A stretch of 32,716 nt of DNA. Origin: Pseudomonadota bacterium (GTDB taxonomy: Bacteria > Pseudomonadota > Alphaproteobacteria > Acetobacterales > Acetobacteraceae). The position numbers were made by a program, and so were the translations under genes. Under the pieces are notes generated by a model. That model ran no database searches and was not told where the DNA came from. It was given only the letters and a program-made list of their open reading frames with translations. The stretch is taken from NCBI GenBank assembly GCA_021801465.1, contig JAJYXY010000125.1, positions 1-32,716 on the forward strand. The letters are read 5' to 3'. Of the stretch, positions 1-32,716 are shown piece after piece (the stretch's first letter is position 1; each line of letters starts with the position of its first letter).

Positions 1-15
1 ACCGGTTGAGCGGCG

Positions 16-822
16 ATGACGGCGGCGGCGATGCGGGTGGTAGTGCTGGGTTGCGGCGGCTCGGCCGGCGTGCCGCTGATCGGCGGCTCGGACGGCCGCG
101 GTGATTGGGGTGTCTGCGATCCCGCCGAGCCGCGCAACCGCCGGCTGCGCGCCAGCATCGCGGTGTGCGCCGGCGGCCAGACCCTGCTCGTCGATACCGG
201 CCCCGATCTGCGTGGCCAATTGCTCGGCAACGGCATCGCCCGCGTCGATGCGATTCTCTATACCCATGCCCATGCCGATCACATCACCGGGCTCGATGAC
301 GTGCGTATTCTGAATCGCATCGCGAACCGCCCGCTGCCAGCTTATGGCATGGAGGTGACACTCAGCGAAATCCGCCGCCGTTTCGAGTACGCCTTTCTGC
401 CGCATGATGCGCGGCAGTTTTTCTATCGTCCGGTTCTGGTGCCGCAAATCGTCGCGCCAGGAGACGAGGTCGCGATGGCAGGGATCACGGCACGGGTTTT
501 TCTCCAGGACCATGGGTTTGTCACCTCGCTCGGGTTTCGCTGTGGTGGTTTCGCCTATTCGACCGATGTCGTCATGCTTGATGCGGCGGCGCTCGCGGTG
601 CTCGAGGGTGTCGATACCTGGCTCGTCGGCTGTTTTCAGCGCGCGCCGCACAAGACGCATGCCCATCTCGAACGCGTGCTGGAATGGGCGGCAACCCTCG
701 GGGTGCGCCGGACCGTGCTCACCCACATGGGTACCGACATGGATTGGGGCTGGCTCAAGCGCCATTTGCCAAGCGATGTCGAGCCGGCCCATGACGGGCT
801 CACTCTCGAGATTCCCGGCTGA
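16..822 (+). CDS. MBL-fold hydrolase, PhnP-like
   Basis: Metallo-beta-lactamase fold hydrolase of 268 residues, resembling the PhnP branch (phosphoribosyl cyclic phosphate phosphodiesterases). The metal-binding motif HAHADH is at residues 84-89 and the N-terminal strand LGCGGSAGVP is typical of this branch; later histidines (GCFQRAPHKTHAHLE and LTHMGTDMD) fit the remaining metal ligands. The protein is cytosolic, with no signal peptide. A second in-frame ATG at 31 gives a start (MRVVVLGCGG) that matches relatives better, so the first five residues may not be translated. A stop codon at 7-9 probably ends an upstream gene on the same strand, so this would be the second gene of an operon; in related genomes that gene is often a TatD nuclease, which is inference here. 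The true substrate cannot be read from the sequence. Confidence 0.85.
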   Translation: MTAAAMRVVVLGCGGSAGVPLIGGSDGRGDWGVCDPAEPRNRRLRASIAVCAGGQTLLVDTGPDLRGQLLGNGIARVDAILYTHAHADHITGLDDVRILNRIANRPLPAYGMEVTLSEIRRRFEYAFLPHDARQFFYRPVLVPQIVAPGDEVAMAGITARVFLQDHGFVTSLGFRCGGFAYSTDVVMLDAAALAVLEGVDTWLVGCFQRAPHKTHAHLERVLEWAATLGVRRTVLTHMGTDMDWGWLKRHLPSDVEPAHDGLTLEIPG

Positions 823-853
823 TTCCCTCTGCGCGTGGCAACGTCGTCGCCGA

Positions 854-2287
854 TCAGGCGATGGCGTGCGGCTGGCAGAGAATTTCGAAGATCGCGCCGG
901 GATGGGCATCGCCAATCGTGAGGCGAAAACCATGGAGTTCGAGAATGGCGGAGACCAGGCTGAGGCCGAGGCCGCTTCCTTCGATATGGCGGCTTTTGTC
1001 CGAGCGGTAGAAGCGTTTGAGCACCGCCGCACGTTCCTCGGCCAGGATGCCGGGCCCGGTATCGCTGACGGCAATCACCGGCCCCGCGGCCTCGGCGCGT
1101 AGGGCAAGGTGCACTTGGCCGCCGGCCGGGGTAAATTTGATCGCGTTGCCGACGAGATTGGCGATCGCCTCAAGCAGGAGATCGCGATCGCCGACGATCA
1201 GCGATGTGTCGGCGGTTGCGACTTCGAAGCGGATTCCCTGCTCCTCCGCGATCGGCGCATAAAGCTCCTCGATTTCGCGAAGGATGGCGGCGAGATCGAC
1301 CGCGGCAAAGCCGCTGCGCCGCCGACGTGCCTCGATCTCGCCGATGCGGAGCAGAGCGGTGATGATGCCGAGGGTTTGATCAAGGCCGAGGACGGCACGA
1401 TCGACCGCCTCCTCTAGCTGTGCGAGGCGCGCGGCGCGGCCCTGCTCCGCGTCTTGCGCCGCGGCTATCTCAGCATCGCGCACCCGCTCGAGCCGCGCCC
1501 GCACCCGGGTGAGCGGGGTGCGCAAATCATGGGCGATATCATTGCCGATCCCCTTGAGCTGATCGAGCAGCCGGCCGATCTCATCCAGCATCTGGTTGAC
1601 GCCCTCGCTGAGGCGGTCGAAATCATCGCCAGTGCCGCGGATCGGCAAGCGCTCATGAAGATCGCCGGCGAGAATCCGAGCCATCGTCTCATGGACGTCT
1701 TTGACGCGGCGAAGGGCGCGAATACTGAGGAAAATCCCGGCGCTCAACGCGAGCAACGTTGCCGGCAGCAGGCTGAGGCCGAGCGCGCGCAGCACGCTGC
1801 GGCGGAGCTGATCGATATCGCCGATGCTGCGCGCGATCACGAAGGTCTCGCCCGAGGGCAGGCGCCGCGCGACAGCGCGCACTACCTCATCCTGCCCGCC
1901 GAGACCGTCATCGATGCGAAGCCGGCTCATATGCGGCTGGCCATCAGGCGGCAGATCGGCGGGGAGGCTCGCGAGATTGCCGGCGAGCGGGCGCCCCTCG
2001 GCATCGAAAAGCGCGGCAAATGTCAGGCGGTGCAAATCATGGGACAGGCGTGGGCCGAGCATGGCCTCGAGACGATTTGGGCTCGTCGCGGCGGCGGCGA
2101 GGGCGTCGCGCAGCAGGAAACGGTCGATCCGGCTGGTCTCGGCGATCGCCGTCTGCCAATAAATGAAGGCAAAGAGGAGCAACGTGGACGCCGCAAAAGC
2201 GGCGACGAAGCCGAGCGCTAGGCGAAAACTCGCGGTTCGGAAGAGTTCCGATACCGGCCACGCACCAGCTCCCTTGGTGAGGCCCAT
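854..2287 (-). CDS. Sensor histidine kinase (HAMP, HisKA, HATPase)
   Basis: Membrane sensor kinase of 477 residues. Transmembrane segments lie near residues 20-44 and 168-190 and flank a periplasmic sensor region of about 120 residues without a recognisable fold. A HAMP linker follows (about 190-245), then the dimerisation/phosphoacceptor helix with HDLRTPLTR (His254), and an ATPase domain with NLVGNAIKF (N box), DTGPGI (about 409-414) and GSGLGLSL (about 437-444). All key catalytic elements are intact. It is transcribed away from the response regulator at 2392, with a 104-base gap that must hold both promoters, and the two are very likely partners. No good ribosome-binding site precedes the ATG at 2287. 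It converges on the hydrolase gene with a 31-base gap. The stimulus is unknown. Confidence 0.9.
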   Translation of the reverse strand: MGLTKGAGAWPVSELFRTASFRLALGFVAAFAASTLLLFAFIYWQTAIAETSRIDRFLLRDALAAAATSPNRLEAMLGPRLSHDLHRLTFAALFDAEGRPLAGNLASLPADLPPDGQPHMSRLRIDDGLGGQDEVVRAVARRLPSGETFVIARSIGDIDQLRRSVLRALGLSLLPATLLALSAGIFLSIRALRRVKDVHETMARILAGDLHERLPIRGTGDDFDRLSEGVNQMLDEIGRLLDQLKGIGNDIAHDLRTPLTRVRARLERVRDAEIAAAQDAEQGRAARLAQLEEAVDRAVLGLDQTLGIITALLRIGEIEARRRRSGFAAVDLAAILREIEELYAPIAEEQGIRFEVATADTSLIVGDRDLLLEAIANLVGNAIKFTPAGGQVHLALRAEAAGPVIAVSDTGPGILAEERAAVLKRFYRSDKSRHIEGSGLGLSLVSAILELHGFRLTIGDAHPGAIFEILCQPHAIA

Positions 2288-2313
2288 TGCTTAAATCAGC
2301 TTTTAATGGAGCG

Positions 2314-2373
2314 GCGCGCCGGTTTGCGCGATCTTGCTGACGAAAACTTGAATGCGGAATCCTGCCGGCGCGC
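2314..2373. repeat. 9-bp inverted repeat in divergent regulator promoter region
   Basis: Nine bases at 2314-2322 (GCGCGCCGG) are repeated in inverted orientation at 2365-2373 (CCGGCGCGC), separated by 42 bases, between the divergent kinase and regulator genes. It could be an autoregulatory operator, but in a G+C-rich genome a short G+C-only inverted repeat can arise by chance. The right arm lies just before the purine-rich Shine-Dalgarno stretch (GGGGGAAGGA) of the regulator gene, so base pairing could affect its translation. Confidence 0.3.
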
Positions 2374-2391
2374 GGGGGAAGGAATGGCTCG

Positions 2392-3120
2392 ATGTCGGAA
2401 CTGACGATGCCGGCAAGCGGTACGGCCCGGCCAGAGGCGCCGGGGGCGGCGATTTTGCTGGTCGAGGATGATTTGGAACTCGCCGCCGAAATCATCGGCG
2501 ATCTCAGCGCGCGCGGCTATCAGGTACGCCATGCGGCGAGTGGCGCAGTCGGCGCGGACGCGGCGAGGGGGGGGAAATACGATCTCCTGATCCTCGATCG
2601 CTTGCTGCCCGAACGTGATGGCTTGTCGATTTTGGCGGAACTGCGGGCAGCCGGGGTGCAGACCCCGGTCTTGATCCTGAGTGCGCTCGGCGCCGTCGAT
2701 GAGCGGGTCGCCGGACTTAAGGCTGGGGGCGATGATTACCTTGTGAAACCCTTTGCCTTCGTCGAGCTGGCGGCGCGGATCGAGGCGCTGCTCCGCCGCC
2801 CCTCCGCCGTGGCCGAGACCTCGCTCCAATTCGGCCCGTTGGTGCTCGACCTCATCGGCCGCACCGCGCGCCGCGGCGAGCGCGTGATCGAGCTGCTGCC
2901 GACCGAGTTCAAGCTGCTCGAATATCTGATGCGCCATGCCGGCCAAGTGGTGACGCGCGGCATGCTGCTCGAGGATGTCTGGCATTACCGGTTTTTGCCG
3001 CATACCAACGTGGTCGATGTCCATATCGGCAAGCTCCGCCGCAAGCTCGACGCCGCTAACGAGCCGCCGATGCTGCACAGCGTCCGCGGCGCCGGCTTCG
3101 TGCTCCGGATTCCGCTTTAA
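2392..3120 (+). CDS. OmpR-family response regulator
   Basis: Two-domain response regulator of 242 residues. The receiver domain has the acidic pair in LLVEDD (about 24-26), the phosphoacceptor Asp69 in LLILDRLLPERDG, Ser97 in the switch position and Lys119 in DDYLVKP. The C-terminal winged-helix domain has the OmpR/PhoB hallmarks TEFKLLEYL and VDVHIGKLRRKLD. There is an extra N-terminal stretch of about 18 residues before the first strand. The start is supported by GGGGGAAGGA about 10 bases upstream; an ATG at 2384 is out of frame. It is divergent from the histidine kinase at 854-2287, its likely cognate sensor. Target genes are not identifiable; the neighbouring surface-protein and lipoprotein genes are possible but unproven targets. 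Confidence 0.92.
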   Translation: MSELTMPASGTARPEAPGAAILLVEDDLELAAEIIGDLSARGYQVRHAASGAVGADAARGGKYDLLILDRLLPERDGLSILAELRAAGVQTPVLILSALGAVDERVAGLKAGGDDYLVKPFAFVELAARIEALLRRPSAVAETSLQFGPLVLDLIGRTARRGERVIELLPTEFKLLEYLMRHAGQVVTRGMLLEDVWHYRFLPHTNVVDVHIGKLRRKLDAANEPPMLHSVRGAGFVLRIPL

Positions 3121-3161
3121 GCGCGCGCGATCGCGGCGTCGCCCACATCTCGGCCTGCGCC

Positions 3162-3629
3162 CTACTCCACATAGATGCGTATTTCCCGCGCGGTGACGCC
3201 TTTTTCGGTGCGTGCCGACGTGCTGATGTCATCGCCGCGGATCCCGTCATTGGTCATCGCGTCCTCGAGCCGGCGCACATCATAGCGGCCTTTTTCGATG
3301 GCGCGGCTGTCTTTGTCGGGGTTTCCGCTCGCCGGCACCACCGTCACGACATGGTATTTGGCGTCTGGGCGGCGGGTTTGCGCAAGTTCGAGCACGGATT
3401 TCAGTTGCGCATCGTAATTCGGCGGGGTGCCGTCGAAGCGGATCGAGATCAAGGGCAGATGGCTTCCGGGCTTTAGCGCCTCGGCGACGAAATCGGGTGC
3501 CGGCGGCACGGGTTTGGCGCCAAACGTCGTCTGATCGATGATCTTGCACGCAGCGAGAAGCAAAAACAGGGCAAGCGGGGCGATGTGCCGGTTGAGAGGG
3601 CGCAACAGGCTGGGCGTGGGCAAGGTCAT
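3162..3629 (-). CDS. Small conserved lipoprotein, function unknown
   Basis: The product is 155 residues. The N-terminus has basic residues, a hydrophobic stretch and a lipobox LLLAAC, so it is predicted to be a lipid-anchored periplasmic or outer-membrane protein with a mature N-terminal cysteine near residue 28. The remainder is soluble; the C-terminal half (YHVVTVVP, then YDVRRLEDAM and ending REIRIYVE) loosely recalls pilus-assembly CpaD or OmpA-like proteins, but I cannot assign it. The reading frame is open further upstream, but the ATG at 3629 gives the signal sequence and overlaps the stop of the glycosyltransferase by four bases (ATGA), so the two are probably translationally coupled. 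It ends 41 bases from the convergent regulator gene. Confidence 0.75.
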   Translation of the reverse strand: MTLPTPSLLRPLNRHIAPLALFLLLAACKIIDQTTFGAKPVPPAPDFVAEALKPGSHLPLISIRFDGTPPNYDAQLKSVLELAQTRRPDAKYHVVTVVPASGNPDKDSRAIEKGRYDVRRLEDAMTNDGIRGDDISTSARTEKGVTAREIRIYVE

Positions 3630-4762
3630 TCTCGGTCGGCGGTGACATTCATCAGCCACACTATAGGCTTGGCAGGCTTCATTCGTGAAGCCCGGGGCGC
3701 AAAGCCGAGCGCCTCGCACATCGCCGCCGCCGCGACCGCGGGGCTGTAACGTGCCTCGATGCGTTTTTTGCCGCACGCCGCGATCGCGTGTGCCGCGCGC
3801 GGCCGGCGATGAATACCCCGCATTGCCCGCGCCGCCGCGAGGATATCGGGGTCGGCCCATTCCTGCCCCTCGACGCCAGGATATTCCCAATCCGAGATAG
3901 GGATTTTGCGATAATCGATGATGAAGGCGCTCTCGCGATCGGCGAAATCATTGGTGCCGGAATAGCCGGTGAGGATCACCGGTTTGCCGAGCCACATCGC
4001 CTCCGCCGGGCCCCGCCCGAAGCCCTCGGCGCGATGGAGCGAGACGAAGGCGTCGGTCGCCTCGATGAGGGCGATCACCTCGGCGCGGTCGAGCGCGGCA
4101 TCGCGAAGCTCGATGCGCGGATCGAGCGCGAGATCGGCGAGCCGCCGCCAGTCCGCGGGTGCTTGCGTTGCGCCTTGGGTTTTGATCAACAATCGGACCT
4201 TTTCCTCCCCGCTCGGGAAAGCCGAGCAAAATGCCTCGATCACCGCCTCTGGGTTCTTGCGGCGGACATGCGAGAGGAAATCGAACATGAAGAAGAAAAC
4301 CGTCTCCCCCTCTGGGATGCCGAGTGCCGTGCGGCTTGGTTGTGTACGTTTGGTGGGTAATGAGACCACCGGCGGCACCAGCCGCACCGGCCGCAAGTTT
4401 TCGCGGGCGAAGGCGGCGCGGGAGAAGTCGCTTGCCGCCCAGATTTCGTCATAAAACGAAAACGCATGGCGCCAGCGCCGCGGCAGCCATTCGAGCTCCC
4501 ATGCCCAGGCGCCGATGGCCCGTTTTGCCACGATGCCGCGGCGGGCGAAGAAGCGCGCGTCTTCGAGCGCGGTATCGGCATTGAGGAACACGAGATGTGT
4601 CTCGACCGCGATCCCAGCCTCCGCCGCGACTGGCGTGCCATCGGGGAGAAAAACACCGCCTCCCCGGCGGTCGAGGATGAAAAAATCGTCGCAGCCGAAA
4701 TCGCGGAGCGCCATCGCCGCCGCGCGCAAATCTCCTCCCCGGCCCGACGGGGTCAGAAACAT
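3626..4762 (-). CDS. Glycosyltransferase, family 4-like
   Basis: Glycosyltransferase of 378 residues from the ATG at 4762. The C-terminal nucleotide-sugar-binding half has the E-x7-E motif in HRAEGFGRGPAEAMWLGKPVI, and the linker strand FFFMFDFLSHVRRKNPEAVIEAF and an AWELEWLP block in the N-terminal half are typical of GT4 enzymes working on surface polysaccharides or proteins. The start is uncertain: the residues RLLLSG just before this ATG look like the first strand of a GT-B fold, so translation may begin at an upstream TTG or CTG overlapping the end of the PEP-CTERM gene. It lies five bases downstream of that gene and overlaps the lipoprotein gene by four bases, so all three form one transcription unit. 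Donor and acceptor sugars cannot be deduced. Confidence 0.82.
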   Translation of the reverse strand: MFLTPSGRGGDLRAAAMALRDFGCDDFFILDRRGGGVFLPDGTPVAAEAGIAVETHLVFLNADTALEDARFFARRGIVAKRAIGAWAWELEWLPRRWRHAFSFYDEIWAASDFSRAAFARENLRPVRLVPPVVSLPTKRTQPSRTALGIPEGETVFFFMFDFLSHVRRKNPEAVIEAFCSAFPSGEEKVRLLIKTQGATQAPADWRRLADLALDPRIELRDAALDRAEVIALIEATDAFVSLHRAEGFGRGPAEAMWLGKPVILTGYSGTNDFADRESAFIIDYRKIPISDWEYPGVEGQEWADPDILAAARAMRGIHRRPRAAHAIAACGKKRIEARYSPAVAAAAMCEALGFAPRASRMKPAKPIVWLMNVTADRE

Positions 4763-4767
4763 GCCGC

Positions 4768-5499
4768 TCAGCAATAATCGCGCGGAGAGCCGGGGCGGAT
4801 TTCGATTGGCGTGGGCGTTTGCCGGGGCAATCGTTTGCGCACCGCCGCCAGCCCGGCAAAGACCGTCAGCAAAATTGACCACACGGGCGGCTCCGGGATG
4901 GGCGCGTAGTCGTAAATCAGCGTCGTCGTCATCGTGAGATTGTCGGAGAGAACACATGTGACGGCCCCGACAACGGTGCAAAAATCGGAGTCTTCGGAAA
5001 CCCGCCCGTCAACCGAAACCTTGCCGATACCGACATAGCCCGCGACACTCGAGGCGTTTTCGGCGGCCATGCCGGGATCAAGCGGATGACTCTGATCGAC
5101 CGGAAGCGAGACCGCAACCGCCGAGCCGGCCGTGCCCGACCAGTTTATAATACCGAACATATCGGCATCTAACGTATAAGTCGTCAGTGGATAGCCGGGC
5201 GCATTGAAGGAATAGCCGGTGCTCATCCCCCAAACGGCGCCACATCTGCTTAGTGCAGTGCATGACGTTCCCCTCAGCGCAATGCTGACGTTATAGCTGC
5301 CTGTTCCGGCAAAACTCACTGCTACGGCTTGCAGTGTTCCGAGGGCAGGGTTGAACTGATTGAATGTTCCGCCAAATTCGCTACCGTTGGAGGTTTGACC
5401 TGTCACTGTATTGGTTTGGGTGATCACGTCAGCGTGTGCGCTGATGGCGCCAAAAACCCAGGGCGCGACAGAAAAAAGAGCGATGGCAAATTTTCGCAT
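4768..5499 (-). CDS. PEP-CTERM surface protein, choice-of-anchor E-like
   Basis: Exported protein of 243 residues. It has a signal peptide (MRKFAIALFS to AHA, cleavage near residue 23), a Thr/Ser/Gly-rich beta-sandwich body resembling the choice-of-anchor E domain (FNQFNPALGTLQAVAVSFAG near the start, TTTLIYDYAPIPEPP at the end), and a C-terminal sorting region made of PEP, a hydrophobic helix (VWSILLTVFAGLAAV) and a basic cluster RKR. In this family an exosortase cleaves at the PEP motif in the inner membrane; no exosortase gene is in the window. A strong Shine-Dalgarno sequence GGAGG sits 7 bases before the ATG. Unusually, about 20 residues follow the basic cluster, where the family normally ends within a few. 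The next gene downstream is a glycosyltransferase, in keeping with the known link between PEP-CTERM proteins and surface glycans. Confidence 0.88.
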   Translation of the reverse strand: MRKFAIALFSVAPWVFGAISAHADVITQTNTVTGQTSNGSEFGGTFNQFNPALGTLQAVAVSFAGTGSYNVSIALRGTSCTALSRCGAVWGMSTGYSFNAPGYPLTTYTLDADMFGIINWSGTAGSAVAVSLPVDQSHPLDPGMAAENASSVAGYVGIGKVSVDGRVSEDSDFCTVVGAVTCVLSDNLTMTTTLIYDYAPIPEPPVWSILLTVFAGLAAVRKRLPRQTPTPIEIRPGSPRDYC

Positions 5500-5681
5500 G
5501 GTTTTTCCTCCGCTGGTGGAAGCTTGGCTAACACTTTTAACGATAGCGCCGCCGACGTTCGTTATGCAATGCGAATTTACTACCTCTTTTACGGGCGTTA
5601 GGCCGTTTTACGCTCGCCATCCTAGCGTTCTGACGCATTTTACCGATTCGCAACAACGGTTCGGCGTGCGTATCCGCCTGG

Positions 5682-5865
5682 ATGGCACAGACAGTATGCG
5701 TTCTAGTGAGCACGCGGGACAAACAGCGTTTGGAGGCGATCGCGGCGGACCGCAACCGGCAGCGAGCGCAAGCACAACGAACGGGTACGGGCCGTTCTTG
5801 CCCCTATTGGCGGAGGCCCGTCGCAGGAGATCGCGCTGCAGGTCGGCGTCGGCTTGCCGCGTTGA
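5682..5865 (+). mobile_element. IS630-type transposase N-terminal remnant
   Basis: Two overlapping frames together resemble the N-terminus of IS630-family transposases. The first frame gives RLEAIAADRNR, equivalent to the usual start of the DNA-binding region (RLEALVADRNRPQKH in relatives, quoted from memory). From about 5764 the next frame continues with RKHNERVRAVLA followed by SQEIALQVGVGLPR and a stop at 5863-5865, matching the helix-turn-helix portion. So there is a frameshift near 5760 and only about 55 residues remain of a protein of some 350. The DDE catalytic domain and terminal inverted repeats are absent. It cannot be active. Confidence 0.5.
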
Positions 5866-6084
5866 TACCTAATAGAGCGAATCTGGCCCAGAGCGCGCAA
5901 GCTGAAATATGAAGCAAGTCCCGAGAAAAATATACGCCTCAATTCTACGCATAGCGACCCGACCACACAATGTAAAAAATTTATCTAGCAAGACTGTTTG
6001 TGGCGAGCGGAACAGACAACAGAACTAGACACGTAAGTTTTTGCTTGCAAGTCATCTAAAGCCGGATTAAAGGCGCGTCGCATA

Positions 6085-6119
6085 AGCCGCCTCAAAATCG
6101 TTGGAAATTTAAGGCGGCT
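6085..6119. other. Hairpin upstream of small orphan gene
   Basis: AGCCGCCT at 6085-6092 pairs perfectly with AGGCGGCT at 6112-6119 around a 19-base A+T-rich loop. A smaller hairpin (TAGCC, loop TTTCA, GGCTA) follows near 6137-6152. Both lie 25 to 95 bases before the ATG at 6178. No T-tract follows either stem, so neither is a standard intrinsic terminator. They may belong to the leader of the small gene or be the residue of a mobile element end. Confidence 0.3.
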
Positions 6120-6177
6120 AGTCGCAACTGGAGACGTAGCCTTTCAGGCTATCTCATGAGCTATATATGGATCGAAA

Positions 6178-6390
6178 ATGACGACAATCCCTGACACGCC
6201 CGAAGGAATTTGCCGGCTCGCAAAAATGATGATTGAGGAGCACGGTGGCCAGGCGGCTGAATACGCAATGGACAACGCACTGAAAATGCGCTCTCGCGGG
6301 GACTTAAACGGCGAAAGTGTATGGCTTAAAGTGTTTGACAGTATATGGGCATTAAAAAAATTAAGCTCGGAGCAAAGAAGTTTTCATTAA
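6178..6390 (+). CDS. Small conserved hypothetical protein
   Basis: Seventy-residue acidic/helical protein. The pattern HGGQAAEYAMDNALKMRSRGDLNG followed by a Trp and a helix resembles short alphaproteobacterial proteins of unknown function that are commonly found singly or near mobile DNA (recollection, not a search; only part of the motif is decisive: Gly-Gly, Ala-Ala, Gly-Asp-Leu and Trp). No catalytic residues, signal or membrane segment are visible. A weak Shine-Dalgarno GGA lies about 8 bases before the ATG. It converges on the gene at 6472-6687 with an 81-base gap and no obvious terminator between. It is A+T-richer than core genes of the window. Confidence 0.6.
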   Translation: MTTIPDTPEGICRLAKMMIEEHGGQAAEYAMDNALKMRSRGDLNGESVWLKVFDSIWALKKLSSEQRSFH

Positions 6391-6471
6391 GCAGTTAGCC
6401 TCTGACCGAGAAGCGCATTTTCACGAAATCAGCATATATTTCCCCTCTAAACCAAATTTTAACTAATTGTA

Positions 6472-6687
6472 TTAAGCGGCAACTTCGTGGCGGAATATTT
6501 TTTCTATAGTTTTTCTTTTATAGTTTTTTTTTCGTCCGCCTTTTTCGAAGTTAATAATGAAATTTATGCAATTTTCAACATATTTTGCTCTCTCTAACTG
6601 ACTTAGATCGATAAGGGCATTTCGACACTCCCAAAGCATATGCAGGACAATTACGAATGTCTCTTCGTCGCGCGAGGTAGATTGCAT
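6472..6687 (-). CDS. Small hypothetical protein
   Basis: Seventy-one-residue protein, strongly A+T-rich, with an acidic helical N-terminal half and a Lys/Arg-rich C-terminus (GGRKKNYKRKTIEKIF). I do not recognise it. Support for it being real is the very good Shine-Dalgarno AGGAAGGG with 6-base spacing before the ATG at 6687 and a promoter-like pair just upstream (TTGCGA, 16 bases, TAATTA). No signal peptide or membrane segment. The basic tail could bind nucleic acid, but this is only a guess from composition. It sits between a small orphan gene and a pseudogene in the A+T-rich islet. Confidence 0.5.
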   Translation of the reverse strand: MQSTSRDEETFVIVLHMLWECRNALIDLSQLERAKYVENCINFIINFEKGGRKKNYKRKTIEKIFRHEVAA

Positions 6688-6717
6688 TTTTTACCCTTCC
6701 TGACAATCTTTGGTTGA

Positions 6718-6745
6718 TAATTAGCTGCCGCATTTAGATTCGCAA
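6718..6745 (-). promoter_or_regulatory. Candidate sigma70-type promoter
   Basis: Reading on the minus strand, TTGCGA (6745-6740) is followed after 16 bases by TAATTA (6723-6718), matching -35 and -10 consensus in most positions. The predicted transcript would begin about 6710, some 20 bases before the ATG at 6687 and just before its Shine-Dalgarno sequence. The surrounding DNA is A+T-rich, which raises the chance of a random match. Confidence 0.35.
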
Positions 6746-6842
6746 GAAAAAAATCGCTGAGGCGTGAACAATTTTAATTTGCTCACAAATTTAATGTTTT
6801 GCGTCGCAGGGTGATTGTGCAGCCACCAGTTGAGCTTTTTCG

Positions 6843-7448
6843 CTATGGCCGCAGCAGCGTATCGTGGACCTCGTCGAAAAATTCGGCGCTGAGGTGAAGC
6901 GGGTCGGTCGCGGCCAGCCGACCTCCATGGATGGCGCGGAGCACGTAATGGCGCATCGGCGGCTCGATCGGCCGACCATCGGGAAACCGCGCGAACCCGT
7001 AACGAAGGTCGCGATGGCGCGCCCAGCCATTGGCGATCACGCGGGCGCGATACTCGGCGACCAGTTCTGCGGCTGGCCCCAGCGTCTCGCCATGGAAGCG
7101 GTTCTGGTGTTTCGAGAACACCGCCGTGTCGGCGATATTGAGGCCGCTGAAGTGAAAAAATACCAGCCTCTCACCATCCGCTCGTCAGAGCCCCTCCGCG
7201 TCGCGCTGGACGCGTCGGTGCGCGAGATTCCAATAGGCGACATTGTAGCCAGGATGGCGGAGAATGTGACAGCGCGAGACGAAGCTCGGCGCGAGATCCA
7301 TCCAGCGCTGATCGGTGAAGAGATGGCGGGCGATATCCACCCGGCACTGCGTGAGACAGCGCGCCGACCACCATTCGAGCAAATGCCTCGCCTCCTCGTC
7401 GTCGCGGAGCGCAAGAACGCCAAAGATTTCATGGTTCATCATCCTCAT
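6843..7448 (-). pseudogene. Glycosyltransferase pseudogene, nonsense and N-truncated
   Basis: One continuous minus-strand frame encodes about 200 residues of a glycosyltransferase-like family whose C-terminal half has the blocks LLEWWSARC, LFTDQRWMDLAP, HILRHPGYNVAYWNL, LVFFHFSG, SKHQNRF and RYGFARFPDG. A TGA at 7187-7185 interrupts the frame after RDAEGL. The reading resumes in the same frame with RADGERLVFFHFSG, and relatives have Trp at this spot, so a single TGG to TGA change explains the break. The N-terminal half, which should carry the DxD metal site, is missing: G+C-rich coding sequence begins only at about 7430, where the A+T-rich gene at 7429-7863 takes over. The two residual open segments are 7185-7448 and 6843-7121. 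It is probably not functional. Confidence 0.75.
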
Positions 7449-7863
7449 AATTTTTATTGGGATTTATGACATCGTTCCATGTCAGGCCGCCTCGAATTTC
7501 CCATTGGTTCGGAGAAATTTTGTCATACCTAAAGATTTGCCATCCGATATTCCCAAAAACATCTTCGAACTCTATTCTTCCGATTATGTTGTTGTGACTA
7601 CCAAAATCCGGAATAAAAATTGGAACATATTTTTTTTCTGGCCAAATGATAAATTTTTGCTTAATAAATTTGCAAATCTTGCTATTGTAAAACACATCTG
7701 CGGAAATATTTTCTGTAATAACGTCTTTTTGAAAAATAAATATACCTTTCACAATTGCGGATATTCTTCCTATATTTGCTATAAACAAAACCACGTCATT
7801 GCGCGGATAGTTTATGGTGGCATTTTTGGACAAATACAGGTAGGGCCTAAGAGGAGTATTCAT
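7429..7863 (-). CDS. A+T-rich hypothetical protein
   Basis: Protein of 144 residues, very A+T-rich and Lys/Ile/Asn-rich, unlike the G+C-rich host genes. The segment IIGRIEFEDVFGN followed by a hydrophobic strand, and the start LRPYLYLSKN, recall a widespread hypothetical family in which a soluble beta-rich domain follows N-terminal membrane helices (pattern GxIxYxDVFG). The helices are absent here, so it may be a truncated member. AGGAG lies 12 bases before the ATG. Its stop codon falls exactly where the glycosyltransferase pseudogene becomes G+C-rich, so the present C-terminus could be created by the junction. Function unknown; expression doubtful. Confidence 0.45.
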   Translation of the reverse strand: MNTPLRPYLYLSKNATINYPRNDVVLFIANIGRISAIVKGIFIFQKDVITENISADVFYNSKICKFIKQKFIIWPEKKYVPIFIPDFGSHNNIIGRIEFEDVFGNIGWQIFRYDKISPNQWEIRGGLTWNDVINPNKNYEDDEP

Positions 7864-7930
7864 TTCTCTGGTTTGCTCCTAAGCCGAATGGGCCATAATT
7901 CGGTAATGGAACAAGCTTTTTTGCATACAC

Positions 7931-7977
7931 GCGGATGGCAGTCCGTATCGCGAGTTCGAGCCCCGCCCGCCCCGCCA
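7931..7977 (+). other. 3' fragment of a serine-type tRNA
   Basis: The sequence reads as the last third of a tRNA with a long variable arm. There is a variable-arm stem CGGA (7932-7935) and TCCG (7942-7945), the linker TATC, a T-arm with loop TTCGAGC (7955-7961) between GCGAG and CCCGC, an acceptor strand CCGCCCC, discriminator G (7974) and an encoded CCA (7975-7977). The layout matches bacterial tRNA-Ser. One T-stem pair is an A-C mismatch. The D arm, anticodon arm and 5' acceptor strand (GGGGCGG expected) are not found upstream, so this is a remnant rather than a working tRNA. Site-specific integrases commonly recombine at exactly this part of tRNA genes, leaving such fragments. Confidence 0.6.
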
Positions 7978-8133
7978 TTTCATGGCTTTAGAGGATTTTA
8001 TAGACAAATATATTGTTTAGTAAACCCAATTGAATCTGAAAAGCATTTCAAACCAGCCTTGCGGTTATACATCAAGCAATGGTTTGTATCGCTTGGGTTT
8101 TGGTGGCGTTCGCTACACATAAGGCCGCTGCTT

Positions 8134-8165
8134 GCTTCTTTTTCTTCAGAAAAAGAAGCCTTTTT
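8134..8165 (+). terminator. Intrinsic terminator
   Basis: A perfect 11-bp stem (GCTTCTTTTTC at 8134-8144, GAAAAAGAAGC at 8149-8159) with a TTCA tetraloop is followed by CTTTTT on the plus strand. The U-tract is on the plus-strand transcript only, so it would stop transcription coming from the left, where the tRNA fragment is the only candidate transcript; it may be the original terminator of that tRNA. On the minus strand the stem is not followed by T residues, though it lies 29 bases beyond the end of the ClC gene and could still protect its mRNA 3' end. Confidence 0.75.
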
Positions 8166-8193
8166 CATCCCAGCAAGCGTGCGGATGCCGCCA

Positions 8194-10017
8194 CTACTCG
8201 CCCGAGAGGTCGCGCCGGCGCCGATCGAGTTCCTCGCTATAGCGGCGCAGTGCGTATTGCTCGGTCAAGAGGCCGATGACCCGCCGTGTCTCATAGCCGT
8301 CGACCACCGCGAGAGCGTCGCTCTCGGCGTGCTCGAAGGTGCTGATCGCGTCTTTCACGCTCATCTGCGGCAAAAGCATCTGGTTGGAATAATGAAGGAT
8401 ATCGGCGAGCTTGGTCGCGTCCCCATCCACGGCGTGGGCCTCGGCGACCGGGATGATGCCGGCATAGCGGCCGGACTGATCGACGATGACCACACGTTGC
8501 TCGGAGCCGAGCGGGAAGTCGCGGCGGAAATTGGCGAGCGGCGTGTCGATGCGGACGGTGCGTACCTCGCGGCGCATCATCCGCCCGACGGTGAGATTGC
8601 GCATCCAGCCGACATCGACGGCGCTGCGAATCGCCTCACCACGCAAATGAAAGCGCCAGGTCGCGAAGGAATAGCCAAAAGTGCGGCGCACGGTGAGCGC
8701 CGAGATCACCGAGGCGGCGAGCACGGCAATGGTGAGCGGCAGGCTGCCGGTGCTCTCGAGCGCTAGAAACGCCATCGTCAGCGGCCCGCCGACGATCGCC
8801 GTCGCGAGCCCGCTCATGCCGACGACGGCGCAGACCACGCCGGGCAGCAGGGTCTTCACCGTCAGCGCGGCGAGCACCGCGGCGAACAGTTTGCCGAGCA
8901 TGGCGCCGAGGAAGAGGGAGGCGAAAAACAGGCCACCGCGAAAGCCGGATCCGATCGAGATCGCCGAGGCAGCCGCCTTGAGCATGACCAGAAGTGCCAG
9001 AAACGGCAGCGAATAAGGGGCATTGATGCCGAGATGAAGCGCGGCATGGCCAGAGGAGAGCACCTGCGGCGTCACCAGCGCCATGGCCCCGACGGCAAGC
9101 CCGCCGATCGCCGGGCGCAGCCACGCAGGGACGCCACTTTGGCGAAAAATATCCTCGGTCAGTGTCACCGCACGCATGATGGCGATGCCGAAGAGAGCGC
9201 ACACCATGCCGAGCGTGAGCACTGGGATGTAATCAAATGGTGGAATGGTGCTCGGCAGGATCAACTCGAGCCCCCCCGGATCGCCGAGCAGCCAGCGATC
9301 GACGGCGATCGCCGAGATCGAGGCAACCACCACGGGCGCCAGCGTCATCAGCGAATAGGTGCCGATCACCAGTTCGAACGCATAGAATGCGCCGGTGAGC
9401 GGGGCATTGAACGCCGCCCCGATCGCGCCCGCCGCGCCGCACCCAACGAGGAGACGGAGATCGTTGCGCCGCACCCGAAAGCTTCGCCCGAGCCGCGAGC
9501 CGAGGGCGGCGCCAATCTGGCTATAGCCGGCTTCCAGCCCCACCGAGGCGCCGACGCCGTTGGAAAAAATCGTCTGCAGCATGACGATCACGCTGTCATT
9601 GAGCGACATGCGGCCACCATAGAGCGCATTCGCCTCGATCGGGTCCACAGCGCGGCGCGGCCAGAACCGCGCAACGACGATTCCCGCGAGCCCGAGCGCC
9701 AGCCCGCCGATACTTGGCACGAGCAAGGTACGGCCGCGATCGAGCTTCGCCATGCCGCTCAGACGCTCATGCCCATAAAGCAGAAACATCCAGTGATGCA
9801 TCTCCCAGGTCGCAAGATTCATCCCCACGACCAAGAGTCCCGCGCCGCAGCCAACAAGCGCGGCAAGCGCCACCAGCCAGATTTCATCGGCCCGCACCAG
9901 GGCGCGAAGCGTCTGCGGAACATGCAAAACGATTTCGCCGAGCGGCCGGCGAGGGCGAATAGGCAATGGCCGCTCACGCCGCGCGGCGGCACTGGAGGCG
10001 AAGGGAAAGACGCTCAT
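8194..10017 (-). CDS. ClC-family chloride channel/antiporter with CBS domains
   Basis: Inner-membrane protein of 607 residues. The membrane domain (about 45-440) shows ClC hallmarks: GASVGLEAGYSQIG, where the Glu aligns with the gating glutamate of the GREGP motif, GSGFRGGLFFASLFLGAMLG for the second ion-binding loop, and a Gly-rich helix LLVGCGAAGAIGAAFNAPL that is diagnostic. The cytoplasmic C-terminus (about 470-590) forms a CBS pair, with RVVIVDQSGRYAGIIPV and ALAVVDGYETRRVIGLLT as the two strand-rich cores; CBS pairs usually sense nucleotides. The classical selectivity motif GSGIP is replaced, so whether it moves chloride or another anion is not certain. The start ATG has a weak Shine-Dalgarno. 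The 245 bases upstream hold no gene. It is separate from the MFS gene, which lies upstream on the same strand. Confidence 0.9.
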   Translation of the reverse strand: MSVFPFASSAAARRERPLPIRPRRPLGEIVLHVPQTLRALVRADEIWLVALAALVGCGAGLLVVGMNLATWEMHHWMFLLYGHERLSGMAKLDRGRTLLVPSIGGLALGLAGIVVARFWPRRAVDPIEANALYGGRMSLNDSVIVMLQTIFSNGVGASVGLEAGYSQIGAALGSRLGRSFRVRRNDLRLLVGCGAAGAIGAAFNAPLTGAFYAFELVIGTYSLMTLAPVVVASISAIAVDRWLLGDPGGLELILPSTIPPFDYIPVLTLGMVCALFGIAIMRAVTLTEDIFRQSGVPAWLRPAIGGLAVGAMALVTPQVLSSGHAALHLGINAPYSLPFLALLVMLKAAASAISIGSGFRGGLFFASLFLGAMLGKLFAAVLAALTVKTLLPGVVCAVVGMSGLATAIVGGPLTMAFLALESTGSLPLTIAVLAASVISALTVRRTFGYSFATWRFHLRGEAIRSAVDVGWMRNLTVGRMMRREVRTVRIDTPLANFRRDFPLGSEQRVVIVDQSGRYAGIIPVAEAHAVDGDATKLADILHYSNQMLLPQMSVKDAISTFEHAESDALAVVDGYETRRVIGLLTEQYALRRYSEELDRRRRDLSGE

Positions 10018-10251
10018 GGCCGGCCCTGCGCGGCGCGCCTTGCCTCACCTTGGAAAAAGGGCGGGCGTCGACACCAGAGAGAGACCACCGTGTAAGACAA
10101 GTTCGAAACCGCCCACATGCCCAAAACTCGAGAAAAACTGCCGGCCGCCAATCACCTTACCCATAACATAGTGAATCAGGCGTTTTCATGACGGGGTTTA
10201 TCACCGATTTTTGTCGGTTGTGTACGAAAAGAATGGGCGGGCCAAGAGAAG

Positions 10252-10277
10252 GCGCCGGCACGCTATTGCGCCGGCGC
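10252..10277 (-). terminator. G+C-rich hairpin at the end of the MFS gene
   Basis: GCGCCGGC (10252-10259) pairs with GCCGGCGC (10270-10277) around a 10-base loop, straddling the stop codon of the MFS gene. On the minus strand it is followed by CTTCTCTT, a weak pyrimidine tract, so it may act as an inefficient terminator between the MFS and ClC genes. Confidence 0.35.
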
Positions 10278-11558
10278 GGCGGGCGCTTCCTCCAACGTCC
10301 GGTCGTGCGGCAATAAAAGCACGATGATCAACGCGACCACCACCGCGCCCGCGATCACGAACAGCCCGCTCGAAAAGCTGCCTGTATAGTCCCGGAGCGC
10401 CCCCATGACGTAGGGCCCAGCGAAGCCGGAGAGATTGCCGATCGAGTTGATTACCGCGATGCCGCTCGCCGCCGCGGTGCCCGAGAGGAAGGCGGTGGGA
10501 AAGGTCCAGAACACCGAGATCGCGGCAAAAATGCCGAAGCCGGCGACGGAAAGCAGAACCATCTTGGCGAGCGGATCGCTGAGGACGGCGGAAGCGGCGA
10601 GACCGACGGCGGCGGCGATCAGGGCGATCGCCATGTGACCCTTGCGCTCGCCGAGGCGATCCGAACGCCGCCCCCAATAGACCATGCCGATGGTGCCGAT
10701 CACATAGGGGATGGCGGTGACGAAGCCTGTTTGCGCGTTATTCAGCCCAAACGCCTTGACGATTTGTGGGATCCAAAAGGTGAAGCCGTAATTGGCGGCA
10801 ACCGCGCCGAAATAGATCAGCGCGATCGCGAGTACGCGCGGATCGATCAATGATTCGAGGATGGTGAAGCTGCGCACCCGCTCGCGCGCGGCGCGCTCGG
10901 AGGCCATGCGCTCGGTAAGCCATTGGCGTTCCTCGGGCGCAAGCCAGGTCGCGTGATCCGGGCGGTCGGTGAGATAGAACCAGCAGACGACGCCGAGCAC
11001 GACCGCCGGCACCGCCTCGATAATGAAGAGCCACTGCCAGCCGTGAAGACCGAGCATACCATTGGTGTAAAGAATGAGCCCCGAGACCGGGGCGCCGATC
11101 ACCGAGGAAAGTGGGATCGCGGCCATGAAATAGCTTACCACCCGGGCCCGATAGACGCCGGGGAACCAGAGTGTGAGATAAAAGATGATACCGGGGAAAA
11201 ACCCGGCCTCGGCGGCGCCAAGCAAGGTGCGAATGACATAAAAACTGGTCTCGCCGCGAATGATCGCCATCAGCGCGGAAAGAATCCCCCAGGTGACCAT
11301 GATCCGCGCGATCCAGCGGCTCGCCCCGAACCGGTCGAGCGCGAGATTCGAGGGCACTTCGAACACGAAATAAGCCAGAAAGAAAATGCCGGCGCCAAAA
11401 CCGAACGCGGTTTTAGATAAATGCAGATCGGGCATCATGGTCAGGGCGGCAAAGCCGACATTCACCCGGTCGAGATAGGCCGCGAAGTAGCAAAGGATCA
11501 GGAATGGCACCAGGCGACGCATCACCTTGGTCATGGTTCTGGTTTCGATCTCGCTCAC
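10263..11558 (-). CDS. MFS transporter, anion:cation symporter type
   Basis: Inner-membrane carrier of 431 residues with about twelve hydrophobic helices. The opening RRLVPFLILCYFAAYLDRVNVGFAAL contains the D-R-x-N-x-G/S signature of the anion:cation symporter branch of the major facilitator superfamily, which takes up organic acids such as tartrate, phthalate derivatives or hexuronates; the actual substrate is not evident. A second loop motif (YWGRRSDRLGERKGH) is the MFS A-type motif between helices 8 and 9. Translation starts at a GTG (11558) preceded by a strong GGGAGG. It lies 67 bases after the TadA-like gene on the same strand, and its own good ribosome-binding site suggests it may be expressed independently. 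No catabolic genes for an organic acid are nearby. Confidence 0.9.
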   Translation of the reverse strand: MSEIETRTMTKVMRRLVPFLILCYFAAYLDRVNVGFAALTMMPDLHLSKTAFGFGAGIFFLAYFVFEVPSNLALDRFGASRWIARIMVTWGILSALMAIIRGETSFYVIRTLLGAAEAGFFPGIIFYLTLWFPGVYRARVVSYFMAAIPLSSVIGAPVSGLILYTNGMLGLHGWQWLFIIEAVPAVVLGVVCWFYLTDRPDHATWLAPEERQWLTERMASERAARERVRSFTILESLIDPRVLAIALIYFGAVAANYGFTFWIPQIVKAFGLNNAQTGFVTAIPYVIGTIGMVYWGRRSDRLGERKGHMAIALIAAAVGLAASAVLSDPLAKMVLLSVAGFGIFAAISVFWTFPTAFLSGTAAASGIAVINSIGNLSGFAGPYVMGALRDYTGSFSSGLFVIAGAVVVALIIVLLLPHDRTLEEAPAAPAQ

Positions 11559-11625
11559 GCAGCTTTCCTCCCTTGCGTTCGACGCTCAGCCAGAACGCCA
11601 TATTTCGCCGCTGCCGGCAAGCGGT

Positions 11626-12093
11626 TCAGGGGCGGCGGGCGGCGAAAAAGCCGCGCAGGAGTGCCGCGCATTCGCACTCGCAAACGCCCCCCACCAATTC
11701 CGGGCGATGATGGCAGGAACGCGCCTCAAACACGCGCGCGCCATGTTCGACGCCGCCGCCCTTCGGGTCATAGGCGCCGAAGATCAGCCGCCGGATGCGA
11801 AAGAAACTCGCTGCCTGAGCGCACATCGGGCAGGGCTCCAGCGTCACCACGAGGTCGCAATCGGGGAGCCGCGGCACGCCCAGCCGCGCCGCCGCCGCCC
11901 GCAGTGCCAGCATCTCGGCATGCGCGGAAGGATCGGCCCGGGCCTCGGTTTCGTTGCCGGCAACTGCGAGGAGGGTGCCATCGGCCGCAACCACAACCGC
12001 ACCCACCGGCACCTCGCCCCGCGCGCCCGCCGCCCGCGCGGCCTCCAGCGCCGCCACCATCGCCACGCCCGCGCTCGTCGGGCCCTGATTCAC
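11626..12093 (-). CDS. tadA: TadA-like tRNA adenosine/nucleoside deaminase
   Basis: Zinc-dependent cytidine/adenosine deaminase fold of 155 residues. The catalytic HAE is at residues 58-60 (Glu60 as proton shuttle) and the zinc cysteines are in PCPMC at 88 and 91. GEVPVGAVVV near the start and the C-terminal HHRPELVGGV and ECAALLRGFFAARR are typical. TadA converts A34 to inosine in tRNA-Arg(ACG). The CHHRPE variant in place of the usual NH-rich segment is the form I associate with a second alphaproteobacterial clade annotated nucleoside deaminase, so a different substrate is possible. The GTG at 12093 overlaps the glycosyltransferase stop (GTGA), implying coupled translation; the ATG at 12060 would give a more usual TadA N-terminus (144 residues). 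Confidence 0.82.
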   Translation of the reverse strand: MNQGPTSAGVAMVAALEAARAAGARGEVPVGAVVVAADGTLLAVAGNETEARADPSAHAEMLALRAAAARLGVPRLPDCDLVVTLEPCPMCAQAASFFRIRRLIFGAYDPKGGGVEHGARVFEARSCHHRPELVGGVCECECAALLRGFFAARRP

Positions 12094-13379
12094 GTGCCCC
12101 TGCCACGGCGCGAGGTTTGCCGCTGGGCTGGCGGCTTGGTCGCGGGGGCGATCGCCGGGCGCATGCCTGAGAGCTGCTCGATCAGGCGTGCCATCCGCTC
12201 GAGATAATAGTCCATTGCGAGATGGCGCTCGGCATAGTCGCGGGCATTGGCGCGCAGCCGCTCGGCGAGCGCGCGATCCTCGAGCACCGACAGTACGCCC
12301 TCGGCGAGCCGCGCCGGCTCGTGAAAGGGCACGAGCAAACCGTTGTCGCCATCGCGGATGAATTCGCGCACCGGCTCGGTATCGCTGCCGATGACGGCGC
12401 AACCGCTCGCCAGCGCCTCACGCAGCGACCACGAAGCAACGAACGGGTAGGTGAGATAGACATGCGCGTCCGAGCGCTGCAACAGCCGCCGGTAATCACC
12501 GTAATCGATCCGCCCGAGGAGATGCACCCGGCTGGTATCGAGCCGATCCTTGACCTCATTGAAAAAATAATCCCGCCATGTGCCATTGGCGAGTTTCGCG
12601 CCATAGCTCACGCCATCGCCGCCGACGAGGATCACGCGCACATCCCGCCGAGCCTGCATCAGGTGCGGCAGGGCCCGCATCATGACGTGATAGCCGCGAT
12701 ACGGTTCGAGATCGCGGGCAACGAAAGTGACCAGTTTTTCGCCTGGCGTGACGGTGACGTCTTTGATGGAAAACGGCGCTCGCGCCACTGCCAGATCCGG
12801 CGCGCACAGCGCGAGATCCGCGCCTTCGGGGACGATCGAAATGCGCGAGCGTGCCCAGTCGGGATAGGTCGCGTGCTGAAAGCGGGTCGGTGTCTGGCCA
12901 TGCCCGGAGAGGTTGAGGGCGAGCAGATTGACCGTGTTTTTTGCCCGGATATTAGAGAGCATTTGCGGCGCGATCGGGAATTCTGGATCGAAACCGACAT
13001 CGAGGCCGTCAGTATGATAGAAAAACTCGAAATAGCCGAGCATCGGCGTCCCCGGCCAGACATCGCAAAGATCAAGCATCTCGCCCCAGCCGTGATGGCC
13101 GATGATGATGTCGGGCTGAAACCCAAGTCCACGAAGCTGCGTTGCCGCCCGCGCCACTGCCTCGGCGCGGATCAGCGCCGGCTCGATCTCGCGCACATTG
13201 CGGTGGGCGTCCTTGCACGGTTCGCGGCCGAGGCGATAGACGAGCTTTCTGACCCCCGAGATGGCATTGTTGTTCTCGTCGGTGAGAAAGAGAATCTCGT
13301 GCTCCCTGGCCGCTCCGAGATAACGCAGCAGGTGGAGATATTGGCCGGGAAAATTCTGATGAACGAAAAGGAAGCGCAC
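12090..13379 (-). CDS. Glycosyltransferase, family 4
   Basis: GT-B fold glycosyltransferase of 429 residues. The N-terminus VRFLFVHQNFPGQYLHLL is a classic first strand plus sugar-acceptor loop, and this GT4 subgroup is found in several capsule and surface-glycan clusters. The C-terminal half has FVARDLEPYRGYHVMMRALP (domain linker) and SLREALASGCAVIGSDTEPVREFI, which replaces the usual E-x7-E glutamates with a conserved-looking Ser/Glu pattern. The frame is open 83 codons further upstream, inside the ChW-like gene, but the GTG at 13379 starts exactly at the conserved strand. The gene begins 10 bases after the ChW-like gene stop and overlaps the deaminase by four bases. It has no membrane segment and would act in the cytosol or at the inner membrane face. 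Confidence 0.85.
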   Translation of the reverse strand: MRFLFVHQNFPGQYLHLLRYLGAAREHEILFLTDENNNAISGVRKLVYRLGREPCKDAHRNVREIEPALIRAEAVARAATQLRGLGFQPDIIIGHHGWGEMLDLCDVWPGTPMLGYFEFFYHTDGLDVGFDPEFPIAPQMLSNIRAKNTVNLLALNLSGHGQTPTRFQHATYPDWARSRISIVPEGADLALCAPDLAVARAPFSIKDVTVTPGEKLVTFVARDLEPYRGYHVMMRALPHLMQARRDVRVILVGGDGVSYGAKLANGTWRDYFFNEVKDRLDTSRVHLLGRIDYGDYRRLLQRSDAHVYLTYPFVASWSLREALASGCAVIGSDTEPVREFIRDGDNGLLVPFHEPARLAEGVLSVLEDRALAERLRANARDYAERHLAMDYYLERMARLIEQLSGMRPAIAPATKPPAQRQTSRRGRGT

Positions 13380-13389
13380 GCAAAATCCG

Positions 13390-14568
13390 TTATCGGCCGC
13401 GGCGCGGCGGTGGCGCCTTGCCGGCGCGGGCGGGCGGTTTGGCGCTCGGTTTGGCGGCTGGTTTTGCCGCGACCGAGGGGCGCGCTGGCTCCTTGGCGCT
13501 CGCTTTGGCGGCAGACTTTGGCGTCTCGGCAGTGGATTTTCCCACCGGCTTCTCGGGCTCACGGCGCTGGAGCGTGATTTGGAACGCCTCCAGCGGGGCG
13601 AGGCTGTCGGCCTCGCAGGCTTCGCCATCGCCGACCGGGCCGATCACCGTGCCATCGACGAAGCTCGCCGAATAAAGACAGCGATGGGTTTCGCGCGCCT
13701 TGCCGCGGAGCCGCACGCGCAACCCCAAAAGCGGCAGCGCCATACCGCGGCTGCCACAGAGCTGCCCGCCCTCGACCCAGGGAGAAAGCCAGCCGCGCCC
13801 GAGAACCGCTTGATATTCGATGTCTTGCGGCGCGATCCCACCGCGTGGCGTGAGCGCGAAGCCCTCGACCCAGCGCTTGCTGCCGCGATCGCCGACCCAT
13901 TCGCCGAACATCGCCCCGATATCGCCACGCAGCTGCACATGGGCACCGATTTCGAAATTGCCGGCGAGCGGGATGGCCCCTACCGGCGCCGCTCTCGTCG
14001 CCATCGGTGCCGCGCCCGCCGCCGCAGCGACCCCAGGTGGAAGACCCCCAGGTGCCATGACAGGTGCGACGACCACCGGTGGCGCCGCATTGGCGGCAGG
14101 CTGAGCGGCCGGGCGCCTTGGGTCGGCGAGTGGGGTCGGACGGGCCAGGGATTGGGACGCGGCCTCCTCGGCAAGCCGCAGCACTTGCAGGCGCGGCGCC
14201 GTCTCTGGGCCGCCTTGCGCCTGATAGATAGTGACGAGAATTTGCGCCGGCCCCTCGCTGACGCGCACCAGCGCGGCATCGGCCGCGCCACTCAGCCAGC
14301 CATCCGCCCGGAACGAAGTGATGCTGATCGCCTGCGGCCGGCTCGCTGCCCCCGGCGGCAGGGAAAGCCGCACCCCCGGCAGGCCCGAGGCATCATCTGG
14401 CCGACGAGCGCCTGGGGTCTGGACGATGCAGAAAAGCCCAGCATCCAGCGTCATCAAATGTGCCGAGGTGCGGATTTCGGTGAACATTTTGGCGCTCGCG
14501 CCCAAGGGATTCGTGCTCGAGGGGGGCGCGCTGGGGGCCTTCGCGCTCGGGGCGCCGGGGTCGGGCAT
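13390..14568 (-). CDS. Protein with three ChW-like (hydrophobic W) repeats
   Basis: Protein of 392 residues that I cannot assign to a named family. Residues 30-135 look like a beta-rich domain, 140-205 is a Pro/Ala-rich linker, and 335-392 is a Lys/Pro/Ala-rich basic tail. Between them are three consecutive units: about 208-241 (AHVQLRGD then EWVGDRGSKRWVEGFAL), 250-288 (YQAVLGRGWLSPWVEGGQLCG) and 298-333 (YSASFVDG then DGEACEADSLAPLEAFQITL). The Y/H-x-A/Q start, GW..WV..G centre and L-x-G/A-x-x-I/V-x-L end fit the clostridial ChW repeat pattern, a module usually found on Gram-positive secreted proteins. No signal peptide is visible, so it may be cytosolic or an unconventional export substrate. 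It is embedded between two glycosyltransferase genes in a type I secretion cluster. Confidence 0.7.
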   Translation of the reverse strand: MPDPGAPSAKAPSAPPSSTNPLGASAKMFTEIRTSAHLMTLDAGLFCIVQTPGARRPDDASGLPGVRLSLPPGAASRPQAISITSFRADGWLSGAADAALVRVSEGPAQILVTIYQAQGGPETAPRLQVLRLAEEAASQSLARPTPLADPRRPAAQPAANAAPPVVVAPVMAPGGLPPGVAAAAGAAPMATRAAPVGAIPLAGNFEIGAHVQLRGDIGAMFGEWVGDRGSKRWVEGFALTPRGGIAPQDIEYQAVLGRGWLSPWVEGGQLCGSRGMALPLLGLRVRLRGKARETHRCLYSASFVDGTVIGPVGDGEACEADSLAPLEAFQITLQRREPEKPVGKSTAETPKSAAKASAKEPARPSVAAKPAAKPSAKPPARAGKAPPPRRGR

Positions 14569-14639
14569 CGCGATGGTCTCACTCTATTCTGGAAGAATCA
14601 ATCTCGGGTTAATCAGCCCATTTCTCTAGCGGCATCAAC

Positions 14640-17594
14640 CTACTCCGTAAACTGCCCGCGCGACTGCTGATCGGCAATCGCGAGCAAGGCGTCATTCACC
14701 GCCGAGGGTGGCAGGTCGGGCGGCAATAAAAATCCCCGCCCGCTCGCCCGAATACGCTCGGCCTGGGCGCCGAGGTTGAAGGCGGCGACGAAAAGCCCAG
14801 CGCGCCACAGCTCGCTCAGCGTATAGCCCCAGGTCTCGGGCACGACAGAGGGCAAAAACCCGATCCCGCCGGCTTGGGCCGCGATCAGCGCGACCGCCTC
14901 CTCGGGCTGGTAATCACCGGTGATGAAGGCTTTGCCGGTTGCGAGCAGGCGATCATCATCGATGCTGACGCCAACGACAATGAAATAGAGCGGAAGTTCG
15001 CGCAAGGCGGCATCGCGGGCGCAGGCGAGAAGGATGCGATAGCCTTTTTCCGCCCCGATCGCCCCGGCAATGATAACGCGCAGCACCCCATCCGCGCTGC
15101 GCGCTGGCGCCCGCGCCGGGTTATCCGGCAGCGTTTCCCAAGGGGTTACAACCGGGTTAAGTACTGGAAAATGCCGTACAAGCCGCGCCGCGACGTCCCT
15201 GGTCGGGGCGATGACGCGTGCGGCGTCGGCGAGCACGCAGCCGCTGCGCGCGCGGAGTGACGCGGCATCGATCTCCTCCTCGATCTCGCGCCCGGCATCG
15301 GCGACGCAGAACCCGCACGCCGCCACCGGCGGCTCGCCGCAATAATGCCCCTCGGCGCCGAGCAGTTTGATGCGCGGACAAAGCCACGCGTAATCATGCA
15401 CATGCACCTCGTAAGGGCAGGCAAGCGCGCGACAAATCGCCATGACCGCGTCATGGTCGTGGCCGAGGAGGTGGTGGATCTCGATCAAAGCGACCCTCTC
15501 GGCGCGCAGCAGGCTCAACAGCGCTCGGCTTTCGCCCGGCAGATCGAAACCGAGATTGGGATAGGTCTCGGCCGCATCGCCACGCGAAAGATGCGAGCGC
15601 GGCGCGCCGCCCGCGTCGCGCGGGCTGCCGCGCAGCACCAGTACCCGCCATCCCACCGCCTCTCGCGCTGCGATGCGCGCGGCGAGCCGCGTCTCGACGC
15701 CGCCGCCACGATCATGCGTGACCAAAAGCACAGACGGTGCCCCGCGCCGGCGTGACGCGACGAACCGCGCGCGGTCGAGGCGCCGCCGCGCGGGGGCGAG
15801 CGGGTCGGCGGCGAGATGGGCGGTGATCAGCGCGTCATAGCCCGGGTGCAGACGCGCGAGCAGCGCGGCATTGCGGGCACGGAGCGCCGCTTGCCCGGTG
15901 CCGAAGGAAACACCGCCGTGATGGGCAACGAAGACGCCGGTCGCGGCGACGTGCCGCCAGCCGAGCGCGCGTGCGCGGAGACAAAAATCATTCTCCTCGC
16001 CATACCCTTGGGCAAACACGTCGGCGCGTAGGAGCCCCACCTCATCGAGGGCGACGCGGCGAATATAAAGGCAGAACCCGACTCCGACCGGGATCTCCAC
16101 CACCACCCCTTTATTCGCGCGCGCCGCGTGTTCATCGAGCCGCCGGGTCGCGGCGAGATCGGGCATCGGGTTGCCCCCCGCGCGCTTTGGGTAGCTCATC
16201 ACCGTCGCGTCATTGGAAAACGGGGTCGCCGTCGCGATCGCGGGTTCGGCATAGGCGGCATCGCGGAGCCGCGTGAGCCAATCGCCGGCGACCAGGGTAT
16301 CGCTGTTGAGTAGCACCACGTCATCGCGGCCGGCGGCGAGGATGCCCGCATTGGCCGCACCGGGAAAACCGTGATTACGCGAGAGGCGAAGGAGGCGCAT
16401 GCGATGCTCCTTGGCAAAAGCGCGCACGAAGGCGATGAGATCGGGGTCGGGGCTTGCATCCTCGACCAGGATCAGCCGCGCCCAGGGGGGCAGGCTCGGC
16501 CAAACTGCCTCGAGCGAGGCGCGGGTTTCGGAAAGTCCCCGATAGACTGGCACGATCACGCTGACCCGGCGTTTGCGCGCCCGTCCCCGCTCGGCGGCGG
16601 GCCCACGGAGATCGGCATGGATCGCCGGCTGGGCCGCACGCGACGCGCGTCCGTGAGATTTGCCGGGTCTGATGCCGGCGAGCAGGCGCGCCGCCGCTGC
16701 CGCGCTCGCCCACTCCGCGCCAGGGTCGAGCGGGCTTCCAAGCAGCGCGCGCCCTTCGGCGTCGGTGACTGATACCGGCGGGGCGGCTGCGGCAAAGCAG
16801 GATGCCGGAAAACGAAAGCCGCGCGGGCGCGCAAGCGGCGCCACATCGGGGATGGAAACCGAAAGATCGCGTGCCTGCGTGTGCGCGATCAGCCGATGAT
16901 GCCGATCGCGCAAAAAAACCCGTGGCGTCGCCTCGGGGTCGGCGGGATGCCAGGCCCAGCCGACGAGATCTCCGCCCTCGGCGGTGACCATCCCTTCGAG
17001 CCGCTGCGGGGCGGAGAGATCGATCGGGCTGCCGAGCAGCGGCACGCCGGCGTCGGTGCTAACCGCGAGGGTGCGCCCAAATTGCGGGCGAAGCTGCGCT
17101 CGCCCGGCGCGAAAGCGAAGCGTGAGCGGCACGCCGTCGCACAAAACGCGTACCCTCGCCGCATTGTCCGCTGTTTTGATGCGGAGCCTGAGACCCTGTT
17201 CGAGCGCGCACCAGCCGGGCCGGCCAGACTCGGCGGCGATAGCATCGGCGCCGATCGCGAGATGGGCATCGATCGGCCCGGCATGGCGGGAAAACGCCGC
17301 TGCCAGCGCCGAAGCGGCGCCCTCTGCATCGCCTTCGGCCCGGCGCGCGGAGGCAAGGCCGATCCAAGCGAGGCGCAAATCGAACCGCGCAGCGATATCG
17401 GCGAGAATGTCGCTTTGACCCGGCAAGCCCTGCGCGAGCCGCATGAGCGCGAGGGCGAGCCGCGCCGTCTGGTCGCGGGGCGCGATCCGCGCCGCGCGCT
17501 CGAGCCAGAGGAGTGCCGCCCGCGCATCACCCGCTGCCATCGCCGCCTCGCCACGGCTGAGCGCATCGCGCGCCCAACGGGCCTGACGCTCCAC
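14640..17594 (-). CDS. Tandem GT2-GT4 glycosyltransferase with TPR-like N-terminus
   Basis: About 984 residues from the GTG at 17594. The first 60 or so residues form a TPR-like helical hairpin (GDARAALLWLERAARIAPRD). A beta-rich segment of unknown role (about 120-290, with GDLVGWAWHPADPE) follows. A family 2 glycosyltransferase domain spans about 344-577, with VSVIVPVYRGL, the Asp-rich VEDASPD, and VLLNSDTLV as the metal site. A second, GT-B type (GT4-like) domain spans about 620-972, with LVTHDRGGGVETRL as first strand and VPETWGYTLSELWRAGL as the donor-binding motif. It probably adds two successive sugars. The start is uncertain: a CTG at 17642 overlapping the Sel1 stop is also possible, and neither has a good Shine-Dalgarno. 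It follows the Sel1 gene closely on the same strand. Confidence 0.85.
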   Translation of the reverse strand: MERQARWARDALSRGEAAMAAGDARAALLWLERAARIAPRDQTARLALALMRLAQGLPGQSDILADIAARFDLRLAWIGLASARRAEGDAEGAASALAAAFSRHAGPIDAHLAIGADAIAAESGRPGWCALEQGLRLRIKTADNAARVRVLCDGVPLTLRFRAGRAQLRPQFGRTLAVSTDAGVPLLGSPIDLSAPQRLEGMVTAEGGDLVGWAWHPADPEATPRVFLRDRHHRLIAHTQARDLSVSIPDVAPLARPRGFRFPASCFAAAAPPVSVTDAEGRALLGSPLDPGAEWASAAAAARLLAGIRPGKSHGRASRAAQPAIHADLRGPAAERGRARKRRVSVIVPVYRGLSETRASLEAVWPSLPPWARLILVEDASPDPDLIAFVRAFAKEHRMRLLRLSRNHGFPGAANAGILAAGRDDVVLLNSDTLVAGDWLTRLRDAAYAEPAIATATPFSNDATVMSYPKRAGGNPMPDLAATRRLDEHAARANKGVVVEIPVGVGFCLYIRRVALDEVGLLRADVFAQGYGEENDFCLRARALGWRHVAATGVFVAHHGGVSFGTGQAALRARNAALLARLHPGYDALITAHLAADPLAPARRRLDRARFVASRRRGAPSVLLVTHDRGGGVETRLAARIAAREAVGWRVLVLRGSPRDAGGAPRSHLSRGDAAETYPNLGFDLPGESRALLSLLRAERVALIEIHHLLGHDHDAVMAICRALACPYEVHVHDYAWLCPRIKLLGAEGHYCGEPPVAACGFCVADAGREIEEEIDAASLRARSGCVLADAARVIAPTRDVAARLVRHFPVLNPVVTPWETLPDNPARAPARSADGVLRVIIAGAIGAEKGYRILLACARDAALRELPLYFIVVGVSIDDDRLLATGKAFITGDYQPEEAVALIAAQAGGIGFLPSVVPETWGYTLSELWRAGLFVAAFNLGAQAERIRASGRGFLLPPDLPPSAVNDALLAIADQQSRGQFTE

Positions 17595-17638
17595 GAACGC
17601 CGCGAGAGCCGCGCGCGCCGGAGACTCGGCCGTGCCGC

Positions 17639-19420
17639 TCAGGCGCTTTGCCCGGCGCGGCGCGGCGCCGGCTCCTCCTCGGCGGCGGGCAGATGGGCGA
17701 GATCGGCGGCGGCATCGGTCATGCCTTGCGCCATTGCCCGCTCGAGCCATTGCCGGGCTTCGCGCACATCGCGCCGCCCGCCGAGGCCGCGCGCGAGATA
17801 ACGGCCGAGCATCATCTGCGCGTGGCCGTGCCCGCGTTCGGCGGCGCGACGATACCAAAGCGCGGCCTCGGTGCGCTCCTCCGGCACGGCGTGGCCGCCG
17901 CCGAGCATCGCGCCGATCGCGAACATCGCTCCGACATGGCCATGTTCGGCGGCGCGGCGGAACCAGGCGAGCGCCGCCGGGTGGTCCTCGTGGCCGGCGC
18001 CGCCGCTGACCAAAAGCTCAGCCAACGCCACTTGTGCCTCGACCATCCCCGCTTCAGCGGCGCGCGTGAGCCAGGCCGCGCCTTCGGCGGGATTGGCGGC
18101 AACCCCGCGGCCCTCGATCAGCATGCGGCCATACCAATATTGCGCGTTGGCGATGCCATCGGCGGCGCGCCGCATCCATTGCGCCGCCTGGCGGTCGTCG
18201 CGCTCGATCCCGACCCCTTCGGCGAGGCAGACACCAAAATTGTAGGCCGCCATCAAATCGCCGGCGAGCGCCCCCTCCTCGAACCATTGGCGGGTGCGTT
18301 GGGTTTCCTCGGGCCCAGCAACGCCCTGGCGTACGAGATTGGCGAGATCGGCCTTGGCCTGTGCATCGCCTGCTTCGGCAGAGAGGCGAAACCAGCGCGC
18401 CGCTTCCATGGGGTCGCGCGCGGTGCCGGCGCCGGTGAGGTGCATGAGGCCGAGGGTGCGCGCTGCCGTGCGATGGCCGGCTTCAGCGGCGCGGCGAAAC
18501 CACAGCGCGGCTTCGGCATAATTGGGCGGCAATTCGCCGCCGCGGGCGTAAAGATCGCCGACCAGCGCCGCCGCTTCGGCATCGCCAGCCAGGGCCGCGC
18601 GGCGGAGCCAGGATTCGCCCTCTTGCATATTTTTGGCGACCCCTCGCCCTTCCAGTAAGGCAAGGCCAAGCCGCGCCTGCGCTGGCCGGACACCTTTTTC
18701 CGCGGCGGTGCGATAAAAGACCACCGCCTGCGCCGGGTCGCGGGTGAGCCCATCGCCGCGGTCATGCATTTCCCCGAGAAGGTAATGCGCGCCGGGAAGA
18801 CCGGCAGCGGCGGCAGCAGCCAATTGCTTGGCGGCCTCGCGAAATTCCTCCTCGCTCGGGGTCCCGCGCAGCAAGGCGAGCGCGAGACCGAGCCTCCCTT
18901 GCGGCGAGCCAGCCTCGGCGGCACGGCGATACCATACTTCGGCCGCGCGGAGATCGCGGCCTTCTTCCGGGCCCGAGGTGAGGATATAGCCAAGCAGAGC
19001 CTGGCCATCGGCTGAGCCCGCGGCGGCGGCGCGCTGCGCCCAGAGGCGGGCCGCGGCAAAATCTGGCACACCCGCCGGCCCCGCCCCTGCCGGTCGGGTC
19101 AACGTCTCGGCGGCGATCCCGTCCTGCGGCCCGAGGCCGCGCAGATAAATGGTCGCGAGCAAGGCTTGCGCCTCGACGAAGCCTTGCTCGGCCGCCGCCT
19201 TGAGCCAACGCCCAGCCTCGCTCGCGCTGGCCGGCACGCCCGCGCCTTCGAGATAGCAGCGCCCGACTCGGTATTGCGCTTCGGCAAGCCCTGCTTCGGC
19301 GGCGCGGGCGAGAAGCGGGAAGGCACGATCCCAACGCCCCCCTTCACCGAGTTCGAGGGCGTGCCGCAAGCCCGCGCGCGGCGACCAAAGACCGAGAAGG
19401 CGTCTGACGACCCCGACCAT
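17639..19420 (-). CDS. Sel1-repeat (SLR) protein
   Basis: Protein of 593 residues built almost wholly of Sel1-like repeats of about 36 residues, roughly fourteen of them. Each carries the pattern A-x-x-W/Y-x-x-x-A-A-E-x-G-x-x-x-A-x-x-x-L-G, with G-x-G-V loops; AAEAGSPQGRLGLALA and AAEAGHRTAARTLGLMHL are clear examples. Such solenoids are protein-binding scaffolds. There is no signal peptide; the N-terminus MVGVVRRLLGLWSPRAGL is basic and amphipathic and might touch the membrane. The gene starts 18 bases after the HlyD gene and ends 44 bases before the preferred start of the large glycosyltransferase, so it is an operon member. I infer an adaptor role linking secretion with glycosylation, without direct proof. 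In-frame repeats make it prone to length changes. Confidence 0.9.
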   Translation of the reverse strand: MVGVVRRLLGLWSPRAGLRHALELGEGGRWDRAFPLLARAAEAGLAEAQYRVGRCYLEGAGVPASASEAGRWLKAAAEQGFVEAQALLATIYLRGLGPQDGIAAETLTRPAGAGPAGVPDFAAARLWAQRAAAAGSADGQALLGYILTSGPEEGRDLRAAEVWYRRAAEAGSPQGRLGLALALLRGTPSEEEFREAAKQLAAAAAAGLPGAHYLLGEMHDRGDGLTRDPAQAVVFYRTAAEKGVRPAQARLGLALLEGRGVAKNMQEGESWLRRAALAGDAEAAALVGDLYARGGELPPNYAEAALWFRRAAEAGHRTAARTLGLMHLTGAGTARDPMEAARWFRLSAEAGDAQAKADLANLVRQGVAGPEETQRTRQWFEEGALAGDLMAAYNFGVCLAEGVGIERDDRQAAQWMRRAADGIANAQYWYGRMLIEGRGVAANPAEGAAWLTRAAEAGMVEAQVALAELLVSGGAGHEDHPAALAWFRRAAEHGHVGAMFAIGAMLGGGHAVPEERTEAALWYRRAAERGHGHAQMMLGRYLARGLGGRRDVREARQWLERAMAQGMTDAAADLAHLPAAEEEPAPRRAGQSA

Positions 19421-19438
19421 GACGGTCTCAGCGCGCTG

Positions 19439-20851
19439 TCATGGTTCGCGCATACCCTCGGAGGCGACCGGTAAGACGCGACCGAGCATATAATTGAGGA
19501 TGGTGCGCCGGCCGACCTTGATATCGGCGGTGACCGGCATGCCGGGCGCGAGCTTGAACCCCTCCGGCACGCCATGCAGCTTGATTTGGTCGAGAGAGAT
19601 GCGCACGCGATAGAAGATCTTCCCCCCCGGCACCGGGTCATGCGGTTGGTCGTTGGCTTGGCCGGCGAGATCACTTTGGGTGAAGCTGTCGGGGCTGATC
19701 ACCCGCACCTCGCCCTCGGCATCGCCGTATTGGGTGAAGGGGAAGGTATCGAATTTGATCGCGACCGGGTCGCCGACACGCAAGAACCCGGCATCCGAGC
19801 CCGCGGCATTGGCCTCGACCAGAAGTGGGGCGGAAGCTGGCACTAGGGTGATGAATTGGCTCCCCGGCTGCAAAACCGAGCCGACCGAAACCTTGGCGAC
19901 GGTGAGCACGATCGCATCTTCAGGCGCGCGCAATTCGACGAGCGCGCGCCGCAGCTCGGCCTTTTTGAACTGCTCCTCGGCGTCCGAAAGCTTGCGCCCT
20001 TGTTCGGTGAGGTTTTGCAGCACTTCGGCGTGCCAGTTCTGCAAATAGGCATCGCGTTCGGCGACCATCGCGCGCAAATCGCGTTTGCCGGTCTCGGCGG
20101 TATCTTCTGAAAGCGCCAGATTGCGCGCCATTTCGATGCGGTTATCCGCCGCCGAGAGCGAATTGAGCCGGCTTCCGACCTTGAGATCCTGCAATTCGCG
20201 GCGCATGCCCTCGACATCGGAGGCAACTGCGAGCCGCTGTCGATAATAGGTTGCCTCGGCGAGATTGCGGGCGATCGTGGTCTCGAGGCTGTTGATCTTT
20301 TGCTGGTAGTTTTCGAGCTTGAAGGATTTCTCCGCCGCGCGCTGGGCGAAAACCGCCGCTTGCAGCCGGGTCGCGTCGCTATCGAGGGGCGGGCTATAGG
20401 GTTTGTCCGTCGCTTCGGCGGTGAGGCGGTCGACCTCGGCGCGATAGCTCCGCACCTGTTCGCGGAGCGCGCCGAGATCGGCGGCGGCGAAGGTCGGGTC
20501 GAGTTCGGCGAGAAGCTCGCCCTTATGGACGAGCTGGCCCTCGTGCGCCGCGATCAAGCGCACGATCGCGGTATCAAGTGGCTGCATGACGAGGGTGCGG
20601 GCTTCTGAGATCACCTTCCCCTGGGCCGTCACCACCTTGTCGATTTTGATCAGGCCGGAGGCGAGAAAAAACGTGGTCACCGCCGCCGACAGCAGCCAAA
20701 TGACGCCACGCGCGGCGCCTTTCGGCCGCGTTGCCAGCAAGGCGGCCGAGGGTGACTGAAATTCGAGCAAGGCATCGGCGAAGACCCGGTCCGCTGGTGC
20801 GGCTCGGGCCGGCGCGAGGGGAGCCGTGCGGATGAGCGCGTTTTCAGCCAT
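19439..20851 (-). CDS. HlyD-family type I secretion adaptor
   Basis: Membrane fusion protein of 470 residues. A cytosolic N-terminus of about 48 residues precedes a single transmembrane helix (about 49-68, GVIWLLSAAVTTFFLASGLI). A lipoyl-like strand (VTAQGKVISEARTLVMQPLDTAIV) follows, then a long alpha-helical coiled coil (about 130-300), the second lipoyl half (LRAPEDAIVLTVAKVSVGSVLQPG, broken here for brevity) and a C-terminal barrel with KFDTFPFTQYGDAEGEV, the classical HlyD signature. It would bridge the ABC ATPase to a TolC-like outer-membrane channel. The ATG at 20851 is one base after the ABC gene stop and has GGAGAG 4 bases before it, so the two are co-translated. No tolC homologue is in the window. 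The frame is open upstream inside the ABC gene but that is not used. Confidence 0.92.
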   Translation of the reverse strand: MAENALIRTAPLAPARAAPADRVFADALLEFQSPSAALLATRPKGAARGVIWLLSAAVTTFFLASGLIKIDKVVTAQGKVISEARTLVMQPLDTAIVRLIAAHEGQLVHKGELLAELDPTFAAADLGALREQVRSYRAEVDRLTAEATDKPYSPPLDSDATRLQAAVFAQRAAEKSFKLENYQQKINSLETTIARNLAEATYYRQRLAVASDVEGMRRELQDLKVGSRLNSLSAADNRIEMARNLALSEDTAETGKRDLRAMVAERDAYLQNWHAEVLQNLTEQGRKLSDAEEQFKKAELRRALVELRAPEDAIVLTVAKVSVGSVLQPGSQFITLVPASAPLLVEANAAGSDAGFLRVGDPVAIKFDTFPFTQYGDAEGEVRVISPDSFTQSDLAGQANDQPHDPVPGGKIFYRVRISLDQIKLHGVPEGFKLAPGMPVTADIKVGRRTILNYMLGRVLPVASEGMREP

Positions 20852-20852
20852 A

Positions 20853-23195
20853 TCACTCTCCGGTCGCGATTTGCGGTGGCATCGAGGTTGGGCGCTGGCC
20901 GCCCTGGCCCTCGAGATGCCGGTTCTGCTGCAGCCAAAGCTGGCGATAGATGGCGCAGCGTTCAAGCAGGTCGCGATGTGGCCCGAGATCGACGACCTTG
21001 CCGCGCTCGAGCACGAGGATCGCATCGCATTCGGTGAGCGAGGACAGGCGATGCGAGACGATCACCATCGTCCGCCCGCGCGCGATGCGGAGCAGATTGG
21101 CATTGACCAAAGCCTCACTTTCGGGGTCGAGCGCGCTGGTCGCCTCGTCGAGGATCAGGATGCGCGGGTCATTGATCAGGGCGCGGGCGATCGCGAGGCG
21201 CTGGCGCTGGCCGCCGGAGAGATTGGCCGATCCCTCCTCGATGAAGGTCTCGTAGCCTTGCGGCAGGCGTTCGACGAATTCCTCAGCACCGGCAAGCCGC
21301 GCCGCCCGCACCGCGTCCTCGAGCGTGAGGCCGGGCCGGCCAGCGATGATGTTTTCCCGCACCGAGCCGCGAAAGAGGAAATTGTCCTGCATTACGACGC
21401 CGAAGCTACGGCGAAGATAGGAGAGATTGATTTCGCGCAGATCGACGCCGTCGATTTTTACATAGCCTTCGTACTCGCGATTGATCCCTTGCAAAAGGCG
21501 GGTGATGGTCGATTTGCCCGACCCGCTCTTGCCGACGACGCCGAGCATGGTGCCGGCCGGTACGCTGAAGCTGACATCCTCGAGGGCGCGGATTTTCGAC
21601 CCAGGATAGGTGAAATTCACTTTCTCGAAGCTGATCGCGCCGGAAAACCGCGGCCGCAAGCCTTCGCCGGCATTTTTCATCTCGCTCGGCTGGTTGAGCA
21701 CCATGCCGACTTCGCCGATCGAGCTCCGTACCTCCTCGAGATCCTCGATCAGCCGCGCCATGCCAACGAGTGGTGCCGCGACGCGCACGCCAAGCAGCAT
21801 GAACGCAATCAGCGCGCCCGGCTGCACGCTACTCTCCCCGGAAAGCACGAGATAGGCGCCGACCAGGAGCACACCGCGCTCGATGAAGCGTTCGATCGGC
21901 GTTACGATCGTGTTTGGCCAGTTGCCGAGCCTGCCCGCCTGCAGCCGCAGACGCGCCGAGTTGGCGACCTTGAGATCCCAGAGATCGCGTTGCTGCGGCT
22001 CGATCGCGAGCGATTTCACTGTCCGCACGCCATGCACGCTCTCCACCATCACCGTGCTTTTTTCGATCTCCGACTGGATCACCTTGGCAATCACGCGGCG
22101 CATCGGGGGGAGGAAGATCAGGATGACGATGGCGATCAGAACCGCGCCGGCGAGCACCATCCAGGCCAGCGGCGCGCTCATGTAAAACAGCACCGGCAAG
22201 AGAACGAGCAAGGTGAAGCCATCGAGAAACGTCGATAGCAGTTTCCCGGTCATGAAATCCCGCACCTTCCAAATCTGGGAGAGGCGGTGGATGGTCTGGC
22301 CGGCGGGGTTGCGCTCGAAATAAGAGAGCGGCAGGCCGAGCATGCGGTTGAAGATGTGAAGATTGAGGCGGGTATCCAATCTCGCGGCGACCACCGCCGT
22401 AAGCTCGCGCCGGGCATAGCCGAGCGCCGTCTCCCACAATACGGCAAGGCCAAGGATCACCGAGAGCAGCGTCAGGGTGGAGTAGCTGTGATGCTGCAAG
22501 ACGCGGTCGATCACCGCCATCACCAAAAGTGGTGGGATGATGGTGAGCAGGCTGAGCGCGATCGAGGCGATGCTGATATCGCGGAGCGCACCGCGCTCAC
22601 GCAGGACGACACGGGCGATCCAGCCGAGGGTGAAGGGGGCTTCCTCATCGTTGCTGCCCCGCTCGGGGCGGATCAGCAGCACCTCGCCCGACCAGACACG
22701 CTTGAGACGGAGCTCATCGACCGGGGTTGGGTCGTCTTCGGTGCCGGCGCGGGGGTCGCGGAGAAAGACCACATTGCGCGCCGCATTGGCGCCGACCCAT
22801 AGCCCGGCGCTGCCATCGTGGAACAAGATGACTACCGGCGCCGTGCCTTTCAGGTGGGCGATCTGGCGCCAGCTCAGCCGCGCGGCCTTGGCCCAGAGCC
22901 CAGCACCCCGCGCCCAGGCAGCGAGATCGGCGGGCGAAGGCGTCTCGCCCGGGCGGAGACGAAGCTCCTCGCGGTCGAGCACGACACCGTGATGGCGCGC
23001 CGCCGCGATCACCGCGAGAAGCAGCGTCTCCCGCGGGTCGGGGGGCGCATCGGCATTCAGGCCCGTCTCCAGAGATGGGTCAGGTGTCGGGGCAGGCTTC
23101 GGCTTCGCCGATGTCGCCTCGGGCTCTCGGGCCGCTTTCGCGCGCGCTCCATCCGGCTCATGACCGCTTGGCTGCTGCTGATCTTTGCTGTCCAC
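20853..23195 (-). CDS. Type I secretion ABC ATPase/permease, C39-like domain
   Basis: HlyB-like transporter of 780 residues. Residues 1-50 are a Pro/Ala/Lys-rich extension; 52-175 form a peptidase C39-like domain without the catalytic cysteine (LLLAVIAAARHHG where the cysteine would be), so it docks substrate rather than cleaving it. The permease domain with six helices spans about 205-480. The ATPase domain has Walker A GKSGSGKST (555-563), signature LSGGQRQRL (659-667), Walker B ILILDE (679-684) and the switch His715 in VSHRL; all are intact. The non-cleaving C39-like type fits export of large C-terminal-signal (RTX or adhesin) proteins. It is the first gene of the run, and its upstream region carries three 15-base repeats. 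No RTX substrate gene is present here. Confidence 0.93.
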   Translation of the reverse strand: MDSKDQQQPSGHEPDGARAKAAREPEATSAKPKPAPTPDPSLETGLNADAPPDPRETLLLAVIAAARHHGVVLDREELRLRPGETPSPADLAAWARGAGLWAKAARLSWRQIAHLKGTAPVVILFHDGSAGLWVGANAARNVVFLRDPRAGTEDDPTPVDELRLKRVWSGEVLLIRPERGSNDEEAPFTLGWIARVVLRERGALRDISIASIALSLLTIIPPLLVMAVIDRVLQHHSYSTLTLLSVILGLAVLWETALGYARRELTAVVAARLDTRLNLHIFNRMLGLPLSYFERNPAGQTIHRLSQIWKVRDFMTGKLLSTFLDGFTLLVLLPVLFYMSAPLAWMVLAGAVLIAIVILIFLPPMRRVIAKVIQSEIEKSTVMVESVHGVRTVKSLAIEPQQRDLWDLKVANSARLRLQAGRLGNWPNTIVTPIERFIERGVLLVGAYLVLSGESSVQPGALIAFMLLGVRVAAPLVGMARLIEDLEEVRSSIGEVGMVLNQPSEMKNAGEGLRPRFSGAISFEKVNFTYPGSKIRALEDVSFSVPAGTMLGVVGKSGSGKSTITRLLQGINREYEGYVKIDGVDLREINLSYLRRSFGVVMQDNFLFRGSVRENIIAGRPGLTLEDAVRAARLAGAEEFVERLPQGYETFIEEGSANLSGGQRQRLAIARALINDPRILILDEATSALDPESEALVNANLLRIARGRTMVIVSHRLSSLTECDAILVLERGKVVDLGPHRDLLERCAIYRQLWLQQNRHLEGQGGQRPTSMPPQIATGE

Positions 23196-23235
23196 TGCCT
23201 AATCCCCAATCTCGGCGCCACCCCGCAAGGTGCCA

Positions 23236-23280
23236 TGAACATTCCACGCCCAGCCGTTCCGAGCCCAGTTGTTCCGAGCC
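23236..23280 (-). repeat. Three tandem 15-bp units upstream of secretion operon
   Basis: On the minus strand three consecutive 15-base units read GGCTCGGAACAACTG, GGCTCGGAACGGCTG and GGCGTGGAATGTTCA, at 23280-23266, 23265-23251 and 23250-23236. The first ten bases are identical in units one and two and seven of ten match in unit three. They end about 40 bases before the ATG of the ABC transporter gene. The position suits repeated regulator binding or a transcript leader, but the period is not a whole number of helical turns, so adjacent proteins would sit on different faces of the DNA. Confidence 0.5.
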
Positions 23281-23386
23281 GAATATCCGTACCGTTCGCA
23301 GCGTCCCCAATTTTTTACCATATTTCACCGGCCCTGCCGAGGGAAATTTTGGCAATGATTTGTTTTTTAAGAAATATTTGACAAAA

Positions 23387-24382
23387 TTAATCGACATCCA
23401 CCCCGCCGTCGCGAACCGCGGCGCGGGCGAGGCGGTCATTGACCGCGCGCCCGAGCCCGGTTTCGGGAATGGCCATGGCGGCGATCCCGGAAAGGCCGAG
23501 CCGGCCGCCCTCGGCATCGAGCGCGCGGAGCCCGGCATAGAGCCGCGAGGCCGCTTCCTCGGTATTCCCTGCGGCGCTGAGCTGAAACACCAGTGCCGCG
23601 CCTGGGAGCGGCGGGCCAAAGGCGAGCAGCGCCTCGTCGCCGGCAACGTCACGTGCGTGGAGGCGAAGCGGCAGCGTCGGCGCGTAGTGGCTCCTCAGCA
23701 TCCCCGGCGAAAGCGGCTGCTGATCGCCGGCCAGCGGCGCGAGGTCGAGCGCGCCCGTGAGCGGGGCCAGGGCTTCGAGGCTGATCCCGCCGGGGCGAAG
23801 CAGGCGCGGGCGGGCGCCGGTCAGTGTACCCGTGAGATCGAGCACCGTCGATTCGACCCCAACCCGGCAATCGCCGCCATCGATCACGGCGGCGATCCTA
23901 CCCCCGAGTTCGGCGAGCACATGCGCCGCCGAGGTCGGGCTGATGCGGCCCGAGCGATTGGCCGAGGGGGCCGCGATAGGCCGCGCGACGGCGGCGAGCA
24001 GTGCCTGGGCGAGCGGATGGGCGGGCACACGGAGGGCGAGCGTCGGCAACCCAGCACTCACCAAGTCTGCGACCGGGCTTTGCGCCCGCCGCGGCAACAC
24101 GAGCGTCAGCGGCCCGGGCCAGAAGGCCGCGGCCAGGCTTTTGGCGAGTGGGGTTGCGATGACATCGGCGAACGCCGCCTCAGCGCTCGCGTAATGCGCG
24201 ATCAGCGGGTTAAAGCGCGGCCGCCCCTTGGCCGCGAAAATCGCGGCGACCGCGCTTGCGTTGGTCGCATCGCCGCCGAGGCCATAGACGGTCTCGGTCG
24301 GGAAAGCGACGCGCTCGCCCGCGCGCAAAAATGCCGCGGCCTCGGCGATGCCGGCGGCATCGGCGGCCAAGCGCGCGGTCAT
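23387..24382 (-). CDS. sua5: L-threonylcarbamoyladenylate synthase (Sua5/YrdC)
   Basis: Makes threonylcarbamoyl-AMP from threonine, bicarbonate and ATP, the first step of t6A37 formation in ANN-decoding tRNAs. It has 331 residues, the long Sua5 form: YrdC domain (about 8-200) with FPTETVYGLGGDA, KGRPRFNPL, FWPGPLTLVL and APSANRSGRISPT, followed by the Sua5 C-terminal domain (about 225-330, LSPGMLRSHYAP is its characteristic start). All expected nucleotide-binding motifs are present. The ATG at 24382 overlaps the stop of the phosphatase gene by four bases, indicating coupling. The partner enzyme TsaD is encoded at the right end of the window on the same strand. Confidence 0.92.
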   Translation of the reverse strand: MTARLAADAAGIAEAAAFLRAGERVAFPTETVYGLGGDATNASAVAAIFAAKGRPRFNPLIAHYASAEAAFADVIATPLAKSLAAAFWPGPLTLVLPRRAQSPVADLVSAGLPTLALRVPAHPLAQALLAAVARPIAAPSANRSGRISPTSAAHVLAELGGRIAAVIDGGDCRVGVESTVLDLTGTLTGARPRLLRPGGISLEALAPLTGALDLAPLAGDQQPLSPGMLRSHYAPTLPLRLHARDVAGDEALLAFGPPLPGAALVFQLSAAGNTEEAASRLYAGLRALDAEGGRLGLSGIAAMAIPETGLGRAVNDRLARAAVRDGGVDVD

Positions 24383-25140
24383 CGGCGGCCGTAACAGAAA
24401 AAGGGCGGGTTCAAAAAACCCGGCTTGGCGTAGCGGAGAGGTTTTCCTTCTGCATCCACCACGGTGCCACCGGCCGCCTCTAGAACCGCTTGCGGCGCCG
24501 CCGTGTCCCATTCCATCGTCGGCCCGAGGCGCGGATAAAAATCCGCCCGCCCCTCGGCGAGGCGGCAGAATTTCACCGCCGAGCCGAGTTTCTCGATTGC
24601 CGCGACCCGTTTGCCCGCGAGCGCCGCGGTGAGCGCCGGATCATCGCCGTGATGACGCGATGCCAGCACCGTGAGCCCGGCTGGGGGTGGCGGGCGCGTT
24701 GCGATAGGGCGGGTCTCGCCCTTCCAGCGTTTCCAGGCGCCGGCGCCTAGGATTCCTCCGAAGATCTCGCCGCTCGCCGGCACCGCGACCGCGCCGAGCA
24801 CGGCGATGCGGTTTTCGACGAGGCCGATATTGACCGCGAACGCATCGTCGCCGGCGGCGAATTCGCGGGTACCATCGAGCGGATCGACGAGCCAGAAACG
24901 CCCGTCGATTTCGGTGATGCGCCCGGCGGCGACTTCTTCCTCGGCGATCACCGGAATGTCTGGCGTGGCGGTGCGCAGGCCCTTGGTGATCAGCGCCTCG
25001 GCGGCGCGGTCGGCCTCGGTCACCGGCGAGAAATCCTCTTTCTGCATCACCGCAAAGCCGCGCGCGCGGACATCGAGGATCAGCCGCGCCGCTTCTTCGG
25101 CAAGGCGCGCGGCAAGGGCAAGGAGAGGTGATATGTTCAT
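24379..25140 (-). CDS. cysQ: 3'(2'),5'-bisphosphate nucleotidase CysQ
   Basis: Inositol monophosphatase-like enzyme of 253 residues that removes phosphate from PAP, the by-product of sulfate assimilation and sulfation. Metal-site motifs are EEE (67-69), WLVDPLDGTREF (DPLDGT at 86-91) and PTMEWDTAAPQAVLEAAGG; FSPVTEADRAAE near residue 42 is also typical. The start at 25140 is preferred over an in-frame start nine codons upstream because MNISPLLALAARLAEEA matches the family start. It is divergent from pepA with an 80-base gap and overlaps the Sua5 gene by four bases. A soluble or peripheral membrane protein; other inositol-phosphatase substrates cannot be excluded. Confidence 0.9.
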   Translation of the reverse strand: MNISPLLALAARLAEEAARLILDVRARGFAVMQKEDFSPVTEADRAAEALITKGLRTATPDIPVIAEEEVAAGRITEIDGRFWLVDPLDGTREFAAGDDAFAVNIGLVENRIAVLGAVAVPASGEIFGGILGAGAWKRWKGETRPIATRPPPPAGLTVLASRHHGDDPALTAALAGKRVAAIEKLGSAVKFCRLAEGRADFYPRLGPTMEWDTAAPQAVLEAAGGTVVDAEGKPLRYAKPGFLNPPFFCYGRR

Positions 25141-25160
25141 CACCGCATCTAGGCCCGCCC

Positions 25161-25189
25161 CTGGCATGCCGGCAAGCGGGTGCTAAACT
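25161..25189 (+). promoter_or_regulatory. Candidate promoter of pepA
   Basis: CTGGCA at 25161-25166, a 17-base spacer and TAAACT at 25184-25189 with a TG one base upstream (extended -10) resemble a sigma70-type promoter. The predicted start near 25196 gives a short leader containing GGAAGGAG just before the ATG of pepA at 25221. Confidence 0.45.
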
Positions 25190-25220
25190 GGGGACAAATC
25201 ACACGGGGAAGGAGTTCGTG

Positions 25221-26699
25221 ATGCTCGATGTCGTCTTTGCCAAGCCCGCCCTGCCGAAATCGGGCGGGGTTTTGCTTCTTGTGGCCGAGGATGATGCGCC
25301 TTCGGGCCTATGGGCGGAGATCGATGCCGCGAGCGGTGGCGCGATCGCGCGGGCGGTCGCCATTGCCGGGTTCAAGGGCGGCAAGGGCCAGACACTCTCT
25401 TTCCTCGCCCCGACCGCCGGGATTTCCCACCTCACCCTCGCCGGGATGGGCAAACGCGATGGCCTCACCCCACTTGCCGTGGCCGAAGCCGGCGGGCAGG
25501 GCATCGCTCATCTCCTCAAAGCCGAGACCGTGGCGCTCGCCGCCCCTGGCCTTGCCCCTGATCTCCTCGCCGAGGCCGCCCACGGCGCGGTGCTGCGGTG
25601 CTATCGCTTCGATCGCTACCGCACCCGCGAAAAGCCCGAGGACAAGCCGAAGCTCGCGCGGCTCAGCGTGCTCGCCGAGGGGCCGGAGAAGGTGAAAACC
25701 GCTTACGCGCCGCTCGAAGCTTTGGCCGCGGGGGTGTTCGTCACGCGCGATCTGGTGAGCGAGCCGGCCAATATTCTGACCCCGGCGGCGTTCGCCGACC
25801 GGGTCGAGAAACTCGGTGAGCTCGGCCTGAAAATCGAGGTGTTCGAGCCTAAGGCGCTGGCCAAGCTCGGTTTCGGGGCGTTGCTCGGCGTCGCGCAAGG
25901 AAGCGCGAACGAGCCGCGCGTGGTCGCCATCAGCTGGCATGGGAGTGGGGCGCGCCGGAAGGATCAGAAGCCGCTCGCCTTCATCGGCAAGGGGGTCACC
26001 TTCGATACCGGCGGCATCAGCATCAAGCCCGCGGCCGGCATGGAGGACATGAAATGGGACATGGCCGGCGCCGGCACGGTTGCCGGGCTGATGGCGACGC
26101 TCGCGCGGCGAAAGGCCAAGGTGGACGCGATCGGCTTGATCGGCCTCGTCGAAAACATGCCCTCCGGCACCGCCCAGCGCCCCGGCGACGTGGTGACGAG
26201 CCATTCCGGCCAGACTATCGAGGTAATCAACACCGACGCCGAAGGAAGGCTGGTGCTCGCCGATCTGATGTCGTGGTGTCAGGAGGAGTTCTCGCCCCGT
26301 CTCATGATCGATCTCGCGACGCTCACCGGGGCGATCATCATCGGGCTCGGCCATGAGCATGCCGGCCTCTTCGCCAATGACGAGACGCTCGCGAACCATT
26401 TGCTCGAAGCCGGGCGGATGAGCGGTGACAAGCTCTGGCGCATGCCGCTCGCAGACGCCTATGACCGGCAACTGAAATCCAACATCGCCGATATGAAGAA
26501 TGTCGGCGGCAGGCCAGCCGGCGCCATCACCGCGGCGCAATTTCTGCAACGCTTCGTGCGCGGCAATTTGCCGTGGGCGCATCTCGACATCGCCGGCATG
26601 GCGTGGACGGAGAAGGATCTGCCGCTGGCGGCTAAGGGGGCGAGCGGCTTTGGTGTGCGCCTCCTCGATCGGCTGGTTGCCCGATTTTATGAGGGCTAA
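25221..26699 (+). CDS. pepA: Leucyl aminopeptidase (M17)
   Basis: Cytosolic two-metal aminopeptidase of 492 residues that removes N-terminal residues from peptides; some members also bind DNA. Catalytic-domain motifs are GKGVTFDTGGISIKP (257-271, metal and active-site Lys), KWDMAGAGTV (metal Asp) and the M17 signature NTDAEGRLVLADL (337-349). The N-terminal macrodomain-like region (1-160) is as expected. The start ATG at 25221 has GGAAGGAG about 7 bases upstream; a GTG three bases earlier is possible. The frame is open further left but this would run over the divergent cysQ promoter. Its stop overlaps the start of holC by one base (TAATG). Confidence 0.95.
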   Translation: MLDVVFAKPALPKSGGVLLLVAEDDAPSGLWAEIDAASGGAIARAVAIAGFKGGKGQTLSFLAPTAGISHLTLAGMGKRDGLTPLAVAEAGGQGIAHLLKAETVALAAPGLAPDLLAEAAHGAVLRCYRFDRYRTREKPEDKPKLARLSVLAEGPEKVKTAYAPLEALAAGVFVTRDLVSEPANILTPAAFADRVEKLGELGLKIEVFEPKALAKLGFGALLGVAQGSANEPRVVAISWHGSGARRKDQKPLAFIGKGVTFDTGGISIKPAAGMEDMKWDMAGAGTVAGLMATLARRKAKVDAIGLIGLVENMPSGTAQRPGDVVTSHSGQTIEVINTDAEGRLVLADLMSWCQEEFSPRLMIDLATLTGAIIIGLGHEHAGLFANDETLANHLLEAGRMSGDKLWRMPLADAYDRQLKSNIADMKNVGGRPAGAITAAQFLQRFVRGNLPWAHLDIAGMAWTEKDLPLAAKGASGFGVRLLDRLVARFYEG

Positions 26700-27145
26700 T
26701 GGCCGAGATCGCGTTTTACCACCTGCTCCGCGCCGGCCCCGAACAGGTCTTGCCGGCGCTGCTTGGCCGCACGCTCGCGCTCGGCGAACGCGCGGTCATT
26801 CGCGCCGGCAGCACCGAGCGCCTCGCCGCCCTCGATGACGCGCTCTGGCTCAGCGCCAGCCCCGATTGGCTGCCGCATGGGAGCAGTGCCTCCGGCAATG
26901 CCGATTTGCAGCCGATCTGGCTCACGCTCGACGACGAAGCGCCGAACGGCGCCCGCTTCCTGTTCCTGATCGATGGTGCAGACAGCGCCCATCTCGATCG
27001 GTTCACCCGTGTTTTTGATCTTTTCGATGGCAATGACGAGGCGGCGCTGGCGGCGGCGCGGGCGCGCTGGCAAGCGTGCAAGGCAGCAGGTCATGTCGTG
27101 ACCTATTGGCAGCAGGGCGAGCGGGGCTGGGAGAAAATGGCCTAA
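26699..27145 (+). CDS. holC: DNA polymerase III subunit chi
   Basis: Subunit of the replicative polymerase clamp loader that binds single-stranded-DNA-binding protein. It is 148 residues, the usual size. Family traits are the opening EIAFYHLLRAGPEQVLPALL, LDDALWLSASPDWLPHG, the strand QPIWLTLDDEAPNGARFLFLIDG (conserved NGA and DG), RVFDLFDGND and the final GWEKM. It is translationally coupled to pepA, an arrangement widespread in proteobacteria. About 120 bases without a recognisable gene or terminator follow before the MarR gene. Confidence 0.93.
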   Translation: MAEIAFYHLLRAGPEQVLPALLGRTLALGERAVIRAGSTERLAALDDALWLSASPDWLPHGSSASGNADLQPIWLTLDDEAPNGARFLFLIDGADSAHLDRFTRVFDLFDGNDEAALAAARARWQACKAAGHVVTYWQQGERGWEKMA

Positions 27146-27263
27146 CCGGGCGTTGTGCCATGCGCTTTGAGCAACGGTCGCCTTCGCTCGCCGGAAATGC
27201 CATAATCGGCGTGGGCGCGGTTGCCGGCACTCCTCGCGCGGCGTTGCCGATCGCCCGACCGCG

Positions 27264-27812
27264 ATGACAGGAATGCCGGCCATGCCAGACCCTTCAAGCC
27301 TCTCCGCCGAGCCAAAACCTGGCCCTGGCGCCAATCTTTTGTTCCTGCGCGAGGAGCAAATCCGCCTGACGCAGGATATGCTGTTTTTCGCCTATCGCGA
27401 CATCACCGCCGCGGCGGATGCTATTCTCGCCGAGCTTGGCTTTGGCCGCGCCCATCACCGCGCGCTGCATTTCATCGGCCGCAATCCCGGGATAAGCGTC
27501 GGCGATCTCCTCGCGATTTTGCAAATCACCAAGCAAAGTCTCGCCCGCGTGCTGACGCCGCTGATCGCCGCCGGCTATGTGCGCCAGGAAGCTGGCCACG
27601 CCGATCGCCGTCAGCGTTTGTTGTTTCTCACCGATACTGGTCTTGCGCTCGAGCGCACCCTTTTCGAGCGCCAGCGCGAACGCCTCGTTGCCGCCTATCG
27701 CGAGGCGGGAGGGGCCGCGGTCGAGGGGTTCCGGCGGGTGCTGCGCGGCATCATGAGCGAGTCCGCGCGCGCCCATATCGCGCGCGGAGAGTCCGCCGTG
27801 CGTGGTAAATGA
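27264..27812 (+). CDS. MarR-family transcriptional regulator
   Basis: Winged-helix DNA-binding protein of 182 residues, expected to act as a dimer. The helix-turn-helix region is HHRALHFIGRNPGISVGDLLAILQITKQSLARVLTPLIAAGYVRQEAG and the wing contains HADRRQRLLFLTDTG (D-x-R-x-x-x-L-T), diagnostic of MarR; here quoted in parts around residues 67-135. Helices on both ends form the dimer interface. Three in-frame ATGs (27264, 27273, 27282) are possible starts; AGGA lies before the third. Thirty bases separate it from the response regulator gene, so the three genes MarR, regulator and kinase probably share a transcript. The ligand and targets are unknown. Confidence 0.88.
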   Translation: MTGMPAMPDPSSLSAEPKPGPGANLLFLREEQIRLTQDMLFFAYRDITAAADAILAELGFGRAHHRALHFIGRNPGISVGDLLAILQITKQSLARVLTPLIAAGYVRQEAGHADRRQRLLFLTDTGLALERTLFERQRERLVAAYREAGGAAVEGFRRVLRGIMSESARAHIARGESAVRGK

Positions 27813-27842
27813 CGCCTGGATTGGAGGCGGAGCGACGATAGC

Positions 27843-28532
27843 ATGGCCGAGGAGAGCCACATCCTGATCGTTGACGACGATGCGCGGCTGCGTGCGCTGT
27901 TGTCACGGTTTTTGAGCGAGCGCGGCTTTCGTGTCACCACCGCCGAAAACGCCGCCGTTGCGCGCGACCGGCTGCGTTTCGTCGCCCCCGACCTGATCGT
28001 GCTCGATGTCATGATGCCGGGTGAATCCGGGGTGGCGCTGATCGCCGGGCTGCGCCGCGAGGGGCTCACGCTGCCAGTGCTTTTACTCACCGCGCGCGGC
28101 GCGCCGGAAGACCGCATCGCCGGGTTCGAAGCCGGGGCGGATGATTATCTGCCGAAACCCTTTGCCCCCGATGAACTCGTGCTCAGGATCCGCGCGATCC
28201 TCCGCCGCGCCGTGCGCCCGCTGGCGCCAGCCGGGCCGGTGCATCTCGGGGATGCGGTGTTCGATCCGGCGCGTGGCGAGTTACGGGGGGCGGAGGGGGT
28301 GCGGCGCCTTACCGGTGGCGAATTGGCGCTACTCGCCGCGCTCGCCCAGCGCCCGGGCACGGTGCTCTCGCGCGAGGAAATCGCCGCCGCCCTCGACATG
28401 GATGACACCAGCGAGCGCGCGATCGATGTGCAGGTGACGCGGCTGCGGCGCAAGATCGAAGCCGACCCGCGCGAGCCGCGCTTTCTCCATACTGTGCGCG
28501 GGCGTGGCTATGTGTTGAAACCGGGCCCGTGA
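27843..28532 (+). CDS. OmpR-family response regulator
   Basis: Response regulator of 229 residues. The receiver domain has the acidic cluster DDD (11-13), phosphoacceptor Asp55 in LIVLDVMMPGESG, the Thr of LLLTARG and Lys of DDYLPKP. The winged-helix domain ends with ERAIDVQVTRLRRKIE and FLHTVRGRGYVLKPG, typical of OmpR/PhoB. It overlaps the kinase gene (TGATG), so the pair is co-translated and clearly cognate. This pair is close to the EnvZ/OmpR arrangement seen in many alphaproteobacteria, but with no porin gene nearby its regulon is not known. A purine-rich Shine-Dalgarno stretch (GGAGGCGGAG) precedes the ATG at somewhat long spacing. Confidence 0.93.
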   Translation: MAEESHILIVDDDARLRALLSRFLSERGFRVTTAENAAVARDRLRFVAPDLIVLDVMMPGESGVALIAGLRREGLTLPVLLLTARGAPEDRIAGFEAGADDYLPKPFAPDELVLRIRAILRRAVRPLAPAGPVHLGDAVFDPARGELRGAEGVRRLTGGELALLAALAQRPGTVLSREEIAAALDMDDTSERAIDVQVTRLRRKIEADPREPRFLHTVRGRGYVLKPGP

Positions 28533-29866
28533 TGCGGCTTGCGACCCGTTTTCCCGGGCGCCTCCTCAAACGCGCCATGCCCCGCTCGCTGCTCGGACGA
28601 AGCCTGCTCATCATTCTGCTTCCGCTCGTTCTCGTCCAAGTCGTGGCGCTGCAGATTTTTTACGGCAGCCACCTCGAGCTGATTTCCCGCCGCTTCGCCG
28701 GCGCGGTTGCAGGCGAAATCGGTTTCACCCTCGATCTTCTCCGCCGTACCCCCGATCCCGCCGAGCGGCAATGGATCCTCGACACCGCGAGGGGGGAATT
28801 CGAATTCGCGATGAAAATCCGCCCCGGCGCACGCCTTGCCACCACCAAGAGCCGCAATATCCCGGGGCCTATGGATGACGATCTCGCCGAGGCCTTGCGC
28901 GAGAAAATCGGCCTTCCCTTCCGGATGGACTGGACCTCCGATCCGCAATCGGTGTTGGTCGAGGTGCAGTTTTGGGATGGGGTTTTGGAGGTCGAAGCGC
29001 CACGCAAGCGGCTTTACACCAGCACCATCTATCTTTTCGTCTTGTGGCTGGTGGGCTCGGCGGTGCTGCTGTTTTCCATCGCCGCGCTGTTCATGCGCAA
29101 TCAGGTGCGCGCGATCCGCCGCTTGGCGCGGGCCGCCGAGGCGTTTGGCATGGGGCGCGATGTCGGGCCGATCAAACCCGAGGGCGCGACCGAGGTGCGC
29201 CAGGCGGCAACCGCGTTCAACCGCATGCAGGAACGCATCCGTCGCTTCCTCGCCCAGCGCACGGAAATGCTCGCCGGCGTCTCGCACGATCTGCGCACGC
29301 CGCTCACCCGGCTGCGCCTTGCGCTCGCGATGCTGCCGGTAGAGCCCGCTCTTCGCCAGGACATCGCCGAAATGACCACCGATGTCGAAGAAATGGAGCG
29401 CATGATCGGCGGCTATCTTGCGTTTGCCCGCGGCGAGGGCACCGAGCAGGCCCAGCCGACCGACATCGCCGCCATGCTGGAAGAGATCGCCGCCAGCGCC
29501 CGCCGCGCGGGGGCGGAGATCACACTGATCACGCCGCCATCGCAGACATTGCTGCTTCGCCCGGACGCCATGCGCCGCGCGATAACCAACCTGATCGACA
29601 ACGCAAGCCGCCACGCCCGCCACATCACGGTGACGCTGAGCACGCCGAGCAGCCGCATCGCCGCCATCACCGTCGATGACGACGGGCCCGGCATTCCACC
29701 CGCTCGCCGGGAAAGCGTCTTTCGCCCGTTCGAGAGTGGCGCCGCCGGCGGCACTGGCCTCGGTCTTACCATCGCCCGCGATATCGCCCGCGCCCATGGC
29801 GGCGATATTTTCCTCGACACCAGCCCACAAGGCGGGCTGCGGGCACGAATCTCCCTGCCGACATAG
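28532..29866 (+). CDS. Sensor histidine kinase, EnvZ-like
   Basis: Inner-membrane kinase of 444 residues. Transmembrane helices lie at about 22-44 and 164-187 with a periplasmic sensor region of about 115 residues between. HAMP follows at about 188-240. The phosphoacceptor is His252 in GVSHDLRTPLTRLRLAL. The ATPase domain has NLIDNASRHA (N box), DDDGPGIPP, and GTGLGLTIARDIARAHGG; all needed residues are present. The layout and EMERMIGGYLAFARG after the His box resemble EnvZ-type kinases. The ATG at 28532 overlaps the regulator stop; a GTG at 28529 is equally close. The gene is followed by the LysR remnant on the other strand; no clear terminator lies between. Confidence 0.92.
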   Translation: MRLATRFPGRLLKRAMPRSLLGRSLLIILLPLVLVQVVALQIFYGSHLELISRRFAGAVAGEIGFTLDLLRRTPDPAERQWILDTARGEFEFAMKIRPGARLATTKSRNIPGPMDDDLAEALREKIGLPFRMDWTSDPQSVLVEVQFWDGVLEVEAPRKRLYTSTIYLFVLWLVGSAVLLFSIAALFMRNQVRAIRRLARAAEAFGMGRDVGPIKPEGATEVRQAATAFNRMQERIRRFLAQRTEMLAGVSHDLRTPLTRLRLALAMLPVEPALRQDIAEMTTDVEEMERMIGGYLAFARGEGTEQAQPTDIAAMLEEIAASARRAGAEITLITPPSQTLLLRPDAMRRAITNLIDNASRHARHITVTLSTPSSRIAAITVDDDGPGIPPARRESVFRPFESGAAGGTGLGLTIARDIARAHGGDIFLDTSPQGGLRARISLPT

Positions 29867-29955
29867 TGCCGTCACATACGCAGGTAAAATATCGCAACGG
29901 GGCAATAAGGTAGATCGCCGTCAGATTTCGCCACGATCGCCACGCCGGAGACGCC

Positions 29956-30250
29956 CTAAAGCCGGCCACGGGCCAATTGCAGGAACTCGGTCACCACAGG
30001 GGTTAGTGTGCGCCGGTGGAGGATGCTGACATCGGCGTGGGCGTCGCTCCCGGCCAAGGGACGGAACGCGACGTCAACCGGCGCAAGCCGCCGCACGGAG
30101 CCCGGCTGCGGCGCGCAGCGTGCGGAGAAAACCAAGATCGAGCTGCCCCGCGGCAACCCCGTTCTCCTGTTCGTCGGGCGGCATTTCCCGCAGGCGCACC
30201 CCGACAGAAGGCCCCACGTTGCGCTTTATTGCGAGCACCGCAGCGGGTGC
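29956..30250 (-). pseudogene. LysR-family regulator remnant
   Basis: Two minus-strand frames give pieces of a LysR substrate-binding domain. The first (about 30245-30120) reads VGVRLREMPPDEQ then GQLDLGFLR, the usual start of the effector domain (P-x-V-x-L-x-L-x-E and LD-x-G-F-L-R). The second (about 30100-29956) reads VDVAFRPLAG then ILHRRTLTPVVTEFLQLARG, the usual last strand and helix. Only about ten residues separate the two in the DNA, where roughly 90 would be expected, and they are in different frames. So there is an internal deletion plus frameshift. The helix-turn-helix N-terminus is missing altogether; instead the remnant abuts the end of gpsA. The rest of 29867-30270 holds nothing I can identify. 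Confidence 0.6.
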
Positions 30251-30270
30251 TGTTGGCGTCGGTGACGCCA

Positions 30271-31236
30271 TCACTCATCGCGGAGCGGCCGGGCGAACAA
30301 GCCCGTCATCGCTTCGCCAAGACTGGCCTTCCCTGCCAACACCGCCGCGACCGCAGCCGCGATCGGCAAGTCGCAGCCCGCTTTCGCCGCCCGCGCGACC
30401 AGCGCCGGCGCCGTTGCCACCCCTTCGGCGACACCGCGGAGGCGGGGCAAAGCCGCCGAAAGCCGCTCCCCCTGGCCGAGTGCGAGGCCAAGGCTGAAAT
30501 TGCGGCTCATCGGGCCGGTTGCCGTCAGCACGAGATCGCCAAGCCCGGCGAGCCCGCTCATCGTCTCCGCTCGCCCGCCGAGCGCGTGCGCAAGGCGGGC
30601 CATTTCCGCGAGCCCCCGCGTGATCAGCGCGGCGCGGGCATTTTCGCCCAAACCGGCGCCGATCACTGCCCCGGCGGCGATGGCGATGACATTCTTCGCC
30701 GCTCCCCCGAGTTCGGCGCCGATCGGATCGTCATTGCCATAGAGGCGGAATTGATCGCTTGCGAGGGCCGCCATGATGCGCTGGCGAAGCGCGGCCTCGC
30801 GCGCCGCGATGACGGCGGCGGCGGGAAGGCCGCGGGCGATCTCGGCGGCGAAATTGGGCCCGCTGAGGACCGCGAGCGGCCGCCCGGGCGCGAGTTCGGC
30901 GAGCATTTCCGAGGGCATCAAGCCGGTCGCCGCCTCGATCCCCTTGGCGCAGATCACCGCCGGGCCCGCCGGCAGACCTTGCGCGACGGCGCGGAGATGC
31001 TGCACCGGGACGGCGAGCAGGAAGAGATCGGCGCTGAGCGTGGCGAAATCCGCGGTGACGGTGATGGCCTTATCGATGGCAATGCCGGGGAGACGTGGAT
31101 TTTCCCGCCGCATCGCGATGTCGCCCGCCCGCGCAGGATCGCGCGCCCAGAGTGTGACCTCGCGGCCGGCGCGCGCGGCCTGGATCGCCAGTGCCGTCCC
31201 CCAGGCGCCGGCACCGATGATGGCAATCCGGCTCAT
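30271..31236 (-). CDS. gpsA: Glycerol-3-phosphate dehydrogenase [NAD(P)+]
   Basis: Reduces dihydroxyacetone phosphate to sn-glycerol 3-phosphate for phospholipid synthesis; cytosolic. The length of 321 residues is normal. The N-terminal Rossmann motif is IAIIGAGAWGTALA, followed by LLAVPVQHLR, CAKGIE, VLSGPNFAAEIARGLP, and the catalytic-Lys segment GGAAKNVIAIAAGAVIGAGLGENARAAL (in parts around residues 179-205), then GLAGLGDLVLT and SRNF. It overlaps the rlmJ stop by four bases (ATGA), so it is the third gene of the tsaD-rlmJ-gpsA operon. A LysR remnant follows. Confidence 0.95.
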   Translation of the reverse strand: MSRIAIIGAGAWGTALAIQAARAGREVTLWARDPARAGDIAMRRENPRLPGIAIDKAITVTADFATLSADLFLLAVPVQHLRAVAQGLPAGPAVICAKGIEAATGLMPSEMLAELAPGRPLAVLSGPNFAAEIARGLPAAAVIAAREAALRQRIMAALASDQFRLYGNDDPIGAELGGAAKNVIAIAAGAVIGAGLGENARAALITRGLAEMARLAHALGGRAETMSGLAGLGDLVLTATGPMSRNFSLGLALGQGERLSAALPRLRGVAEGVATAPALVARAAKAGCDLPIAAAVAAVLAGKASLGEAMTGLFARPLRDE

Positions 31237-32057
31237 CCGACGAACGCCTCGGCGAGCGGCACGAGCGCATAAAAACCACCCGCCTCGGTCGCCAGACGCG
31301 TATGCAGGGCAGCGAGCAGCGCTGGTGCGGCCGCGGCGAAGCCGAAAGGCGGGTTGACGACGATCAGCCCGCTTCCGTTGAGCCGTGCCGGGTCGAGCGG
31401 CGGGCGAAGGCAGAATTCCACCACGAGCGCCTCGGCAAACCCGCTTTCGCGCAAAAGCGCGTGAAATGGCCGCGTACGGGCGCGCGATTTGATCGGATAC
31501 CAGGCGGCGAGCACGCCGGTCGCGAACCGGCGATGGGCGCGGCGGAGACCGTCGGCGAGGCGCTCAAACTCGTCCTCGGCCTCGAAAGGCGGGTCGATGA
31601 GGGTAAGGCCACGCCGTTCGGGCGGCGGCAGCAGGGCGCCGAGCGCTTCCCAGCCGTCGCGCCGATGGACGGCAACCGCGGGATCGCCGGCAAAAAGCCG
31701 CTTGAGCGCCGCCGCTTCCTCGGCATGCCATTCGCAGCAGGCGAGCCGGTCGCCCGCGCGCATCAAGGCCCGGATCAATAGCGGCGAGCCGGGATAGAGG
31801 CCGAGCTGTTCGACAACGCCGAGATAATCGCCGAGCACCGGGTCGGGGGCGGCGCGCAGGCGGGCGATGCCGTCGCGCCACTCGCCGGTGCGCCTCGCCT
31901 CGGCGCTTTCGAGGTCATAGCGGCCGCGGCCGGCGTGGGTATCGAGAAAAAATGCCGGCTTGTCCTTGCGCTGCAAGGCGCGCACCAGCCACACCAGCAA
32001 CGCGTGCTTGACGCAATCGGCGAAATTGCCGGCATGGAAGGCATGGCGGTAATTCAT
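31233..32057 (-). CDS. rlmJ: 23S rRNA (adenine(2030)-N6)-methyltransferase
   Basis: Methylates A2030 of 23S rRNA using S-adenosylmethionine. It has 274 residues and opens with [20 protein letters not shown], the family signature. FFLDTHAGRGRYDL forms the cofactor site, with ACCEWHAEEAAALKRLF as the second strand. The catalytic motif IDPPFE (DPPF/Y type of N6-adenine methyltransferases) and the late YPIKSRART and SGLIVVNPPFGF are as expected. It overlaps tsaD by one base (TGATG) and gpsA by four, so all three are co-translated. No anomaly seen. Confidence 0.95.
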   Translation of the reverse strand: MNYRHAFHAGNFADCVKHALLVWLVRALQRKDKPAFFLDTHAGRGRYDLESAEARRTGEWRDGIARLRAAPDPVLGDYLGVVEQLGLYPGSPLLIRALMRAGDRLACCEWHAEEAAALKRLFAGDPAVAVHRRDGWEALGALLPPPERRGLTLIDPPFEAEDEFERLADGLRRAHRRFATGVLAAWYPIKSRARTRPFHALLRESGFAEALVVEFCLRPPLDPARLNGSGLIVVNPPFGFAAAAPALLAALHTRLATEAGGFYALVPLAEAFVG

Positions 32058-32716
32058 CAGGCGACCGGGGTTGGCGTGAGCGCCATGTCGGGCGCATCCA
32101 GTGGCCAGCGCGGGCGTGGCGCGTGCGCGAGATCGCTTGTCGCGCCGGCTCGCAGCCGCTCGATCCCTGCCCAGGCGACCATCACCGCATTGTCGGTGCA
32201 GAGCCGGAGCGGCGGCGCGATCAGGCGAAACCCCTGCCGCGCGGCGATCGTGGTGAGCGCGGCGCGGATCGCCTGATTGGCCGCGACCCCGCCGGCGATG
32301 ACCAGGCTCGCCGCGCCCGGATGGTGGGCACGAAAGAGGGCGAGGGCGTGATCGGTGCGATCGGCGAGCACGTCGGTGACCGCCGCTTGAAAACTCGCGG
32401 CAAGATCGGCGGCGGTGGCGCGCGGCAAGGGGCCCGGCGGGAACCCGGCGACGGCCTGCGCGAGCGCGGTTTTGAGGCCGGAAAAACTGAAATCGCAGCC
32501 GGCGCGGCCGAGCAGCGGGCGCGGCAGCGCCATCGCGCGCGGGTCGCCCTCGGCCGCCAGGCGCTCGAGCGCCGGCCCGCCCGGCCAGGCGAGGCCGAGC
32601 AGCTTCGCCGCCTTGTCGAATGCCTCGCCGGCTGCGTCATCGAGGGTGCGCCCGAGCACGCGATAACGCCCGAGCCCCTCCACCGCGACGAACTGGCAAT
32701 GCCCGCCCGAGACCAG
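32057..32716 (-). CDS. tsaD: tRNA t6A transferase TsaD, partial (C-terminal part)
   Basis: The C-terminal about 219 residues of TsaD; the N-terminus with the HxxxH metal site lies beyond the window. TsaD transfers the threonylcarbamoyl group to A37 of tRNAs, with TsaB and TsaE. Visible conserved parts are LVSGGHCQ at the edge, [48 protein letters not shown] and [17 protein letters not shown] (metal Asp in CTDN). The protein ends 30 residues beyond that, in a Pro/Ala-rich tail. It is the first visible gene of the operon with rlmJ and gpsA. Sua5, which makes its substrate, is encoded at 23387-24382. Confidence 0.95.

What the first reader, a model, noticed from the sequence alone, without database searches (positions are those of the whole stretch)
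13390..14568. Triplicate ChW-like repeats in a signal-less proteobacterial protein
Three consecutive units near residues 208-333 match the hydrophobic W pattern known mainly from clostridial secreted proteins, usually also in threes. Here they sit in a protein without a signal peptide, with a beta-rich N-terminal domain and a basic Lys/Pro/Ala tail, between glycosyltransferase genes. It may bind the glycan or the glycosylated protein made by its neighbours.
Basis: partly seen in the sequence, partly recalled or inferred. Interest (0 to 1): 0.6.

Follow-up and report, generated by a model that had tools for sequence, protein, structure and literature searches.

The report
Cytoplasmic ChW module paired with glycosyltransferases
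A protein module known from enzymes that grip the cell wall of Gram-positive bacteria appears here, apparently inside the cell of an acetic-acid-bacteria relative, as the partner of sugar-attaching enzymes in a conserved secretion operon, and it may help decorate an exported surface protein with sugars.

Summary
Residues 206-336 are a ChW-type three-unit module. Pfam ChW passes its cut-off for the middle unit; a ChW profile from non-proteobacterial units finds units 1 and 2; profile-profile comparison aligns all three in register with ChW triplets of gut phages, Lactococcus, Streptomyces and Nostoc (96.5%, E 1e-9). Unit 3 is weak alone. A beta-trefoil is not shown.

The gene is fifth of six conserved in Acetobacteraceae: HlyB, HlyD, Sel1, GT2-GT4, ChW, GT4; all six in order in 52 of 55 long named loci. 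In seven Azospirillum plasmids and one unnamed alphaproteobacterium both domains are fused to the GT2-GT4 enzyme, with the GT4 downstream. Of 15 fetched ChW/GT clusters without neighbouring secretion genes, 10 (four lineages) have an RTX gene directly upstream; five do not.

Best reading: a non-catalytic glycan- or acceptor-binding subunit of a cytoplasmic glycosyltransferase that modifies a type-I-secreted RTX-like protein. Partnership with the enzyme is well supported; the acceptor is inferred; binding is untested. ChW is known; this setting was not found in the searches made.

The parts
13390..14568 (-). ChW protein (392 aa): N-terminal beta domain, Ala/Pro linker, three-unit ChW module, basic Lys/Pro/Ala tail
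   Evidence: Pfam ChW over cut-off; 44 of 60 same-family genomes and 0 of 40 others have a relative
13561..13953 (-). ChW module, residues 206-336
   Evidence: AlphaFold2 pLDDT 95.2, pTM 0.90 for residues 203-340; hhalign against ChW triplets E 1e-9
13831..13953 (-). ChW unit 1 (residues 206-246), degenerate
   Evidence: i-E 4.3e-6 with a non-proteobacterial ChW unit profile
13696..13830 (-). ChW unit 2 (residues 247-291), canonical
   Evidence: Pfam PF07538, residues 259-289; i-E 5.7e-7
13561..13695 (-). ChW unit 3 (residues 292-336), strongly degenerate
   Evidence: in register in the profile-profile alignment; alone only 0.009 over nine residues
14155..14478 (-). N-terminal beta domain (residues 31-138)
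   Evidence: predicted strands, pLDDT mostly above 80; found in front of the module in Azospirillum fusions and, weakly, in G335
13393..13560 (-). basic low-complexity tail (residues 337-392)
   Evidence: 9 Lys, 5 Arg, 12 Pro, 14 Ala, 4 Glu, 0 Asp in 56 residues
14640..17858 (-). GT2-GT4 two-domain glycosyltransferase, directly upstream; start codon uncertain
   Evidence: Pfam Glycos_transf_2 1.7e-13; GT4 domain and a TPR below their cut-offs
12090..13379 (-). GT4 glycosyltransferase, directly downstream; GTG start inferred by eye, 10 bases after the ChW stop codon
   Evidence: Pfam Glyco_trans_4_3 2.6e-56 and Glycos_transf_1 9.8e-25 (longer ORF)
17639..19420 (-). Sel1-repeat protein
   Evidence: Pfam Sel1, 11 stretches, 3.7e-71
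19439..20851 (-). HlyD-type periplasmic adaptor; start inferred by eye
   Evidence: TIGR01843 348.9 bits against a cut-off of 208.65
20853..23195 (-). HlyB-like ABC transporter with an N-terminal domain
   Evidence: TIGR01846 581.8 bits, best hit but below its cut-off of 725.55; Pfam ABC_membrane and ABC_tran

Best explanation
The protein is a non-catalytic binding subunit of a cytoplasmic glycosyltransferase machine. Its ChW module, related to the cell-wall-gripping ChW triplets of Gram-positive surface proteins, works in cis or in trans with the bifunctional GT2-GT4 enzyme encoded next to it. It holds the acceptor protein or the growing glycan, as lectin domains do for eukaryotic polypeptide glycosyltransferases. 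The downstream GT4 extends or completes the glycan. The acceptor is most likely an RTX-like protein that the operon's HlyB/HlyD type I secretion system then exports to the cell surface. Shown here: ChW homology of the module; a six-gene operon conserved across the family; fusion of the same two domains to GT2-GT4 in other lineages, with the GT4 still downstream; recurrent fusion of the module to other glycan enzymes; RTX genes directly before the GT/ChW genes in four lineages. Inferred: cytoplasmic location, glycan or acceptor binding, RTX acceptor, and order of events.
For: Module is ChW-type. Operon: all six genes in order in 52 of 55 named loci with at least 8.5 kb upstream and 1.5 kb downstream (of 80 loci), and in 19 of 19 long unnamed loci (of 30); the sets share genomes. 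The next conserved gene that is not an antisense shadow of the six occurs in only 11 of 80 loci. Fusion: N-domain plus module at the end of GT2-GT4 proteins in 7 of 7 fetched Azospirillum plasmids (of 10 matched) and in G335, where the N-domain match is weak; Pfam was run on L155 and L179 of these. L064 has GT2-GT4-module. A relative of the window's downstream GT4 (44-47% identical) follows in all nine. Of 18 fetched loci with the module in other contexts, 12 carry glycosyltransferase domains (GT2-GT4, GT61, GT90), 3 methyltransferase domains (L061 below cut-offs), 2 no enzyme family, and 1 is cut by the contig end and was not scanned. RTX gene directly upstream on the same strand in 10 of 15 fetched ChW/GT clusters without neighbouring secretion genes: 7 Azospirillum, L179, L189, L056. 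L179 and L189 were not seeds of the profile.
Against: No binding data. The one mapped ligand of a ChW-type domain that I saw is a peptidoglycan peptide cross-bridge. Five of the 15 clusters without neighbouring secretion genes (L108, L110, L113, L151, L156) have no RTX gene directly upstream by the profile; these carry the main-type ChW gene. Near the main operon the profile found an RTX gene in 1 of the 80 named loci (L113), about 6 kb from the ChW gene on the other strand. Three of 55 long loci lack the secretion genes, so the secretion link is not strict. ChW genes in L055, L188 and L129 have no GT relative in the fetched DNA, and L151 lacks the GT2-GT4. Operon-bearing G034, G037 and G018 have no PF00353 match; G018 has a match to the RTX C-terminal profile, G034 none. 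The N-domain was not detected in L064.
Confidence: 0.47

Rival explanations
1. The GT genes build a secreted or lipid-linked polysaccharide, and the ChW protein binds that polymer or its precursor in the cytoplasm. The type I exporter is co-regulated but acts on another cargo, and no protein is glycosylated.
For: GT2 and GT4 domains are common in polysaccharide pathways (family names). Azospirillum clusters lie near sugar genes: galE, rfbA-D, gmhA. L108, L110 and L113 lack the secretion genes, and five clusters have no RTX gene directly upstream.
Against: No seventh gene, and so no polymerase or flippase gene, is conserved with the six. RTX genes lie directly upstream of the GT/ChW genes in four lineages.
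Confidence: 0.23
2. The ChW protein is itself exported by the neighbouring HlyB/HlyD without a signal peptide and acts as a surface lectin or adhesin, as ChW proteins of Gram-positive bacteria do.
For: No signal peptide is apparent, and HlyB/HlyD genes lie in the same operon. Known ChW proteins are cell-surface proteins (PMC5817068 and PMC6700490, passages).
Against: The same N-domain and module are the C-terminus of GT2-GT4 enzymes, and the module is part of GT61, GT90 and methyltransferase proteins, which are expected in the cytoplasm. Pfam finds no RTX repeats in it, and it ends in a basic low-complexity tail.
Confidence: 0.12
3. The module is a protein-protein scaffold: it binds and stabilises the GT2-GT4 enzyme and, through its basic tail, the membrane or nucleic acid, without contacting glycan or acceptor.
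For: Close linkage and fusion to GT2-GT4; a basic tail in many homologues, though short in some.
Against: The module is also attached to unrelated enzymes (GT61, GT90, methyltransferases), which points to a shared ligand more than to one partner enzyme.
Confidence: 0.13

Closest known systems
Clostridial hydrophobic W (ChW) repeats, PF07538, of Gram-positive surface proteins and endolysins
   Same: Unit 2 passes the Pfam cut-off; the three units align in register with canonical triplets. A review says it was suggested that ChW domains act in triplets (PMC5817068, passages).
   Different: Those proteins are on the cell surface and are thought to bind the wall. This one has no apparent signal peptide and belongs with glycosyltransferases; units 1 and 3 have drifted.
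Gram-positive-type phage lysins (predicted structures)
   Same: Foldseek against predicted viral proteins: A0A8S5QW05 (putative cytoplasmic protein), A0A8S5VEA7 (lysin), A0A8S5NUR8 (lysozyme) and A0A8S5LRY5 (PlyB-like endolysin), probability 1.00, TM 0.65-0.75 by query length over 136-154 alignment columns; three at E<=0.001, the fourth 0.0021.
   Different: 13-18% identity. I could not check that these four carry ChW units or what hosts their phages have. The Lactobacillus/Lactococcus lysin domains did not align above column shuffles.
Eukaryotic glycosyltransferases with C-terminal lectin domains (polypeptide GalNAc transferases, recalled; MGAT4A, PMC9296478, search listing only)
   Same: Catalytic domain plus a separate sugar-binding domain that steers the enzyme.
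   Different: No relation tested or claimed. Here the binding domain can also be a separate protein, and sugar binding is not shown.
Accessory Sec systems that glycosylate an adhesin in the cytoplasm before export (recalled, no call)
   Same: Dedicated glycosyltransferases encoded with a dedicated exporter and, in some clusters, the substrate.
   Different: Sec-type export in Gram-positive bacteria; here type I secretion and a ChW subunit.

Membership tests
ChW repeat, PF07538 | Pfam curated score reached | tested here: met
   23.8 bits against 22, residues 259-289; 28.3 bits in the whole-genome search
ChW repeat, PF07538 | Tandem units, typically in threes | tested here: met
   hhalign E 1e-9, 123 columns, three units in register with canonical triplets; unit 1 4.3e-6, unit 2 5.7e-7, unit 3 only 0.009; internal unit comparison not significant
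ChW repeat, PF07538 | Conserved Gly-Trp motif in the units | tested here: inconclusive
   GW present and W260 invariant in unit 2; unit 1 has GD instead, as the Nostoc triplet does; unit 3 has no GW
ChW repeat, PF07538 | Extracellular location (usual, not part of the sequence definition) | tested here: inconclusive
   No signal peptide or membrane segment by hydropathy, but a type I exporter lies in the same operon
Beta-trefoil lectins | Beta-trefoil fold | tested here: inconclusive
   AF2 pTM 0.90, three runs of short strands; no PDB match with E<=0.001; best VIA Z 3.5, rmsd 3.8, 90 aligned
Type I secretion ABC transporter (TIGR01846 HlyB) | Curated score of TIGR01846 reached | tested here: not met
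   581.8 bits against 725.55; still the best of 189 families. I call it HlyB-like, not a TIGR01846 member
Type I secretion adaptor (TIGR01843 HlyD) | Curated score of TIGR01843 reached | tested here: met
   348.9 bits against 208.65
Peptidoglycan-binding lysin domains of Lactobacillus/Lactococcus phages | Profile similarity to these domains | tested here: inconclusive
   hhalign probability 0.9%, no better than shuffled columns; 10-sequence profile
Protein-glycosylating glycosyltransferase systems | Glycan attached to a named protein acceptor | not testable with these tools
   needs mass spectrometry of exported proteins with and without the GT genes

The most novel reading that the evidence does not exclude
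Acetobacteraceae carry a family-wide, undescribed pathway in which a cytoplasmic GT2-GT4/ChW/GT4 machine glycosylates RTX-like proteins that a dedicated type I system then exports. Its targeting module was recruited from the ChW cell-wall-gripping module of Gram-positive bacteria and turned inward to read the acceptor or the nascent glycan. Azospirillum keeps the substrate gene, a single fused GT2-GT4-ChW enzyme and the GT4 side by side on plasmids.
Probability: 0.38. Interest if true: 0.75.

Novelty: new variant of a known kind. Interest (0 to 1): 0.6.

Why it matters
If right, it gives a function to a conserved unnamed operon of acetic acid bacteria and their relatives, links type I secretion to cytoplasmic protein glycosylation, and shows a cell-wall-binding repeat used as a glycosyltransferase targeting module. 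It also makes the open question of what ChW repeats bind directly testable on a small module, predicted with high confidence, whose presumed acceptor is encoded next to it in Azospirillum brasilense Sp7.

Tried and rejected
Single-sequence scan of genome contigs found no relative; the alignment A1 then found 302 stretches, of which the best 80 were kept. PDB by sequence found nothing for the protein and one chance-level row for the module profile (E 1.2). PDB by fold found nothing for the module at E<=0.001, and no beta-trefoil family stood out. The whole-protein model matched only common beta arrangements in the N-domain (best Z 5.8, rmsd 3.3, 90 aligned). Internal repeat detection by unit profiles was not significant. 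Comparison with Lactobacillus/Lactococcus lysin domains was no better than shuffles and was followed by a comparison with proteins in which Pfam finds ChW units above cut-off.

Co-occurrence of the ChW gene with RTX-like C-termini: in the 36 same-family genomes, 22 of 27 ChW-bearing and 2 of 9 others have a match at E<=1e-12 (Fisher p 0.0025). I do not rest on it: all seven seeds came from genomes or records that carry a ChW gene, the threshold was set afterwards, relatedness is uncorrected, and G009 may miss the operon because its assembly is broken (a congener, G488, has the module). Regex search for RTX motifs in the 120 loci then fetched for it and the window gave one ORF. Whole-genome searches use a capped first look, so absences are not proof of absence.

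Counting also the clusters that lost the secretion genes gives 10 of 15.

Full report
Observation. The ORF at 13390-14568 (minus) encodes 392 residues. Pfam reports ChW (PF07538) over its curated cut-off in one stretch, residues 259-289. NCBIfam and a sequence search of the PDB give nothing. It is the only ChW match found in this genome assembly, which is about 87% complete.

Is it really a triplet? I aligned 60 homologous modules (the window plus 59 of the 80 loci). AlphaFold2 on residues 203-340 gives pLDDT 95.2 and pTM 0.90, with strands in three successive runs. For an outside standard I took proteins in which Pfam finds ChW units above cut-off: two human-gut phage contigs and plasmid-borne proteins of Lactococcus, Streptomyces and Nostoc, seven in all. 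Profile-profile comparison aligns 123 columns with all three units in register (probability 96.5%, E 1e-9). A unit profile built only from those outside proteins finds unit 1 and unit 2 in the window protein (4.3e-6, 5.7e-7) and nine residues of unit 3 (0.009). Over the 60 related sequences the counts at 0.01 are 59, 60 and 4. Of 2040 shuffles, 29 reach 0.01, 3 reach 0.001 and none 1e-4; when unit 3 is searched alone 23 of 68 hits fall below 0.01, best 8e-4, mostly its last strand. The one outside triplet that I compared pairwise, from Nostoc, is 35% identical over 74 residues. Against this, unit-against-unit comparison inside the family is not significant. The triplet therefore rests on the outside comparison, not on visible self-similarity.

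Fold. Foldseek against the PDB finds nothing at E<=0.001, and VIA gives at best Z 3.5. Against predicted viral proteins it finds four phage proteins, three of them named lysin, lysozyme or endolysin, at TM 0.65-0.75 and probability 1.00; three of the four have E<=0.001 and the other 0.0021. I could not check that these carry ChW units. The beta-trefoil suggestion is therefore open.

Distribution. A relative occurs in 44 of 60 same-family genomes and 0 of 40 others. The module profile finds 138 of 200 genomes of the family, 6 of 385 drawn from the class, 4 of them in the family, and 7 of 398 drawn from the phylum, 5 of them in the family. Most named loci bear titles such as Acetobacter, Acidisphaera, Rhodopila, Ameyamaea, Acetobacteraceae or a higher group; a few metagenome bins are titled Terriglobia, Solirubrobacterales or Nitrosovibrio. 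From this I infer that the family is Acetobacteraceae. The gene is present in genomes of about 1.9-2.2 Mb.

Neighbourhood. The gene is the fifth of six on one strand: HlyB-like ABC transporter, HlyD adaptor, Sel1-repeat protein, GT2-GT4 enzyme, ChW protein, GT4 enzyme. Among the 80 named loci, 55 extend at least 8.5 kb upstream and 1.5 kb downstream of the ChW gene; 52 of these have all six in order. The exceptions are L108, L110 and L113, which lack the three upstream secretion/Sel1 genes (L108 also lacks the GT4). The enzyme GT2-GT4 is directly upstream in 74 of 76 loci with at least 1 kb upstream (not in L129 and L151), and the GT4 directly downstream in 76 of 78 with at least 0.6 kb downstream. 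Among 30 unnamed loci, 19 are long and all 19 have the six; the two sets share genomes. Flanking genes vary: the next cluster that is not an antisense shadow occurs in 11 of 80 loci.

Fusions. In seven of seven fetched Azospirillum plasmids (10 matched) both the N-domain and the module form the C-terminus of a GT2-GT4 relative; in G335 (L179) the same holds with a weak N-domain match. Pfam was run on two of these eight: L155 and L179 have GT2 and GT4 domains, with TPR below cut-off in L155 and above it in L179. In L064 the module ends a GT2-GT4 protein whose N-domain was not detected. In all nine a relative of the window's downstream GT4, 44-47% identical, follows. Of 18 fetched loci with the module in other contexts (these fusions counted as L064, L155 and L179), 12 carry glycosyltransferase domains (GT2-GT4, GT61 with or without GT2, GT90), 3 carry methyltransferase domains (L060, L185, and L061 below cut-offs), 2 match no enzyme family (L192, L193) and 1 (L058) is cut by the contig end and was not scanned. 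Further diverged matches were not fetched. A fused protein whose parts are separate neighbours elsewhere is standard evidence that the parts work together.

Possible acceptor. Fifteen fetched clusters have the ChW gene or fusion with GT2 and/or GT4 genes, no neighbouring secretion genes, and upstream DNA. In ten an RTX gene lies directly upstream on the same strand: seven of seven Azospirillum clusters, G335 (L179), G524 (L189, order RTX-ChW-GT2-GT4) and G023 (L056). PF00353 is above cut-off in the five of these ten that I scanned (L155, L179, L189, L056, L230); the other five match the RTX C-terminal profile. The remaining five clusters, L108, L110, L113, L151 and the Acetobacter aceti plasmid L156, carry the main-type ChW gene and have no match to that profile directly upstream. 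The profile was seeded with L155 and L056 but not with L179 or L189, which it found at 4e-34 and 8e-18. In 134 loci (2.13 Mb) it hit five places: these four and L113, where the gene lies about 6 kb from the ChW gene on the other strand. ChW genes in L055, L188 and L129 have no GT relative in the fetched DNA, and L064 has no upstream DNA. The window's genome has two RTX-like genes elsewhere, of 478 and 527 aa. Operon-bearing G034, G037 and G018 have no PF00353 match, though G018 matches the C-terminal profile.

Mechanism. The most economical reading is a cytoplasmic glycosyltransferase complex, GT2-GT4 plus the ChW subunit plus GT4, that modifies an RTX-like protein before or during type I export. 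The ChW module would supply acceptor or glycan binding. Partnership with GT2-GT4 I hold at about 0.9, ChW homology at about 0.95, and the RTX acceptor at about 0.5; binding itself is untested. The literature passages say that ChW is a cell-surface domain, was suggested to act in triplets and has no settled ligand (PMC5817068; PMC8051824); that a ChW-annotated phage lysin part anchors proteins on Lactococcus (PMC6700490); and that a Lactobacillus lysin domain labelled ChW appears to bind peptidoglycan, and a similar one an amidated cross-bridge (PMC10610939). So a peptide ligand is as possible as a sugar.

Novelty. Searches combining ChW or PF07538 with glycosyltransferase or Alphaproteobacteria, and Acetobacteraceae, Acetobacter or Azospirillum with type I secretion, glycosyltransferase, Sel1, RTX, glycosylation or calcium-binding protein, listed no paper that by title and abstract start describes this system. 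The Asaia genome paper among them counts Sel1 repeats and glycosyltransferases but its passages do not link them (PMC8156966, passages). The library is open-access only, and I read no paper in full. In the plasmid records, the Acetobacter aceti copy is annotated hypothetical protein and 9 of 10 Azospirillum matches glycosyltransferase. I therefore rate it a new variant of a known kind: a known repeat in a setting that I did not find described.

Noticed in passing
L155:7099-14448; L230:1497-8883: Azospirillum plasmids carry an annotated calcium-binding (RTX) gene directly before a GT2-GT4-N-domain-ChW gene, followed by methyltransferase, GT4 (relative of the window's GT4) and methyltransferase genes.
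   Followed up: yes
L189:5267-10509: RTX, ChW, GT2 and GT4 genes in a row; the usually single GT2-GT4 enzyme appears as two ORFs.
   Followed up: partly
L057:5766-7802: A GT61 protein with two ChW modules in tandem at its C-terminus.
   Followed up: no
L060:6663-8285, L061:1044-2141, L185:6247-7356: ChW module at the C-terminus of proteins with a SAM-dependent methyltransferase domain (L061 below cut-offs), possibly sugar-modifying.
   Followed up: no
L209:3857-4408: Nostoc plasmid protein that is little more than a ChW triplet behind a twin-arginine-like N-terminus (motif recalled, not tested); its units have GD like unit 1 here.
   Followed up: partly
L063:7112-7402: A stand-alone partial copy of the N-domain (97 aa) in G018, away from the operon.
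   Followed up: no
window 4768-5499 (-): Secreted-looking 243-aa ORF whose C-terminus resembles a PEP-CTERM sorting signal (motif recalled, not tested), beside another GT4 gene at 3626-4981.
   Followed up: no
L156:11959-14568: Acetobacter aceti plasmid copy of ChW and GT4 amid IS elements, with a Hint-domain protein about 8 kb upstream.
   Followed up: partly
L055:1810-2790, L188:1-936: Diverged ChW paralogue in two genomes of one genus, beside a large gene that looks like glnE by eye, with no GT2-GT4 or RTX match in the fetched stretch.
   Followed up: no
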